Part shown: piece after piece, positions 1 to 64,000 of the stretch
Layout of the letters: every line of letters starts with the position of its first letter
Numbering within the stretch: position 1 is the stretch's first letter
Source: Planotetraspora kaengkrachanensis
GTDB lineage: Bacteria; Actinomycetota; Actinomycetes; Streptosporangiales; Streptosporangiaceae
NCBI RefSeq assembly: GCF_016862895.1
Contig: NZ_BONV01000018.1
Span: 124,001-188,000 of the forward strand
Length of the DNA: 64,000 bases
Reading direction: 5' to 3'
Notes under the pieces: generated by a model
Seen by the model: the letters and a program-made list of their open reading frames with translations, nothing else
What the model was told of the DNA's origin: nothing
Database searches by the model: none
Made by a program: the position numbers and the translations under genes

Positions 1-17
1 TCGGTCCCCTCAGCGTC

Positions 18-485
18 TCACGAGTTCGGCCGGGCGCCGGAGGCCGCCGTACCCGACAACCGCTCGGCCAGGATCCGTGCGCGGGCAAGTTGCACCTTGC
101 GCGCCTGTCCGGCGGCGAACCCGGCGAGGATCCACGGGGCCGTCAGGTCCAGCCGGTCGTGCACCCGCGTGCCCGTGCCGTCCGCCTCGAGGTCGAAGCG
201 GTAGGCCATCCGGATGCCCCCGGGGCTGCGCACCTCACCGTGGACCGACAGGCCGTCGGTGTGGAGGGTGACCCTGATGTGGTTGTCGTAGGTGATCACT
301 CCCAGGAACCGGAACCGTTCGACGTCCGTGTATCTGATGACCCCCGGTTCAGAGCGATCCACGTCGCTGACGGCGACCACGAGAGGGGACAGGCCGATGT
401 AGTTCTCGGGAGTGGTCAGGTGCTCGAACACCTTCTCCGGCGCGGCCTCCACGTGAAATTCGTGGGTCAGCACCCTGTGCGACAC
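18..485 (-). CDS. SRPBCC (START-like) family protein
   Basis: A 155-residue cytosolic protein of the SRPBCC helix-grip fold (polyketide cyclase/dehydrase and lipid-transport superfamily). It shows the usual first strand and short helices (FHVEAAPEKVFEHLTTPE, residues 9-27), alternating beta strands in the middle, and a long C-terminal helix (about 116-143) that would close over a hydrophobic ligand cavity. Members bind small hydrophobic molecules; the ligand cannot be told from sequence. The ATG start fits the family N-terminus. The gene is 73 bp downstream of the XRE regulator on the same strand and may be cotranscribed with it. The last 12 residues are low complexity. Confidence 0.85.
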   Translation of the reverse strand: MSHRVLTHEFHVEAAPEKVFEHLTTPENYIGLSPLVVAVSDVDRSEPGVIRYTDVERFRFLGVITYDNHIRVTLHTDGLSVHGEVRSPGGIRMAYRFDLEADGTGTRVHDRLDLTAPWILAGFAAGQARKVQLARARILAERLSGTAASGARPNS

Positions 486-558
486 TCGGCCTCCTGGCTA
501 AGCGTGATATGTCATGAAAATTGTGACAGACCGCTTCTTCCGGGGAAGCGCGAGATGA

Positions 559-1350
559 TCACAAAGGGGTGTCGCGCAGGAAGGCCGCCGTGTCCGGATC
601 GGCGGGGAAGAACGACTCGATCGCGAGCTCGGCGACCGTGACGTCGAGCGGGGTGCCGAACGTCGCGACGACGCTGAAGAACGACAACTCCCGGTCCCCG
701 GCCCTGACGCGCAGCGGGACGAGGATGTCGCCCGGGCCGGGAAGTTCGACCACGGGCTCGGGCTGATCGCAGGGATAGCCGAGCAACTCCGCGTACAGCT
801 CGCCCAGTTCGGGATCGGCCGTCTGGGTGATCTGCCGCCTGAGCCGTCCGAGCAGGTGCGCCCGCCATTCGCCCAGGTTGACGATGTTCGGGGCGAGCCC
901 GTCGGGATGCAGGCTCGCCCGCAGGACGTTCCCGAGCAGGTCGGGGTCGATGCCTTCGGTGAGCCGTCCGATGCCGTCGTTGGCGTCGACGAGGTTCCAG
1001 CCCCGGTCCACCACGACGGCGGGGTATGGCTCGTGCGCTGTGAGCAGTTGGCGGATCGCCGCGCAGACGGCGGCCATGTGCGGAGAGTCGAGGGGCGATT
1101 CCGTGTACACCGGTGCGTAGCCGGCGGCCAGCAACAGGTGGTTGCGCTCACGCAGGGGGAGGGACAGGTGCTCGCCGAGGTGCAGCACCATGTCGCGGCT
1201 GGGCTTGGCGCGGCCGGTCTCCAGGAAGCTGACGTGCCGGGTGGAGATCTCCGCCTGGAGTGAGAGCTCGAGCTGGCTCAGCCGCCGGTGTTCCCGCCAT
1301 TGGCGGAGGAGTTCGCCGAACGGCCGCTGGTGAAGCTGCGTCGCGGTCAC
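559..1350 (-). CDS. XRE-family regulator with MmyB-like ligand-binding domain
   Basis: A DNA-binding regulator of about 263 residues. The N-terminal helix-turn-helix (about residues 10-65, with LSQLELSLQAEIS and the recognition segment STRHVSFLETGRAKPS) is followed by an MmyB-like C-terminal domain (about 95-260, PYPAVVVDRGWNLVDAND near its start) that in relatives binds fatty-acid-like ligands. I chose the GTG at 1350 (VTATQLHQRP); an in-frame ATG at 1428 lies inside the repeat array and would add unrelated residues. The mirrored repeat array begins 71 bp upstream, so the promoter must lie in or beside it. The target is unknown. Confidence 0.85.
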   Translation of the reverse strand: MTATQLHQRPFGELLRQWREHRRLSQLELSLQAEISTRHVSFLETGRAKPSRDMVLHLGEHLSLPLRERNHLLLAAGYAPVYTESPLDSPHMAAVCAAIRQLLTAHEPYPAVVVDRGWNLVDANDGIGRLTEGIDPDLLGNVLRASLHPDGLAPNIVNLGEWRAHLLGRLRRQITQTADPELGELYAELLGYPCDQPEPVVELPGPGDILVPLRVRAGDRELSFFSVVATFGTPLDVTVAELAIESFFPADPDTAAFLRDTPL

Positions 1351-1420
1351 GCCCCAGACGCTATCCGCACTCCCGTCCCCCCATCGATTACCTCCCAGGT
1401 AACCCCAAGCAACCCCTCGC

Positions 1421-1772
1421 GTGATCATGCACAGGTTCGGGGTTGTCGCCTCTCACCTGCTCGTCCCTCCGGCGTGATCATGTAAAGACTCGGTGCTGCC
1501 GCCTTTCACCTGCAGCGATCCTCACCGTGATCATGCACACATTCGGGTCTCTGGCCTCTCACGTGCGACGACCTCGCCCGTGATCATGCATAGGGCGCAC
1601 CGTGCATGATCACGGACGAGGTTGTCGCAGGTCGTCGGCCATTCTCCAGAGCCTGTGCATGATCACGAAATGGATCGACGCAGCTCAGCCGGGCAATCGC
1701 CGAATCTCTGCATGATCACACCAAGGGGATGGGCAGGTCGGGCACCCTGCTCCCGAACTTGTGCATGATCAC
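1421..1772. repeat. Mirrored 53-bp repeat array 1 (4 forward + 4 reverse copies)
   Basis: Eight copies of GTGATCATGCAC or close variants. Forward copies start at 1421, 1474, 1527 and 1580; reverse copies (GTGCATGATCAC) start at 1602, 1655, 1708 and 1761. Spacing within each arm is exactly 53 bp. The nine bases GTGATCATG are invariant. Copies away from the centre continue into AGRYTCG, and a weaker CACCTGC-like box follows about 35 bp after each motif start. The two central copies (1580 and 1602) form an 11-bp inverted repeat around a 12-base loop. The array lies between the 3' end of the ABC permease (stop at 1796) and the start of the XRE gene, both on the minus strand. No tRNA, transposase or CRISPR feature explains it. 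Confidence 0.95.
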
Positions 1773-1795
1773 GCCGGGCGCAAGGGGGGGGGGGC

Positions 1796-2560
1796 TCATT
1801 GCCAGCGGAACGTACGGGTGGCAGCGATTACCGCGACCACGGCCCATCCGGCCATCACGGCCAGGTGCAGGGCCGACGGCGTGTGCCCGCCCAGCGTGCC
1901 GACGAGTCCCTGACCGAACGCGCCTGTCGGCGTGAAGTCGCTCACCCGCCGCAGCGCCTCGGGCATGAGGTCCCGCGGCAGCCACATGCCGGCGAAGAAC
2001 AACAACGGGAAGAGCGTGCCCGCGCCCACCCCCTGAACGATGCGCGAATTCGGCGCGACCGCCGCGAGGAACAGGCCGAGGGCGAACATGGCCACGGCGC
2101 CGAGCACCACGACCACAGTGAAGCCGAGCAGTGCCCGCGGGAACGGCATGTCCAGGACGAGGTGGCCCGACACCAGCGTCAGAGTCGTCGCGACGACCGC
2201 CACCACGGCGTTGATCGCAAGCTGTACGGCGAGCAGGACGACGGGCTGCACAGGGGTGGTGGACATGCGCCGCAACACGCCGCGCTCACGGTAGACGACG
2301 AGGGCGGTGGGGAGCGTGCTGAGCGCGAGCGTCGCCACCGACAGCAGGACCATCATCCCGGGGAGTTGCGCGTCGACCGGCCGGAGGCCCCCCAGTTCGG
2401 GGCTGGCGTCGCGGAAGCCTGGGATCGCGCTGCCCAGGATCAGCAGGAGCGCGGCGGGAAGACCGATCGCGAAGAACACCGCGAGAGGTTCGCGGAGGAA
2501 CAGGCGGCTCTCGACGGCGGCCAGGCGGCCGAGTCCGGGGGTGCGGATGATCGCGGTCAT
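1796..2560 (-). CDS. ABC exporter permease (ABC-2 type)
   Basis: A 254-residue integral membrane protein of the ABC-2 permease family with about six hydrophobic segments: one near residues 23-45 (FAIGLPAALLLILGSA), two or three centred on 70-130, and later segments to the C-terminus. It contains the family-typical YRERGVLRRMSTTP cytoplasmic loop. It should form a dimer with the ATPase encoded 11 bp upstream to export a drug, lipid or peptide. The ATG at 2560 is preceded by AGGAG. An 11-G homopolymer (1784-1794) and the mirrored repeat array follow its stop. The divergent two-component system suggests regulated export or stress response; the substrate is unknown. Confidence 0.9.
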   Translation of the reverse strand: MTAIIRTPGLGRLAAVESRLFLREPLAVFFAIGLPAALLLILGSAIPGFRDASPELGGLRPVDAQLPGMMVLLSVATLALSTLPTALVVYRERGVLRRMSTTPVQPVVLLAVQLAINAVVAVVATTLTLVSGHLVLDMPFPRALLGFTVVVVLGAVAMFALGLFLAAVAPNSRIVQGVGAGTLFPLLFFAGMWLPRDLMPEALRRVSDFTPTGAFGQGLVGTLGGHTPSALHLAVMAGWAVVAVIAATRTFRWQ

Positions 2561-2571
2561 GGTGGTGTCTC

Positions 2572-3435
2572 CTAAGCGGCCGGTCGGCCGGTGAGTGCGA
2601 GGAAGGCGTCGTCGAGGGTGGTCCGGTCCATGCGGAGGCCGGACATCTGGGAGGCGGGCAGCACGTTCACCACGGCGGTCAGGACGTCGGCGGTTCCGGT
2701 GACGACGACCTCGTCCCCGTCCACGGCGACCCCCGTCACCTCGGGAAGGGACCTGAGCGGCTCGACGGAGGCCGACGTCCGGAAGACGAGCCGCTGTCCG
2801 CCGCTCACCTGGGAGACCAGCCCGGCGGGAGTGTCGAGCGCGAGCACCCGGCCGTCGGAGATCACCGCGACGCGGTCGCAGAGGCGCTCGACCTCTTCCA
2901 TGAAGTGCGAGACGAGCAGGACGGTCACGCCGCGGTCCCTCATCCGCGCGATCAGCTCCCAGGTGTCCCGCCGCGCCTGCGGGTCGAGACCGGTGGTCAG
3001 CTCGTCGAGGATCGCGATGCGCGGGTTGCCCACCAGTGCGAGCGCGATGGACAGCCGTTGCCGCTGGCCGCCGGAGAGTTTGGCGAAGGCCGTACGGGGA
3101 TCGAGGCCGACCTCGGAGAGCAGCCCGCGCCAGTCGGCCGGCCGGGAGTAGAAGGAGGCGTAGAGCGCCAGCGCCTCGCCGACCCGGATCTTGTCGGGCA
3201 TCGAGCAGTCCTGGAGCTGGACGCCGACCTGTTCTTTGAGATCCGCGTCCACGTGGACGGTTCCGGAGGTGGGAGCGCGCAGGCCGGCGACGCACTCGAC
3301 CGTGGTCGTCTTTCCCGCTCCGTTGCGGCCCACGATCCCGAAGATCTCGCCCTCGTCGACGGAGAACGAGACGTCGTCGACCGCCACCCGCGTGCCGTAC
3401 GTCTTGTGGAGGTTGTCCACCGTGATGATTGCCAT
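2572..3435 (-). CDS. ABC exporter ATP-binding protein
   Basis: A 287-residue ABC ATPase. Visible motifs are Walker A (GRNGAGKTT, about residue 38), the Q-loop region (VGVQLQDCS), the signature LSGGQRQR, Walker B (IAILDELTTGLDP) and the H-loop (LLVSHFMEE). In Walker B the catalytic glutamate is retained (ILDE) but the usual DEPT has become DELT. The C-terminal 80 residues form the extension found in drug-export ATPases. The ATG at 3435 opens a two-gene operon with the permease and is divergent from the histidine kinase gene, 133 bp away. Confidence 0.92.
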   Translation of the reverse strand: MAIITVDNLHKTYGTRVAVDDVSFSVDEGEIFGIVGRNGAGKTTTVECVAGLRAPTSGTVHVDADLKEQVGVQLQDCSMPDKIRVGEALALYASFYSRPADWRGLLSEVGLDPRTAFAKLSGGQRQRLSIALALVGNPRIAILDELTTGLDPQARRDTWELIARMRDRGVTVLLVSHFMEEVERLCDRVAVISDGRVLALDTPAGLVSQVSGGQRLVFRTSASVEPLRSLPEVTGVAVDGDEVVVTGTADVLTAVVNVLPASQMSGLRMDRTTLDDAFLALTGRPAA

Positions 3436-3568
3436 GCCGACGACGGTAGGAATCGCGAACGACGCCGGGAATGCGGCTGAAGTCCCACTCGGGGTGTACC
3501 TACCTCCACCCCGGTCGGGCACCTCGCGCCACTGTCCAACGACGTTCGCCTGTCCCAGACTGACGAGC

Positions 3569-5074
3569 ATGAACGTGAGCAGGACAGGCTGGATGGCGGT
3601 ACGGGCACTGGTGACGGGCGCAGTGCTCTACTGCGTGGCGGTGCTCGGCCAACTGGTCGCCGTGGTCGCGCTGGTCGGCACGGTGCTGAGCTCGGTGCTC
3701 GGTCTCGTCTTCCTCTTCCCGTCGGTCGTCCGGCTGACACGGCGAATGACCAGGCTGAACCGGCGGCTGGCGCACGAGTGGTCCGGTGTCGAGATCGACG
3801 AGCCCTACCTCCCCGAGCCCCCTCCGCCGGTTCCGCTCCCGGACGGCTGGTACCGCGACGGCCGCTCCCTCTACCGGACGCCCAGGATCCCCGCGTTCAA
3901 CCGCCGGCTGAGCTGGCTGCTGAAGGATCCGGCGACGTGGCGCGACTTCGGCTTCCTCTGGGCGGACATGTGGGCGGGCGGACTGGTCGCCGGCGCTCCG
4001 GCGATCCTCGTCGTGATCGGTGTCGTCCAGCTGGCCGGCGGCGGTCTCATCGGCCTGCTCTGGCTGGCGCTCGCGCTCGGCGCCGCCCGTTGGTACGCCC
4101 CCTGGGCGGTGCGCACGTACGGGGTCATCGCCAGGGTGATGCTGGGCTCGACCGAGAAGGCCAGACTCGCGCAGCAGGTCAACCGCCTGGCCAAGGCCCG
4201 TACGGACGTCGTCGACTCCCAGGCGGCCGAGCTCCGCAGAATCGAGCGTGATCTCCACGACGGAGCGCAGGCCCGCCTCGTCGCGGTCGGCATGACGATC
4301 GGCGCGGCCGAGGAGCTGATGGAGTCCGACCCCGTCGCCGCGAAGGCGCTGCTCGCCAAGGCCAGGGACGCCTCCTCGACGGCGTTGCAGGAGCTGCGTC
4401 AGCTGGTGCGCGGCATCCATCCTCCGGTGCTCGCCGAGCGCGGCCTGGGGGACGCTCTTCGCGCCCTCGCCCTGGACACCCCTCTCAGGACGCACGTGAC
4501 CGTGGAACTGCCCGGCAGGCTCGATGCTCCGCTGGAGTCGGCCGCGTACTTCGCGGTGAGCGAGCTGCTCACCAACGTCGTACGGCACAGCGGTGCGACG
4601 CAGGCCTGGATCGACGTCAGCAGCGCGGCCGACAAGCTGCGTATCACGGTGACCGACGACGGCCACGGCGGCGCGGACGCCTCGCGCGGCACCGGCCTGG
4701 CCGGCATCGAGCGGAGGCTCGGCGCGTTCGACGGCGTCCTCGCGCTGAACAGCCCGGTGGGCGGCCCGACGACGGCCGTGATCGAACTGCCGCGTGCGCT
4801 GCAGATCGAACGTCCCCCGCTCACCTGGAAGACGGTGACGATGGGCATATGCTGGTCGCTCTGTTGGATTCCCCTCTTTCCGCAGGGTTTCGTCGCGATG
4901 ATCCTCAAGCTGGTGGGCCTGAAGGAGAAGTCCTGGTTCCTCGCCCTCCACATGCCGCCGTCGCTCCAGTGGCCGACCATCATCGGCATGATCCTGCTGG
5001 GCACCGGGATGCTCGCCACCGCGGCGACCCTGTCGGCGCAACTCCGGAAGGCGAACGAGGTCGCGTGCGCGTAG
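3569..5074 (+). CDS. Sensor histidine kinase (NarL/DesK type) with extra C-terminal membrane segments
   Basis: A 501-residue membrane histidine kinase. Two hydrophobic N-terminal stretches (about 13-53) are followed by a proline-rich loop, another membrane pair (about 140-180), the HisKA_3 dimerisation helix with the phospho-acceptor in ERDLHDGAQAR (His230), and an HATPase domain with N-box ELLTNVVRHSG and G-box DDGHGGADASRGTGLAG. Unusually, about 80 residues follow the ATPase domain and hold two more hydrophobic segments. The ATG at 3569 was chosen; the longer open frame upstream overlaps the divergent ABC gene antisense. It overlaps the response regulator by 10 bp, so the two are translationally coupled. 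Confidence 0.9.
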   Translation: MNVSRTGWMAVRALVTGAVLYCVAVLGQLVAVVALVGTVLSSVLGLVFLFPSVVRLTRRMTRLNRRLAHEWSGVEIDEPYLPEPPPPVPLPDGWYRDGRSLYRTPRIPAFNRRLSWLLKDPATWRDFGFLWADMWAGGLVAGAPAILVVIGVVQLAGGGLIGLLWLALALGAARWYAPWAVRTYGVIARVMLGSTEKARLAQQVNRLAKARTDVVDSQAAELRRIERDLHDGAQARLVAVGMTIGAAEELMESDPVAAKALLAKARDASSTALQELRQLVRGIHPPVLAERGLGDALRALALDTPLRTHVTVELPGRLDAPLESAAYFAVSELLTNVVRHSGATQAWIDVSSAADKLRITVTDDGHGGADASRGTGLAGIERRLGAFDGVLALNSPVGGPTTAVIELPRALQIERPPLTWKTVTMGICWSLCWIPLFPQGFVAMILKLVGLKEKSWFLALHMPPSLQWPTIIGMILLGTGMLATAATLSAQLRKANEVACA

Positions 5075-5712
5075 TCATCGCAGAAGACCTGCATCTGCTC
5101 AGGGAAGGGCTCGTCCACCTGCTGCGCGCGCACGGGCTCGACGTCGTGGCCGCGGTCGATTCCGGGCCCGAGTTGCTCGAAGCCCTGGTCACCGAACGTC
5201 CCGACGTCGCGGTCGTCGACGTACGGCTCCCGCCGACGTTCACCGACGAGGGTCTCCAGGCGGCGCTCGCGGCACGTAAGCGCGTTCCCGGGTTGCCCGT
5301 GCTCGTCCTGTCGCAGCACGTCGAGCAGTTGTACGCCAGGGAGTTGCTGGCCGACGGCTCGGGCGGCATCGGCTACCTGCTGAAGGACCGCGTGTTCAAC
5401 GGCGAGCAGTTCATCGACGCCGTGAGGCGCGTGGCGGCGGGGGGCACGGCGATGGACCCCGAGGTCATCGCCAAGCTGCTGGCCAGCAACGCGCGCAACG
5501 AACCCGTCGGACGGCTCACGCCGCGTGAGCGTGAGGTACTTGAGCTCATGGCGGAGGGCAGGTCGAACGCCGCGATCGGCCAGCGGCTGTTCCTCAGCGA
5601 GAGCGCGGTCGGGAAGCACACCGCGAACATCTTCGCCAAGCTCGACCTCGCCCCGTCGGACGACGACAACCGCCGCGTGCTCGCGGTGCTCGCGTTCCTC
5701 AACGACAAATAG
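5065..5712 (+). CDS. NarL/FixJ-family response regulator
   Basis: A 215-residue DNA-binding response regulator. The receiver domain (about 1-120) has the acidic pair E7/D8, the phospho-acceptor D52 (VAVVDVRLPP) and the conserved lysine in YLLKDRV. The C-terminal LuxR-type helix-turn-helix (about 148-205) contains LTPREREVLELMAEG and the recognition helix SESAVGKHTANIFAKL. The GTG at 5065 lies inside the end of the kinase gene and matches the usual receiver N-terminus (VRVVIAED). With the kinase it probably controls the divergent ABC exporter; that target is inferred from position. Confidence 0.93.
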   Translation: MRVVIAEDLHLLREGLVHLLRAHGLDVVAAVDSGPELLEALVTERPDVAVVDVRLPPTFTDEGLQAALAARKRVPGLPVLVLSQHVEQLYARELLADGSGGIGYLLKDRVFNGEQFIDAVRRVAAGGTAMDPEVIAKLLASNARNEPVGRLTPREREVLELMAEGRSNAAIGQRLFLSESAVGKHTANIFAKLDLAPSDDDNRRVLAVLAFLNDK

Positions 5713-5824
5713 CGCCGCCTCCGGCGCGCCGCCGGTGGCACACTGGGGCGACGACTGTTTCTGTCGGTCGCGCGCGTTACCTTCGGCGAGGTACGGCCCG
5801 GTGTGGACAGTCGCAGGAGGTCTT

Positions 5825-6916
5825 GTGAAGTTCCAGGTGAACCGCGATGTTCTCGCTGACGCGGTGGCGTGGACGGCTCGTGTGCTGCCGGGCCGCCCGG
5901 CCGTGCCCGCGCTGTCGGGCCTGTTGCTCGAGGCCGGCGACGACCTGCGCATCTCCGCGTTCGACTACGACGTCTCCGCCCGGGCCGTCGTCGAGGCCGA
6001 GGTGGCGGATCCGGGGCGGGTGCTGATTCCCGGCAAGGTTCTCGCCGAGATCACCCGTAGCCTGCCGAACCGGCCGGTGGAGATCGTCAGGAGCGCATCG
6101 GAGGCGGTGCTGACCTGTGGCAGCGCCGAGTTCGGCCTGCTCACGCTGCCGGATGAGGACTTCCCGACGATGCCGCCCATGCCGTCCAGGGTCGGCGTGG
6201 TCGGCGGCGGGGTCTTCGCCACCGCCGTCGCACAGGTGGCGGCCGCGGCGAGCCGCGACGACACGCTGCCCATGTTGACCGGGATCCGCATCGACATCGA
6301 CGGCGTTCAGATGTCGATGGCCTCGACCGACCGCTACCGGATCGCGGCGAGGGACTTCCTCTGGCATCCGGAGCATGAGGGCGAGAGCCGGGCGGCGATG
6401 GTGCCCGCCCGGGTGCTTGTCGAGGTGGCCCGCTCCCTGCGCGGCGGTGAGGTTGTGATCGGACTCGACGGCAACGTGGCCGGCTTCGAGAGTCAGGGGC
6501 GCACCACCACGGTGCGGCTTCTGGACGACCAGTTCATCGACTACCGCTCGCGACTGTCCGAGCAGTGGTCGATCCACGCCGACGTGGAGGCGGCCCCGTT
6601 CGTCGAGGCCGTCAAGCGGGTGGTGCTGGTGGCGGAGCGCAACACGGCCGTGCGCCTGTCGTTCTCCCAGGGGCAGGTGCTGATCCAGGCCGGTGGCGGC
6701 GAGATCGGCCGCGGCGCCGAGGTCCTGGAGGCCGAGCTTGACGGGGCCGACATCCAGATCGCGTTCCAGCCCCACTTCCTGCTGGACGGGCTGGCCGGAG
6801 TGGAGACCGAACGGGTCCGGCTCAACATGGACTCTCCGACTCGCCCGGCGTTGATCGCCAACGAGGGGGACGATCCCGACTTCCGCTACCTGGTGATGTC
6901 GCTGCGCCTCGGCTGA
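5825..6916 (+). CDS. DNA polymerase III beta-subunit-like sliding clamp (dnaN paralogue)
   Basis: A 363-residue beta-clamp-like protein with three clamp repeats: domain 1 about 1-120 (MKFQVNRDVLADAVAW), domain 2 about 125-245 (FATAVAQVAAAASRDDTLPMLTG), domain 3 about 250-363 ending YLVMSLRLG, close to the normal YLVMPMRL ending. Clamps encircle DNA and tether polymerases and repair enzymes. The usual neighbours dnaA and recF are absent, so this is probably a second copy rather than the housekeeping clamp. GTG at 5825 with a strong AGGAGGT site. Flanked by a response regulator gene and a convergent GntR gene, it appears monocistronic. Confidence 0.85.
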   Translation: MKFQVNRDVLADAVAWTARVLPGRPAVPALSGLLLEAGDDLRISAFDYDVSARAVVEAEVADPGRVLIPGKVLAEITRSLPNRPVEIVRSASEAVLTCGSAEFGLLTLPDEDFPTMPPMPSRVGVVGGGVFATAVAQVAAAASRDDTLPMLTGIRIDIDGVQMSMASTDRYRIAARDFLWHPEHEGESRAAMVPARVLVEVARSLRGGEVVIGLDGNVAGFESQGRTTTVRLLDDQFIDYRSRLSEQWSIHADVEAAPFVEAVKRVVLVAERNTAVRLSFSQGQVLIQAGGGEIGRGAEVLEAELDGADIQIAFQPHFLLDGLAGVETERVRLNMDSPTRPALIANEGDDPDFRYLVMSLRLG

Positions 6917-6954
6917 CCCGGCTGTTCCGGCCGGGCCTGCCTGCGGCGGGTGGA

Positions 6955-7644
6955 TCAGGCGGTCAGGTCCTGCGACTCGGTCAGCGCGATGAGGATGTGC
7001 TCCATGCACGCGTGGCCCGCGCGCTCGGCCGCCGCCGCGTCACCCGCGACAATCGCCCTGAAGATCGCGTCGTGGGGGATGTAGTTCTGCTCCAGCGAGC
7101 CGCCGGCGGCCGCGATGCTCGCACGCAGCGCCTCGGAGAAGTCGACGTAGAGGTCGGTCAGCACGCTGTTGTGCGTCGCCTCCACGACCGCGACGTGGAA
7201 TGCCAGGTCCGACTCGACGAAGGCCTCGGGTTCGCCGCTCGTCCAGGCCTTCTCACGTTCGGCCAGCGCAGCCTCGATGGCGAGGATGTCCTTGTCGGTG
7301 CGCCTGGTCGCGGCGAGCCTGGCGGCCTCGACTTCGAGAGCGCGTCGCACCTCGAGGATCTCGAGTTGCTCGGCGGCACGCAGCCGTCTCGCCATGGCGC
7401 CCGACAACTCGCTGGTGGCCCGTACGTACGTGCCGTCGCCCTGGCGGCACTCCAGCAGACCGGCATGGGTCAGCGCCCGGACGGCCTCACGGACCGTGTT
7501 GCGGCCGACACCCAGGTGCTCAGCCAGTACCGTCTCTGTGGGGATCTTGCCGTTCATCGGCCAGGAGCCCGAAGTGATCTGCTCCTTCAGTTGGTCGATC
7601 ACCTGGTCGACGAGAGACGCTCGCTGCGCCGTCCGCAGACTCAC
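6955..7644 (-). CDS. GntR-family regulator, FadR/FCD type
   Basis: A 229-residue transcription factor. Its N-terminal winged helix (about residues 10-75) has SWPMNGKIPTETVLAEHLG and GVGRNTVREAVRALTHAGLLE, the GntR signature. The C-terminal FCD domain (about 90-220) is helical and has the metal-binding pattern with acidic and His residues (SDLAFHVAVVEATHN and later a His in the final helices). Such regulators usually respond to organic acids. The GTG at 7644 was chosen because AAGAGGAGG lies 7 bases upstream; a longer GTG start at 7668 lacks one. It is convergent with the clamp gene. Confidence 0.9.
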   Translation of the reverse strand: MSLRTAQRASLVDQVIDQLKEQITSGSWPMNGKIPTETVLAEHLGVGRNTVREAVRALTHAGLLECRQGDGTYVRATSELSGAMARRLRAAEQLEILEVRRALEVEAARLAATRRTDKDILAIEAALAEREKAWTSGEPEAFVESDLAFHVAVVEATHNSVLTDLYVDFSEALRASIAAAGGSLEQNYIPHDAIFRAIVAGDAAAAERAGHACMEHILIALTESQDLTA

Positions 7645-7743
7645 AGTCCGCCTCCTCTTGGGAAACACCAGTCATCCCATGATTGAATGACTGGCCAACC
7701 CCAATTATTCCAGAGCCACCGGAACGCCGGAGCTCCAGGGAGG

Positions 7744-9069
7744 CTAACGGGTGAGTACCGCCGCGGCGGTGGAGCCCGGAATGTTCACGTGGATGCCGAC
7801 GGCCTCCAGCGCCTTACGATATGCCTTCGCCTGTCGATCAATGGATCCGGCCTGTCCCCACAGGTCACCGAGCTTGCGCCAGGCCTGTGCGGTCTCCCGG
7901 TCGAGTCCCCCGGAGCAGGCGCTCAGCAGATCCTCAGCGCGTTCCAGCGAGGCGGACGCGTCGTCGGAGCGTGCCAACGTGATCTCCGCCAGCAGCAGAT
8001 GCGCGTCGGCCGCCGCGGCCCCACGGGAATCGGCGAGCACGTCCAGCGCCTGAACTGCCGAGACCAGCGCCGCCTCCGCCTCACCTGCACGAAGTCGTAC
8101 GTGTGAAAGCGCCACGAGGCTGCGCCCGTACTCCAGCTTCTCCGCGGGGAAGGCCGCGAGGACGCGGCCCGCCGACTCGGCGAGCTCGTTGGCTCGATCC
8201 AAATCGGCGCTCTCGGAACCCGCCGTGAGCCGAGCCCACTGGGTGGCGGTCTTGGCGTAGCGGACGGCCATGCGCGCGGCGCGCCCGGCTGCGAGCGCGT
8301 CGTCCGCGAGCTGCACGGCCAGCGCGGAGTCCTCCCCGTCGGCCGCGGTCACGCTGGCCCGCCACAGATCGAGGGTCTCCTCGCTGCGGTCGGTCGCCGC
8401 CGGTACCCCGGATGACGCAAGGACTCGCTCGATGAACGGCAGGCCGGTCTGGGTCTCCACCAGCGCGAGGGCCAACTCGACCGCGATCTCGCCGTGGACG
8501 AAGCCGAGCCGTTCGACCTGGGACAGCGCGTGGGCGCCGAGGTCGCGGGCGCGGAGCGTGTCACCGGCCTTCTGGTAGCACCGGCAGAGCGCCACGGTGA
8601 GGGGAAGGTCGGCCAGACGTTCGGGGTGCGCGGCGGCCTCACGGCGGAGCCGCTCGTACGCCTCGACGGCACGACCGGTCTTGCCCTGTGCGTCGAGCGC
8701 GCGAGCTCTGCCGAGCCGTGCGTGCGCGGCGAGCATGGCGTTGTCGTCGCCCGCCGCCTTGACGATGTCTCCGAACCGGTCGGCGGCCACCGCGGGATCG
8801 CCGTGATACAGCTCGAGCTCGGCGTGACGCAGGCCGAGCTCGGTGTCGATGCGCTGCCGAGGTTCTATCCCGTGGAGCAGGAACTCGGTGGTGCATCCGA
8901 GGCGCTCGGCGAGCAGCCGTGCGACGACCGGCGTGGGCGTCCGCTTTCCGGACTCGATGAGTGAGACATAACTGTCGGACAGGTCAGGCCCGGCCAACTG
9001 GGCCTGCGACATGCGCCTGCTCAACCGCAATCCGCGGACGCGGTCACCGATGGTTCCCTGACTCGGCAT
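7744..9069 (-). CDS. XRE-family regulator with TPR-rich C-terminal region
   Basis: A 441-residue protein. The N-terminal helix-turn-helix (about residues 8-65) includes LRLSRRMSQAQLAGPDLSDS and YVSLIESGKRTPTP. The rest is alanine-rich and helical, consistent with TPR-like repeats (about 85-430), an arrangement seen in actinobacterial regulators that may sense peptides or partner proteins. I chose the ATG at 9069 (MPSQGTIGDRVR); an upstream ATG at 9156 adds 29 residues that do not resemble the family. It is the second regulator in a row on this strand; the target is not evident. Confidence 0.87.
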   Translation of the reverse strand: MPSQGTIGDRVRGLRLSRRMSQAQLAGPDLSDSYVSLIESGKRTPTPVVARLLAERLGCTTEFLLHGIEPRQRIDTELGLRHAELELYHGDPAVAADRFGDIVKAAGDDNAMLAAHARLGRARALDAQGKTGRAVEAYERLRREAAAHPERLADLPLTVALCRCYQKAGDTLRARDLGAHALSQVERLGFVHGEIAVELALALVETQTGLPFIERVLASSGVPAATDRSEETLDLWRASVTAADGEDSALAVQLADDALAAGRAARMAVRYAKTATQWARLTAGSESADLDRANELAESAGRVLAAFPAEKLEYGRSLVALSHVRLRAGEAEAALVSAVQALDVLADSRGAAAADAHLLLAEITLARSDDASASLERAEDLLSACSGGLDRETAQAWRKLGDLWGQAGSIDRQAKAYRKALEAVGIHVNIPGSTAAAVLTR

Positions 9070-9205
9070 TGGTTCTCTCAGGGCGGGGGAATGGTCAATG
9101 GTCTCGCCATAATGGCACGAAGCGACCGAATCGTGTAACCCTCCGTCAAGAATCACGACGATGAAGGTTCGATCACGAGACGCTGTGTGTAGGGGGTTCG
9201 GCTCG

Positions 9206-9733
9206 TCAGTCGTCGTCGTCCTTGCTGGGGAAGATCATCTGACAGACCTCCAGGTACAAGGTCTCCGGGTAGGGGATGTAGGGGACGGACCGAAGTGCCT
9301 GGTCCTGGCCGGCGGACTCCAGGACGAACTCTCCGTAGCCGAGCAGCCGGCCGAGCAGCGATCGCTGGAAGCTCATGTCGGTGACCTTGCCCAGCGGCAT
9401 CATCGCGACCTTGCGGGTGATGAGGCCGGTGGTGAGGAGCATGCGCTGCGACGTGACGACGAAGTAGTCGACGGACCACTCGGCCACTTTCCAGACGAAC
9501 CGGATGAGCAGCAGCAGCCACGCCCACCAGATGATGACGAGGGCCTCGCTGCCTCCCGTGCCGCTCAGCCACTTGCTGAGCAGCCCCGCGAGGATCAGCC
9601 CGCCGAAGATCTCGGCCACGGGCCGGAGAAGCACGGCGGGATGACGACGGACCATGATGACTTGTTGTTCATGGGGGAGGAGGTAACGGTTGACCGACGA
9701 CGGGGCCGAGTCCCCGTGGGTCACAAGTCTCAT
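9206..9733 (-). CDS. PH domain-containing membrane protein (YdbS-like bPH_2)
   Basis: A 175-residue membrane protein. Two hydrophobic segments (about 43-58 and 66-82) precede a bacterial PH domain (about 85-150) with VDYFVVTSQRMLLTTGLITRK and the following strand MMPLGKVTDMSFQRS typical of the bPH_2 family. The C-terminus ends in an acidic tail DDDD. Function of this family is unclear, perhaps membrane organisation. Its ATG overlaps the stop of a 58-residue membrane-peptide gene in an ATGA junction, so the two are probably made together. Confidence 0.88.
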   Translation of the reverse strand: MRLVTHGDSAPSSVNRYLLPHEQQVIMVRRHPAVLLRPVAEIFGGLILAGLLSKWLSGTGGSEALVIIWWAWLLLLIRFVWKVAEWSVDYFVVTSQRMLLTTGLITRKVAMMPLGKVTDMSFQRSLLGRLLGYGEFVLESAGQDQALRSVPYIPYPETLYLEVCQMIFPSKDDDD

Positions 9734-9906
9734 GTCAGCTGGGCGAAGAATTGTGCCATCGAGTTGCCCGCGCTCACCAGGCCGTTGTAGGCCCCGTGGA
9801 CCGTCTGCGCCGCGTCAGCGGGCTTGGACAAGAGGTAGAAGGCCGCCATCCCGATGGCTCCCCACTTGATTACTTTCTTGGCCTGCACTGCCGTCACCAC
9901 TCCCAT
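9730..9906 (-). CDS. Small membrane peptide, 58 residues, coupled to PH-domain gene
   Basis: A short frame with coding-like codon use, translating from MGVVTAVQAKKVIKWGAIGM and ending AQFFAQLT. It has a basic N-terminus (KKVIK), one moderately hydrophobic helix (about 15-27, WGAIGMAAFYLL) and a polar helix after it, so it looks like a small single-pass membrane or membrane-associated protein. Its TGA overlaps the ATG of the PH-domain gene. An ATG at 9906 was taken; a GTG at 9888 preceded by GGGAG is a possible alternative. I do not recognise a family. Confidence 0.6.
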   Translation of the reverse strand: MGVVTAVQAKKVIKWGAIGMAAFYLLSKPADAAQTVHGAYNGLVSAGNSMAQFFAQLT

Positions 9907-9984
9907 GAGCTATACATTACCCAGGCCGCTAGTTCGGTAAAGCGGCAAAATATGAATGTCGAGCCATGTCGATATAGAGCGTCA

Positions 9985-10203
9985 TCACCCCCGCTCCGCC
10001 GCCGCGGTCGCGAGTACCTGGAGGTGCTTGCGCGCGATGCGCTCCACCAGGCTCGGAGGGGCGTGGCCCGTCACTTCCACCGCACCGTGGTGCGCGGCCT
10101 GGACACAGCGAGTGACGGTGGCCGCCGGGTGAATGCCGGCGAACTCGTCCCTGAGCAGGGCCTCGACCTGCTCGTACTGCTCACTGTCCGGAAGCTGACT
10201 CAT
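9985..10203 (-). CDS. Small helical protein, possibly three-helix-bundle (DUF3562-like)
   Basis: A 72-residue protein with strong predicted helices and polar ends: helix 1 EQYEQVEALLRDEFAG, a short PAATV turn, helix 2 to about residue 42, and helix 3 SLVERIARKHLQVLATAAA. Length and pattern resemble actinobacterial three-helix-bundle dimerisation proteins, but the match is by eye. It has its own ATG and stands alone between the membrane-peptide gene and upp, all on the minus strand. The role is unknown. Confidence 0.65.
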   Translation of the reverse strand: MSQLPDSEQYEQVEALLRDEFAGIHPAATVTRCVQAAHHGAVEVTGHAPPSLVERIARKHLQVLATAAAERG

Positions 10204-10316
10204 GACTCTCCCCGCTGGCGCGTCCGCTCGCGCGAGGCGAGGCGACGTCGTCTATTACTCTGCGTACCCGAAAGAGCGCGCAGTGTAACTATGGCGCGAG
10301 GAGGCGCGAGGAGAGA

Positions 10317-10955
10317 TCAGACCACGCCGTAAAGGCGGTCTCCGGCGTCACCGAGTCCCGGCATGATGTAGCCCTGCTCGTTCAGACGCTCGTCGAGCCC
10401 GGCGGTGACGAGGCGGACGGGCCTGCCGGATCCCTTGAAGACCTCGTCCATGTGCGCGATGCCCTCGGGAGCGGCGAGCAGGCAGATCGCGGTCACATCG
10501 TCGGCGCCGCGGTCGAACAGGAACTGGACCGCCGCGGCCAGCGTGCCGCCGGTGGCGAGCATGGGGTCGAGCACGTAGCACTGACGCCCGGACAGGTCCT
10601 CGGGCAGCCGGGTGGCGTACGTCTGGGCCTTGAGCGTGGACTCGTCGCGGATCATGCCCAGGAAGCCGACCTCCGCGGTGGGCAGGAGGCGGGTCATTCC
10701 GTCGAGCATCCCCAGCCCGGCGCGCAGGATCGGCACGACGAGCGGCGCCGGCCGGGCCAGCCGTACGCCGTGGGCCCGGGCGAGAGGAGTGTCCACCGTC
10801 TGGTCGATGACGCGGACGTCGCGCGTGGCCTCGTAGGCGAGCAGCGTGACGAGCTCGTCGGCCAGGCGCCGGAACGTCGGCGAGTCGGTCCGGACGTCGC
10901 GAAGCGCGGTCAGCTTGTGGGCGACGAGCGGATGATCGACTACCAGGGTCTCCAT
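10317..10955 (-). CDS. upp: Uracil phosphoribosyltransferase
   Basis: A 212-residue cytosolic enzyme of pyrimidine salvage that makes UMP from uracil and PRPP. The PRPP loop is visible ([16 protein letters not shown], about residues 131-146), as are the dimer/active-site segment [10 protein letters not shown] and the uracil-binding C-terminal region ending [16 protein letters not shown]. Length matches the family. I chose the ATG at 10955 ([11 protein letters not shown]), which is the normal N-terminus; the open frame extends upstream without homology. It is divergent from the TadA-associated gene, with about 120 bp between them. Confidence 0.97.
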
Positions 10956-11078
10956 GGCTAAAGAAGTTACCGTCCCCTGGGGGAGTCTTCGACGCCGCCT
11001 GACTCTTTTGATCACAATTTGGGGAGAGCGCCGGACGGTGGGACTCGGAGTCTGGGACCATTGCATGACGTGAGGACC

Positions 11079-11585
11079 ATGCCCGTAGGGATGACGATGA
11101 CAGACGTGGACGCGCTTGACTTCGCCATCGTGGTCTACCGCGAAGACGATCAATGGGAGGCCGAGATGCTTCCCGTGGCGCTCACCTCCGACCTGCGTGG
11201 CCTTGTTCACGCCTTGCGGCAGACCCCGAGTATGGGGACCACGATTGGCCTGGTCGCCGTGGGGGATGACTTCTTCGTGGCATTACGGCTCTTTGGCGAA
11301 GAGACAGCCATCTTCCTCTCCGACATCACCGCCTCCTGGGACTGGCCGCTCGCACAGCAGGTGCTCGAGTACCTCGACGTGCCGGTCCCCGAGGAGGAGG
11401 AACTCGACAGCGTCCTTCCCGCCGGAGATCTGTCGATCTTCGCCGACCTGGGGCTGGACGAGATGGAGCTCGGAGCCCTTTCCGGAGATCTCGATCTGCT
11501 GCCGGACGAGGTGCTGTCGAGCATCGCCGCTCGGCTGGGGTTCTCCCAGCCGTTCGAACGCGCCGTCGACGCCGCCATCGGCTGA
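11079..11585 (+). CDS. tRNA adenosine deaminase-associated protein (first of two)
   Basis: An acidic protein of about 168 residues ([20 protein letters not shown] near the start) with alternating strands and a Glu/Asp-rich C-terminal half. It matches the actinobacterial family encoded just upstream of tadA and called TadA-associated; its biochemical role is not established. ATG codons at 11079, 11091 and 11097 are all possible starts; 11079 follows GAGG and was used. A second, diverged member of the same family follows after 15 bp, giving a tandem pair before tadA. Confidence 0.8.
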
Positions 11586-11600
11586 GTTCGGGAGACGGGC

Positions 11601-12083
11601 ATGCCCTCCAGACCGAATCTCTTCTCCGCCGCCTTCGCGAAGATCGACGGTGGGTGGAGAGGCACCGAGGTGGATCTGAGCGATGTCGAGATCGCCGACG
11701 ATCTGACGGACTCAGTTCAGGAGGCGCTGGGCCTCAACGGCGACGAACTGGCGCTGCTCTGCGTGGAGATCGAGGATGAATGGTTCGCGATCGTCCGCTA
11801 TGACGGAGACGCGGACCCCAGGCTCTTCCTCTCCGACGCGCACGCCGCGCTGGCCGACTCCCTCGGGGAGATCTTCGCCGATCTCGCCGGCGTGGCCGTG
11901 GACAAGGAGACCCCCGACCTCGGTGTACGGCCGGCGGGCGACTTCGAGCTGCTGGCCGACTTCTCGCTGAGCGCCGACGAGCTGCTGGAGCTCAGCATGG
12001 AGGAGGGTGCGCTTCCCGCGGACGTCCTCGCCGTGATCGCCGAACGTCTCTCCTTCGCCGACGAGTTCGACCGGCTGCGGTGA
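11601..12083 (+). CDS. tRNA adenosine deaminase-associated protein (second of two)
   Basis: A 160-residue acidic protein with the same layout as the preceding gene: a beta-rich N-terminal half (ALLCVEIEDEWFAIVRYDGD), then FLSDAHAALADSLGEI and a C-terminal part rich in Asp/Glu/Leu. Shared motifs with its neighbour include a FLSD motif and a (L/S)xFADL-like segment, so the two look like an old duplication. Its TGA overlaps the GTG start of tadA, so translation is probably coupled. This supports a function with the deaminase, possibly as a partner; that is inference. Confidence 0.85.
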   Translation: MPSRPNLFSAAFAKIDGGWRGTEVDLSDVEIADDLTDSVQEALGLNGDELALLCVEIEDEWFAIVRYDGDADPRLFLSDAHAALADSLGEIFADLAGVAVDKETPDLGVRPAGDFELLADFSLSADELLELSMEEGALPADVLAVIAERLSFADEFDRLR

Positions 12084-12550
12084 ACGGCTCTTCTCCGGAG
12101 GACTTCGAGCCCGCCATGCGGCTCGCCCTGGCGGAGGCCGTACGGGCCGGGCAGCGTGGTGAGGTGCCGGTCGGCGCGGTCGTGGTTGACCGGAACGGCA
12201 CGGTGGTGTCGGCGGCGGGGAACGACCGGGAGGCGAGCGGCGACCCGACGGCCCACGCCGAGGTGCTGGCCCTCCGCGCCGCCGCCGAGGCGGCCGGCCA
12301 GTGGCGGCTGGCAGGATGCACGCTCCTGGTCACGCTGGAGCCCTGCACCATGTGCGCCGGCGCCGCCGTACTGGCACGGGTCGACCGGGTCGTGTACGGC
12401 GCGGCCGACGAGAAGGCAGGCGCCGCCGGTTCCCTCTGGGACGTGATCAGGGACCGCCGGCTCAATCACCGTCCCGAGGTCGTCATGGGCGTGCTGGCGG
12501 ACGAGTCCGCCGCCGTCCTCAGGGACTTCTTCGCCGACCGCCGTCCCTGA
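12080..12550 (+). CDS. tadA: tRNA-specific adenosine deaminase
   Basis: A 156-residue zinc enzyme that converts the wobble adenosine of tRNA-Arg(ACG) to inosine. The catalytic motif HAEV (His and Glu, about residues 56-59) and the two zinc cysteines in EPCTMCAGA (about 93-96) are intact. The GTG start at 12080 overlaps the upstream stop codon. A tRNA-Ser gene follows 91 bp later in the same direction, an arrangement common in actinomycetes. Confidence 0.96.
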   Translation: MNGSSPEDFEPAMRLALAEAVRAGQRGEVPVGAVVVDRNGTVVSAAGNDREASGDPTAHAEVLALRAAAEAAGQWRLAGCTLLVTLEPCTMCAGAAVLARVDRVVYGAADEKAGAAGSLWDVIRDRRLNHRPEVVMGVLADESAAVLRDFFADRRP

Positions 12551-12641
12551 CCCTCCTGATCGCCGGGCGGGCCGTTCGCGGGCCCTGCGCCGGTTTCAAC
12601 GAGGGCGCGGGCAGGTCTGTTCGTCCGGTAAGCTGCTGCGC

Positions 12642-12728
12642 GGTGGAGTCGCCTAGTGGCCGAGGGCGCACGCCTCGAAAGCGTGTGATGGGGCAACCTA
12701 TCCGTGGGTTCAAATCCCACCTCCACCG
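12642..12728 (+). tRNA. tRNA-Ser (anticodon CGA)
   Basis: An 87-base class II tRNA. The acceptor GGTGGAG pairs with CTCCACC, the discriminator is G and an encoded CCA follows (12729-12731). The anticodon loop is CTCGAAA between CACGC and GCGTG, giving anticodon CGA for UCG codons. A long variable arm (GGGGCAACC) and the T arm GTGGGTTCAAATCCCAC are visible. A hairpin terminator starts 12 bases after the discriminator. Confidence 0.97.
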
Positions 12729-12739
12729 CCACCGAAATT

Positions 12740-12778
12740 GAGCCGCTGACCTGCGTGTACAGGTCGGCGGCTCTTTGC
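12740..12778 (+). terminator. Rho-independent terminator of tRNA-Ser(CGA)
   Basis: A 14-bp stem, GAGCCGCTGACCTG pairing with CAGGTCGGCGGCTC (one G-T wobble), six-base loop, then CTTTGCTT-like T-rich sequence. A near-identical hairpin with the same wobble pair occurs at 16330-16366. Confidence 0.85.
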
Positions 12779-13034
12779 TTCCAGCGTTGGCGCGGGGCGG
12801 CGCCGCAGGGGATCGAGAGACATGTACGGCGACGAAGCCACAGGGGGCTCAGACGCGCCGGCGAGTACTCGTGGCCCTCATATGATCATGTATCCGTGGA
12901 ACGCGGAATACCCGCAGCTCCCAAAGAGAAGATGCGGCCGATAAGAGATCAAACCGATACAGGAACGATCCAAATGGATCAATAGCCCCAACTAGGCTGC
13001 GGCTCGCACTTGATGTCCCAGACCAGGAGTCCCT
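12779..13034. other. Intergenic region before the acyltransferase
   Basis: Together with the terminator this makes about 300 bp without a gene. It becomes more A/T-rich towards 12880-12985 (GATAAGAGATCAAACCGATAC), which probably holds the acyltransferase promoter. A single ATGATCATGTAT sequence near 12890 resembles the array motif but is isolated. No convincing coding frame. Confidence 0.5.
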
Positions 13035-14210
13035 GTGCTGAAAGAGGACGGCATGTTCCGTGTGCGACAGGGGCCGGAGACTCCTGCGTCTCCCGATGCT
13101 CCCCCCGTCGCCGGCGGGCCGGCCAAAGGGCCCCGGCTCCTCGAACTGGACGCGTTACGGTTCGTCGCCGCGTTCGCCGTCGTCTCGTTCCACTTCATGG
13201 CGGCCAGCCGCTCCCTCTGGGGCGTCTGGCCGGCGCACGACGTCTTCCCGGCCGTCGGCCGTGTCACGACGCTGGGCATCCTCGGGGTGGAGCTGTTCTT
13301 CCTCATCAGCGGCTTCGTGATCCTGATGAGCGCCTGGGGTCGCACCATCGGCGAGTTCGCGATCTCTCGGGTGTCGCGGCTCTATCCGACCTACTGGTAC
13401 GCGATCATCGTGATCTTCGTTTTGTACCGGTTCAGTGGCGTCGACGTCTTCGATCCGCACCTGACGGCTGGGAAGTACCTCGTCAACCTGACCCTGCTGC
13501 AGGAGGCGTTCGGGGTCGGCCACGCCAGCGGCGTCCTCTGGTCGCTGTGGGCAGAGCTGCGGTTCTACGCCCTGGTCGCGGTGTTCTCCCTGTTCGGGAT
13601 CACCGCGCGGCGGTGCCTGGTCTTCATGTCGGTGTGGATCGTCTTCGCGGTCGTCGCCGAGATCACCAAATCCGATGTTCTCACCTTCGTGTTCATGCCG
13701 CGGCAGGCGCCGTACTTCATCGCCGGCATGGCCTTCTATCTGATCTACCGGTTCCGGTCGGTGGCAGCCTGGGCCTTCGTGGCCGTGACGTACGGCATGT
13801 CCATCTACGCCGCCCTGCTGCGAATCCAGGATCGTGTGGACGCGCTCAGCCTCAAGTACTTCCCTGCTCCGCCGGCGGCCGTGGTCGTCGCGGTGACGCT
13901 GATCTTCACGTTGCTGGCCGCGGTCGCCCTCGGCTGGCTCCGGTGGCTGCGCTGGCGGCCCCTGGTCACCATCGGCGCCCTCACCTACCCGCTCTACCTG
14001 CTCCACCAGTCGGTGTCAGCCGTCCTCATTCCCACGTATCGGCGTGAGATGAACCATTGGTTGCTCGTCGCAATCACCATGGCGGTCTCGATCGCGATCG
14101 CCTACCTCGTGTATCGGCTCGTCGACAAGCCTGGGCAGAAGTGGCTCCGCGCTCGCCTGAGTGGGATTTTTCTGAGCCGGGCACGGAAGAACGCCCCGCA
14201 ACCCTCGTAG
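13035..14210 (+). CDS. Acyltransferase 3 family membrane protein (OafA/YrhL-like)
   Basis: A 391-residue polytopic membrane protein with about ten hydrophobic segments. Family signatures are the first-helix motif LDALRFVAAFAVVSFHF with its histidine, the loop ILGVELFFLISGFVI with a following arginine-rich ISRVSRLYPTYW, and a late GALTYPLYLLHQSV segment. Such enzymes O-acylate cell-surface sugars, lipids or antibiotics. The GTG at 13035 and an ATG at 13053 both have good ribosome sites; either could be used. The target is unknown and no glycan gene is adjacent. Confidence 0.88.
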   Translation: MLKEDGMFRVRQGPETPASPDAPPVAGGPAKGPRLLELDALRFVAAFAVVSFHFMAASRSLWGVWPAHDVFPAVGRVTTLGILGVELFFLISGFVILMSAWGRTIGEFAISRVSRLYPTYWYAIIVIFVLYRFSGVDVFDPHLTAGKYLVNLTLLQEAFGVGHASGVLWSLWAELRFYALVAVFSLFGITARRCLVFMSVWIVFAVVAEITKSDVLTFVFMPRQAPYFIAGMAFYLIYRFRSVAAWAFVAVTYGMSIYAALLRIQDRVDALSLKYFPAPPAAVVVAVTLIFTLLAAVALGWLRWLRWRPLVTIGALTYPLYLLHQSVSAVLIPTYRREMNHWLLVAITMAVSIAIAYLVYRLVDKPGQKWLRARLSGIFLSRARKNAPQPS

Positions 14211-14277
14211 GAGACGTGGGACGTCGGCGGGGAGTCCGCAATTCACCTCGCGGCCCCGCCGACGGCGCCGGCGGAGG

Positions 14278-15078
14278 TCAGATCCAGCCGGAGGCCATCA
14301 GGGACAGCGCCCTCTCCGACGGCGTTCCGATCTCGGGCTCCAGCGTGAAGATGAACATGTCGGCGTCGGCGACGAGCAACGTCTCGCGCTCCAGCGTCAG
14401 GTCTCCCAACCCGCGATAGCGCAGGCGAAGGGGGGCGGGCTTGAACAGTCGAACGTCGTGACGCCTCCACAGTTCATGGAAGCGCCTGCTCTCGCTCGAC
14501 AGCTCCTCGACCAGTTCGGCGGCGAAGGAGTGGCCGGAGACGCCGGTCGTGGCACGGAGGTGGGCCACGTGGAGGGCCGCCTCCTGATCCCATTCCAGGA
14601 TTCCCTCATGTGCCACGGGGTTGAGGAAGAGCATGCGCATGAGGTTGTCGCCGTGCTGGAGACCTCCGTGGAGGAGGGTGGCCAGGTGGTTCCTGGCCAG
14701 CACGTCCATGCGGCGGTTCAGCGCGATCGCCGGCCAGTGCAGCCTGTCCACGAGTCGTGAGGCCCTCGCCTCCGGAGGGTCAACGGCCGGTGGCTCGTCG
14801 GTGCAGGGGTTGGCGAGGCGGTGCAGATACCGGGTGGCCTCCGAGTCGAGCCGAAGGACCTGCGCCAGGGCGTCGAGCACCCGGGAGGAGGGGTGCGGCA
14901 CCCGGCCCTGCTCGATCCGGACGTAGTAGTCGTGGCTGATGCCGGCCAGCCGGGCGACCTCCTCGCGGCTCAATCCCGACGTCTGCCGACGGCCGCTCGT
15001 CTGGAGCCCGGCATGCTCGCGGAGCGTCACCTTCCGCCGCGCGGTGAGGAACGCGCCCAGCTGTCGCCCTTCACGCAT
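14278..15078 (-). CDS. XRE-family regulator with MmyB-like domain, divergent from a methyltransferase
   Basis: A 266-residue regulator. The helix-turn-helix (about 30-75) includes GLSREEVARLAGISHDYYVR and IEQGRVPHPS. The MmyB-like domain follows (about 105-260) with WPAIALNRRMDVLARN and a conserved FLNPVAHEGILEWDQEA segment, typical of actinobacterial regulators that control a neighbouring oxidoreductase or methyltransferase. It is divergent from the methyltransferase at 15275 with about 197 bp between starts, and is its likely regulator. Confidence 0.92.
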   Translation of the reverse strand: MREGRQLGAFLTARRKVTLREHAGLQTSGRRQTSGLSREEVARLAGISHDYYVRIEQGRVPHPSSRVLDALAQVLRLDSEATRYLHRLANPCTDEPPAVDPPEARASRLVDRLHWPAIALNRRMDVLARNHLATLLHGGLQHGDNLMRMLFLNPVAHEGILEWDQEAALHVAHLRATTGVSGHSFAAELVEELSSESRRFHELWRRHDVRLFKPAPLRLRYRGLGDLTLERETLLVADADMFIFTLEPEIGTPSERALSLMASGWI

Positions 15079-15274
15079 TTCGCCAGGTTACAGGCGCAAA
15101 GTGGACGGCTCGGCCCGCAGATCGGTACGGGACCGCAGCACAGGGGGTGGCGCATCCCTATGACAAAAAAGTCCACTTATATCCCGTATATGCACGCTGT
15201 TAGCGTCCGACCGGAATTTGCAGTCGGGCCGGTGCCCCCTCTTCGCGACGCCGGACGAAATCCATGAGGAGAAG

Positions 15275-16303
15275 ATGATGACGACGGCTCAGACGCCCGA
15301 TCCGGCTCCCGTGACGGCGGACTACGGGCGGATGATGTCCATGGTCACCGGCTTCTGGGTGAGCCAGGTGGTGCGTGCCGCGGCGGTGTTCAACCTCGCC
15401 GAGCACGTGGCCGGTGGTCGGGCCACCGCGACCGAGATCGCTCAGGCGGAGTTCGCGGACCCGGACGCCATCCGGCGGCTTCTGCGCACCTGGGCGTCCC
15501 TCGGCCTGCTCACCTCCGTCGACGGTGTGCACTTCGCGGGCACGAGCCTGCTGGCCACTCTGCACCCGGACACCCCGCACTCCCTTCACCACCTCGCGCT
15601 CTCCCAGGCGGCTCCGGGTCACTGGCTCCCCTGGGGCCGGTTCCCCGACGCCGTGCGCTCGGGAGCGACGCAGGGTCCCGCCGCCTACGGAAGCGAGGTC
15701 TGGGACTACCTGGCGGGGAACCCGGAGGAGGCCCACTACTTCACCCGGTCGCTGGCGAACATCACGGCGATGACCAACGCCGAGGTGGCCCGCCGGATCG
15801 GCGGTGCCGCCCTGACCGTGGACGTGGGCGGCGCGGACGGATCCCTGATCCGCGAGCTCATGCGCAACCACCCCGGCATGCGGGGCGTGGTGCTCGACCG
15901 GCCGGACGTGGTCCCGGCCGCGCTGGAGGCGGCCAAGGCGGACGGCCTCGAGGACCGTTTCGAGGTCGTGGGCGGCGACTTCTTCCAGGAGGTTCCGGCC
16001 GCGGACCTCTACCTGCTGCGGTACATCGTCCACGACTGGGACGACGAGCAGGCCGTCCGCATCCTGACGAACTGCAGAAGGGCGCTCAACGAGGGCGGCC
16101 GGGTGGCCGTCGTGGAGCTCCTGGTGGGACCTGTCGGGACCCCTGGTCTCGCACCGGTGATGGACGCCAACATGCTGGTCATGACGGGAGGGCGCGAGCG
16201 CGACCTCGCCGAGTACGACGCGCTCTTCGCTCAGGCCGGGCTCCGCCGGGCCCAGGTGGCGGAGGCGGGGAACATGGTGGTCATTGAGGCCGTGGCGGTC
16301 TGA
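15275..16303 (+). CDS. SAM-dependent O-methyltransferase (family 2)
   Basis: A 342-residue methyltransferase of the plant/secondary-metabolism type. An N-terminal winged-helix dimerisation domain (about 1-120) precedes the SAM-binding domain with VDVGGADGSLIRELM, the acidic residue after GVVLDRPDV, GGDFFQEVP and the catalytic-His segment LRYIVHDWDDEQA. Substrates are usually phenols or polyketides; none can be assigned. Two adjacent ATGs follow AGGAG; the first at 15275 was used, the second at 15278 has the better spacing. No biosynthetic cluster surrounds it. Confidence 0.92.
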   Translation: MMTTAQTPDPAPVTADYGRMMSMVTGFWVSQVVRAAAVFNLAEHVAGGRATATEIAQAEFADPDAIRRLLRTWASLGLLTSVDGVHFAGTSLLATLHPDTPHSLHHLALSQAAPGHWLPWGRFPDAVRSGATQGPAAYGSEVWDYLAGNPEEAHYFTRSLANITAMTNAEVARRIGGAALTVDVGGADGSLIRELMRNHPGMRGVVLDRPDVVPAALEAAKADGLEDRFEVVGGDFFQEVPAADLYLLRYIVHDWDDEQAVRILTNCRRALNEGGRVAVVELLVGPVGTPGLAPVMDANMLVMTGGRERDLAEYDALFAQAGLRRAQVAEAGNMVVIEAVAV

Positions 16304-16329
16304 CACGGCGACTCGCCGGCGCGGATACC

Positions 16330-16366
16330 GAGCCGCTGACCTGGATGTGAGGTCGGCGGCTCATTT
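16330..16366 (+). terminator. Terminator closely matching that of tRNA-Ser(CGA)
   Basis: Stem GAGCCGCTGACCT with AGGTCGGCGGCTC around a seven-base loop, then ATTTGC. It shares stem sequence, wobble pair and 3' flank with the hairpin at 12740-12778, although no tRNA precedes it. It serves the methyltransferase transcript. Confidence 0.75.
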
Positions 16367-16533
16367 GCTCGCGCAACGCCGGCCGATGCAGGCCGGCCGT
16401 ACAAGTCGTGGGCGCGCGGGAATTCACCCGGCTTTCTACTCATACCGGACAGGGCAGAAATCGAGCGTAAAATATTCACAAATTGGACCAACCGGGCGTC
16501 ACTCTGCGTCCGGTCCCTGAAAGGCGAGGCCGC

Positions 16534-16830
16534 TCAGGACGGCAGGTCGAGGATCCTGGCGTGCAGGACCGACCGCTGGTGCAACGCCGCCCGTAGCGCG
16601 CGGTGCAGGCCGTCCTCGAGGTAGAGCTCGCCGTTCCACTGGACGACGTGCGGAAAAAGGTCGCCGTAGAACGTGGAGTCCTTGGCGAGCAACGAGTGGA
16701 GGTCCAGCACCGCCTTCGTGGTGATCAGGGTGTCCAGCCTGACCTGCCGCGGCGGGATCTGCGCCCACTCGCGATGGGACAGACCGTGTTCCGGGTAAGG
16801 CCGTCCGTCGCCGACCAACTTAAAGATCAC
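16534..16830 (-). CDS. Conserved actinobacterial protein with ParB-like DGxHR motif
   Basis: A 98-residue protein starting MIFKLVGDGRPYPEHGL. The central part (PPRQVRLDTLITTKAVLDL) and the end (YLEDGLHRALRAALHQR) resemble the ParB/sulfiredoxin fold, where DGxHRxxAA lines a nucleotide site. I recall close homologues in actinomycetes, sometimes labelled as antitoxin-like, but no toxin gene is adjacent here. The role is unknown. It is the only gene between the methyltransferase and the metallopeptidase. Confidence 0.75.
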   Translation of the reverse strand: MIFKLVGDGRPYPEHGLSHREWAQIPPRQVRLDTLITTKAVLDLHSLLAKDSTFYGDLFPHVVQWNGELYLEDGLHRALRAALHQRSVLHARILDLPS

Positions 16831-16892
16831 GGTACGTAGTTTAAGAGAGGAATGCCGTCGATTTCCTCCCGGCCGGTTCTTCGGCCCACCTG

Positions 16893-17753
16893 TCAGATGC
16901 CTCCGGAGAAGGTGTCGCAGCGGGCGGGGTCACCGGATTGGTAGCCGTTCTTGAACCACTTGGTCCGCTGGGCCGACGTCCCGTGCGTGAAGGCGTCGCG
17001 GTCGATGCGCCCGGTCGCCTGCTCCTGGATGCGGTCGTCGCCGACCGCCGACGCCGCGTCGAGCGCCTCACGGATGTCGGCGTCGGTGAACGGCTTGGCG
17101 TAGAACCCCGTGCTCACGGCGTTGCGGGCCCAGATGCCCGCGTAGCAGTCCGCCTGCAGCTCGAGCCGTACGGATGCGCCCTCGGCGCCGGCGCCCTGGC
17201 CGAACCTCTCCATGGTGCCGAGCAGGTCCTGCACGTGATGTCCGTACTCGTGGGCGATGACGTAGGCCTGGGCGAACGGCCCGCCCTCGGCGCCGAACCG
17301 CGTCCGAAGGTCGTTGAAGAAGCCGAGGTCCAGGTAGACCTTCTGGTCGGCCGGGCAGTAGAACGGGCCGACCGAGGAGTCGGCGGCGCCGCATGCCGTC
17401 CGGACGGCGCCCGAGAACAGGACGGTGTTGGCGGGGGTGTAGTCCGGGACCTTTCCCTCCCAGTAGTTCTGGATGCTGTTGACCACCCCGACGACCCGGC
17501 ACTTCTCGGACTGGTCGGCGTCCGCGCCGGTACGGCACTGCTGCGCCAGGTCGGAACCCGGCTGAAGCGCGGGCTGGTCGGCTCCGCCGGTGATGTCACC
17601 GGGATTGAGGCCGAAGATGAGTGCCAGGATGAGCGCGATGATCCCGGCGGCTCCGCCGCCGATCGCGATCCCCCCGCGGGGCATGCCGCCGCGCCGCCCG
17701 CCGACGTCTTCCACCTGCGACGCGTCGAGTCGCGCATCGTCATCGAAGTCCAT
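16893..17753 (-). CDS. Neutral zinc metallopeptidase (KPN_02809/YpfJ family)
   Basis: A 286-residue membrane-anchored protein. A charged N-terminus (MDFDDDARLDASQVEDVGG) is followed by a glycine-rich stretch and one membrane helix (about 34-50). The outer domain carries the zinc site HEYGH (168-172) and a third acidic ligand candidate in ELQADCYAG (E198). Length and N-terminus match the family. The ATG at 17753 follows GGGAG at 8 bases; an upstream ATG at 17768 is less likely. Its substrate is not known. It is divergent from the mannosyltransferase gene. Confidence 0.93.
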   Translation of the reverse strand: MDFDDDARLDASQVEDVGGRRGGMPRGGIAIGGGAAGIIALILALIFGLNPGDITGGADQPALQPGSDLAQQCRTGADADQSEKCRVVGVVNSIQNYWEGKVPDYTPANTVLFSGAVRTACGAADSSVGPFYCPADQKVYLDLGFFNDLRTRFGAEGGPFAQAYVIAHEYGHHVQDLLGTMERFGQGAGAEGASVRLELQADCYAGIWARNAVSTGFYAKPFTDADIREALDAASAVGDDRIQEQATGRIDRDAFTHGTSAQRTKWFKNGYQSGDPARCDTFSGGI

Positions 17754-17998
17754 CTTTGACGCTCCCATGGTGGGCGCGCTGATCGCGCGGTAGCGGTAGA
17801 TGTTGTCGCTTCGCGCGTTCTGCCCGAGAAAGGGAAGACCATTCACCCCGGTGAATCCCGGTGGGCGTGGGGACGTGGGCGCGACACGCGCCTGCGGGGC
17901 CGTTTCCCGAATACCAGGCCATAGGCGAATGTCATCGCCTGCGGTGGATCGTTCCTATTATTGGCCATTTTTATAAGGGTTTGTGACACGATGCCGGT

Positions 17999-19585
17999 GT
18001 GGCGCAGACCTTCGAACGGGCGGTTGGAGAACCCGGCGGGAGTGCGCCGTCGGTTCGCGACCGGCTCGTGCCGCCGATGCCGGGGAGCCGTCTGTGGGGA
18101 TGGCTAGGGCCGCTGATCGTCGCGGTCTTCGGAGGGATCCTCCGGTTCGACCGGCTCGGCACCCCGAACGCCGTCGTGTTCGACGAGACCTACTACGCCA
18201 AGGACGCCTTCTCCACGATCACCCATGGCGTCGAGCGGCAGTTCGTCGACGGGGCCGACGCCCTGATGCTCGGCGGGAACACGCAGATCTTCAAGACGTG
18301 CGCCCCGGCCGAACAGTGCGGGGCCTTCGTCGCGCATCCCCCTCTCGGCAAGTGGATGATCGGCATCGGTGAGTGGCTGTTCGGACTCACGCCGTTCGGC
18401 TGGCGGTTCATGGCCGCTCTGGTGGGCACCGCCTCGCTGTTCATCCTGGCCCGGGTGGCCCGGCGCCTCACGCGCTCCACCCTGCTCGGCTGTCTCGCCG
18501 GGTTCCTGCTCGCGCTGGACGCCCTGCACTTCGTCCTGTCGCGTACGGCGCTGCTCGACGTCTTCCTGATGTTCTGGGTGCTCGCCGGGTTCGCCTGTCT
18601 GGTGGTCGACCGCGACCGCGGCAGGGAACGGCTCGTCGACTGGTACCAGAGCTCCGCGGTGACGGCGCCGTGGCCCCGGCTCGGCCTGCGGCCGTGGCGC
18701 CTCGCCGCCGGGCTCTGCCTGGGAGCCGCGCTGGCCACCAAGTGGACGGGCGCGTTCTTCATCCTGGCATTCACGATCATGGCGTTGCTGTGGGACGCCG
18801 GCGCCCGCCGGGCGATCGGCCTGCCGCGGCCCTACCGGACGGCATGGCGTCTGGACTGGCCGCTCGGCGTGGCCTGGACGGTCGCCGTGCCCGTGGTCAC
18901 GTGGGTCGCCTCGTACGCCGGGTGGTTCGCCACGGACAAGGGCTGGGGCCGCAACTGGGAACAGGCGACCTCGAACGGATGGGCCTTCTTCGTCTTCGAC
19001 TCACTCCGGTCGTGGATGGGCTACCAGGACCAGGTGCTCGGCTTCCACGAGGGGCTGACCGTGCACCACGACTACCAGTCGTGGCCCTGGCAGTGGCCGT
19101 TGCTGCTCAGGCCGGTGTCGTTCCACTACCAGACGCCGACCGGCGGTTGCGGCGCGGACATGTGCTCGTCGGCCGTGCTGGCCACCGGTACTCCCGTGAT
19201 CTGGCTGGGGGCCCTCGGGGCGCTGCTCGCCCTGATCGTGTGGTACTTCAGCACGCGCGACTGGCGGGCGGGAGCCGTCCTCGGCGCCTATCTGGCCGGG
19301 TGGCTGCCGTGGTTCTACTTCGCCATGGCCGACCACCGGACCATGTTCCTGTTCTACGCGCTCCCGATGGTGCCGTTCATGATCCTGGCGATCGTCCTGG
19401 CGGCCGGACTGATCATCGGGCCCGTGGGCGCGTCCGCGAGACGCCGGGTCACGGGCACCTCGGTGGTGGGCGCGTTCGCGCTCCTGGCCCTGGTGAACTT
19501 CTGGTGGTTGTCGCCCGTCCTCACCGCGACGACCATCTCCTATCAGGACTGGCTGTGGCGCATGATTCCGCGTAGCTGGATCTGA
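17999..19585 (+). CDS. pmt: Dolichyl-phosphate-mannose--protein O-mannosyltransferase
   Basis: A 528-residue polytopic membrane enzyme that transfers mannose from polyprenyl-phosphate-mannose to Ser/Thr of exported proteins, coupled to Sec export. The GT-C fold is clear: the first outer loop has the catalytic DE pair in VVFDETYYAKDA, then HPPLGKWMIGIGEWLFG, about eleven membrane segments, and a C-terminal WHxP-like region ending ISYQDWLWRMIPRSWI. GTG start at 17999. It appears monocistronic, followed by the DinB gene 18 bp later. Confidence 0.95.
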   Translation: MAQTFERAVGEPGGSAPSVRDRLVPPMPGSRLWGWLGPLIVAVFGGILRFDRLGTPNAVVFDETYYAKDAFSTITHGVERQFVDGADALMLGGNTQIFKTCAPAEQCGAFVAHPPLGKWMIGIGEWLFGLTPFGWRFMAALVGTASLFILARVARRLTRSTLLGCLAGFLLALDALHFVLSRTALLDVFLMFWVLAGFACLVVDRDRGRERLVDWYQSSAVTAPWPRLGLRPWRLAAGLCLGAALATKWTGAFFILAFTIMALLWDAGARRAIGLPRPYRTAWRLDWPLGVAWTVAVPVVTWVASYAGWFATDKGWGRNWEQATSNGWAFFVFDSLRSWMGYQDQVLGFHEGLTVHHDYQSWPWQWPLLLRPVSFHYQTPTGGCGADMCSSAVLATGTPVIWLGALGALLALIVWYFSTRDWRAGAVLGAYLAGWLPWFYFAMADHRTMFLFYALPMVPFMILAIVLAAGLIIGPVGASARRRVTGTSVVGAFALLALVNFWWLSPVLTATTISYQDWLWRMIPRSWI

Positions 19586-19603
19586 CCGACTACGTTCGTC
19601 GGC

Positions 19604-20257
19604 ATGCTCGAATCTGGCGAAACCGGACCCTCCATGCCACCTGTCACCGCTGACGACCTCGAGCGGGCCGTCCGGCTCGCCGTCGACGTCCTCAAGGACG
19701 TTCCGGACGACTCGTGGGACCGCAGGGCCGGCTCGCTGGAGTGGACGTGCTGGGAGACCGTCGAGCATCTCGCCGACGACCTGTTCGCCTATGCCGCCCA
19801 ACTGGGACCCAGGAGGCCGCCCCAGGACACGCACGTGCCGTTCACCTGGGAGAGGCGAAGGCCGGAAGGTCCCGTGAACACCATCTTCGCCGAGCGCGAA
19901 GCCGGACGTGACGGCCTGCTGCAGGTGCTCGAGGCGTGCGGGGCGATGTTGTCCGGCGTGGTGCGCATGACGCCGCCGGGAGTCCTCGCGCACCACATCT
20001 TCGGCGCCTCGGACGCCGAGGGCTTCGCCGCGATGGGGATCGTGGAGACCCTGGTGCACACCCACGACCTGGCCGAAGGGCTCGGGCTGGTCTGGGACCC
20101 GCCCGCCGATCTCTGCTCGCTCGTGCTCCACCGGCTGTTCCCCGACGCCCCGGCGGACACCGACCCCTGGCCGGCCCTGTTGTGGGCCACGGGACGCGCC
20201 GAGCTTCCCGGCCGCCCGCGCCCGACCACCTGGCGCTGGTACGGCGCGCCCCGTTGA
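19604..20257 (+). CDS. DinB-like (mycothiol-dependent maleylpyruvate isomerase N-domain) protein
   Basis: A 217-residue protein of the DinB four-helix fold. The metal-binding histidines are visible in WETVEHLADD (about residue 55) and VETLVHTHDLAEGLG (about 148-150). In actinomycetes such proteins use mycothiol as thiol cofactor for detoxification or isomerisation. The substrate is unknown. The start ATG is 18 bp after the mannosyltransferase stop, so read-through transcription is possible. Confidence 0.82.
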   Translation: MLESGETGPSMPPVTADDLERAVRLAVDVLKDVPDDSWDRRAGSLEWTCWETVEHLADDLFAYAAQLGPRRPPQDTHVPFTWERRRPEGPVNTIFAEREAGRDGLLQVLEACGAMLSGVVRMTPPGVLAHHIFGASDAEGFAAMGIVETLVHTHDLAEGLGLVWDPPADLCSLVLHRLFPDAPADTDPWPALLWATGRAELPGRPRPTTWRWYGAPR

Positions 20258-20352
20258 GGTGACGCCGACGCGCCTCGCCGCCCGCGCCCCCGTGGTGCGG
20301 ACGGACGAGGCGCAGGGTATCTCGCCCTCTGCCTGGAGCCCGTTCGAAGGGA

Positions 20353-21567
20353 TCAGCTGAACGGCAGTTCGGCCGGGGGCTTCGGCCTGGCGTCGGTCCA
20401 CCCCGCCGAACGGTAGGCGATGTAGTTGATGACGAACCCGGGCTTCATTTCCGAGTACGGGCCCCCGGGCTTGGTCAGCTCGTCCTGTACGGACAGCGCC
20501 GCTCCGGTGCGCTCATCGAAGATGATCACCGTGCGAGAGCGGTAGGTCCCCCGCTCGGCCTTCGGCCCGCCGTACTCGCCGGTGACCGTTGTGGCGCGGT
20601 CGTCGGAGGCCAGGGCGACGCCCTCGCGCTCCAGCGGGTCGGTGTCGCGGCCGATCGCGTGGATGCCCGGCTGGTCGGCCAGTGCCCGCATCAGGCCCGC
20701 CCGCACCTTCGGCGGGACCGGGTTCACCGCCAGGGCTCCCACCAACGAGATCTTGACGCTGGGCGGGAGCCGCATCCCCTCGCGGCTCCCCCCGGCGATC
20801 CCCTTCGGGTTCATCCTCTTCGCGACCGCCTTGTCGCTCAGGAACCTCTCGGCGAGCTTGGCGGGATCGGCCGGCAGGTTCTGCAGGTCCTCGACCGACA
20901 TCCCGGGGGCACCCACGAATCCTCCGCCGCCGCCGCGGGGGTCCGTGCCCCTCTCCGGGCCGTCCATCTGCCACTTCTGCACCTTGGCGGTGTAGGTGTA
21001 GTAGTGGTCGCCGGACCAGACGCGAAAGCTCGACGGTGACCCGTCCTTGCTCCACAGTGCCGCGTCCTGCGCGGTCAAGGGGTGGGCCGGGAGGTCGCGG
21101 CCGTAGTGCCCCTCGCCCATGCCCGACTTGGCGCCCCACCAGCTGAACATCTCGCTGTGCGCACCGGTGATCGCGTAGGTCCCGGTCTTCGGGCGCATGA
21201 TGTAGGACTGGCCGTCGATCTGATCGACGTACCAGTAGTTGCCCGTCGGCTGCCGTTCCGCCTTCTCCGCCGCCGCGAGGATCGCCCCCTTGGCGTCCAG
21301 GTTCACCGTTTCGGGCTGCGCGACCGCGTTCCCCCCGCCGTTTCCTCCGCCGGGTGCGTTTCCGCCGACCACCGTGTTCCCGCCGGCGAGCGTGATCGCC
21401 ACGGTCGCCGCCGCGGCCGCGGCGAGCGCACCGGTCAGTCCCCACCGGAGCCGGGCCGGTGAACGGCGGGGCGGCTCGTCCAGCAGCGCCTTCGCCCTGG
21501 CGACCGCCCGGGCGGTGGGTGGGGCGGGTTCGGGGTAGCCCTCTCGGACCATCCGCACCTCATCCAT
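20353..21567 (-). CDS. CU044_5270-family membrane protein, partner of the ECF sigma factor
   Basis: A 404-residue protein with a cytosolic N-terminus (about 1-42), one membrane helix (about 46-63, GLTGALAAAAAATVAITLAG), a Gly/Asn-rich linker and a large extracytoplasmic domain with NYWYVDQIDGQSYI and VIIFDERTGAALSVQDE. This fits the actinobacterial CU044_5270 family, encoded with sigma factors and probably acting as an anti-sigma or surface sensor. The ATG at 21567 overlaps the sigma gene by 8 bp and follows GGAGG. Confidence 0.85.
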   Translation of the reverse strand: MDEVRMVREGYPEPAPPTARAVARAKALLDEPPRRSPARLRWGLTGALAAAAAATVAITLAGGNTVVGGNAPGGGNGGGNAVAQPETVNLDAKGAILAAAEKAERQPTGNYWYVDQIDGQSYIMRPKTGTYAITGAHSEMFSWWGAKSGMGEGHYGRDLPAHPLTAQDAALWSKDGSPSSFRVWSGDHYYTYTAKVQKWQMDGPERGTDPRGGGGGFVGAPGMSVEDLQNLPADPAKLAERFLSDKAVAKRMNPKGIAGGSREGMRLPPSVKISLVGALAVNPVPPKVRAGLMRALADQPGIHAIGRDTDPLEREGVALASDDRATTVTGEYGGPKAERGTYRSRTVIIFDERTGAALSVQDELTKPGGPYSEMKPGFVINYIAYRSAGWTDARPKPPAELPFS

Positions 21568-22117
21568 GCTGTTCCTCCAAAGTGAGCATCGGATTGGTCC
21601 CGCCAAGCGCCTTGCGCAGCGTGGTTCTGGCACGGTTCAGCCGGGAGCCGACCGTGCCGTAGGAGATCCCCAGTGCCGCCGCGACCTCGTCGTGGCTGAG
21701 GTCGGCCAGGGCCACGAGCAGCAACACGTCACGTTGCCCTCGCGGCAGCGCCGCGATCGCCCCGGCCAGTTCGCCCCGCAGGCCCTGGGCGCTGACTCGC
21801 GCGTCGACCCGTTCGGCGTGCTCCTCGGCGAGGCGGCCCGGGCCGAGGCGCGCGCCCGCCCGCAGCGCGCGAACCTCGGCTCGCTGGTGCCGGCCGATCA
21901 CCTTCGTCGCGATGCCGTACAGCCAGGTGCGCACGCCCGCGCGTTCCGGGTCGTAGCGCCGGCGTTGCCGGAACGCCTCCAGGAACGTCTGCGCGGCGAC
22001 GTCGTCGGCGGCGTCCGCGCCGAGCCGCTTGGCCGCGTACCGGTGAATCTCGGCGAAGTAGACGTCGAAGACCTCGTCGAAACGCTCGGCCGGGCGAGGC
22101 GGGGGGTCCCCTGTCAT
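21560..22117 (-). CDS. ECF-type RNA polymerase sigma factor
   Basis: A 185-residue sigma factor. Region 2 (about 15-85) has FAEIHRYAAKRLGADAADD and RTWLYGIATKVIGRHQR. Region 4 (about 125-180) has LPRGQRDVLLLVALADLSHD and the helix-turn-helix GISYGTVGSRLNRARTTLR. The ATG at 22117 follows AAAGG at 6 bases; the longer start adds residues unlike the family. It forms a two-gene unit with the overlapping CU044_5270 gene, typical for membrane-regulated sigma factors. Confidence 0.95.
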   Translation of the reverse strand: MTGDPPPRPAERFDEVFDVYFAEIHRYAAKRLGADAADDVAAQTFLEAFRQRRRYDPERAGVRTWLYGIATKVIGRHQRAEVRALRAGARLGPGRLAEEHAERVDARVSAQGLRGELAGAIAALPRGQRDVLLLVALADLSHDEVAAALGISYGTVGSRLNRARTTLRKALGGTNPMLTLEEQHG

Positions 22118-22211
22118 GTGGTGCCTTTCCATAGCGCGAATGGCGGTCACATGGGTATCAACCGCAGGCCCCTTCTGCTTTCCCGGCCCCGCCTCGCCGC
22201 GGGCGTTCGCA

Positions 22212-23468
22212 CTAGTGCCTCTGCAACTGCTGGAACCAGCGAAGGACCAGGGGCAGGGAGCGGAAGGCCGAGGTGTTGTGGTCGACGTCGCCCACGTTGG
22301 TCAGTGACACGTCGGCGCCGTGGGAGCGCAGATCTCGCAGGCAGTGCTCGGCGTTGGCGAACGCGACGTCCCTGTCACCCGTCGCCCCGTAGAGGCGTAC
22401 CGGCACCCGGGGACGCCAGTCGGTGCAGGTGGTGTCGTTGGCCCGCATCGCCCGCAGCAGGGCGCCGCCGGGGTGCTCGAGCCGTCGGAGGAAGTCGTCG
22501 GTGAGCAACTCCCGGGGGTTCGGCGGCAGCCCGGCCGCGATGTCCTCGAAAGCGTGGTCACCGCCGTACAACTCCTCCATCGTCGTGTCGTACGGCGCGC
22601 GGAACACCTGGCCGGGGGAGTCGTAGAAGTGGTAGAGGCGGTTCATCGAGACGATCCAGTAAGCGAGGTAGAACGTCGCGCTGAGCGGGTCGAGGTCGCC
22701 GGAGAGCGCGGCGGGCAGTTCGGCCCTCTCCACGTCGTAGGGACCGCTGATCGGCGCGAGCGCGGTCAGGCGCAGGTGGGCGTCGGCCCCCCGCTGCAGC
22801 GCCCGGCCGAGGGCCATCGCGGCCTGGCCTCCCTGGGAGAACCCGGTGACCATGACCTCGCCGTTCAGCGTCCGCCCGTGGCGCGCGGCCGTCGTGCGAG
22901 CCGCACGCAGGAGGTCGACGGACGCCGTCGCCTCCGACTCGGCGTGCATGTAGGGGTGGAACCCCGGGCCGGTTCCCAGACCGAGGTAGTCGGGGGCGAC
23001 GCCGACGAAACCCGCTGCGGCGAAGGCGATCGGTATCGCGCGGCCGTCGCTCTCGACGGCCAAGGACGGCGCGTCTTTCCGGGTGGCCGAGGTGCCGTGT
23101 TCGTAGATCACTGTCTGGAGGCCTCGCCGCCGGTTCTGCGGCAGAGCCACCACGCCGCTGGCCGTCGTCGGTTTCCCGTCGGCCGTGACGGTGCCGTACA
23201 CGAGGGTGTAGAGGTCGACGCCGCCGATGGACTCGGGGGCGGGAAAGCCGGTCTCGCGCAGGTAGGTCGCGACCTGACTGCTCGAAAGACGTCCCACGCT
23301 GGTGGCCGACAGCACTTCGCCCCGATGGGGGGCGGCCACGACCGCCTGCGGCCGTGATGCGGACGGGGCGGTGGCCGCCATGGCGACCGTCGCGGCGGGG
23401 ACCGTGAGGAGGGTGGTGGCGCAGGCCAGGGCCAGAAGACGGCGGGTGAAGGAAAGGCGCGATCTCAT
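22212..23468 (-). CDS. Secreted lipase/esterase (secretory lipase-like alpha/beta hydrolase)
   Basis: A 418-residue exported hydrolase. The N-terminus is a signal peptide (MRSRLSFTRRLLALACATT, cleavage likely after AMA around residue 32). The nucleophile elbow is GFSQGG, the likely acid lies in YGATGDRDVAFANAE, and the catalytic His is in VGDVDHNTSAF near the end. Overall pattern (DYLGLGTGPGFHPYM) matches the LIP/secretory lipase group. ATG at 23468 puts the signal peptide at the start. It probably acts on esters outside the cell. Confidence 0.9.
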   Translation of the reverse strand: MRSRLSFTRRLLALACATTLLTVPAATVAMAATAPSASRPQAVVAAPHRGEVLSATSVGRLSSSQVATYLRETGFPAPESIGGVDLYTLVYGTVTADGKPTTASGVVALPQNRRRGLQTVIYEHGTSATRKDAPSLAVESDGRAIPIAFAAAGFVGVAPDYLGLGTGPGFHPYMHAESEATASVDLLRAARTTAARHGRTLNGEVMVTGFSQGGQAAMALGRALQRGADAHLRLTALAPISGPYDVERAELPAALSGDLDPLSATFYLAYWIVSMNRLYHFYDSPGQVFRAPYDTTMEELYGGDHAFEDIAAGLPPNPRELLTDDFLRRLEHPGGALLRAMRANDTTCTDWRPRVPVRLYGATGDRDVAFANAEHCLRDLRSHGADVSLTNVGDVDHNTSAFRSLPLVLRWFQQLQRH

Positions 23469-23641
23469 GATCCCGACATTAGGGACGATGGTGATCAAGA
23501 CCCCAGCCTGCGCACACCCGGATCCGCGGTAGTGCCTGCCTCACCCTTCTTGCCTGACCTGAGCACCGCCCTACCCGAAAGTCATCGCATGGTGCCAAAA
23601 TCTCCACCAAACGGGGATGATCACAACGGCTCGGGGCTGAA

Positions 23642-24715
23642 ATGTTCGGAATCATACGGCCGTGCGCGCATCACTCCGGTGACGCGGTCATCGAGGCCTG
23701 GCGGGCCCACCTCTGTGGGCTCTGCCTGACCCTCCGCGACCGGCACGGGCAGACCGCCAGGATGGCGACCAACTACGACGGGCTCATCCTGTCCATCCTG
23801 ACCGAGGCGCAGAGCTCCGGGCCTGCGGTGCGCCGCACGGCCGGGCCCTGCCCGCTGCGCGGCTTCAGGACCGCAGAGGTGGTCTCCTCGAAGGTCGAGG
23901 GGGCCCGGCTGGCGGCCGTCTCCTCGCTGGCGCTGGCCGCGGGCAAGATCCGCGACCACGCAGCCGACGGCGACGGAATGGCGGGGCGCCCGCTCTCCGG
24001 GGCGCCGCTGCGGCGTGTCGCCCACTCTTGGTCGACGGCGGCCGAACGGCACGCCGCGTCGATCGGGTTCGACACGACCGTGCTGACCGAGGCCGTCGAC
24101 AGGCAAGTGGCGCTCGAGGCCTCCCCCGGCCGCCCGCTGCTCCAACTCACCGAGCCCACGGAGGCGGCCGTGGCCGCCGCGTTCGCCCACACCGCGGTTC
24201 TGGCCGAGGTGCCAGGCAACTCCGAGACCCTTCGTGAGGCGGGGCGGCTGTTCGGGAGGATCGCGCACATCGTCGACGCCGTCGAGGATCTCGAGGAGGA
24301 CCTGGCCCGTGGACGTCACAACCCGTTGGCGGCCACCGGCACGTCGGTCGCCGAGGCCAGGCGCCTGTGCGAGGAGGCCGCTGCCGGGCTCGGCCTTGCC
24401 GTACGGGACCTGGAGTTGCGGGAGCGCCACCTCGTCGAGGCGCTGCTGGTGGACGAGACCCGCAGGGCCGTCCGGCGTGCGTTCACCGACCGTGTGCGTC
24501 CCCCGGGGCCGGGGAGGAAGGCCGTCGCAGGGCTCTTCACTCTCGTGACCTGCGGGCTCTACCGACCTGAGTGGAGCAGCGAACGCGAGAGTCCCGCCTC
24601 CGACCGCTGCCTTCTCACCGAATGCGACTGTTCCAGCTGCTCCGACTGCTGCAACTGCTGCGACTGCTCCACGTGTTCCGACTGCGACTGTTGCGGTTGC
24701 GACTGCAGCCCATGA
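23642..24715 (+). CDS. DUF5685-family protein with a 35-residue cysteine-rich tail
   Basis: A 357-residue protein starting MFGIIRPCAHH, the normal beginning of the actinobacterial DUF5685 family. The core is helical; CGLCLTLRDRHGQTARMATN and IVDAVEDLEEDLARGRHNPL are the best-conserved segments, the latter looking like an acidic metal-binding helix as in prenyl synthase-like folds (inference). The last 35 residues contain 15 cysteines in CC, CxC and CxxC spacing, like a metal-binding tail. The encoding DNA is a TGC/GAC-rich low-complexity stretch. Function unknown. Confidence 0.85.
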   Translation: MFGIIRPCAHHSGDAVIEAWRAHLCGLCLTLRDRHGQTARMATNYDGLILSILTEAQSSGPAVRRTAGPCPLRGFRTAEVVSSKVEGARLAAVSSLALAAGKIRDHAADGDGMAGRPLSGAPLRRVAHSWSTAAERHAASIGFDTTVLTEAVDRQVALEASPGRPLLQLTEPTEAAVAAAFAHTAVLAEVPGNSETLREAGRLFGRIAHIVDAVEDLEEDLARGRHNPLAATGTSVAEARRLCEEAAAGLGLAVRDLELRERHLVEALLVDETRRAVRRAFTDRVRPPGPGRKAVAGLFTLVTCGLYRPEWSSERESPASDRCLLTECDCSSCSDCCNCCDCSTCSDCDCCGCDCSP

Positions 24716-24776
24716 GTCGGAGTCCCGCCAGCCGGCCCGAGGGATCCAGAGCGGGAACTGAGGCCGTGAAACACCA

Positions 24777-24810
24777 AGAGGGGCCCGACGTGGATGGGGT
24801 CGGCCCCTCT
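24777..24810 (-). terminator. Hairpin next to the tRNA-Ser fragment
   Basis: AGAGGGGCC-C-GAC pairs with GTCGGCCCCTCT. It is homologous in position and layout to the hairpin at 28659-28698, which follows the intact tRNA-Ser(GGA). It may also serve the DUF5685 transcript from the other side. Confidence 0.7.
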
Positions 24811-24823
24811 GGTTACCGCACCG

Positions 24824-24869
24824 GGCGCGGAGGATAGGAGATTCGAACTCCTGAGGGGTTGCCCCTAAC
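24824..24869 (-). pseudogene. 3' fragment of tRNA-Ser(GGA) (possible attachment-site remnant)
   Basis: The first 42 bp (24824-24865) are identical to 28713-28754, the 3' end of the intact tRNA-Ser(GGA), in the same orientation; with one mismatch the match extends to 46 bp. It includes the 3' acceptor strand, the T arm and part of the variable arm, but no anticodon. The stop codon of the adjacent ABC permease (24865-24867) lies within it. Confidence 0.92.
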
Positions 24870-25637
24870 GGACGGGGTCGCGGTTGTAGAGCTTCCTGGC
24901 CCACAGGTAGCCGACCAGGGCGATGCCGGCGCCCCAGGCGACGGCGACGGTCGCGTTGTCGCCCATCGGCGTGCCGAGCAGCAGGGATCGCAGGGTCTCG
25001 ATGAGCGGGGTGAACGGCTGGTGCTCGGCGAACCAGCGCAGCGCGCCGGGCATGGAGTCGGTGGGCACGAAGCCGCTGCCGAACAGGGGCAGGAACATGA
25101 GCGGCATGGGGATGTTGCTGGCGATCTCGACGGTGGGGGAGACCAGGCCGAGCGCGGCCGACAGCCAGGTGAGGCCGAGGACGAACAGGGCCAGGATGCC
25201 GAGCGCGGCGAGCCACTGGAGGGGACCGGTGGTCGAGCGGAATCCCAGGAGTACGGCGATGCCGGTGACGACGGCGACGCCGAGCAGGGTCTGGAGCATG
25301 CTGCCGAGCACGTGGCCGGTCGGGACGGAGGCGCGGGCGATGGCCATGGTCCGGAAGCGGGCGACGATGCCCTCGGTCATGTCGGTGGCGACGGTCACCG
25401 CGGTGGCGGTGGCGGCCGAGGCGACCGTCATCAGGATGATGCCGGGGGTGACGTAGGCGAGGTAGTCGGCGCGGCCACCGGCCTGGCCGAGCCCCGCGCC
25501 GAGGGTGCCGCCGAAGACGTAGACGAACAGCAGCAGGAAGATGATCGGCATGCCGATGATCATGAGGGTGAGGGTGGGGTAGCGGAGCATGTGCCTCAGG
25601 TTGCGGCGGAGCATCGTGGCCGAGTCGTGGAGCGCGT

Positions 25638-25641
<4 letters not shown>
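24865..25641 (-). CDS. ABC-2 exporter permease (DrrB-like)
   Basis: A 258-residue integral membrane protein with six predicted helices, beginning MNALHDSATMLRRNLRHM and containing FVYVFGGTLGAGLG, the MTEGIVARFRTMAIAR loop typical of DrrB-type permeases, and SPTVEIASNIPMPLMFLPLF. With the ATPase it should export a hydrophobic compound. Its ATG overlaps the ATPase TGA (ATGA). Its 3' end runs into the tRNA-Ser fragment, so the last few codons and stop may have been shaped by the junction. Confidence 0.93.
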
Positions 25642-26576
<935 letters not shown>

Positions 26577-26634
26577 GATCGGGTCCTTGGGGTCAGGCGT
26601 GGAGGCTGGGGAGTTTCGAAGGCGTCTACGAGGA

Positions 26635-27636
26635 TCAAAGTGAGATCAGCCGGCGGGGCTCTGTGCCCGCGGCCTGCCGTACGGCTCGCCTGGCCGCGAG
26701 GATGGTCCCGGCGGTGGCGAGCGCGGTGACCAGTGCCACCGCGGCGAAGGCGGCGAGGGTGGCCGCGTCGGGGTGGATCAGGGACTGGCCGCGGGCGGCC
26801 TGCCAGGTCACGACGGCGACGAGGCCGCTGTAGCCGAGGGCGGCGGCACCCACCAGGCGGGCACGCACCCGCTCGTCCCGCAACCAGGCGTACCGGGTGG
26901 CCAGGGCGGCCAGGACCGCGGTGAGGACGAGCAGCACCTGGATGCCGTGCAGGCCGAAGAAGTGCGGGACGCGGAAGTCCCCGCCGGTGACGCTCCAGTT
27001 GGTGAGGGGCATGCCGTGGCCGTCGGGGTCGCCGATGCCGTGGCCCTGGAACATGGGGATCTGGGCACCGTTGGCGTCGGTGACCGTACGGGGGTGAATG
27101 TCGGTGACCATCCAGTAGAGCGGGACGAGCATGCCGACGGTGGCCAGTCCCAGCCCGGCGCGGATCGCGCGGGTGAGCGCGGGACCGGCGGTGCGCTGGA
27201 TCAGCACCATGATCCCGATGATCAGCTGCGCGATCAGGATGATCATCACGCCGTAGGTGAGAAACGGGACCAGCGCCAAGGTGATGGGATCGCTCTGGTC
27301 GGCGTTGAAGTGGCTGATGGTGCCGCGGGCGGCCTGCAGGGTGATGACGCCGACCTCAACGGTCGCGGCGGCGGCGAACACGGTGCCGACCCACCAGCCG
27401 AGCCGCCTGCCCTTGACCAGCTTGGACAGCAGCCAGGCGAGTGTCCCGGCGTAGAGGCCGAAGGCGAAGCCGAACTTCAACGGTTTGACCCACACCGACT
27501 CGCCCAGCAGCGTCCGGTCGTCGATCAGCAGCCCGGCGACGCAGACGAGCATCAGGGTGAACATGAGGCCCGCGCAGATCAGCAGCGGACGATGCCAGGA
27601 CTTCACAGGGACTCCGATCGCAGATCGTTTCGACAT
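26635..27636 (-). CDS. Polytopic membrane protein of unknown function
   Basis: A 333-residue protein with about eight hydrophobic segments and short loops. Distinct features are WVKPLKFGFAFGLYAGTLAW, GVITLQAARGTISHFNADQS, a loop rich in Gly/His/Asp (QGHGIGDPDGHGMPL) and VPHFFGLHGIQVLLVL. Several histidines lie at membrane boundaries, which could bind haem or metal, but I do not recognise a family with certainty. It is the first gene of a minus-strand set with the ABC exporter (58 bp upstream of it) and is divergent from the regulator at 27810. Confidence 0.8.
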   Translation of the reverse strand: MSKRSAIGVPVKSWHRPLLICAGLMFTLMLVCVAGLLIDDRTLLGESVWVKPLKFGFAFGLYAGTLAWLLSKLVKGRRLGWWVGTVFAAAATVEVGVITLQAARGTISHFNADQSDPITLALVPFLTYGVMIILIAQLIIGIMVLIQRTAGPALTRAIRAGLGLATVGMLVPLYWMVTDIHPRTVTDANGAQIPMFQGHGIGDPDGHGMPLTNWSVTGGDFRVPHFFGLHGIQVLLVLTAVLAALATRYAWLRDERVRARLVGAAALGYSGLVAVVTWQAARGQSLIHPDAATLAAFAAVALVTALATAGTILAARRAVRQAAGTEPRRLISL

Positions 27637-27809
27637 GCGAAAAGCTAACTTGCGTTCAGTGTTTCGTCAACAACGTATCTGCCGTTTAACAGGCATGAGG
27701 AGTGTGCATTGCAATGGAATGAAGGTGAATGCAAGTGATCGACTTGCAATGAGCTTCGAGTGGATGCGAGACTGCGATGTCCGCGCCGCCGCGATCAGGA
27801 AGGTGCACC

Positions 27810-28508
27810 ATGCCCGGAGGCAGGTTGACCCACCAGGACCGTCGGCAGATCGCCGACGGCCTGGCTGAAGGGCTCACCTACACCGAGATCGCCGCCAGCC
27901 TGGATCGGCCGCTGTCCACCGTCACCCGCGAAGTGGCTCGCAACGGCGGCCCCGATGGCTACCAGGCAGACCAGGCGCACGAGGCCACCCGGGAACGCGC
28001 CAGGAGGAGCCAGCCGGCCTCCGGGGAACCCGAGGTCAAGGCGGTCGATGACCTGGAAGAGCAGTTCACCGAAATCATGATCGCCACCGGCCTGTCGCGG
28101 ATGACCGCCCGCGTGCTCGCCAGCCTCTACCTCACCGACAGCGGCAGCCTCACCGCCGCCGAGCTCACCCGGCACCTGCAGGTCAGCCCCGCCTCCATCT
28201 CCAAGGCCGTCGGCGAGCTCGAACACCAGGCACTGGTCCGCCGCGAACGTGACCCACGCCGGCGCCGCGACCACTACGTCATCGACGCCGACGCTCTCTT
28301 CCGTGGCTGGATGGCCAGCGCCCGCCAGAACACGCAGGTGGCCGACTTCGCCCGCCGGGCGGCCGGCACCCTCGGAGCCGCCTCACCCGCCGGGATCCGG
28401 CTGCTGGACATCGGCGACTTCTTCGACCACGTCGGCAGCGCGATGCTGCAGGCGGCCGAGCAGTGGCGCCAGGCCCACGCCTCCAAGCGAACAGCCGGCC
28501 GCACATGA
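27810..28508 (+). CDS. GbsR/MarR-like regulator with an added IS30-type helix-turn-helix
   Basis: A 232-residue regulator with two DNA-binding units. The first (about 5-45, LTHQDRRQIADGLAEGLTYTEIA then STVTREVARNGG) looks like the HTH_38 domain of IS30 transposases. The second (about 85-160) is a MarR/GbsR winged helix with LTAAELTRHLQVSPASISKAVGELE and RRERDPRRRRDHYVI in the wing. ATG at 27810 follows AGGAAGG. Divergent from the membrane protein/ABC exporter set, which it probably represses. Confidence 0.88.
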   Translation: MPGGRLTHQDRRQIADGLAEGLTYTEIAASLDRPLSTVTREVARNGGPDGYQADQAHEATRERARRSQPASGEPEVKAVDDLEEQFTEIMIATGLSRMTARVLASLYLTDSGSLTAAELTRHLQVSPASISKAVGELEHQALVRRERDPRRRRDHYVIDADALFRGWMASARQNTQVADFARRAAGTLGAASPAGIRLLDIGDFFDHVGSAMLQAAEQWRQAHASKRTAGRT

Positions 28509-28658
28509 CCGGCAGGGTCCCGCCTCACCCGGCGCAGGGGGATACCGGAGACAGGGGTCCCATGCGGTGAAGGATGCCGTCTTGCATGCTCAGGGCGGTG
28601 GTGAGCGCCAAGGGGGCGCATCGGCCGATCGCTGGGACGGGAACTGAGACCCCGGACA

Positions 28659-28698
28659 GCAAGAAGGGGCCGACTGGATAGGGTCGACCCCTTCTTGC
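28659..28698 (-). terminator. Terminator of tRNA-Ser(GGA)
   Basis: An 11-bp perfect outer stem, GCAAGAAGGGG with CCCCTTCTTGC, plus an inner CGAC/GTCG pairing, 19 bp downstream of the tRNA on the minus strand. Confidence 0.8.
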
Positions 28699-28716
28699 TT
28701 CTGCCTCAACCAGGCG

Positions 28717-28802
28717 CGGAGGATAGGAGATTCGAACTCCTGAGGGGTTGCCCCCAACACGCTTTCCAAGCGTGCGCCCTAGGCCAACTAGGCGAATCCT
28801 CC
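28717..28802 (-). tRNA. tRNA-Ser (anticodon GGA)
   Basis: An 86-base class II tRNA. The acceptor GGAGGAT pairs with ATCCTCC, discriminator G. The anticodon loop reads CTTGGAAAG (anticodon GGA, for UCC/UCU). The long variable arm and the T arm GGAGTTCGAATCTCC are complete. No CCA is encoded. The gene lies just before the SRP RNA and dnaX, on the opposite strand. Confidence 0.97.
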
Positions 28803-28900
28803 GCCGAACAGCTTAGCGGACGTTCAGCCATACGGTGACCGCGGTTTTTCGCGGGTTTTCACGGCCTGCGCACACGCCTGGAGTGGTTAGACTGTGCCTC

Positions 28901-28990
28901 GGACCCCTCGCGCGGCGTCATCCTGTGAACCTCCCCAGGGCCGGAAGGCAGCAAGGATAAGCGGGCTCTGGCGGGTGCGCGAGGGGTTCT
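28901..28990 (+). ncRNA. ffs: Signal recognition particle RNA, small bacterial type
   Basis: About 90 bases. The conserved domain IV core is present (CCAGGGCCGGAAGGCAGCAA). The ends pair (CCCCTCGCGC with GCGCGAGGGG) and a T run follows at 28988-28993. It binds Ffh for co-translational membrane targeting. Position directly upstream of dnaX is typical of actinomycetes. Confidence 0.95.
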
Positions 28991-29038
28991 TTTCAGTTAG
29001 CGGGACCGCCCGCCGGGTTGAACCCCCGAGGAGACGGC

Positions 29039-31441
29039 ATGAGCCTTGCGCTGTACCGCAAGTACAGGCCCGGGACGTTCGCCGAGGTCAAGGGGCAAGA
29101 GCACGTCACGGAGCCGCTGCGGCAGGCCCTGCGCAGCGGCCGGATCAACCACGCCTACCTGTTCAGCGGTCCCCGCGGTTGCGGCAAGACGTCCAGCGCC
29201 CGCATCCTCGCCAGGTCCCTCAACTGCGAGAAGGGCCCCACGCCCGATCCGTGCGGCGAGTGTGACTCCTGTGTCGCCCTGGCCCCCACCGGGCCGGGTC
29301 ACCTCGACGTCATCGAGATCGACGCCGCCTCCCACGGTGGTGTGGACGACGCCCGCGACCTTCGTGAGCGGGCGTTCTTCGCCCCCGTCTCGGCCCGTTT
29401 CAAGATCTACATCATCGACGAGGCCCACATGGTCACGCGTGAGGGCTTCAACGCGCTGCTCAAGCTCGTCGAAGAGCCTCCGCCGCACCTGAAGTTCGTC
29501 TTCGCGACCACCGAGCCGGAGAAGGTCATCGGGACGATCAAGTCCCGCACCCACCACTATCCGTTCCGGCTCATGCCGCCGAGCACGCTCCGGCAGCTCA
29601 TGGAGGAGATCCTCGACTCGGAGGCGGTGCCGTACGAACCGGCCGCGCTGCCGTTGGTGGTCCGCGCGGGCGCCGGCTCGGCCAGAGACTCCCTGTCGAT
29701 CCTCGACCAGCTCCTGGCGGGAGCGGACGAGGGCGGCATCACCTACCAGCGCGCGGTCTCCCTGCTCGGCTACACCGACGGAGGCCTGCTCGACGAGGTG
29801 ATCGACGCCTTCGCCAAGCACGACGGCGCGCAGGTTTTCCAGACGCTGAACCGCGTCATCGAGGGTGGTCACGACCCCCGCCGGTTCGCCATGGACCTGC
29901 TGGAGCGCTTCCGCGACCTGGTGATCCTCGCGAACGTCCCCGAGGCCGCGAGCAACGGGCTTCTCGACCGCCCCGCCGACGAGCTGACCGGCCTGCAGGC
30001 GCAGGCCGCCTCGATGGGACCGGCCGAGCTCACCCGGGCCGCCGAGGTCTTCAACACCGGGCTGACCGAGATGCGCGGGGCGACGTCCCCCCGGCTGCTC
30101 CTCGAGTTGATGTGCGCCCGCGTCCTGCTGCCCGCCGTGGACCAGGGCGAGACCGCGATGCTCGCGCGCCTCGAACGTCTCGAGCGCGGCGGCGTGTCCG
30201 CGGCACCCTACGCGGCGCCCGTCGCCTCGTCGGCCGTCCCGCCGCAGCCGGCGCCTCAGGTGCCCGTCCAGGCTCATCCCCAGAGCGCCCCGTCCGCCTC
30301 GGCTCCGCGGCCCGAGCCCTCCGCTCCTGCCGTCTCGGTCTCGGCGGCGGCCACCGGGGCGGAGCCGTCCGCCGTCCAGGGCGACGACGACTGGCCGACG
30401 CCCGCGAGGCCCGCGACCCCGGCGGCGGCGCCCGAGGCCGCCCAGACCGGGCCCGATCCCGTCGGCGGTGCGGGAGGGCCGGTGCAGCAGGCCTGGCCGC
30501 GGGTCCTGGAGGCGGTCAAGAACAGGCAGCGGGTCGCCTGGATGATCCTCAACGCCCAGGGCCGGTTGCTGGGCGTGGAGGGCAACCTCGTCACCGTGGG
30601 CTTCGAGAAGCCGGGCGACGTCCAGGGATTCCTCAAGGGCAAGCGCGACGAAGTGGTGGTCGCGGCGCTCGGCGACGTCCTCGGCGGCAACTGGCGAGTG
30701 GACGTGGTCGTCGGCGGCTCCGGTCCCGGCGGCGGCATGGGCGCGCGCGGTCCCGCCGCACCGTCCGGCGGCAACGGCCCGGTGGGCGGCCCCGCGGCGC
30801 CCAACGGCCACGGCTCAGGGCCGGGCGCGGGATCTCCCCCGGCCGGACCGGTGGACGCCGGCACGACGGGGGGCCGGGGTCCTGAGGTTCGCGGGTCCGA
30901 TCAGCCGTCGGCGGGGTCGCCGGGCACCGCGGTAAGCGAGGACGCCGCTCTGGCAGGCGCCTCAGGAAACAGCCAGACGCAGAACGGCTCACGGCAGAAC
31001 GGCGCGGCTCAAAACGGTTCTGCTCAGAACGGCTCGGGACACAACGGTTCGGGACACAACGGTTCCGGGCAGAGCGGCTTGAGCACGGCAGGGAACGCGG
31101 CTGGCCCGGTCGCCTCGGGACCGTCCGCGATGACCGACGAGTCCTGGCCGGACGAGCCGTCCGACGACGACGACGGCCCGGCGATGGCCACGGCCGGCGC
31201 GAGAGCCGGCCGGGCGGCCGGTTCCGGCCTGGCCGCCGCGAAGTCGGCCGCGAGAGCCGCCGCTCAGGCGGGACCCCGCCAGGCGTGGCCCGAGTCGGTG
31301 CCGAGCCGTAAAGCCGCGCCCGCGTCCGAGGCCGACGACGTCGACTCGTTGAACGACGCCGAGGCGAGCGAGCTCAGCGGCATGGCTCTCATCCAGCGTG
31401 AGCTCGGCGGCCGGATCATCGAGGAGATCGACCACTCGTGA
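29039..31441 (+). CDS. dnaX: DNA polymerase III gamma/tau subunit
   Basis: An 800-residue clamp-loader subunit. The AAA+ core (about 1-370) has Walker A GPRGCGKTS, a zinc module with four cysteines around residues 60-80 (CEKGPTPDPCGECDSC) and the DEAH-type box IIDEAHMV. The C-terminal half is Pro/Ala/Gly-rich with a small folded domain near 490-560 (WPRVLEAVKNRQRVAWMIL), then a repeat tract of Gln/Asn/Gly/Ser units at about 640-680. ATG at 29039 follows GAGGAG; a longer start at 29018 is less likely. The actinobacterial length is normal. Confidence 0.97.
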   Translation: MSLALYRKYRPGTFAEVKGQEHVTEPLRQALRSGRINHAYLFSGPRGCGKTSSARILARSLNCEKGPTPDPCGECDSCVALAPTGPGHLDVIEIDAASHGGVDDARDLRERAFFAPVSARFKIYIIDEAHMVTREGFNALLKLVEEPPPHLKFVFATTEPEKVIGTIKSRTHHYPFRLMPPSTLRQLMEEILDSEAVPYEPAALPLVVRAGAGSARDSLSILDQLLAGADEGGITYQRAVSLLGYTDGGLLDEVIDAFAKHDGAQVFQTLNRVIEGGHDPRRFAMDLLERFRDLVILANVPEAASNGLLDRPADELTGLQAQAASMGPAELTRAAEVFNTGLTEMRGATSPRLLLELMCARVLLPAVDQGETAMLARLERLERGGVSAAPYAAPVASSAVPPQPAPQVPVQAHPQSAPSASAPRPEPSAPAVSVSAAATGAEPSAVQGDDDWPTPARPATPAAAPEAAQTGPDPVGGAGGPVQQAWPRVLEAVKNRQRVAWMILNAQGRLLGVEGNLVTVGFEKPGDVQGFLKGKRDEVVVAALGDVLGGNWRVDVVVGGSGPGGGMGARGPAAPSGGNGPVGGPAAPNGHGSGPGAGSPPAGPVDAGTTGGRGPEVRGSDQPSAGSPGTAVSEDAALAGASGNSQTQNGSRQNGAAQNGSAQNGSGHNGSGHNGSGQSGLSTAGNAAGPVASGPSAMTDESWPDEPSDDDDGPAMATAGARAGRAAGSGLAAAKSAARAAAQAGPRQAWPESVPSRKAAPASEADDVDSLNDAEASELSGMALIQRELGGRIIEEIDHS

Positions 31442-31447
31442 CCCGGG

Positions 31448-32857
31448 TCACCCGCCGTCGAGGCTGAGCCGTACCGAAGCCGCGGCGTGGCGCTCGTCCC
31501 CCTCGGGGAGCGCCGAAACGAGGCGTTCGAGCACTTCGACGTCGTCGTGCCCGGCGGTGGTCTGGGCGTAGGTCCACAGATCGTCGATCGTGCCCCTCGT
31601 CAGTAGACCCGTGCGGACCCTGGCCTCCAGTTCGTTCCGCGCCTGCCGGATGGCCGGGGCCTCCGAACGGGGAAGCAGCGGCCCCTGGTAGTGGCGGGCC
31701 ACGGTCGCGAGGTCACCGGCCGCGAGCGCCTGCCGTACGGTGAGGAAGTCCGCGGAGACCTCGCAGGTCAGCCTGTACGGCTTGGCGGCGATGGCCCTGG
31801 TCAGCTGGGATCGGAGGCGGTGGATCTCGGCCCGGATGGTCACCGGGTTTCCGTCGTCGCCGTACAGGAGGTAGGAGAGCCTCTCGGCGGTCAGGCCGCG
31901 CGGGTGGGCGGCCAGCAGCGTGAGTATCTCCGCGTGCCTGAGCGAGAGCGGGACCCGGATGCCGTCGAGGTACGCGAAGGGATGGTCGGCGCCCAGCAGG
32001 TTCAGCGTGAGCCGGGGGACGGGGGACGAGTCCAGCGTATGGATCCGATAGGCGTCCCCGAGAGGCTCGAGGACGGCGACGCGGCCGTCCGGCAGCACCA
32101 TGCGGTCACCGTGGTCCGGAAGCGGGACCCGCGCCCCGAGCCGCCGGTCGCCGGCGATGATCCGGCCGGTCAGGGTGACGAGAGTGCCGGAACGGCCGGG
32201 GCGGTGGTAGCGCGCCCGCAGCCGCTCGTCGTGCTCGCGCATCCACAACATGAGATGGCTCTCCGCCAGGCGGGCCGCCGCTGCGACGAGGGCGACGGAC
32301 GCGGGATGCAGGGCGCGGGAGGTCCCGGTGATGTCGAGGCAGCCGAGCACACCGCCCGAGTCGGGGTCGACGACGGGCGCGCCGGCGCAGGACCAGTCGT
32401 GCAGAGCGAGGGCCAGATGCTCGGCCGCGTAGACGTGCGCCGGCTTCTTCATGGCCAGCGCCGTGCCGATGCCGTTGGTGCCCACCGCCTGCTCCGACCA
32501 GTGGAAGCCGTCGGCCAGGCCGATCGTGTCGGCCTTCCTGCGGACCTGGTGGTGTCCTTCGCGCCACAGGACCATGCCGTCGGCGTCGGTGATCACCATG
32601 ATGTGCGCGGCCTCGTCGGCGATCTGCAGCAGTGTGTGGCGGAGCATCGGGAGCAGCCGGCTCATCGGGTGGCTCGCCCGCGCGTCACCGATCTCGTCGG
32701 TGTCGTAGATCAACGGGGCAGCGTGCCGGTCGGGATCGATTCCGGCGTCGAGGGACCGGCGCCAGGACTCCAGGATGGCCTTGCGCGGCCCGCCTTCGCC
32801 GGTGCGGTCACCCCTCATCAGCGCCTCGTGGAACCGGCGGACTGACAGGTCCGGCAT
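31448..32857 (-). CDS. GAF-domain transcriptional regulator with C-terminal winged helix
   Basis: A 469-residue protein. The N-terminal part (about 1-215) is the AcoR-like GAF sensory region, with ILESWRRSLDAGIDPD, GFHWSEQAVGTNGIGTALA and LHDWSCAGAPVVDPDSG. No AAA+ or Fis domain follows; instead there is a C-terminal region with YLDGIRVPLSLRHAEILTLL and an OmpR/SARP-like winged helix (about 300-370). It is antisense between dnaX (6 bp from its stop) and ybaB. The signal and targets are unknown. Confidence 0.87.
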   Translation of the reverse strand: MPDLSVRRFHEALMRGDRTGEGGPRKAILESWRRSLDAGIDPDRHAAPLIYDTDEIGDARASHPMSRLLPMLRHTLLQIADEAAHIMVITDADGMVLWREGHHQVRRKADTIGLADGFHWSEQAVGTNGIGTALAMKKPAHVYAAEHLALALHDWSCAGAPVVDPDSGGVLGCLDITGTSRALHPASVALVAAAARLAESHLMLWMREHDERLRARYHRPGRSGTLVTLTGRIIAGDRRLGARVPLPDHGDRMVLPDGRVAVLEPLGDAYRIHTLDSSPVPRLTLNLLGADHPFAYLDGIRVPLSLRHAEILTLLAAHPRGLTAERLSYLLYGDDGNPVTIRAEIHRLRSQLTRAIAAKPYRLTCEVSADFLTVRQALAAGDLATVARHYQGPLLPRSEAPAIRQARNELEARVRTGLLTRGTIDDLWTYAQTTAGHDDVEVLERLVSALPEGDERHAAASVRLSLDGG

Positions 32858-33377
32858 CAGGCACCCCCGGGGCGGTCGGGTGAAGCGTATGGAGGACGTC
32901 TCGACAACTGCCTAACATCCGAGACGGCATTTGCCAATCTCCATGAGTAACCATTTGATCGCAACCTGTATGCAACGTAGGGCCGGTTACGTTTGCCTCG
33001 TCACGTCGGACGGCGACGACCAGGCGTGATGGGAAGGGCGACTCCCTGCCGCTGGAGGGGGGACGGGAATCGGCCGGACCAGGATTCCGCATGGATGGGA
33101 ACTGTGGGGGTAGCGCGGTTCCCATCCGTGCGGTTCCTTCTGTCATTTCCGGTTAATGCCTCTTTTCCCGTTCATCGAACCTGTGGGGCGAGGCTGCCGA
33201 GAGGCCCGGTTGGCGCGTGTGTTGCGTCCCCCTGCCTGGGCCTATGGCTCTTGACCTTCGTTTGTGATTGCGCTGCCGATTGCGGGGAACACGCAGGCGC
33301 GCCAGTGCCAGAACGGCCGCGAACCCCGTAGGCTCGTCGCGACGAACACGTCGCAGGACGCTGAGGAGCGCAGGATT
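32858..33377. other. 520-bp gene-free region between the GAF regulator and ybaB
   Basis: This divergent spacer has no convincing coding frame; the frames present are Arg/Pro-rich shadows. The part next to the GAF gene (32910-33000) is more A/T-rich, as expected for promoters. The part before ybaB probably carries its promoter and leader. Confidence 0.5.
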
Positions 33378-33725
33378 GTGAACCCAGGGGATGTCAACCT
33401 CCAGCAGTTGCTGGAGCAGGCTCAGCTGATGCAGCAGCAGCTCGTCTCCGCGCAGCAGGAGCTCAGCGATGCGGAGGTCGAGGGCAGCGCGGGAGGCGGT
33501 CTCGTGGTCGCCACCGTGAACGGCAGCGGCGAACTGCTCGAGCTCGAGATCAGCCCGAACGCCATCGACGGCGACGACGCGCAGGAGACCGCCGACACGG
33601 TCGCCGACCTCGTGCTCGCCGCCGTGCGTGACGCCGTTCGCGCCGCCGCGGAGCTGCAGCAGGAGAAACTCGGCCCGCTCGCACAGGGGCTCGGCGGCGG
33701 CCTCGGCCAGCTGCCGGGGTTCTAG
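33378..33725 (+). CDS. YbaB/EbfC-family nucleoid-associated protein
   Basis: A 115-residue DNA-binding protein of the YbaB/EbfC family, which forms tweezer-like dimers on DNA. The N-terminal coiled helix [20 protein letters not shown] is followed by [20 protein letters not shown] and [20 protein letters not shown], all family hallmarks. GTG at 33378 is the start matching the family; the longer frame upstream is not homologous. It precedes recR by 5 bp in the widespread dnaX-ybaB-recR order. Confidence 0.95.
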
Positions 33726-33730
33726 AAGCC

Positions 33731-34330
33731 ATGTACGAAGGGGTCGTCCAGAACCTGATCGACGAGCTCGGGCTGCTGCCCGGCGTCGGTCCGAAGAGCG
33801 CGCAGCGCATCGCCTTCCATCTGCTCGCCGCCGAGCCTGCGGATGTGAAGCGGTTGGCGCACGCGCTGCTCGAGGTCAAGGAGAAGGTCCGCTTCTGCCG
33901 GATCTGCGGCAACGTCGCCGCGGAGGTGGAGTGCCGGATCTGCCGGGACCAGCGGCGCGACCCGCATGTGATCTGTGTCGTCGAGGAGTCGAAAGACGTC
34001 GTGGCGATCGAGAGGACCCGCGAGTTCCGTGGTCGCTACCACGTCCTCGGCGGGGCGATCAGCCCGATCGACGGCGTGGGTCCCGACGATCTGAAGATCC
34101 GCGAGCTGATGGCGCGCCTGGCCGACGGCCAGGTGACCGAACTGATCCTCGCGACCGACCCGAACCTCGAGGGCGAGGCGACGGCCACCTATCTGGCCAG
34201 GCTCGTCAAGCCCCTGGGGCTGAAAGTGACACGACTGGCCAGCGGTCTGCCTGTAGGCGGTGACCTCGAGTACGCCGACGAGGTCACCTTGGGCCGCGCT
34301 TTCGAAGGACGGAGGCTGCTGGATGTCTGA
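33731..34330 (+). CDS. recR: Recombination protein RecR
   Basis: A 199-residue protein that works with RecF and RecO in RecA loading at gaps. The N-terminal helix-hairpin-helix ([18 protein letters not shown]), the zinc finger [19 protein letters not shown] with four cysteines, and the Toprim domain ([17 protein letters not shown] to [17 protein letters not shown]) are complete. It overlaps the DUF5063 gene by 8 bp. Confidence 0.98.
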
Positions 34331-34853
34331 AGAGCTGAACAACCTGGCCGAACGGGTTGCCGGACACGCCCAGAACTACATCGACGGGCTGACCCGCCTG
34401 GCGGGCGGCGAGGGCGGCGACGCCATCCTGCCCCTGCTCCTGGTGGAGGTGGCGCAGGTCAGCCTCGCGGGCACCCAGCTCGGAGCCATGGAGGACGTGA
34501 TCCTCAGGGGCAACGTCGAGCCCGCGCTGAGCGACGACCCCGACATCGACCCGCTCCGTACGGCTCTCGCCACGCGCCTCGGGCCGGTGGACGACTACGC
34601 CGAGGTGTTCGACCCGTACAAGGACACGGGCGTGACGCCGTACCGGCTGTCCGACGACCTGTCCGCGGTCGCGGCCGACTTGATCCACGGGCTGCGGCAC
34701 TACTGGGCCGGCCGGCCGCTCGAGGCGCTGTGGTGGTGGCAGTACTCCTACTTCAACACGTGGGGGAACCACGCGGGCGCCGCGCTGCGTGCGCTGCACG
34801 CGCTCGTCGCGCACACCCGTCTCGACGTGGTGGAAGAGAGCACGGTCGTCTGA
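34323..34853 (+). CDS. DUF5063 domain-containing protein
   Basis: A 176-residue, mostly helical acidic protein that commonly follows recR in actinomycetes. Conserved-looking parts are [18 protein letters not shown] and [17 protein letters not shown]. No catalytic motif is evident. Its ATG lies inside the recR end, so translation is coupled. Context suggests a role near DNA repair or replication, but this is inference from position only. Confidence 0.9.
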
Positions 34854-34940
34854 TCGTCCACATGCTGATCTAGTCAGATCGGGCTTTGGGACCCCCAAGT
34901 ACACTGTGAGCTCCACGTCCTGATTCGTTCGGAGAGTCCT

Positions 34941-37278
<2,338 letters not shown>

Positions 37279-37282
<4 letters not shown>

Positions 37283-37697
37283 TCATGCACAGATTCGCGT
37301 GCGGGGGGTGTGACCAGCTCACCCCTCGCGCGTGATCATGCACAGGCTCGGCGATGGGGTGGTTGACCAGCCCAACGTAACGCGTGATCATGCACAGGCT
37401 CGCGAATCTATGGGCTGACCTGGTTAAACATCATTCGTGATCATGCACGCCTTCGCGGAAGCCGTCTTGGGCCAGGGCCTATTCGGTGTGTGATCATGCA
37501 TCGCGGCCCGTGCCGCTCGTGCGAGGCCTGATCGTGAGTAGTCGGATCCCCGGCGCAAGGCCGACATGGAGTCGCCGAAGTGCATGATCACAACAGGCAT
37601 TCACCCAGCTCGCCGAGGCATGCCGAGAACGTGTGCATGATCACGGACGGCATCGTGCCTGGTCAATCCAGCGATTCGCGAACCCGTGCATGATCAC
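37279..37697. repeat. Mirrored 53-bp repeat array 2 (5 forward + 3 reverse copies)
   Basis: Forward copies of GTGATCATGCAC start at 37279, 37332, 37384, 37437 and 37490 (spacing 53, 52, 53, 53); reverse copies start at 37580, 37633 and 37686 (53, 53). Outer copies continue into the same AGRYTCG or similar box as array 1. The central gap of 78 bp holds a degenerate GCCTGATCGTGAG. The array begins in the asd stop codon and ends 28 bp before the stop of the convergent M15-like gene. No coding function is evident. Confidence 0.95.
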
Positions 37698-37725
37698 GCG
37701 TGGGGTTTGTGCAGCGTGTGGGGGG

Positions 37726-38499
37726 TTAGCGGAAGAGGATGTCCCAGTGGGTGGGTTCGTCGGCGTAGACGTCGAGGTCGGGGGGGAGCCCCGGCATCGG
37801 GGGCGGGCGGTAGAGATCGGCTCCGTCGCCTCTGACCTTCCAGAACCGGTACGTCCTGGTGATGAAGGAATCGACACACGCGTTGTGCGCGATGTCGACC
37901 TTGAAGCCTTTCCTGTGGCTGAAGCGGCCTCCCGCGTGGCCCTTCTCCGTCCCTCCGGTGACGATGATCGGGCATCCGCTCACGCGTTTCAGGTCGATCG
38001 CCTGCATGAGCGTGCCGTACCTGATGTCTTCCAGCGATGTGCAGGTGCGCCGATCGGCGTTCACGCAGTGCCCGCTCGACTTCCAGCGGAGCCCGGCGGA
38101 CAGGAGGTCGTGCATGGCCTGGTCCTGGTCCATCCGTACGGCCGTGGCCGTGGCATCCCACGTGCGGATCGTCGCGGTGAAGGTGCCCACCAGGGACCTG
38201 CGCGGCGGGTCGGCCCCGAGAGGCAAAGACGGAGGCTGCGGCGCCTCGCCCGGCACCTCGCCCGGCACCTCGCCCGGCACCTCGCCCGGCACCTCGCCCG
38301 GCACCGAAAGCTGCGCCTCGGCCAGAGCCTCGGCCGGCGCCTCGAGTTGTGCCTCGGCCGGCGCCGCAACGAGGAGGGCGGGATCGGGCGGCGGAGTGCC
38401 CGCGAAGCTCGGCTGCGCGACCAGGAGCAGGGTGGCCAGGAGTAGTGCGAGGACGCAAGAAGCGCCCGCCAGGACCGACCATGACGGATGTATGCCCAT
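37726..38499 (-). CDS. Secreted M15-like peptidase-related protein with VPGE repeats
   Basis: A 257-residue exported protein. After a signal sequence (about 1-33, ending PSFAG) comes a low-complexity region with five GEVP units (about 68-86) encoded by a 12-bp tandem repeat. The C-terminal domain (about 105-257) has SHRKGFKVDIAHN and a final THWDILF. These resemble the HxxGxAxD and WHxD/H zinc motifs of M15 D,D-peptidases and phage endolysins, so it may cut peptidoglycan; this is by-eye inference. It is convergent with asd. Confidence 0.75.
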   Translation of the reverse strand: MGIHPSWSVLAGASCVLALLLATLLLVAQPSFAGTPPPDPALLVAAPAEAQLEAPAEALAEAQLSVPGEVPGEVPGEVPGEVPGEAPQPPSLPLGADPPRRSLVGTFTATIRTWDATATAVRMDQDQAMHDLLSAGLRWKSSGHCVNADRRTCTSLEDIRYGTLMQAIDLKRVSGCPIIVTGGTEKGHAGGRFSHRKGFKVDIAHNACVDSFITRTYRFWKVRGDGADLYRPPPMPGLPPDLDVYADEPTHWDILFR

Positions 38500-38665
38500 G
38501 TGCTCCCCGGTGACGATCTGCTCATCGTGGCGGGGGAGCTCGCCATGATGATCGATGCCACAGTCCGAACGTGGTCATTCCTGCCGGGGCCGGGAATTTG
38601 CCCCCAGTCGTCGATCATGTGGAGGGTCCATGACCGGACCCGGGTGAAAGCCGTACAGTGACGAA

Positions 38666-39313
38666 GTGGCCGAGAAGACCCGCCAGCTGATCGTCGATAC
38701 GGCCCTCAGGCTGTTCAAGGAGCGTGGTTTCGAGGCGACCACCATGCGTGCGATCGCCACAGAAGCCGGTGTCTCCGTCGGAAACGCCTACTACTACTTC
38801 GCGTCCAAGGAGCAGCTCGTCCAGGCCTACTACGACCGGGCCCAGTCCGAGCACGAGGCGGCCTGCTGCGAGGTGCTCGCGGTGGAGAGGTCGTTCGCCG
38901 GACGGCTGGGCGGCGTGCTCAGGGAGTGGGTGCGGATCTCGGAGCCCTACCACGAGTTCGCCGTGAAGTTCTTCAAGCACGCGGCGGAGCCCAGCAATCC
39001 GCTGAGCCCCTTCAGCCCGGAGTCCGCGCCGGCTCGGGAGTCGGCGATCGGCATCTACCGTCAGGTCGTCGACGGGTCGGACAGCCGCATCGACCCGGCT
39101 CTGCGCGAGGAGTTGCCCGAACTGCTCTGGTTGTTGTCGATGGGCGTCGTTCTCTTCTGGGTCCACGACACCTCGCCCGGGTGCGAGCGCACCTTCCGGC
39201 TGATCGACCGTACGGTCTCCCTGGTCGACAGGCTCGTCGCCCTGTCGTACCTGCCCGGCATCAGGGGTGTGACCAGGGATTTCATCGACGTGGTCCGTGA
39301 GCTGCGCGCATGA
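38666..39313 (+). CDS. TetR-family regulator
   Basis: A 215-residue repressor-type protein. The helix-turn-helix (about 10-55) includes TMRAIATEAGVSVGNAYYYF and SKEQLVQAYYDRAQ. The C-terminal ligand domain is helical, with FFKHAAEPSNPLSPFSPES. GTG start at 38666. It precedes the luciferase-like oxidoreductase by 63 bp and may regulate it. Confidence 0.92.
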   Translation: MAEKTRQLIVDTALRLFKERGFEATTMRAIATEAGVSVGNAYYYFASKEQLVQAYYDRAQSEHEAACCEVLAVERSFAGRLGGVLREWVRISEPYHEFAVKFFKHAAEPSNPLSPFSPESAPARESAIGIYRQVVDGSDSRIDPALREELPELLWLLSMGVVLFWVHDTSPGCERTFRLIDRTVSLVDRLVALSYLPGIRGVTRDFIDVVRELRA

Positions 39314-39376
39314 TCCGCCCGGCATACCGGCCGGTTGGTAAGGTCGGGTGAAAACGACTCGCTAATGAGGTGGCCG

Positions 39377-40336
39377 GTGGACCGCTGGGGCATCACGATT
39401 CCTTTCTTCGACCAGACGCTGATCGAGTCCAGGTCCCTCATCGCGCAGCTGCCCGAGCTCGGTTACACCGACGCCTGGTCGGCCGAGGTGAACGGCGCCG
39501 ACGGATTCGTCCCGCTCGCGCTGGCCGCTGAGTGGGCGCCCGCTCTCCGCCTGGGCAGCGCCATCGTGCCGGTGTCGACGCGAGGGCCGGGCCTGCTCGC
39601 CATGTCCGCGGCGACGATCGCCGACCTGGCGCCCGGGCGGTTCGTCCTCGGAATCGGTGCGTCGTCTCCCGCGATCGTGGAGCACTGGAACGCCGGCGAG
39701 TTCGTCAAGCCGTACGCCAGGACCCGTGACACGTTGCGCTTCCTGCGCGCCGCGCTGGCGGGGGAGAAGGTCACAGAAACCTATGAAACCTTCGCGGTGA
39801 AGGGGTTCAGGCTGGAGCGGGCTCCGGCGTCGCCGCCGAAGATCGTGCTGGCCGCGTTGCGCCCTGGCATGCTGCGCCTGGCCGCCCGGGAGGCGGACGG
39901 CGCGATCACCAACTGGCTCTCGCCCCAGGACGTAAGGAAGGTCAGGGCCGAGCTCGGGGAGGGGACCGAGCTGATCGCGCGCCTGTTCGTGATGGTCACC
40001 CAGGACGCCGCCAGGGCGCGGGAGACCGCACGGCGCATGCTGGCGGGTTATCTCACTGTCCCGGTGTACGCCGCCTTCCACGACTGGCTCGGCAGAGGCG
40101 AGGTGCTGCGGCCGATGCACGAGGCGTGGGCGGCGGGCGACCGTCGGGCCGCGGTCAAGGCGATCCCCGACGAGGTCGTCGACGACCTGATCGTGCACGG
40201 TGACGCGGCCACCTGCCGGGCCCGCATCAGGGAGTATGTGGCGGGCGGCCTGGACACCCCCGTCCTCGCTCCGCTGTCCGGCGGGGACGTCCCGCTCGAC
40301 CAGGCCGTACGGGAGTTGGCGCCCACACTGGACTGA
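39377..40336 (+). CDS. LLM-class F420-dependent oxidoreductase
   Basis: A 319-residue TIM-barrel oxidoreductase of the luciferase-like family. The N-terminus WGITIPFFDQ, the conserved segments LGSAIVPVSTRGPGLLAM, APGRFVLGIGASSP and the later ADGAITNWLSP are typical of F420-using members. The substrate is unknown. GTG at 39377 follows GAGG with 6-base spacing; an ATG at 39365 is possible. It follows a TetR gene and precedes an esterase lipoprotein. Confidence 0.9.
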   Translation: MDRWGITIPFFDQTLIESRSLIAQLPELGYTDAWSAEVNGADGFVPLALAAEWAPALRLGSAIVPVSTRGPGLLAMSAATIADLAPGRFVLGIGASSPAIVEHWNAGEFVKPYARTRDTLRFLRAALAGEKVTETYETFAVKGFRLERAPASPPKIVLAALRPGMLRLAAREADGAITNWLSPQDVRKVRAELGEGTELIARLFVMVTQDAARARETARRMLAGYLTVPVYAAFHDWLGRGEVLRPMHEAWAAGDRRAAVKAIPDEVVDDLIVHGDAATCRARIREYVAGGLDTPVLAPLSGGDVPLDQAVRELAPTLD

Positions 40337-40379
40337 CGGGCCTCGCAGGGATCCCGGGGACGAGACAGGGAGGCAGCGG

Positions 40380-41378
40380 ATGCGGAGGATCTCGGCCGTC
40401 CTCGTGGCGATCGGCGTCGCGACGGCCGCGTGCTCGTCCCCCGCACCCGAACGGCCCGAGCCCTCACAGCCGCAGCCGACGCGATCCGTCGCGGGCCGGC
40501 CGTCCACAGGCTGTGGACAGCCGGTGCCGACCGGCGGCAGAACCCAGGTGACGGTCGACGGGAGGCGGCTGGACTACCTGCTGAGCATGCCGGCGGGCTT
40601 CACCAACACGACGCCCGCGCCCGTCGTCCTCGACTTCCACGGGCTGGGCTCCAACGCCGCGCAGGAGAATGCGTACACCCGCCTGTCGATCGCCGGGCCG
40701 AACCTGGGCTACGTCGTCGTGACCCCAGAGACGGCGTCCGGCCTGGCCGGCTGGATCATCCCGGGCTTCGGCGGGGTGCGGCCGGGCGACCAGGACGTCG
40801 AGGTGAAGGCGGCCGCGGCGCTGCTCGACCACCTCGAGGCGACGCTGTGCGTCGACCGGACCCGCGAGTTCGCCGCAGGCATGTCGAACGGCGCGGGGAT
40901 GGCCGCCGCGCTCGTCTGCGGCCTCAACGGGCGACTCGCGGCGGTCGCGCCCGTCAGCGGCATCACGATCGCGAAGCCCTGTGCCCGGCCCACGCCCACG
41001 ACGATCATCACGTTCCACGGGACGGCCGACCGGGTCGTGCCGTTCGAAGGCGGGCAGGTGGGCCTGCCCGGCCGGATCGGCGGCGTCGAGGTGCCCGCGT
41101 GGTTGCGCGAGGCCCGCCTGCCCTCGTTCGAGACGACCGTCGACCGCTGGGCCGAGTCGATGGACTGCGGCCCGGGAACGCGGAGCGAGCCCGCAGGCGA
41201 CGTCGTCCTGCGGACGTTCCGGTGCGCCGGCGGCTCGACCGTCGAGGCGTACGTCGTCGAGGGCGGCGGCCACACCTGGCCGGGAGGCATCCCGCTGGCC
41301 CGTCTCGGGAAGACCGCACGGCTGGACGCGACCGGGCTCATCCTGCAGGCGTTCACCCGGTACCCCGCGAGGCGCTGA
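40380..41378 (+). CDS. LpqC-like lipoprotein esterase (PHB depolymerase/feruloyl esterase family)
   Basis: A 332-residue secreted lipoprotein. The lipobox ATAAC places the lipidated Cys at residue 18. The hydrolase domain has FHGLGSNAAQEN, the nucleophile elbow GMSNGAGM, an acid in FHGTADRVVPFEG and the catalytic His in EGGGHTWPGG, all normal for the polyhydroxybutyrate depolymerase/LpqC group. ATG at 40380 follows GGGAGG. Substrate unknown. Confidence 0.92.
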   Translation: MRRISAVLVAIGVATAACSSPAPERPEPSQPQPTRSVAGRPSTGCGQPVPTGGRTQVTVDGRRLDYLLSMPAGFTNTTPAPVVLDFHGLGSNAAQENAYTRLSIAGPNLGYVVVTPETASGLAGWIIPGFGGVRPGDQDVEVKAAAALLDHLEATLCVDRTREFAAGMSNGAGMAAALVCGLNGRLAAVAPVSGITIAKPCARPTPTTIITFHGTADRVVPFEGGQVGLPGRIGGVEVPAWLREARLPSFETTVDRWAESMDCGPGTRSEPAGDVVLRTFRCAGGSTVEAYVVEGGGHTWPGGIPLARLGKTARLDATGLILQAFTRYPARR

Positions 41379-41453
41379 TCGAGGAACCGCGCGGAGAGTA
41401 CGGAACGTTAAAGAGATGGCAAAGGGGGCAGTTCATCTCGTGGAGGTGGCGGC

Positions 41454-41843
41454 ATGGCGAAGGCGGGACGTGCGGCGGCGACGTGGCGGGCCTACCAGGA
41501 GGTGTCCCGGCCAGGTTCGCCCGGTCTGCTGACGCGGGTCAGAGCCCTGCCGCGGATGATCCGCAGCTCGATGCGGGGTGACTTCCCCGGCGTCTCCCGG
41601 GGCAAGCTGGGCATGTTCGGCCTGGCCGTGGCCTACATCGTCTCCCCGTTCGACGCGATCCCCGAATTCCTCATCGGCTTCGGCGTCGTCGACGACTTCG
41701 GCGTCTTCCTCTGGCTGATGACCTCGCTGCTCGGGGCGAGCGGCCAGTACGTCCAGTGGGAGAGGGCCGGCATGCCTCGCGGCGGTGCGGCACCCACCGC
41801 CATGCCTCGCAGCGGTGCCGCGCCCAGGAGGAAGTCGCGCTAG
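41454..41843 (+). CDS. YkvA family (DUF1232) membrane protein
   Basis: A 129-residue protein with the family core YIVSPFDAIPEFLIGFGVVDD, one to two hydrophobic helices (about 52-70 and 73-92), and a basic tail with an imperfect repeat MPRGGAAPT/MPRSGAAP. GGAGGTGGCGGC precedes the ATG. Role unknown; such proteins are widespread small membrane proteins. Confidence 0.9.
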   Translation: MAKAGRAAATWRAYQEVSRPGSPGLLTRVRALPRMIRSSMRGDFPGVSRGKLGMFGLAVAYIVSPFDAIPEFLIGFGVVDDFGVFLWLMTSLLGASGQYVQWERAGMPRGGAAPTAMPRSGAAPRRKSR

Positions 41844-41899
41844 AACGGCCCGCCAGCAGGGCGTTCACTGAGGGGTCGAATAAAACCCCCTTTACTGAT

Positions 41900-41922
41900 C
41901 GGGTATAGTCGTAAACCTCGCT
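41900..41922 (+). promoter_or_regulatory. Possible -10 and operator-like motif upstream of the DUF1684/ABC importer genes
   Basis: TATAGT followed at once by CGTAAACC. An AGTNGTAAACC sequence recurs at 49034-49044 at the start of the amidohydrolase gene. One or both may bind a shared regulator; this is weak evidence. Confidence 0.3.
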
Positions 41923-41987
41923 ATCGGTACATTCCAGGCGCCGATGGCGAAACCCACCCGCCCCGATCGAAGTGAGCCGTCCCCGCC

Positions 41988-42713
41988 ATGTCCGCACACG
42001 CCTCGGCATCCACCATCGACTCCGCGCGTGCCGGCTGGGACGCCTGGCGGACCTCCCGGCTCGCCGCGGTGACCTCGCCCACGGGCAACCTGGCCCTGGT
42101 CGAGACCCGCTGGCTGCCGCCGGGCACGGACGTATCCCTCGAGGAGGCGCTCGACGGGCGTCCGGACGGCGTGACGGCCACGCGCCTGGAGCGCAGGCAC
42201 ATCGGCACCGGCGAACCCGAGCGGGGCATCCGCCTCTGGGACGCGGACTCCCCGGCGATCCGTCACTTCGACACGATCGAGGCCTTCCCGTTCGCGCCGG
42301 AGTGGGTGATCGAGGCCTCCTTCACGCCGGTCTCCGAGGCGCGCGCGGTGCCCTTCGAGCACATCCGCGACAACGGCGGCACGCGTGACCTGGTCGTCCC
42401 GGGCGACATCACCTTCACGCTGAACGGCGTCGCCCACAACCTGAGCGCCTTCGACGACGACGGGACGTTGCTGCTGGTCTTCGGCGACCCGACCAACGGG
42501 TCCGTCACCTACGGGGGCGGCCGCTTCCTCCAGGTGCCCAGGGAGCCCGGATCCCGCACGGTGGTCCTGGACTTCAACCGGGCCTACGTGCCGCCCTGCG
42601 GCTTCTCGGTCCACTACAACTGTCCGCTCCCCCCGGCGCAGAACCGCTTCGACGTCCCCGTCGAGGCCGGCGAGAAGGTCCCGGTCTTCACGGGCGGCTT
42701 CCTCCCGCACTGA
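41988..42713 (+). CDS. DUF1684 domain-containing protein
   Basis: A 241-residue protein of the DUF1684 family, recognised by FGDPTNGSVTYGGGRFLQVP and the final DFNRAYVPPCGFSVHYNCPLPP with two cysteines. The N-terminal half is beta-rich. No signal peptide. It lies 71 bp before a peptide-type ABC importer and probably shares its transcript, suggesting it acts on an imported compound. The reaction is unknown. Confidence 0.9.
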   Translation: MSAHASASTIDSARAGWDAWRTSRLAAVTSPTGNLALVETRWLPPGTDVSLEEALDGRPDGVTATRLERRHIGTGEPERGIRLWDADSPAIRHFDTIEAFPFAPEWVIEASFTPVSEARAVPFEHIRDNGGTRDLVVPGDITFTLNGVAHNLSAFDDDGTLLLVFGDPTNGSVTYGGGRFLQVPREPGSRTVVLDFNRAYVPPCGFSVHYNCPLPPAQNRFDVPVEAGEKVPVFTGGFLPH

Positions 42714-42784
42714 GCCGGACGCCCAGCGATCCCCGCACGACCCATACGGCAGGCGGCCGCACGAACCGCCCCAGGAGAGAAACA

Positions 42785-44308
42785 GTGAACAGGAAGACGA
42801 CGTCGCTCTTCGGCGCCGCCGCGGCGCTCGCCCTCGCCCTCACCGCCTGCGGCGGCACGGACGAGACGGCATCCGGCGGCGCCACGCCCGCCGGCGCGTA
42901 CGACAAGGACGCGACGATCCAGATCGGATCCCTCTACGAGCCGCAGAACCTCGACAACACCGCGGGCGGAGGGCAGGGCGTCACCGAGGCGTTCAACGGC
43001 AACGTCTACGAGGGCCTGTTCCGGCTCACCGACGACGGCGAGGTCGACGACCTCCTCGCGAAGGACTACAAGGTCAGCCCCGACGGCCTGACCTACACCT
43101 TCACCCTGCGCGACGGCGTGACGTTCCACTCCGGCAAGCCGCTGACGTCGGCCGACGTGAAGTACAGCATCGAGAAGGTCGTCGCACCCGACTCGCAGTC
43201 GGCACGCAAGAGCAGCTTCTCCGGGATCAAGAAGATCGAGACCCCGGACGACCACACGGTCGCCGTCACGCTGGCGAGCAAGTCGATCTCGTTCGTCTAC
43301 AACCTCAGCTACGTCTGGATCGTCAACGACCAGGCCAAGAGCCTCACGACCGCGGAGGACGGCACCGGGCCGTACAAGCTGGGCACGTGGAAGCGCGGCT
43401 CCACGCTGAGCCTGGACCGGTTCGCCGGCTACTGGGGCACGGCGCCGACGAACAAGCAGGTCGTCTTCCACTACTTCACCGATGCGACCGCGCTGAACAA
43501 CGCCCTGTTGACCGATGCCGTCGACGTCGTGACCAGCGAGCAGAGCCCCGACGCGCTGGCCCAGTTCGAAGGCGATCCGAAGTACAAGGTCAACAACGGT
43601 CACTCCACGACCAAGCTCCTGCTCGCGTTCAACGACCGCAAGGCGCCCTTCGACAAGCCGCTCGTGCGCAAGGCGATCACCTCGGCGATCGACGACAAGA
43701 AGCTGCTCAACTCCATCTGGGGCGACTACGGCACGCTGATCGGCTCGATGGTGCCTCCGACCGACCCGTGGTACGAGGACCTGACGAAGGTCAACCCGTA
43801 CGACCCGGCGCTCGCGAAGCAGGAGCTGACCGAGGCGGGTTATCCCAACGGGTTCGAGTTCACCCTCGATACCCCCAACTACGACCCGCATCCCACGGCG
43901 GCGACCTTCATCAAGTCGGAGCTGGCCAAGGTCGGGATCACGGTGAAGATCAACATCATCACCGCGGACCAGTGGTACACGAAGGTCTACAAGAACCGCG
44001 ATTTCGCCGCCACGATGCAGGAGCACGTGAACGACCGCGACGTCGTCTGGTACGGCGATCCCGACTTCTACTGGGGATACGACAACCCGCAGGTCACCCA
44101 GTGGGTGAAACAGGCGGAGGAGTCGGACACCGCCGAGGAGCAGACGGCGCTGCTCAAGAAGGTCAACGAGCAGATCGCGGCCGACGCGGCCAGCGACTGG
44201 CTCTACCTGTATCCCCAGATCGTCGTGGCGTCCTCGTCGCTGTCGGGCTACCCGCTCAACGGGCTCAACTCGCAGTTCTACGCCTACGGCATCAAGAAGA
44301 GCGCCTGA
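42785..44308 (+). CDS. Peptide/nickel-type ABC transporter substrate-binding lipoprotein
   Basis: A 507-residue family 5 binding protein. The signal ends in the lipobox LTAC (Cys22). The mature part has YEGLFRLTDDGEVDDLLAKD, FTLRDGVTFHSGKPLTSADV and later VRKAITSAIDDKKLLNSIWG, all typical of Dpp/OppA-like proteins. It captures peptides, nickel chelates or similar solutes outside the cell. First transporter gene of a five-gene set. Confidence 0.95.
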   Translation: MNRKTTSLFGAAAALALALTACGGTDETASGGATPAGAYDKDATIQIGSLYEPQNLDNTAGGGQGVTEAFNGNVYEGLFRLTDDGEVDDLLAKDYKVSPDGLTYTFTLRDGVTFHSGKPLTSADVKYSIEKVVAPDSQSARKSSFSGIKKIETPDDHTVAVTLASKSISFVYNLSYVWIVNDQAKSLTTAEDGTGPYKLGTWKRGSTLSLDRFAGYWGTAPTNKQVVFHYFTDATALNNALLTDAVDVVTSEQSPDALAQFEGDPKYKVNNGHSTTKLLLAFNDRKAPFDKPLVRKAITSAIDDKKLLNSIWGDYGTLIGSMVPPTDPWYEDLTKVNPYDPALAKQELTEAGYPNGFEFTLDTPNYDPHPTAATFIKSELAKVGITVKINIITADQWYTKVYKNRDFAATMQEHVNDRDVVWYGDPDFYWGYDNPQVTQWVKQAEESDTAEEQTALLKKVNEQIAADAASDWLYLYPQIVVASSSLSGYPLNGLNSQFYAYGIKKSA

Positions 44309-44384
44309 TGGTCCCGCCCCGCCCGCCGTGCCGTACGGCGGGCCGGGGCCGGCCTTTCGCCACCCGCATCACGATCGGACCGAC

Positions 44385-45350
44385 ATGATCGCCTACCTGT
44401 TGCGCCGGACGGCGTTCCTCGTCGTCTCGTTGCTGCTGGCCGCGGTGGTGTTGTTCCTGCTGCTCAGGCTCCTTCCGGGGGATCCGGCGAACTCGCTGCT
44501 CTCCGTGGGCGCGACCCCGGACCAGATCGCCGCCGCCCGCCACCAGATCGGCACCGACCGCCCGCTGCCGGAGCAGTTCGTCTCCTGGGTGGGCCGGCTC
44601 GCGACCCTCGACCTGGGCGAGTCGTTCGTGAGCACGCTCCCGGTCGGCCCGGAGATCGCCGCACGGCTCGTCGTCACGGTTCCGCTCACCCTGCTGTCCT
44701 TCGTGCTCGCCGTCGTCGTGGCCGTGCCGGTGGGATTCGTCGCCGCGCACAAGGCGAACACGTGGTACGGCTCGGTCCTCAGCGGCGTGTCCCAGCTGGG
44801 GATCGCCGTCCCGGTCTTCTGGGTCGGCATGTTGCTGATCACCGTGTTCTCGATCTCGCTGCGGGTCATGCCCGCCGGGGGGTTCCCGCCGGACGACTGG
44901 GCCGACCCGGCGAAGGCGCTCACCTCGCTGACGTTGCCGGTCGTCACGATCGCCCTGGTCATGTCGGCCTCGCTGATCCGGTACGTGCGCTCGGCCACGC
45001 TGGACGTGCTCGGCAGCGACCATCTGCGGACGTCCCGGGCGCTCGGCTCCTCCTTCGCCCGCGCGATGTGGCGTCACGGACTGCGCAACGCGGTCGTGCC
45101 CGTCATCTCGATCCTGGGCATCGAGCTCGCGAGCACCTTCCTGGGCGCGGTCGTCGTGGAGAGCGTCTTCGCCCTCCCCGGGCTCGGCGGCATGCTGGTG
45201 AAGGGACTCGCCCAGCACGACTACCCGGTCATCCAGGGCATCCTGTTCGTCAGCACGCTCGTGGTGCTGGTCATCGGATTCGCCGCCGACCTCGTCCAGC
45301 GCCTCATCGACCCGAGGCTGCGCCACTCGCTCGCCAGGGACGTCCGATGA
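44385..45350 (+). CDS. ABC importer permease (DppB-like)
   Basis: A 321-residue membrane protein beginning MIAYLLRRTAFLVVSLLLAA. It has six helices, the family N-terminal loop (FLLLRLLPGDPAN) and the EAA-type motif RTSRALGSSFARAMWRHGLRNA before LGIELASTFLGAVVVESVF. The ATG at 44385 lies 76 bp after the binding-protein stop; the earlier frame is unrelated. It overlaps the next permease gene by ATGA. Confidence 0.95.
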   Translation: MIAYLLRRTAFLVVSLLLAAVVLFLLLRLLPGDPANSLLSVGATPDQIAAARHQIGTDRPLPEQFVSWVGRLATLDLGESFVSTLPVGPEIAARLVVTVPLTLLSFVLAVVVAVPVGFVAAHKANTWYGSVLSGVSQLGIAVPVFWVGMLLITVFSISLRVMPAGGFPPDDWADPAKALTSLTLPVVTIALVMSASLIRYVRSATLDVLGSDHLRTSRALGSSFARAMWRHGLRNAVVPVISILGIELASTFLGAVVVESVFALPGLGGMLVKGLAQHDYPVIQGILFVSTLVVLVIGFAADLVQRLIDPRLRHSLARDVR

Positions 45351-46225
45351 GCGCCGAGCAGGCCCTCATCGGCGCGCCGGACGAACAAGAGGCGCAGGCC
45401 GCGCCCCGCCACGTGTCCCGATCGGTGACGCTCACGATCGGCTGCGTGCTCGTCGGTGTGATCGTGCTCGTGGCGGTCGTCTCGCTGTTCTGGGTGCCGT
45501 TCGCTCCCGAGGACACCTCGGGACGGCGGCTCATGCCGCCCGGACTGCCGCACCTGCTCGGCACGGACAAGCTGGGACGCGACCTGCTGACCCAGCTCAT
45601 GATCGGCGCACGGATCGCCCTCGCGGCGGGGGCGGGTTCGGTCGTGCTCGGCGGCGTGATCGGGGTCGCCGCCGGACTGGCGGCCGGGTTCGCCACCCGG
45701 TGGCTGGACGACGTCGTCTCCGCGCTCCTGGACATCCTCATCGCGTTTCCCACGCTGCTGCTGGCGATGCTCGTCGCCGCGACGCGGGCGGCATCCCTCA
45801 CGTCGGCGATCGTCGCGATCGGGCTGGCCATGTCGGCGATCGTCGCCCGGCTCACGCGCGTGCTCGTCAAGCGCGTGCTCGCCCACGACTTCATCACGGC
45901 GGCGCGCACATCGGGGACGTCGTGGCCGCGCGTGGTCCTCGAACACGTGCTGCCGAACATCTGGCCAACGGTGTCGGTCAACCTCGCCCTCCAGTTCGGC
46001 CTGGCCGTACTGGCGGAGGCGAGCCTGTCGTATCTGGGGCTCGGTGCTCCGCCGCCCAACGCGTCCTGGGGCCGCATGCTGCAGGAGGCGCAGGCGAGCG
46101 TGTTCATCGCCCCGGTCGGGGTGATCGCCCCCGGCGTCCTCATCGTCGTGCTCGTGATCGGGGTGAACCTCGTCGCGGACGGCTTCCGGGACGTCGCCGA
46201 TCCCACCAGGAGGAGGCGCCGATGA
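45347..46225 (+). CDS. ABC importer permease (DppC-like)
   Basis: A 292-residue second permease. After a cytosolic N-terminus of about 33 residues come six helices. The family motif HLLGTDKLGRDLLTQLMIGA follows the first helix, and the EAA loop is FITAARTSGTSWPRVVLEHV with LPNIWPTVSVN. Overlaps both neighbours by ATGA junctions, so the operon is tightly coupled. Confidence 0.95.
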   Translation: MSAEQALIGAPDEQEAQAAPRHVSRSVTLTIGCVLVGVIVLVAVVSLFWVPFAPEDTSGRRLMPPGLPHLLGTDKLGRDLLTQLMIGARIALAAGAGSVVLGGVIGVAAGLAAGFATRWLDDVVSALLDILIAFPTLLLAMLVAATRAASLTSAIVAIGLAMSAIVARLTRVLVKRVLAHDFITAARTSGTSWPRVVLEHVLPNIWPTVSVNLALQFGLAVLAEASLSYLGLGAPPPNASWGRMLQEAQASVFIAPVGVIAPGVLIVVLVIGVNLVADGFRDVADPTRRRRR

Positions 46226-47046
46226 GCCTGCTCGAGGTCACCGGGCTGGGGGTGCGCTCGGCGGACGGCCGCGACCTGATCTCTGACCTGTCCTTCACGG
46301 TGGACGCGGGCAGCCGGTTCGGCCTGATCGGAGAGTCGGGGTCGGGCAAGTCGCTGACGGCGCTGGCGATCATGGGTCTCCTTCCGCCGGGGATGACCGC
46401 GTCGGGCAGCGTCGCCCTCGATGTCCCCGGCATGGGACGGACGGAGATCGTCGGCGCCCGGGAACGGCTGCTGAACCGTCTGCGAGGCCGGGCCGCGAGC
46501 GTGGTCTTCCAGGAGCCGCTCACGGCGCTCGATCCGCTGATGAGGATCGGCCACCAGGTCGCCGAGCCGCTCAGACGTGCTCAGGGGCTGCGCGGGCAGG
46601 CCCTGAGGGAGGCCGTCACGACCGCGCTCGAGGAGGTGCGGCTGGCCGAGCCGGACAGGATCGCGAGGGCGTACCCCCACGAGATCTCCGGCGGGCAGCG
46701 TCAGCGGGTGGCGATCGCCATGGCCCTCGCCTGCCGTCCTGCGCTGCTGATCGCCGACGAACCCACGACGGCGCTCGACGTGACCGTGCAGGCCGAGGTC
46801 CTCGCGCTGCTCGACGGCCTGGTCTCCGCCCGTTCGATGGCGCTGCTGTTCATCGGCCACGACCTGGCGGTCGTCTCGGGGATCACCGACCACGTCCTCA
46901 TCCTCAAGGACGGCACCGCGGTGGAGTCCGGCGCCCTCCTCGACGTCGTCAACGCACCGCGGCACCCGTACGCCCGGGAACTCGTGAGCAGCGCCCGCGA
47001 ACTGGACGCTGCGCTGAACGGGCTGGACGGGGGAGGGCGGTCATGA
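46222..47046 (+). CDS. ABC importer ATPase (DppD-like)
   Basis: A 274-residue ATPase. Walker A GESGSGKSLT, Q-loop VVFQEPLTALDPLM, signature ISGGQRQRVAIA, Walker B LLIADEPTTALDV and H-loop FIGHDLAVVSG are intact. The C-terminal HPYARELV segment is typical for the peptide importers. ATGA overlap with both neighbours. Confidence 0.95.
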   Translation: MSLLEVTGLGVRSADGRDLISDLSFTVDAGSRFGLIGESGSGKSLTALAIMGLLPPGMTASGSVALDVPGMGRTEIVGARERLLNRLRGRAASVVFQEPLTALDPLMRIGHQVAEPLRRAQGLRGQALREAVTTALEEVRLAEPDRIARAYPHEISGGQRQRVAIAMALACRPALLIADEPTTALDVTVQAEVLALLDGLVSARSMALLFIGHDLAVVSGITDHVLILKDGTAVESGALLDVVNAPRHPYARELVSSARELDAALNGLDGGGRS

Positions 47047-47837
47047 GCTCACCGATCATCGAGGCGCGCGAAGTGGGTTACGCCTACCGCCGTGCGGCGC
47101 CCGTCCTCACGGACGTGTCGATCGAGATCACGCAGGGCAGGGGCGTCGCCCTCGTGGGGGAGTCGGGCGCGGGCAAGACCACGCTGCTGCGCCTGCTGCT
47201 CGGGTTGGCGACGCCGACCACGGGGCGGATCCTCTTCGACGGCGACACGCTCGCCCTCGGCGACCGGCGGCGCATGCGGAGCTTCCGGCGCGACGTGCAG
47301 ACGGTCTTCCAGGACCCCTACTCCTCGCTCGATCCGCGCCAGAGCGTCGCGAGGATCGTCTCCGAACCACTTCGCTCGCTCGGCCTGCTGCGGGATCTGC
47401 CGCGTCCCGGCAGGAGGGCGGCGGCCGGGGAGCGCGTCGCCGCGGCGCTGCGCGCGGTCGGGCTGCCGGAGGACGCGGCGGGCCGGTATCCCCATGAGTT
47501 CTCCGGCGGGCAGCGGCAGCGGGTCGCCATCGCCCGCGCCATCGTGAGCGAGCCGCGCGTCCTGCTGGCGGACGAGCCGGTGAGCGCGCTGGACGTGTCG
47601 ACCCGGGTGCGCATCGTCGATCTGCTGGCCGAGTTGCGGGAGACCCGCGGCCTGACAGTCGTGATGGTCTCCCACGACCTCGCCGTGGTGGCGGCGTTGT
47701 GCCCGCAGGTGGCCGTGCTCGAGCGGGGACGTGTCGTGGAGCAGGGCGAGACCGCGGCCGTGCTCGGCTCACCCCGTCACGCCTATACGCGGCGGCTGGT
47801 CCGGAGCGTGCCCCGGCTTCCTCGCCCGCCCGCCTAG
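47043..47837 (+). CDS. ABC importer ATPase (DppF-like)
   Basis: A 264-residue second ATPase, with Walker A GESGAGKTTLLR, Q-loop TVFQDPYSSLDPRQ, signature FSGGQRQRVAIARA, Walker B LLADEPVSALDV, H-loop VMVSHDLAVVA and C-terminal HAYTRRLV. It completes the importer. Its TAG shares four bases (CTAG) with the stop of the convergent amidohydrolase gene. Confidence 0.95.
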   Translation: MSSPIIEAREVGYAYRRAAPVLTDVSIEITQGRGVALVGESGAGKTTLLRLLLGLATPTTGRILFDGDTLALGDRRRMRSFRRDVQTVFQDPYSSLDPRQSVARIVSEPLRSLGLLRDLPRPGRRAAAGERVAAALRAVGLPEDAAGRYPHEFSGGQRQRVAIARAIVSEPRVLLADEPVSALDVSTRVRIVDLLAELRETRGLTVVMVSHDLAVVAALCPQVAVLERGRVVEQGETAAVLGSPRHAYTRRLVRSVPRLPRPPA

Positions 47838-49054
47838 AGCTCCTCCATCCGCAGCCAGGCCCGGGACGGCAGAGGATGCCCGAACAGGCGCGCGGCGTTG
47901 CCGTACGCCACCCTGGCGACGTCGGCGGGCGGCAGCATGCCGAGGTTCTGCGCGACCGTCTGCTGGGTGTCCGGCCAGGTGGACTCGGCGCGGGGATAGC
48001 CGCTCTCCAGCAGGACGTGCTCCATGCCGACCGCGAGCCGCACGCCGCCGAGCGCGTTGTCGTCGAGGGTCCCGAAGAAGAAGTTGCGCCGGAGCACCTC
48101 GCTGGGCTTGAGGCCGCCCTCCCAGGTCGTCTCGGCCGCGACGGGGTGGTCGAGCGCGTAGTCGGCACGCTCGGACAACATCGGCAGCCAGCCGACGCCG
48201 CCCTCCGCGATCAGGATGCGCAGGTTGGGGAAGCGCAGCGGCACGCCGGACCACAGCCAGTCGGCGCAGGCGAACATCGCGCTCGCCGGGATCAGCGTCG
48301 TGATCGCCTCGATCGGGGTGTCCGGAGAGGGGACCGGCGCCCACGACGACCCGCCCGTGTGGAGGCAGACGACCGTCCCGGTCTCCTCACAGGCGGCGAA
48401 GAACGGGTCCCAGTGGCCGCTGTGGATCGACGGGAGCCTCAGCCGGGTGGGGAACTCGGGGAACACCACGGCCTTGAACCCGCGGGCGGCGTTGGCCTTG
48501 ATCTCCTTGGCCGCGATCTCCGGGTCGGGCAGCCAGGGGAGCTGGAGCGCGATCATGCGCTCGGGATAGGTCCCGGCCCACACGTCCACGTGCCAGTCGT
48601 TCCACGCCTTGACCAGGGCCAGGCCGAGGTCCTTGTCGCGGGTCCTGGCGAACGGCATGCCCGCCTGGGTCGCCAGCATCCCGGGGAAGGACAAGGCCGC
48701 CCAGATACCGGCGCGGTCCATGTCGGCGATGCGCGCCTCGATGTCGTAGCAGCCAGGCCGCATGTCCTCGAAACGGACGGGGTCGAGGGTCCACTGCTCC
48801 TTGGGCAGGCCGGCGCCCACGTCGAGCCCCGCGCAGGGGTAGGTCGCCCCGCCGTACCGCCACACCTGGTGGCCGGCATCGGTCTCGACGACCTTGGGCG
48901 CGAGGTCCTTGTACTTGTCCGGCAGCCGGTCCTCGAACAAGTCGGCGGGCTCGATGAGATGATCATCAGCCGATATGATCACGTAACTCCGCCGCCTCGG
49001 CTCCGGGTCGGTGTCGGTTTGCGGCGTAGTCACAGTAGTAAACCGTAAGGCCAT
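47834..49054 (-). CDS. Amidohydrolase (amidohydrolase 2 / ACMSD-like family)
   Basis: A protein of about 406 residues. The metal-binding start of the barrel is ISADDHLIEP; later segments are GIWAALSFPGMLA, AVVFPEFPTRLRLPSIHSGH, VCLHTGGSSW and LIAEGGVGWLP, ending with VAYGNAARLFG. Such enzymes decarboxylate or hydrolyse small acids using a divalent metal. ATG at 49054 was used; a GTG at 49033 could serve a leaderless transcript. It converges on the importer operon and may process its cargo (inference). Confidence 0.88.
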   Translation of the reverse strand: MALRFTTVTTPQTDTDPEPRRRSYVIISADDHLIEPADLFEDRLPDKYKDLAPKVVETDAGHQVWRYGGATYPCAGLDVGAGLPKEQWTLDPVRFEDMRPGCYDIEARIADMDRAGIWAALSFPGMLATQAGMPFARTRDKDLGLALVKAWNDWHVDVWAGTYPERMIALQLPWLPDPEIAAKEIKANAARGFKAVVFPEFPTRLRLPSIHSGHWDPFFAACEETGTVVCLHTGGSSWAPVPSPDTPIEAITTLIPASAMFACADWLWSGVPLRFPNLRILIAEGGVGWLPMLSERADYALDHPVAAETTWEGGLKPSEVLRRNFFFGTLDDNALGGVRLAVGMEHVLLESGYPRAESTWPDTQQTVAQNLGMLPPADVARVAYGNAARLFGHPLPSRAWLRMEEL

Positions 49055-49138
49055 GGGATAACACCGAACAAGCTGCAAGGTCTCCGGTTGGTATCCGTTC
49101 GTTCACCCGGCGGCGTCTTCACGCCCGGGTCTCGTCTC

Positions 49139-49501
49139 TCACCGTACGGCACGGGCCGCCCCGGGGTAGTCGATCACCAGGCCGTCGGCGTCGTAGGGCA
49201 GGCCGGCGGCGAAACCGGCGCTCTCGTAGCGGACCGATCCCTGGTCGAGGTGGGTGTACCACCGGGGGTGGCGGATCACCTGGGGATGCGGCACCCGCAC
49301 CCGGGCCATGATCGGCGCGACCCGGCCGCCCCCGTCCAGGAGGCCGCGCCGGAGCACCGGCGTCGGGTCGGTGAGAGGCGACCGGCCGAGATCGCAGTCA
49401 AGGGCCCCGTCAAGGTCGTCGTCGCAGCCCCGAGGCGGCCCGTCGAAGTCGACTTCCGCATGTTCGGCGCCTACGTCTTCCATCCAGACGAGGGAGCGCA
49501 T
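49139..49501 (-). CDS. Putative glycolipid-binding family protein with a shortened middle
   Basis: A 120-residue protein. The C-terminal two thirds (LDGALDCDLGRSPLTDPTPV, then ARVRVPHPQVIRHPRWYTHL and DADGLVIDYPGAARAV) match the putative glycolipid-binding (DUF1089) family. The N-terminal RSLVWMEDVGAEHAEVDFDG is also family-like, but the stretch that normally separates these two parts seems to be missing, as if about 60 residues were deleted in frame. ATG at 49501 has a strong GGAGG site. Perhaps a decaying or specialised variant. Confidence 0.7.
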   Translation of the reverse strand: MRSLVWMEDVGAEHAEVDFDGPPRGCDDDLDGALDCDLGRSPLTDPTPVLRRGLLDGGGRVAPIMARVRVPHPQVIRHPRWYTHLDQGSVRYESAGFAAGLPYDADGLVIDYPGAARAVR

Positions 49502-49542
49502 CGGGCCTCCGAGGCTCGGGGAGATTGCTTCCGCGTCCAACC

Positions 49543-50331
49543 CTACGGAGTCGGGGCGCCCTCGCGCGCGGGATCCTCGGCGGCGGCGCGCAGGTCGTGC
49601 GCCTCGCGGCGCATCAGCAGCGCCCATCCGCCCACCGCCACGCCGATGAACAACCACCACTGGACGGCGTAGGCGAGGTTGAGCCCGCCGCCCTCGCTCA
49701 CGTCGGGGCGAGGGACGGGGTCGGGCGCGGTCGCCGCCTGCGGCTGTTGCCCGGTCAGCTCGATGAACCCCCCGAACAGGGGATAAGGAAGAGTCTTGCC
49801 GATGTCGGCGGTGTTGATGAGCAGGACCTGGCCGGGCGGCAGGCCGCCGCGGTTCCTGATGCCGCTGGAGTCCTCGGTCTCGGTGGGCCTGAGCCGTCCC
49901 GTGACCGTGACGTCGCCGGTCGGGGGCGGCGGCACCTCCGGAGGCGCGTCGGCGGTCGCTCCCGCCTTGACCCAGCCGCGATTCACCAGGACGGTCCCCT
50001 GGGAGGTCACGAGAGGTGTGATCACGTAGAAGCCCAGGACGCTGTTCTGGGTGCGCCGTCTCACCACGAGCTCATGGGTGGCGTCGTAGCGCCCGTCGAC
50101 GGTGACCGACCGGTACTTCACCGTGTTCGGCACGGTTCCGGCGCCCACGCGATCGAGGGTCGTCAGGGGCACCGAGGCGCTGCTCAGGTTGGCGGTGATC
50201 AGGTCGCCGGCTGCTGATTTCTCCTCGAATCGCCCGTACTGCCATCGGCCGAGGAAGACGAAGGCGGGGATGAGCACGAGCACGAGCAGGTGCAGCCCGA
50301 GCCATCGCGGCGTGAGGAGGAACCGGTACAC
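49543..50331 (-). CDS. SURF1-family cytochrome oxidase assembly protein
   Basis: A 262-residue membrane protein with two helices, residues about 11-28 (LHLLVLVLIPAFVFLG) and about 222-240 (WWLFIGVAVGGWALLM), enclosing an outer domain with VRRRTQNSVLGFYVITPLV and VLVNRGWVKAG. This is the SURF1 layout, needed for haem-copper oxidase assembly. GTG start at 50331. No oxidase genes are adjacent. Confidence 0.95.
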   Translation of the reverse strand: MYRFLLTPRWLGLHLLVLVLIPAFVFLGRWQYGRFEEKSAAGDLITANLSSASVPLTTLDRVGAGTVPNTVKYRSVTVDGRYDATHELVVRRRTQNSVLGFYVITPLVTSQGTVLVNRGWVKAGATADAPPEVPPPPTGDVTVTGRLRPTETEDSSGIRNRGGLPPGQVLLINTADIGKTLPYPLFGGFIELTGQQPQAATAPDPVPRPDVSEGGGLNLAYAVQWWLFIGVAVGGWALLMRREAHDLRAAAEDPAREGAPTP

Positions 50332-50428
50332 GTGACCAGCGTAGGCAGCCCGCCGTGCGGTCCCGCCCTCAGCCCGGGCCGGGCCGCCGGGTAAAGCGCC
50401 TTTCCAGGCGGAGCGGAGCCGGTGATTA

Positions 50429-50902
50429 CTAGGCCGAGCGGAGCCGGAGACCCGGGCCCGGCCGGGCGGTGGCCTCGCGGGCGCCGCCGACCTCGTGTCC
50501 GTCGGCGCACTCCAACTTGATCTCGATGGGTTCGCCGCAGTCGCGGTGGGTGATGACGACGGCCGGGCCTTCCGGATCGGCGACGTAACGGTCGCCCCAC
50601 TGGGTCAGCGCGATCATGATCGGGTACAGGTCGAGCCCCTTCTGGGTGAGCCGGTACTCGTCGCGCTGCCGCTGACCGGGCTCCTGATAGGGCTCCTTGC
50701 GCAGCAGGCCCTCCGCCACGAGCCCGGCGAGCCGGGCGGAGAGCACCTGCCGGGGCGCGCCGGTGCCGGCCTGGAGGTCGGCGAACCGCCGTACACCGTT
50801 GAAGGCCTCGCGCAGGACCAGCAGCGTCCACTTCTCGCCGATGACGGCGAGCGTCCGCTCGATCGAGCAGTTGTCCACTCGAATGTGCCGCATGTCACGC
50901 AT
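50429..50902 (-). CDS. HxlR-family winged-helix regulator
   Basis: A 157-residue regulator. The conserved Cys12 (VDNCSIERTLAVIGEKWT) can sense oxidants or aldehydes in relatives. The winged helix has FADLQAGTGAPRQVLSARLA and KEPYQEPGQRQRDEYRLTQ. It is divergent from the TetR gene at 51116. Confidence 0.93.
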   Translation of the reverse strand: MRDMRHIRVDNCSIERTLAVIGEKWTLLVLREAFNGVRRFADLQAGTGAPRQVLSARLAGLVAEGLLRKEPYQEPGQRQRDEYRLTQKGLDLYPIMIALTQWGDRYVADPEGPAVVITHRDCGEPIEIKLECADGHEVGGAREATARPGPGLRLRSA

Positions 50903-51115
50903 CGTAATTCCACTGCCTTCCCGACAGCCAAGTCTACTTTGGGGACTCAGATGACGGCCGTCTCATCCTGCGTCTCACAAGGCGGTTCGGGCGCGAACCG
51001 CGGGATGCCGGTGCGGTCCGACGGCTGCGACAATGACAGGGGCGTTGGCCGGGTGGAGATCCGGAACCTCTGCGACATTTGCAGAATAAGGTTCTGTTAG
51101 GTCACCATTGACCCT

Positions 51116-51706
51116 GTGAAGAGCGCGAAGCACGGCCGGGACGGCCGCACCAGGATCATCGAGGGTGCGCTGCGCAGGTTCAGCCAGGACGGTGTGTCCG
51201 CCACGACGCTCGCGAGCCTCCGCGAGGAGAGCGGCGTCAGCGTGGGAAGTTTCTACCACCACTTCGCGAGCAAGGAGCACGTCTTCGGAGTGCTGTACGC
51301 CGAGATCCTCCAGGCGTACCAGGAGGCCTTCATCGGTGAACTGACCCGTCACGACGACGCCCGGAGCGGGATCGAGGCCATTGTCGCGCTCCACATGTCG
51401 TGGTGCGGCGAGAATCCGGAACGGGCGCGGCTGCTGATCAGCGAGCGGCCGCCCCGGCGCGAGGAGCCGGGCGGCGCGGAGGTCAACGACGGGCGGCGGG
51501 CCTTCTTCCGCCAGGTCGCCGACTGGTGGCGGCCGCACATGAAGGAGGGGCTCCTCCAGCCGGTCCACCCGACGATGTGTTACGTCCTGTGGCTCGGGCC
51601 GGCCCAGGAGATGTGCCGTCTGTGGTTCGCGGGGGCCCACCAGCCCACGGAGGAGGAGATCCGCGGGCTCGGCGAGGCGGCCTGGAACAGCCTCCGGATG
51701 CCGTGA
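51116..51706 (+). CDS. TetR-family regulator
   Basis: A 196-residue protein with helix-turn-helix TLASLREESGVSVGSFYHHF and SKEHVFGVLYAEIL (residues about 30-70). The ligand domain has MSWCGENPERARLLISERPP. The GTG at 51116 begins VKSAKHGRDGRTR. It precedes the dehydrogenase gene by 28 bp, probably a regulator-target pair. Confidence 0.92.
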   Translation: MKSAKHGRDGRTRIIEGALRRFSQDGVSATTLASLREESGVSVGSFYHHFASKEHVFGVLYAEILQAYQEAFIGELTRHDDARSGIEAIVALHMSWCGENPERARLLISERPPRREEPGGAEVNDGRRAFFRQVADWWRPHMKEGLLQPVHPTMCYVLWLGPAQEMCRLWFAGAHQPTEEEIRGLGEAAWNSLRMP

Positions 51707-51734
51707 GGACCGGACCACCTCGACATAGTTCCTG

Positions 51735-52745
51735 GTGGGACCGGATATCGTCGCGATTGTGGCAGTAGGACATGATCTCGGACGGCCCAGGGCTCTCGTC
51801 CTGGCCGAACTTCCCGAGCGTGCCCGCGCCAGCCTGCGGGAGATCGCCCACATCGTCGAGGAGTCCGAGGGGGTCGCCCGGCCGGTGCGCGGGTTCTCCG
51901 GTGAGGACCTGGCCGACCTGATCGTGGCGTCGGAGTCGACGATCCTGGTCGTCTCGGGGGACGAGGTGACGGCGCCCGTCCTGGACCTTCCGCTGACCGT
52001 CGTCGCCTGTGTCGGGACCGCGGAGGGAGTGGATCTGCGCCTGGCCGAGCGGCGCGGCATCCCCGTGTTGTGGGCCCCGGAGCGCGACGCGGACGCGGTG
52101 GCCGAGCTCACCATCGGCCTGCTGTTCGCCGTGACCAGGAACATCGCCGCGGCCGACCGCGAGATCCGCAGCGGCGAGGTCTTCAGAGGCGGGGTGTCGC
52201 CCGGTCACCGCCTGCGCGGCCGGCGCATGGCGGGCTGCACGTTCGGCATCGTCGGCCTCGGCCGGGTCGGCCGGGCCGTGCGATGGCGGGCGGAGGGGCT
52301 GGGGATGCGCGTGATCGCGACCGATCCCTTCGTGCCCGAGGCGACCCATGATCTGCGGGACCTGCTGCGGGAGGCCGACGTGGTGTCCCTGCACGTGCCC
52401 GTCACCGAGGAGACGCGGACCTTCATCGGCCCCACGGAGTTCGCCCTGATGAAGGAGGGCGCCGTCTACCTGAACACCTCGACGGCGGCCGTGAACGACC
52501 TGACCGCGCTGGTCGACGCCCTTCGCTGGGGACACCTCGGCGGCGCTGGCCTCGACCACTTCGAGCGCGAGTGGTTGGAGCCGGGGCACCCGATCACCCA
52601 CCTGCGCAACGTCGTGCTGACGCCGCATCTCGGCGAGGCCACCGACGAGACCGAGCTCAGCCAGGCCGAACTGCTGGTCGACGACATCGCCAGGCTGCTG
52701 CGCGGGGAGAGCCCGATGTACGCCCGCTGGCCGGCGATGGATTGA
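51735..52745 (+). CDS. D-2-hydroxyacid dehydrogenase-like protein lacking the catalytic arginine
   Basis: A 336-residue NAD-binding protein of the 2-hydroxyacid dehydrogenase family. The Rossmann motif GIVGLGRVGRA is complete, the catalytic Glu region GGAGLDHFEREW and the His segment LTPHLGEATDE are kept. The usual NTARGxxVD, whose Arg binds the substrate carboxylate, reads NTSTAAVND here, so the Arg is missing. GTG starts at 51735 or 51759 are possible. It may act on a non-standard substrate. Confidence 0.88.
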   Translation: MGPDIVAIVAVGHDLGRPRALVLAELPERARASLREIAHIVEESEGVARPVRGFSGEDLADLIVASESTILVVSGDEVTAPVLDLPLTVVACVGTAEGVDLRLAERRGIPVLWAPERDADAVAELTIGLLFAVTRNIAAADREIRSGEVFRGGVSPGHRLRGRRMAGCTFGIVGLGRVGRAVRWRAEGLGMRVIATDPFVPEATHDLRDLLREADVVSLHVPVTEETRTFIGPTEFALMKEGAVYLNTSTAAVNDLTALVDALRWGHLGGAGLDHFEREWLEPGHPITHLRNVVLTPHLGEATDETELSQAELLVDDIARLLRGESPMYARWPAMD

Positions 52746-52768
52746 TGCGGCCGCGATAGATTTCTTCC

Positions 52769-54247
52769 GTGCTTCCCCCATCTGACCTGGTCCTACGGCT
52801 TCGTGATGGTTTCGTCGAGGCCGGGTACACGATCGACGGTGTCCGCGAACGGCTGGGCGAGGTGGCCGCGACCGCGCTGGCGCGTGAGGAGACCGTTCCC
52901 GCCCTGCGGGCCACCAGGGACGGCGACCCGCTCGCCACCCTCATCCGGTTGTGGTGGCTCGGCGCGCGCGTCGACGCGTCCGACCTGGCGGCCGCGGGCC
53001 TGCCGGTCGACGGCCTCGCCGAGGCGGGCCTGATCGTACGGCGGGGCGACACCGTTCACGCCGGGGTCCACCTGCAGCCGTGGGACACGGGCGAGGGGGA
53101 TCCCGCCTGGGTGGTCTCCGACAGGAAGGTCAGGCCGGGCGATCCGGCGCTGCGGCCCGATCACGTCGTCGGGGCGGGCGGCGCGTCGGCCAACCTCGCC
53201 CAGTTGGGCGCGGGCGGGCCGGTGGGCCGGGCGCTCGACCTCGGCACCGGATGCGGCGTGCAGGTGCTGCACCTCGCCGGCCGCGCCGAGGAGATCGTCG
53301 CGACCGACGTCAACGGCAGGGCGCTCGAACTGGCCCGGCTGAGCTGGATGTTGTCCGGGGTCTCCGGCGTCGACGCCCGTGAGGGGTCCCTGTTCGACCC
53401 TGTGCACGGGGAGACGTTCGACCTCGTCGTCTCTAACCCGCCCTTCGTGATCTCGCCGGCGGGCCGGTTCTCCTACCGGGAGTCGGGCTTCCAGGGCGAC
53501 GACTTCTGCCGCGATCTGGTCCGGCGCACGCCCCGCCACCTCGACCAGGACGGACACGGCCGATTCCTGGCCAACTGGCTGCACGTCAAGGGGGAGGACT
53601 GGCGCGACAGGGTCGGCGGCTGGCTGACCGAGACCGGTTGCGACGGCTGGGCCGTACAGCGTGATGTGCAGGATCCGGCCGAATACGTCGAGCTGTGGCT
53701 GCGCGACTCGGCCGAGCAGGGGACCACGGCCTACCGGGAGCGTTACGACGAGTGGCTGGCCTGGTTCGAGTCGCTGGACGTGACCGGCATCGGCTTCGGC
53801 TGGATCGCCCTGCACAACTCGGGATCGACGGATCCCGTGGTGCGCGTGGAGGAGCTGACCCACCGCGTCGAACTGCCCGTGGGGGAGTACGTCGGCGACG
53901 TGCTCGGGGCGATCGGGGCGGCGCACCGGATCTCCGACGAGGACCTGCTCGACGCCTACCTCACGCTCGCCGAGGGCGTCGTCGAGGAGCGCTCGGGGGT
54001 GCCCGGGGCGGAGGATCCTTCGCGGATCGCCCTGCGGCAGACCCGGGGGCTGCGCCGTACGGCGGCGGTCGGGACGGTGGAGGCCGCGCTCGCCGGAGCC
54101 TGCGACGGCGACCTGCCCGTACGGCCGCTGCTCGCCGCCATCGCGGAACTCATCGACGCCGACGCCGGCGAACTGCTGGAACGTGCGCCGGGCACGCTCC
54201 GGACGCTCGTCGCCGAGGGCTTCCTCGCGGTTGCAAACACGCGTTGA
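52769..54247 (+). CDS. Methyltransferase (N5-glutamine/RNA methyltransferase-like)
   Basis: A 492-residue protein. An N-terminal helical domain (about 1-130) precedes a methyltransferase core with ALDLGTGCGVQVLHLAG and VATDVNGRALELARLSW. The NPPF motif in VVSNPPFVISPAG identifies amino-N methylation of protein glutamine or RNA bases. A C-terminal extension of about 190 residues (winged-helix-like at the end) is usual for this actinobacterial group. GTG start at 52769. It is 23 bp downstream of the dehydrogenase gene. Confidence 0.88.
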   Translation: MLPPSDLVLRLRDGFVEAGYTIDGVRERLGEVAATALAREETVPALRATRDGDPLATLIRLWWLGARVDASDLAAAGLPVDGLAEAGLIVRRGDTVHAGVHLQPWDTGEGDPAWVVSDRKVRPGDPALRPDHVVGAGGASANLAQLGAGGPVGRALDLGTGCGVQVLHLAGRAEEIVATDVNGRALELARLSWMLSGVSGVDAREGSLFDPVHGETFDLVVSNPPFVISPAGRFSYRESGFQGDDFCRDLVRRTPRHLDQDGHGRFLANWLHVKGEDWRDRVGGWLTETGCDGWAVQRDVQDPAEYVELWLRDSAEQGTTAYRERYDEWLAWFESLDVTGIGFGWIALHNSGSTDPVVRVEELTHRVELPVGEYVGDVLGAIGAAHRISDEDLLDAYLTLAEGVVEERSGVPGAEDPSRIALRQTRGLRRTAAVGTVEAALAGACDGDLPVRPLLAAIAELIDADAGELLERAPGTLRTLVAEGFLAVANTR

Positions 54248-54520
54248 TCGGACGTTGACCACCTCGGCCGACTCTGGTGGTGGGCACGGGTCCGGGGGGG
54301 TGGAGGATCCGGGCCGAGTCCGGCCGGTCGTCATGCGAGGCGGCTAGCCGCCACCGGGCGCACCGGCGACAACCGGGCCCCTGCGGTCCGGTGGTGGTCA
54401 GACGACCGGCCGGGCGCTCCCTCGTTCGACGCGCGGGCCCGGCAACCGGCCCTCGCCCGATGCCGGAAGCGGAGAGTCACGGTGATCAACCACACCCGGA
54501 TGACGCGCCTGGACGACGAC

Positions 54521-57514
54521 CTACGTTTCGACCTGGTCGAACTCCCGCAGGAGGACGCGGACGTCCTCGGCCTCGGGGGATCCGAGCCTGCTGAAGATGT
54601 CGAGGGCCTTGGTTAGCGCGTCCCGGCCGCGCGGCAGCTCACCCGCTCCGCGCAGGGCCTTGCCCAGGGCGGTCAGCGACTGGGCCTCGCCGTACGGGTG
54701 AGTGATCTCACGGCTGACGACCAGCGCCTGCTCCGCGTGGCGGGCCGCTTCGGCGAACCGGCCCGCGGAGATGAAGGTCGCCGCGAGGCGGTAGCAGACC
54801 CGCTGCTCCCAGACGCGCTGGTTGCTGGCGCGGAAGAAGGACAGGCATTCGGCGTGGTGGACGACGGCCTCGTTGAGCCGGCCGACGTAGGACAGGACGA
54901 TGCCGAGGTGGTAGCGCGCGCGGGCGATGCCGGCGCCGCTCCCGATCTCGGTGAACATGGCGAGGCCGCGTTCGGAGACCGCGATGGCGTCCTGCGGGCG
55001 TCCCAGGCCGAGGTGGTCGCGGGCCGAGTAGCTCAGGGCGAGGGCCTCGCCCGCCGGGTTGCCGACCTGCCGGTAGACCCTCGTCGCGTGTTCGAACCAT
55101 TCGAGCGCCTCGACGTGGCGCCGCTGCCGTCCGGCCACGACGGCCAGGGCGTTGCAGGTCTCGCCGAGCACGATGTGGTCGCCGGTCTCCTCGCCGATCG
55201 TCCGCGCGCCGAGGAACCGGTCCTCGGCCTCGTCGAGCCGGTTCGCCCCGAACAGGACGCGGCCGAGCACGTACGCGCACCGCATCTCGCTGCGCCGGTC
55301 GCCGACCCGCTGGGCGGCGGCCAGCATCGCGGCCCCCCTCTGCTCGAACTCGCGCTGGTTGGTCCCCGACTCGAGCAGCGGCTCCATCGCGAGCAGCAGG
55401 TCGGCGGCGGGCACCAGGTCGTCCGCCGAGCCCGCGGACTCCGCGGCGTGGCCGATGGCGGCGAACAGGTCCTCGGCCTCCGCGGACAACCAGGCCACCG
55501 CCTCGTCGGCCGACGCGAACGTGTGCCCCCGCGCGCCGAGGTCGACCAGGCTGTCGGCGATCGCGCTGCCCTCGTAGGCGAGACGGTGCGCCGACCTGGA
55601 GGAGGCCAGGTAGAACCCGAGGAGGCGCCGCAGGGCGAGGGCACGCTCCGCCGGGGTGTCGGTCTCCTCGGCCTTGCGGCGCGCGAAGAGCCTGAGCAGG
55701 TCGTGGAAGCGATAACGCCCGGGGGCGGGAGCCTCGAGCAGGCTGGCGTCGACGAGCGACTCCAGCAGGTCCTCAGCCTCGGACGGGCTGAGATCGAGCA
55801 CGGCCGCGGCGGCGAACACCGAGATGTCCGATCCGTTCGGCAGGGACAGCAGCCGGAACGCGCGGGCCTGCCGAGGATCGAGCTGCCCGTATCCCAGGGC
55901 GAAGGTGGCGGAGACGGCGAGATTGCCGATCTTCATCTCGTCGAGCCTTCTGCGCTCGTCCGCCAGCCGGGGGACCAGGGACGCCACCGTCCACGACGGG
56001 CGTGCCGCGAGCCGGGACGCCACGATGCGCACGGCCAGCGGCAGGAAGCCGCAGGCGGCGACCACGTCCATGGCGGGGGCCCGCTCCGCGGCCACCCGGT
56101 CGGGCCCGGCGACCGCCGACAGCAGCGAGAGCGCCTCGTCGGGCTCCATCACGTCGAGGTCGACGAGCCGGGCCCCGGGCAGGTCGGCGAGCTTGCCGCG
56201 GCCGGTGACGATCGCCGCGCACCCCGCCGAGCCGGGCAGCAGGTGCTCGACCTGCTCGGCGTCACGGGCGTTGTCGAGCAGCACGAGCATGCGGCGGTCG
56301 GCGAGCAGCGAGCGGAACAGCGCCGACCGCTCCGCCAGGCCGTCGGGGATGACGTCGACGGGGATGCCGAGGGCGCGCAGGAAGGCCACCAGCGCGGTCT
56401 CGGGAGGAGTGGGCTCGTTGCCGTATCCCCGCAGGTCCGCATAGAGCTGGCCGTCGGGGAAGAGGTCCTCGGCCAGGTGGGCGACATGGACGGCGAGCGT
56501 GGTCTTGCCCACGCCCCCGATGCCGGACACGGCGGCGATCGGCACGCCCTCGCCGCCCCCGAGCAGTATCAGCAGCCGGTCGACCAGGCTCGCGCGGCCC
56601 GTGAAGTCGGTGACGGCGGCCGGCAGCTGGGCGGGCTTGGGCATCTCGACGACCGGCTCCGCCTCGGCCTGGTCGTCGTCCCGCGGCTCGGGAGGGCTCG
56701 GCCGTACGGGCTCGGCGGGCCGCACGGGGGCCAGAGACGGATCGGCCGCCAGGATGCGGCGGTGGAGGTCCGTCAGCTCGGCGCCCGGCTCGATGCCGAG
56801 CTCGTCGATCAACGCGTTCCGGGTGTCGGTGAAGACGGACAACGCCTCCGCCTGCCGTCCGCACCGGTAGTAGGCGAGCATGAGCTGGGCCCGCAGGCGT
56901 TCACGGAGCGGGTGCTGCGCGGTGAGGGCGATCAGCTCGGCCACGACGTCGGTGTGCCTGCCGAGCTCCAGGTCGAGCTCCATCAACGCCTCGACGGTGC
57001 CGATGCGGCGCTCGATGAGCCGGTCGCGCTGCTGCTCGGCGTACGGTCCGACCGCTCCGGCGAGCGGCTCGCCCGACCACAACGCGAGGGCGCCGCGCAG
57101 CAGTTCGGCGGCGTGAGCGGTCTCGCCGGTACGGCGGGCGGTCTCGGCGGCCGAGGTCTCCCGCTGGAAGACGCCGAGGTCGAACCAGGTGGGCTCGACG
57201 CGCAGGGCGTAGCCGCGCCCGACGGAGGTGAGCAGCTCAGGGCGGGTGCGGCGGGACCGGTCGGGCTCGAGGACGGTGCGCAGGCGTGAGACGTAGGTGC
57301 GCAGGGCGCCGAGCGCCCGCGGGGGAGCGTCCTCTCCCCAGATGGCGTCGATCAGTTCGCCCGGTGTGGCCGCCCGGCCCTCCCTGAGGAGCAGCATCGC
57401 GAGGATGGAGCGTTGCAGGGGCGTCCCCAGATCGAGCTCGTCGCCGTCGCGCCAGGCGAGGACGGGTCCGAGCACGGCGAAGCGGAGGCCGCTCTCGGGG
57501 GCGTCACCTGGCAT
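54521..57514 (-). CDS. AfsR/SARP-type transcriptional regulator with NB-ARC and TPR domains
   Basis: A 997-residue regulator. An OmpR-like DNA-binding domain (about 10-95, PLQRSILAMLLLREGRA and GALRTYVSRLRTVLE) is followed by a bacterial transcriptional activation domain (about 100-250), an NB-ARC ATPase (about 290-540) with P-loop SGIGGVGKTTLAVH and LVLLDNARDAEQV, then TPR repeats to the C-terminus. AfsR-like proteins activate secondary metabolism or development. ATG at 57514 was chosen. It is far from any biosynthetic cluster in this window. Confidence 0.93.
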   Translation of the reverse strand: MPGDAPESGLRFAVLGPVLAWRDGDELDLGTPLQRSILAMLLLREGRAATPGELIDAIWGEDAPPRALGALRTYVSRLRTVLEPDRSRRTRPELLTSVGRGYALRVEPTWFDLGVFQRETSAAETARRTGETAHAAELLRGALALWSGEPLAGAVGPYAEQQRDRLIERRIGTVEALMELDLELGRHTDVVAELIALTAQHPLRERLRAQLMLAYYRCGRQAEALSVFTDTRNALIDELGIEPGAELTDLHRRILAADPSLAPVRPAEPVRPSPPEPRDDDQAEAEPVVEMPKPAQLPAAVTDFTGRASLVDRLLILLGGGEGVPIAAVSGIGGVGKTTLAVHVAHLAEDLFPDGQLYADLRGYGNEPTPPETALVAFLRALGIPVDVIPDGLAERSALFRSLLADRRMLVLLDNARDAEQVEHLLPGSAGCAAIVTGRGKLADLPGARLVDLDVMEPDEALSLLSAVAGPDRVAAERAPAMDVVAACGFLPLAVRIVASRLAARPSWTVASLVPRLADERRRLDEMKIGNLAVSATFALGYGQLDPRQARAFRLLSLPNGSDISVFAAAAVLDLSPSEAEDLLESLVDASLLEAPAPGRYRFHDLLRLFARRKAEETDTPAERALALRRLLGFYLASSRSAHRLAYEGSAIADSLVDLGARGHTFASADEAVAWLSAEAEDLFAAIGHAAESAGSADDLVPAADLLLAMEPLLESGTNQREFEQRGAAMLAAAQRVGDRRSEMRCAYVLGRVLFGANRLDEAEDRFLGARTIGEETGDHIVLGETCNALAVVAGRQRRHVEALEWFEHATRVYRQVGNPAGEALALSYSARDHLGLGRPQDAIAVSERGLAMFTEIGSGAGIARARYHLGIVLSYVGRLNEAVVHHAECLSFFRASNQRVWEQRVCYRLAATFISAGRFAEAARHAEQALVVSREITHPYGEAQSLTALGKALRGAGELPRGRDALTKALDIFSRLGSPEAEDVRVLLREFDQVET

Positions 57515-57763
57515 GCGCTCATGTCTCCCATTAGCAATTTTTCGACCAAATGATAGATCCCAGATCGCTGGTCCAATAGTGAGGAGGGCCCTCGTTAACC
57601 GAAGCGTTGATTCACCGTCAATCGGGCGTTGAGCTCCGATGGGGATGTTGTGACTGTGAGGTGGTGGCCCCTGCGGGGGCGGCCACCGCCTCACCCGGGC
57701 GGGCCCGGGGCCGGCGCGGCCCGCTCCTTTCCAGCGGAGCCGCGCCGATTAGCAGGGTCGGGA

Positions 57764-58414
57764 TCAGGCCGCTTCCACTTCAACGAGGCCGAGCCTCGCG
57801 TGGAGACGTTCTCGGACGGCAGGCCATTCGAGATCGAGGATGGAGTAGTACGCCGTATCTCGGACCGTGTCGTCGGCGCCTCGGGTGTCCGCCCGTCGCA
57901 CACCGTCGAGGTGTGCGCCGAGGGCCTCGATGGCGGCCCGAGATCGAGTGTTGCGTACGTCGGCCTTGAGGGTGATCCGGTGAACCTGCCAGGTCTCGAA
58001 GGCGTGCGAGAGCATCAGGTACTTGCTCTCCCTGTTGACGCCGGTTCCCTGGGCCGCGGCCGCGAGCCAGGTGTAACCGATGTCCGCCACGGACGGGACC
58101 TCGCCGATCATCCCCTTGGAGCCCGGAGGCCAGGGCATGGGGCCCTGCCAGTACTCCAGGTTCATCAGGCGGGTGGCACCGACGATGCGGTCGGTGTGCA
58201 GCCACCGGATGGCGAAGGGCAACGTGCGGCCCTCCGCCTGCTCAGCCAGAGCGGCCTCCACGTAGGAGACCATCTCGTCCCGGCCTGCGGGAACGCGAGT
58301 GAAGGCATAGGTCGAGCGGTCTTCACTCGCAGCGGCGACGAGTTCGTCGATCACCGCCAGGCTGAGCGGTTCCAGGCGCACGGAGCGCCCGGACAGGGTG
58401 ACAAAAGCGGGCAT
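57764..58414 (-). CDS. GNAT-family N-acetyltransferase
   Basis: A 216-residue acetyltransferase of the RimJ/RimL-like branch. The fold shows LSGRSVRLEPLSLAVIDELV at the start, the acetyl-CoA strand/helix region TWLAAAAQGTGVNRESKYLM (with a diverged Q/RxxGxG/A) and ADVRNTRSRAAIEALGAHLDG near the end. Substrate unknown. No good ribosome site is visible; a GTG two codons upstream (58420) is possible. Confidence 0.87.
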   Translation of the reverse strand: MPAFVTLSGRSVRLEPLSLAVIDELVAAASEDRSTYAFTRVPAGRDEMVSYVEAALAEQAEGRTLPFAIRWLHTDRIVGATRLMNLEYWQGPMPWPPGSKGMIGEVPSVADIGYTWLAAAAQGTGVNRESKYLMLSHAFETWQVHRITLKADVRNTRSRAAIEALGAHLDGVRRADTRGADDTVRDTAYYSILDLEWPAVRERLHARLGLVEVEAA

Positions 58415-58622
58415 GAGCACATGATGAGGGCTTGGAAAGATGCCTGGTGCTTAATGACACGAGACATCTTGTGGTGCCCCAGGTTAAGCAGTGGATTATG
58501 CGACAAAACCGCAGGTCAGAGGGGTGACAGCAGGCCGTTCGCGTAGGGGTTCCAGGTAAAGATTTCGGCAAAGATCGCGTACACCCCCGAAGTGCCTCAT
58601 ATAGGGGCTTCGACGACGCCCG

Positions 58623-59897
58623 TCAGAGGCGGGACGCGACGGCTGTCTCCGTGGCGGCGCCGCCTCTGGAGCGCCCGCCGCGGCACCGTCCGAGCCCCTC
58701 GAGCGCCTCGTCGAGATGCCTGAGGGAGGCGGCGATCCAGGGCAGCCGGGTCGGGTCGTCCGCGCAGAGGGCGGCGAGCCGCTGCTCGGCGGACTCCCCG
58801 TACAACAGGCTGGTGGCGACCCTGATCCGGGGCGCCCGCTGACGGTCCCCGAAGGCCGTGCCGGGCAGGACGGCGACGCCGTGCTTCTCGATCAGTTCGG
58901 TGGCGAGCTCGGTCGACGACCCGAAAGACGGTATTTCCGGGTACAGGTAGAAGCCGCCTTGCGGTGGCTCCACGTGCGCCCCCGACCTGGTGAAACGCTC
59001 GGCGACGGCACGGGCCACGATGCCGTGCAACCGCCGGCTGTCGGCCACCCGGCGCACCAGGTCACGCGGCTCACTGAACGCGTACGCGGCGGCGTGCTGC
59101 ACCGGCGCGGGCGGCGTCGACCAGATCTCACTGGCCAGGGCGAGCAGCCGGTCACGGAGGCCGGCCGCGGGCAGCCGGGTGCATCCGGTGCGCCAGCCGC
59201 CGAGCGCCAGGCTCTTGCTGAGCCCGGTCGTGATGACCGTGCGCTCGGGGGCGAACTCGGCGGGGCTGGCGAACACGGCCGAGGGGTCGTGCACGAGGTC
59301 GCGGTAGATCTCGTCCGAGATGATGATCAGGTCGAGCTCGCGGGCCAGGACCGCCAACCGCCGTACGGTCTCCGGCCGGGCGAGCCTGCCTGTGGGGTTG
59401 TCGGGCAGGGTGACCAGCACCGAGTTGACGACGCGGCCGCGCGCCCTGGCCTCGGACACGGCCGGGGCGAGCAGGTCCGGGTCGGGAACGCCGCCCTCGC
59501 CGGGAGGCGGAGGCAGCAGGATCGGCCGCACGCCGACGATCTCGGCCTGGGCGGCGTAGCTCACCCAGCTCGGCATCGGGAGGACGACGTCGCCGCCGAG
59601 GGCGAGGAGCAGGCCGAACAGCAGGGCCTTGCTGCCGGGCCCGGACACCACCAGGCCGGGGTCCGTGGGCAGTCCGCGCCGTCCCCAGTATCCGGCGGCC
59701 GACTCCCTCAGCTCGGCTGAGCCGGCGACCTCGCCGTAACCGTTGTCGCCGCTCGCCTCGGAGAGCCTGTTCCGCAGTGCCGGGTGCACCGGCAGGCCCG
59801 CCTCCCCGAAGGCGAGGTTGAGGACGCGGATTCCCGCGCGGCGCCTTCGGACGATGTCCTCGTTCGCCGCCAATGTCGCAGACAGGATGACATTCAC
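58623..59897 (-). CDS. PLP-dependent aminotransferase, class I/II
   Basis: A 424-residue fold-type I enzyme. The PLP lysine is in TTGLSKSLALGGWRTG; other landmarks are VTLPDNPTGRLARPE (substrate/PLP site), LIIISDEIYRDL, and a C-terminal PRIRVATSLL containing the carboxylate-binding Arg. The GTG at 59897 with GGAGG four bases upstream is preferred to an ATG at 59948 nearer the divergent LysR gene. The last 20 residues are Arg/Gly/Ala-rich. Substrate unknown; the LysR neighbour is a likely regulator. Confidence 0.92.
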   Translation of the reverse strand: MNVILSATLAANEDIVRRRRAGIRVLNLAFGEAGLPVHPALRNRLSEASGDNGYGEVAGSAELRESAAGYWGRRGLPTDPGLVVSGPGSKALLFGLLLALGGDVVLPMPSWVSYAAQAEIVGVRPILLPPPPGEGGVPDPDLLAPAVSEARARGRVVNSVLVTLPDNPTGRLARPETVRRLAVLARELDLIIISDEIYRDLVHDPSAVFASPAEFAPERTVITTGLSKSLALGGWRTGCTRLPAAGLRDRLLALASEIWSTPPAPVQHAAAYAFSEPRDLVRRVADSRRLHGIVARAVAERFTRSGAHVEPPQGGFYLYPEIPSFGSSTELATELIEKHGVAVLPGTAFGDRQRAPRIRVATSLLYGESAEQRLAALCADDPTRLPWIAASLRHLDEALEGLGRCRGGRSRGGAATETAVASRL

Positions 59898-59991
59898 TAT
59901 GCCTCCAGATATCGGCGGAACGTTCCCAGGGTCTCGGGGTATAGGCATCAGCACAAGCGAGGCTTTCAGGTGCCGGGAGTAAGGAAGACCG

Positions 59992-60978
59992 ATGCTCGAT
60001 CTGCGCCGATTGATCCTGATCTGCGAGTTCGCTCGGCGCGGGAGCATAGCGGCGACGGCCTCATCGCTCGGGTACAGCGCATCGGCGGTCTCCCAGCAAC
60101 TCGCCGCGCTCGAACGGGAGGCGGGCGCGGCCCTGCTCGACCGGACGTCCAGAAGCGCCGAACTCACCGACGCGGGATGGCGTCTCGTCGACCACGCCCA
60201 GCGGATCCTCGCGATGGTCGAGACGGCCGAGTCGGACCTGTCCGCGCACACGGCGACGCCGTCCGGGCGGGTGGTGGTCACCGCGTTCCCCACCGCGGCC
60301 GTGGCCTTCGCACCCGCACTCGCACGCTCGCTGCGACGCCACCGGGAGCTGTCGTTGCGACTGCGCCAGAGCAGGTCCGGGCGCGGCATGCGCGAGGTGG
60401 AGTCGGGCGAGGTCGACATCGCCCTGATCGACGACTGGTGGGGCCGGGCGCGCCGAGACACCTCGGTGCGGACGTTTCCGCTGCTCGTGGATCCCCTGGT
60501 CCTCGTGGTGCCCAGGCGGCACCCCATGGCCGATCCCGGCGTGCCCATCGACCTGGCCGCCCTTCGCGAGGAGCCGTGGATGGCCACGCCGGACGGTGAG
60601 CCGTCCCGCACCGCCGTCGACCGCCTCCTGGGCACGGCCGGCGGGGCGGCCCCCGTCGCGTGGGAGTTCGAGGGGCTCGGGACCATCCTGAGCCTCGTGG
60701 CCCGGGGGATCGGGATCGCGGCCGTGCCCGCGCTGGCCCTCGCCGCGGGCGTCCGGGGGGTCGCCGTCCGGGATCTGCCCGGCGAGCCCGTCGAGCGGCA
60801 CGTCTACGCGGTGGCGAGGGAGTCGAGCGTGCACCGGCCGTCCGTCGCCGCGACGCTGCGGGCGATCCACGTCGCCGCGCGCTTCCTGGTGACCGACCTC
60901 GGCCACCTGCGCGGGCACAGAGAGGACGGCGACCCGCGAAACGGGCCCCCGCACGGCTCCGGAGGATCACCCGTGTGA
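59992..60978 (+). CDS. LysR-family regulator
   Basis: A 328-residue regulator with an N-terminal helix-turn-helix (about 1-60, GSIAATASSLGYSASAVSQQ and LEREAGAALLDRTSRSAEL) and a periplasmic-binding-like effector domain (about 90-300). It is divergent from the aminotransferase with 94 bp between starts, the normal geometry for self- and target-control. The C-terminal 25 residues are polar and extra. Confidence 0.94.
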   Translation: MLDLRRLILICEFARRGSIAATASSLGYSASAVSQQLAALEREAGAALLDRTSRSAELTDAGWRLVDHAQRILAMVETAESDLSAHTATPSGRVVVTAFPTAAVAFAPALARSLRRHRELSLRLRQSRSGRGMREVESGEVDIALIDDWWGRARRDTSVRTFPLLVDPLVLVVPRRHPMADPGVPIDLAALREEPWMATPDGEPSRTAVDRLLGTAGGAAPVAWEFEGLGTILSLVARGIGIAAVPALALAAGVRGVAVRDLPGEPVERHVYAVARESSVHRPSVAATLRAIHVAARFLVTDLGHLRGHREDGDPRNGPPHGSGGSPV

Positions 60979-61072
60979 TCGATCACCGGGCGGAGTACGT
61001 TGCAGTGACGGGTCCACCGTCCCGGCTCATCCGGCACCACCAGCACCCGACGTACCCCTGACGCAGAGGACG

Positions 61073-61834
61073 ATGATGTCGAGATTCACCGGCAAGTACG
61101 CGATCGTGACGGGCGCCGCCCAGGGCATCGGAGCGGCCGTCGCGCGACGACTGGCGTCGGAGGGCGCCGCCGTGGCCTGCGTCGACTACACGGCCGACCG
61201 CTGCGCCCCGACGGCCGAGGAGATCATCAAGGCGGGCGGCAGGGCCGTCGCGTACGGCTGCGACGTGTCCGACGGCGGCCAGGTCGAGGCCCTCGTGCCC
61301 CAGGTGATCGGCGAGTTCGGCCGGGTCGACGTTCTCGTGAACAACGCGGGGATGACCAGGGACAACCTGCTCTTCCGCATGTCGGAGGACGACTGGGACC
61401 AGGTCGTCGACGTCAACCTCAAGAGCGTCTTCCTGCTCACGCGGGCCGTGCAGAAGCACATGGTCGACCAGCGGGCGGGGGCCGTGGTGAACCTGTCAAG
61501 CCGGTCGGCCCTGGGCAACCGCGGGCAGGCCAACTACGCCGCGGCCAAGGCCGGCGTCCAGGGCCTCACGGCCACGATGGCGCTGGAACTCGGGCCCTTC
61601 GGCATCCGGGTCAACGCCGTTGCGCCCGGCTACGTCGCGACCGCGATGACCGAGGCCACCGCCTACCGGGTGGGGTCCACGCCCGACGAGCACCAGGCCG
61701 CCGCCTCCTCGATGATCCCGTTGCGCCGGGTGGCCCAGCCGGAGGAGATCGCCTCCGTCGTGGCCTTCTTCGCCTCCGACGACGCGTCGTACGTCAGCGG
61801 CCAGACCCTCTACGTGAACGGCGGGAGCCGCTGA
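61073..61834 (+). CDS. Short-chain dehydrogenase/reductase (FabG-like)
   Basis: A 253-residue classical SDR: cofactor motif TGAAQGIG, NNAG (LVNNAGMTRDN), catalytic Ser in NLSSRSA and the YxxxK pair in NYAAAKAG, ending YVNGGS-like. It reduces or oxidises a carbonyl; acyl-carrier 3-oxoacyl groups are possible but not certain. Two ATGs start the gene. The next gene is in the same direction and may overlap its stop. Confidence 0.95.
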   Translation: MMSRFTGKYAIVTGAAQGIGAAVARRLASEGAAVACVDYTADRCAPTAEEIIKAGGRAVAYGCDVSDGGQVEALVPQVIGEFGRVDVLVNNAGMTRDNLLFRMSEDDWDQVVDVNLKSVFLLTRAVQKHMVDQRAGAVVNLSSRSALGNRGQANYAAAKAGVQGLTATMALELGPFGIRVNAVAPGYVATAMTEATAYRVGSTPDEHQAAASSMIPLRRVAQPEEIASVVAFFASDDASYVSGQTLYVNGGSR

Positions 61835-61893
61835 CCGGGGACGAGCGCGGCGTCCGCGTCGGCGTCTTCCTCATCGCCGCGGGCTTTCCGGGC

Positions 61894-62841
61894 ATGACGC
61901 CCGGCGAGGTCCTGCGGAACACGGTAGAGGCCGTCGTGGCGGCGGAGCGTGCCGGATTCGCCGACGCGTGGATCGCCGAACACCACTTCATGTCGTACGG
62001 CGTGTGCCCCTCGGCCACCACGCTCGCGGCCGTCGCGCTCGGCCGTACGACGCGGATCACGGTCGGGACGGCGGTGAGCGTCCTGTCGACGTGGCATCCC
62101 GTCGCTCTCGCGGAGCAGGCGGCGATCCTCGACCAGGTGTCCGGCGGCAGGTTCCGCCTGGGGGTCGGCAGGGGCGGGCCCTGGGTCGACCTCGAGGTCT
62201 TCGGGACGGGCCTGGACCGGTTCGAGTCCGGGTTCGGCGAGTCGCTCGACCTGCTGTGCGCGGCACTCGGCGGCGACGCGGTGTCGGCGGACGGGACCTT
62301 CTTCCGCTTCCGAGAGGTGCCCTTCGTCCCCGCCGTACGGATGTCGCCCGTCGTGGCGTGCACGTCCGCGGCGGGAATCCGGCTCGCCGCGGACCGGGGG
62401 CTGCCCATGCTCGTCGGCATGCACGTCGACGACGAGGAGAAGGCCGCGATGCTCGGCGACTACCGGGCCGCGGCTGGACGGCTGCGGGAGCCCGGCCATG
62501 TCGCGGCCGCCGTCGGTCACGTGGCCGACTCGACGGCCGGGGCCGTGAGGGAGTTGAAGGAGTCGCTGCCCCGGTGGCTCGGTCCCGGGCTCGCCGGATA
62601 TCGGCCTGTGGACGGGCGGCCGCCTCCGCAGCGCGATATCCACAAGTATGTGGACAAGTTGTGCCGCATTCATCCGGTCGGATCGCCTGAGCATTGCGTG
62701 GACACGATCCGGGCCACGGTGGAGCGGACCGGGCTGCGTCATCTCATCCTCATGGTCGAGGGCGGCGGCGACCACGCCCGGACGCTGGAGAACATCGCCC
62801 GGCTCGGCTCCGAGGTGCTCCCCGCGCTGGCCGACGTCTGA
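61894..62841 (+). CDS. LLM-class flavin-dependent oxidoreductase, start uncertain
   Basis: A luciferase-like TIM-barrel enzyme of at least 315 residues. Conserved parts are AGFADAWIAEHHFMSYG, VGTAVSVLSTWHPVALAEQA and GGRFRLGVGRGGPWVDLE. The first ATG in frame (61894) would remove the first barrel strand. The frame continues upstream as VRVGVFLIAAGFPG, which fits the normal N-terminus, but no ATG, GTG or TTG is there; a CTG at 61831, overlapping the SDR stop and preceded by GGGAG, is the only candidate. Substrate unknown. Confidence 0.88.
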   Translation: MTPGEVLRNTVEAVVAAERAGFADAWIAEHHFMSYGVCPSATTLAAVALGRTTRITVGTAVSVLSTWHPVALAEQAAILDQVSGGRFRLGVGRGGPWVDLEVFGTGLDRFESGFGESLDLLCAALGGDAVSADGTFFRFREVPFVPAVRMSPVVACTSAAGIRLAADRGLPMLVGMHVDDEEKAAMLGDYRAAAGRLREPGHVAAAVGHVADSTAGAVRELKESLPRWLGPGLAGYRPVDGRPPPQRDIHKYVDKLCRIHPVGSPEHCVDTIRATVERTGLRHLILMVEGGGDHARTLENIARLGSEVLPALADV

Positions 62842-63173
62842 CACCTCGCCTGGTTTGCGCGCCCTCGCGGGCGACGACCCGCCCGGTCGTGGACGGGACA
62901 CCGGGCGGATGCGGCCGGGACATGTCCCGCGGCGTACATGGTCGCGCAGAGCGGGAAGGTCGACGCCGCCGCGTTCAGCGCGGCCATCGGGGACGGACCG
63001 GCCGCCTCGTTGCCCGGAATCGTCTTCACGGTGATGTTCTTCGCCGGCGCCTGTTCCTGAGCGAGAAGACCGTGCGCAACCACGTGTCGAGCATCTTCGC
63101 GAAACTCCGGGTCGACGACCGGTCCCAGGCCATCGTCCGGGCCAGGCGCGTCGGTCTGGGGTCGGGGGAGTGA
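62842..63173 (+). pseudogene. Gene-decay zone with the 3' end of a LuxR-type regulator
   Basis: The last 42 codons (about 63042-63173) encode the complete C-terminal half of a LuxR helix-turn-helix (LFLSEKTVRNHVSSIFAKL and DDRSQAIVRARRVGLG), but no receiver or first helix precedes it in frame. Upstream, another frame reads YMVAQSGKVDAAAFSAAIGD and a hydrophobic run ending in TGA at about 63060, a possible remnant of a membrane protein. The two pieces overlap by a few codons, so two broken genes seem to have been joined. Confidence 0.65.
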
Positions 63174-63236
63174 CGGGCTCGGAGAGTGAGGGGCCCGGAG
63201 CGGCCGGAACCGGTCGGCCGCTCCGAGCTCTCGGGG

Positions 63237-63623
63237 TCAGCAGTCGACCAGTTCGGGCTTCTGGTTGAGGATCTGGGCGCGCGGGGTCACGAAGTCCGTG
63301 TACGCCTCCGTCGCCGCCGGGTGGAAGACGGCCACCCGATGGCAGTTCTGGAACGCGAGCCGGATGCCGAAGTGCCGTTCGAGGGCGCCGCGCATGGCGT
63401 CGCTCGCGAGGCACCGCAGGAGCTGGCCGCGCGCGGCCTCGTCGGGCGGGGGGACCTGGTTGTCGGCGAATTCGGCGCCCGACCTGTCCCGCTGCTCGGC
63501 CAGTTCACTGATCGTCGTCCAGGCGTAGGGCAGTGAGTCGCGGACGCACGCGATGAACGCCGCGTCGTCGACCTCCCCCGCGCGAGCCTGGTCGAGCAGA
63601 TCGTTCGGAACGGTCAGCGACAT
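63237..63623 (-). CDS. SCO5389-family conserved protein
   Basis: A 128-residue cytosolic protein starting MSLTVPNDLLDQARAGEVDD. LPYAWTTISELAEQ, FADNQVPPPDEAARGQLLR and HFGIRLAFQNCHRVAVF match the actinobacterial family I recall as SCO5389. Function unknown. The ATG follows GGAGAAAG. It is the next gene after the decay zone. Confidence 0.85.
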   Translation of the reverse strand: MSLTVPNDLLDQARAGEVDDAAFIACVRDSLPYAWTTISELAEQRDRSGAEFADNQVPPPDEAARGQLLRCLASDAMRGALERHFGIRLAFQNCHRVAVFHPAATEAYTDFVTPRAQILNQKPELVDC

Positions 63624-63746
63624 GAGACTTTCTCCTCTCGGAAGGAACCTCTTGAAGGGAACTCGGACGGAACTCGGACAGAACTCGACAAACTGAGACG
63701 CTAGATCGGGCGGAGGGCGCCTCCATCTGGCCTGAAGGCGACAAGT

Positions 63747-64000
63747 TCATTGGGCAGCGACGGCCGGGCCGTACACGAAGCCGGGGTCGATCTGGGCCGC
63801 GAGGTCCTCGCCGGTCGCCCGGTTGGCCCACGCCAGGGCGTTGCGCAGGTGGAACTCCCCCGCCTGCCTCCCGAACTTCTCCCAGTCCTTGGGCTGCGCG
63901 TCGAGGCGGTCGGCCAGCGTGGCGAGGGACCGGCGGTTGGCCGGCTCGAGGTCCGCGAGGGTGAACGGCCGGCCCTGCTCCATGCCGCGGACGGCGCCGG
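63747..64000 (-). CDS. C-terminal part of a protein running off the window
   Basis: At least 84 residues, open to the window edge. The visible part contains FTLADLEPANRRSLATLADR and GEFHLRNALAWANRATGED, a helical segment, and ends FVYGPAVAAQ. An ATG at 63983 exists, but the frame continues upstream (VRG before it), so the true start is probably outside. I do not recognise the family. Confidence 0.6.
   Translation of the reverse strand, partial: GAVRGMEQGRPFTLADLEPANRRSLATLADRLDAQPKDWEKFGRQAGEFHLRNALAWANRATGEDLAAQIDPGFVYGPAVAAQ

Follow-up and report, generated by a model that had tools for sequence, protein, structure and literature searches.

Arrays of a conserved core at 53-bp pitch, often mirrored and mostly behind genes, in Planotetraspora: a probable protein-DNA site

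We showed that the genome of Planotetraspora kaengkrachanensis holds, mostly just behind genes, arrays in which a short core is repeated at a usual pitch of exactly 53 bp, often as two arms that face each other. Two arrays lie in the window, the stretch of 64,000 nucleotides of contig NZ_BONV01000018.1 that was analysed. The arrays are quite probably a protein-DNA site under selection; that the site works as a protein-bound, two-sided transcription barrier is our preferred but tentative reading, possible rather than probable.

Methods

Gene calls were made throughout with our own codon-usage script. An arm was defined as at least two cores lying 51-55 bp apart, and isolated cores were thereby excluded. 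P. kaengkrachanensis (G000) and G001 (blastn identity 91.06%) were compared at 17 arm pairs from 12 loci, matched by hand at corresponding places, and the unit offset was picked by linker identity. Other genomes are denoted by G numbers, and array loci or sequence stretches by L numbers.

Results

The features of both arrays are listed in Table 1. In array 1 the 9-mer GTGATCATG matches exactly at the four plus-strand positions given there and on the minus strand at 1605, 1658, 1711 and 1764, with all steps 53 bp in both arms, which confirms the eight copies, mirrored four and four, of an earlier note made from the letters of the window. The reverse positions of that note (1602, 1655, 1708 and 1761) hold as starts of a 12-mer on the plus strand, not as matches of the 9-mer. 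Similarly, a motif common to all eight copies exists, and it is the 9-mer; the 12-mer GTGATCATGCAC of the note's title is exact in five of the eight, its ends deviating at 1474, 1580 and 1708. The innermost copies were correctly described as an 11-bp inverted repeat with a 12-base loop, and the inner stem extends to 27 pairs if G-T pairs and one mismatch are tolerated, the second longest among 36 dyads. Folded as DNA, array 1 reached -116.9 kcal/mol versus -66.6 kcal/mol for shuffles. One-mismatch matches in the window numbered 48 (shuffle mean 9.76), a count attained by none of 100 shuffles. The regulator on the left, its start taken from codon-usage gene calling, has its 5' end towards the array, and the permease on the right has its 3' end towards it at a distance of 24 bp.

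Table 1. Coordinates of the two arrays and their neighbours in the window.
Feature	Position	Strand	Basis
Left neighbour of array 1: helix-turn-helix regulator with MmyB-like ligand domain	559..1350	-	Pfam PF17765, PF13560
C-rich tract preceding first core of left arm, array 1	1401..1420	+	sequence; typical of arms generally
Left arm of array 1: cores at 1421, 1474, 1527, 1580; three 53-nt units	1421..1591	+	
Centre of array 1: 11-bp inverted repeat of inner cores, 12-base loop, 34 bp in total	1580..1613	.	
Right arm of array 1: 12-mers at 1602, 1655, 1708, 1761; three 53-nt units	1602..1772	-	
Mirror C-rich tract of right arm, array 1 (G-rich on + strand)	1773..1794	-	sequence
Right neighbour of array 1: ABC-2 type permease	1796..2560	-	gene calling and Pfam
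Aspartate-semialdehyde-dehydrogenase-like gene (asd), ending inside array 2	36212..37282	+	Pfam PF02774, PF01118
Left arm of array 2: five cores, steps 53, 52, 53, 53	37279..37498	+	
Right arm of array 2: three cores, steps 53 bp	37583..37697	-	
Convergent gene across array 2 from asd	37726..38304	-	gene calling; without Pfam family

Array 2 (37279-37697), missed by the earlier note, has five forward and three reverse cores with one step of 52, and its first core includes the stop codon TGA (37280-37282) of asd. The asd protein is 96% identical to its counterpart in Planotetraspora silvatica, where the same gap also carries an array. The gap behind asd holds an array in G000, P. silvatica, G004 and Sphaerimonospora, and none in G062, G186 and G215; that of G062 resembles the gap of Planotetraspora sp. 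A-T 1434 over the stretch compared, which makes G062 probably that strain despite a different genus number. Several named genera show, by eye, an ordinary hairpin instead. In the asd gap of G002 (L208, core at 2568) one full core and a truncated one remain; by eye, the break falls within TGATCA, the palindromic part of the cores, which would fit recombination between a forward and a reverse core.

Generally, an arm consists of a C-rich tract followed by two to six cores GTGATCATGCA, usually exactly 53 bp apart, with linkers between them; 190 of 202 Planotetraspora units are 53 nt long. The C fraction before arms is 0.50-0.54 versus 0.38 in the control, and the tract is independent of an adjoining gene end (C 0.54 versus 0.50). 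The spacers differ, as had been noted, and they also carry conserved marks that had been overlooked: counted from the core GTGATCATGCA (65 first and 125 later units), TTCG at +15..18, YGACCTGC at +32..39, and A and C at +44 and +45. Since this second layer of conservation sits in them, the spacers are not free sequence. The last core of an arm is bare, TTCG and GACCTGC being seen only ahead of another core. All 30 instances of adjoining arms within 600 bp are oriented inward. With a gap of less than 1800 bp as the criterion, G000, G001, G003 and G062 together gave 33 arm pairs, and 30 arms were left without a partner.

The centre is 34 or 35 bp wide in 12 of the 19 own-genome centres found with 22-52 bp allowed, while 10 of 19 dyads in G186 have a 6-base gap, i.e. 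a width of 24 bp. The exact 24-bp palindrome GTGATCATGCAATTGCATGATCAC is present, among the places listed, in G000, G001, G120 and G186. In G062, 16 of the 33 listed centres are 51-52 bp wide, and a loop related to GTGTCCGCCCGNCGGGCGCACCCTCGT is, by eye, common to most; it is either a second conserved part or a trace of copying. The pitch is about five helical turns, as fits the earlier proposal of binding on one face of the DNA; conservation inside the unit nevertheless has no 10.6-bp period (harmonic share 0.022, attained by 0.587 of permutations). CRISPR repeats are about 20-50 bp long with unrelated spacers. A CRISPR array, already doubted in the note, was rejected on anatomy: the invariant part is 9-11 bp, the linkers have conserved marks and the arms are mirrored.

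Over 43 matched units of G000 and G001 the nine core positions differ by 0.8%, positions +15..18 by 5.8%, +33..38 by 16.7% and the free linker by 44%, the linker divergence being understated because the unit offset was picked by linker identity. In the 17 most secure unit pairs, differences fall on 1 of 153 core positions and 100 of 357 free positions. Together with the constancy of unit length, these values agree with the earlier note that motif and spacing look selected. All twelve compared loci lie at the same place in both genomes. Between loci of the own genome the linkers have diverged to background, and units show no excess likeness (6 pairs at a similarity of at least 0.70 versus 2.9 expected), so these arrays evolved for the most part in place. 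Within loci, 8 of 214 unit pairs reach 0.70 or more, some adjacent units are near-identical, and in paired arms the outermost units resemble their partners (0.478 versus 0.336). From these likenesses, and from the common loop of the G062 centres, local duplication and conversion between arms occur, and in G062 apparently also some copying. The statement that the array is not a simple tandem duplication is thus right as a rule, with the near-identical neighbours as exceptions.

Covariation was computed on distinct 53-nt units only (189). No base-pair covariation was found inside the unit, where CAGRT and ACCTG form an inverted motif; the strongest dependencies were those of adjacent bases, and duplex DNA is therefore probably what gets read. 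In Planotetraspora, linkers that flank the centre resemble their partners no more than shuffled linkers do (P 0.28, 20 dyads). In Microbispora about 8 nt on each side of the centre match between arms (P 0.001, 12 dyads; P 0.0003, 19 dyads). In G398 the dialect bases do not match between arms (P 0.75 to 0.89, 19 dyads), and 10 bases outside the dyad match weakly (P 0.0045). We concluded that what is generally conserved is the motif in duplex DNA, a symmetric extension being possible at some centres. A selected long hairpin is unsupported in the window's genus by the covariation, partner-linker and dyad tests. An intrinsic terminator would be a compact GC-rich hairpin with a T run behind it; scoring of hairpins alone detected no array-specific compact hairpin in general, and some centres fold well. 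As in a protein operator array, motif and pitch are conserved beyond the neighbouring sequence.

The pattern GTGATCATG-N40..50-GTGATCATG occurs 589 times in the 8.77-Mb own genome and not once when read backwards, and it was present in 5 of 5 Planotetraspora genomes examined; array loci in the own genome number roughly 159 by extrapolation. Arm density is uneven, with 24 arms in 600 kb of contig C1 and 0 in 120 kb of contig C2 (100001-220000), in own-genome blocks (1.264 Mb) that were chosen after the hit lists were known, those of C2 for having few hits. The same 1.264 Mb contain 24 isolated cores, 14 of them within genes. In a family sample of 297 genomes, GTGATCNNG-N42..45-GTGATCNNG was counted 180-767 times in five Planotetraspora genomes, 605 times in G062, 59 and 249 times in two genomes of genus g34, and 24-225 times in five genomes (G120, G186, G193, G199, G215) of genus g65, which is probably Microbispora and is so called here. 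At least one match was found in 283 of the 297 genomes; outside the 13 array-bearing ones the counts were 0-16, which we take as chance. An order sample of 297 genomes, nearly all of the same family, added no further carriers. In a class sample of 373 genomes the 11-mer was counted 786 times in G000; the highest counts outside the family were 413 (G348), 328 (G398), 106 (G535), 90 (G451) and 45 (G346). Lower still were G120 (28), G621 (19) and the remainder (14 or fewer). Two species of one genus, G398 and G361, had 328 copies versus 1 of GTGATCWTGCA.

In the five genomes outside the family, a C-rich stretch precedes the core and other dialects follow it. The cores there mostly form inward-facing pairs or stacks at a looser spacing of about 32-64 bp, in some cases more; departures from this orientation are seen at L254, and simple inverted core pairs exist in G398. 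In related genera the anatomy is unchanged and the dialects have changed. The first core is GTGATCATGCACAGgTTCG in Planotetraspora and, as a consensus, GTGATCATGCAGAAgTTCGG in G004 and GTGATCTTGTAGTTTGTCGCA in Microbispora, and in g34 it reads, by eye, about GTGATCTTGCRnnnnCTCGCA, a dialect shared by Sphaerimonospora mesophila (L160), itself with an array in the asd gap. Such genus-wide dialects suggest a co-evolving trans factor. Only 3 of 20 Microbispora loci had both flanks comparable in other genera, and one was array-bearing on both sides (L230, L234); at L213 and L216 the array of Microbispora has no counterpart at the orthologous gap of the other genus. A tandem repeat of period 53 in Nonomuraea deserti (L182:6891-7150; 4.8 copies, 92% match) is of unrelated sequence, and the common period is probably coincidence.

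Among 95 arms of G000, G001, G003 and G062, the gene end closest to the outer edge is a 3' end in 66, of which 52 lie within -3 to 50 bp and 10 have the stop codon inside the first core; the remaining 29 lie nearest to a gene start, 6 within 50 bp. Only 3 of the 65 array gaps in these genomes are divergent, and single arms between co-directional genes show no preferred orientation (13 with the genes, 10 against). When 10 gaps with a core but no arm and gaps <40 or >1000 bp were excluded, convergent gaps in Planotetraspora made up 19 of 44 with arrays versus 147 of 891 without (P 5e-5), and divergent gaps 3 of 44 versus 243 of 891 (P 0.0014). Stretches of the following genomes were taken around listed hits, so that their context counts are not random samples: outer 3' ends were found for 25 of 32 arms in G186 and G215, 6 of 10 in G004 and G002, and 30 of 42 outer cores in G348, G398, G451 and G535, and arrays stood in divergent gaps in 2 of 12 cases in G348, 1 of 9 in G398 and some in G002 and G004. 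Genes contained 14 of 193 cores in the analysed stretches of the own genome, each of the 14 being isolated, and 0 of 41 in G348, 0 of 44 in G398 and 2 of 15 in G451 and G535 together. With 589 phased pairs and this bias to gene ends, the genome-wide search did not give the random spacing or position that the earlier note had held against its own reading; nor did any named element match in the searches made.

Rfam 15 gave four matches with E up to 1 for positions 1000-2200 of the window, all far below the gathering threshold (best mir-431, E 0.0066), and only glycine riboswitches, away from the array, for 11 further array loci. Two adjacent glycine riboswitch aptamers at L223:801-994, about 3 kb from a Microbispora array, are ordinary. 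No carrier was matched in viral_contigs (one pattern) or in phages and plasmids (array 1). No common cognate gene was found beside the places of the palindrome GTGATCATGCAATTGCATGATCAC or beside seven arrays, mostly in divergent gaps. RAYT (Y1 transposase, PF01797) had no match in G000, G001, G002, G003, G062, G186 and G215; 6 of the 13 array-bearing genomes have it, as do 6 of the 9 Microbispora whose pattern counts are at background, and it is thus uncorrelated with arrays.

Discussion

We infer from these results that the array would be a cis-acting site in duplex DNA, recognised through the core GTGATCATGCA and the dialect bases next to it by a putative sequence-specific protein, whose copies would bind in a row at the 53-bp pitch. 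Where both arms exist, the two inward-facing stacks would join at the centre into a rod lying on the gap after the gene. A polymerase leaving the gene would first transcribe the C-rich tract, where Rho may load, and would then run into the bound array, the rod acting as a two-sided barrier. This barrier is suggested because the arrays lie mostly after stop codons, are enriched between convergent genes and avoid divergent promoters, and we prefer it because it joins location, symmetry and C tract. It is also consistent with the two loci (asd, L213) where the array stands in the place of what is, by eye, an ordinary hairpin in relatives. Against it are the L216 array of Microbispora, placed oddly for a barrier between two co-directional genes whose spacing in G062 is 15 bp, the arrays in some divergent gaps, the single arms without preferred orientation, and the independence of the C tract from gene ends. 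Strong hairpins were found in 5 of 19 convergent gaps with arrays versus 48 of 147 without, and in 1 of 22 versus 78 of 501 co-directional gaps, neither difference being significant. Since ordinary strong hairpins are about equally frequent in array gaps, arrays do not measurably replace terminators; asd and L213 look like single examples of replacement, and these many-gap comparisons were negative for it. It is rather doubtful that the whole is a new genome-wide class of horizontally scattered two-part element, whose putative DNA-binding protein would assemble on the GTGATCATGCA arrays behind genes into phased and often mirrored rods, thereby insulating neighbouring transcription units, with protein specificity and site dialect changing together by lineage.

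A REP/BIME-like intergenic repeat, spread by an enzyme other than RAYT to gene 3' ends that merely tolerate insertion, with a secondary role for the host, is somewhat unlikely, and is given that much weight because the scattered occurrence across families speaks for a mobile system. The 328 copies in G398 versus 1 in its congener, the hyper-abundance in five genomes far from the window's family, the presence and absence at orthologous gaps and the alike G062 centres all speak for it, as do many intergenic copies at gene ends. Units of different loci in the own genome are nevertheless not unusually alike while their cores are intact, the twelve compared loci hold their position in G000 and G001, and G000 lacks RAYT, which elsewhere does not follow the arrays; nor is the unit a short palindromic hairpin, there being no covarying stem and 30 arms without partner. 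An actinobacterial DNA uptake sequence would share several traits with the arrays: a short motif that is invariant and hyper-abundant, dialects that follow lineage, and inverted pairs where genes end. It should be dispersed through genes and gaps, though, and the cores are nearly absent from genes; the 53-bp pitch, moreover, has no counterpart in the Neisseria and Pasteurellaceae systems as far as the accounts cited below describe them, and we regard this identity as very improbable.

Sites that organise the chromosome, where a nucleoid protein would bridge DNA or anchor it, with gene ends preferred as the positions least disruptive to genes, would explain the many loci per genome, the inward-facing rods, the diverse neighbours and the occurrence of single and double arms alike; with the very uneven density between contigs C1 and C2 we consider them unlikely. 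An RNA element, the mirrored arms giving a long transcript hairpin that terminates or protects mRNA, draws on the folding of array 1 far beyond its shuffles, on the matching bases that flank the Microbispora centres and, weakly, lie outside the G398 dyads, and on the likeness of outermost partner units. The unpaired arms, the lack of covariation inside units and the lack of inner matches in Planotetraspora linkers and in the G398 dialect bases make it improbable.

The arrays are an apparently undescribed cis-element, no description of such an element having been found in the open-licence literature, with well over 100 places per genome (extrapolated) in actinomycetes and a recurrence in unrelated actinobacterial families. 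Should the barrier model hold, they would show that bacteria, too, can insulate adjacent and often convergent genes by means of a bound protein. Since dialects differ between close relatives, the joint change of a DNA-binding protein and hundreds of sites could be tracked.

Among known systems, the REP/BIME/REPIN elements of proteobacteria (PMC2817692) are hyper-abundant short intergenic repeats with set orientations, frequent at gene ends. The arrays are likewise hyper-abundant, intergenic, short, oriented and at gene ends, but have a fixed 53-bp pitch, a unit that is itself non-palindromic and linkers diverged between loci, in an own genome without RAYT. The uptake sequences of Neisseria and Pasteurellaceae are abundant motifs with dialects and inverted pairs at gene ends (PMC1852404, PMC3630211), and in N. 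meningitidis 635 of 1,874 lie in genes, as summed from Table 4 of PMC1852404. The cores resemble them as an invariant hyper-abundant 9-11-mer with dialects and inverted pairs between convergent genes, and differ in being almost absent from genes and clustered in phased arrays. The TAACTGA direct repeats of Beggiatoaceae, Cyanobacteria and Bacteroidetes are intergenic and patchy, suggesting horizontal spread (PMC4679880). Both are short intergenic direct repeats of patchy distribution, but those are heptamers mostly just upstream of start codons, whereas the arrays are built of 11-mers behind genes and are mirrored. In TTF-I with its Sal-box repeats and in Tus-Ter, a polymerase or a fork is halted at repeated, oriented protein sites. 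By analogy the arrays may work as such roadblocks, unlike them in that orientation seems irrelevant for single arms.
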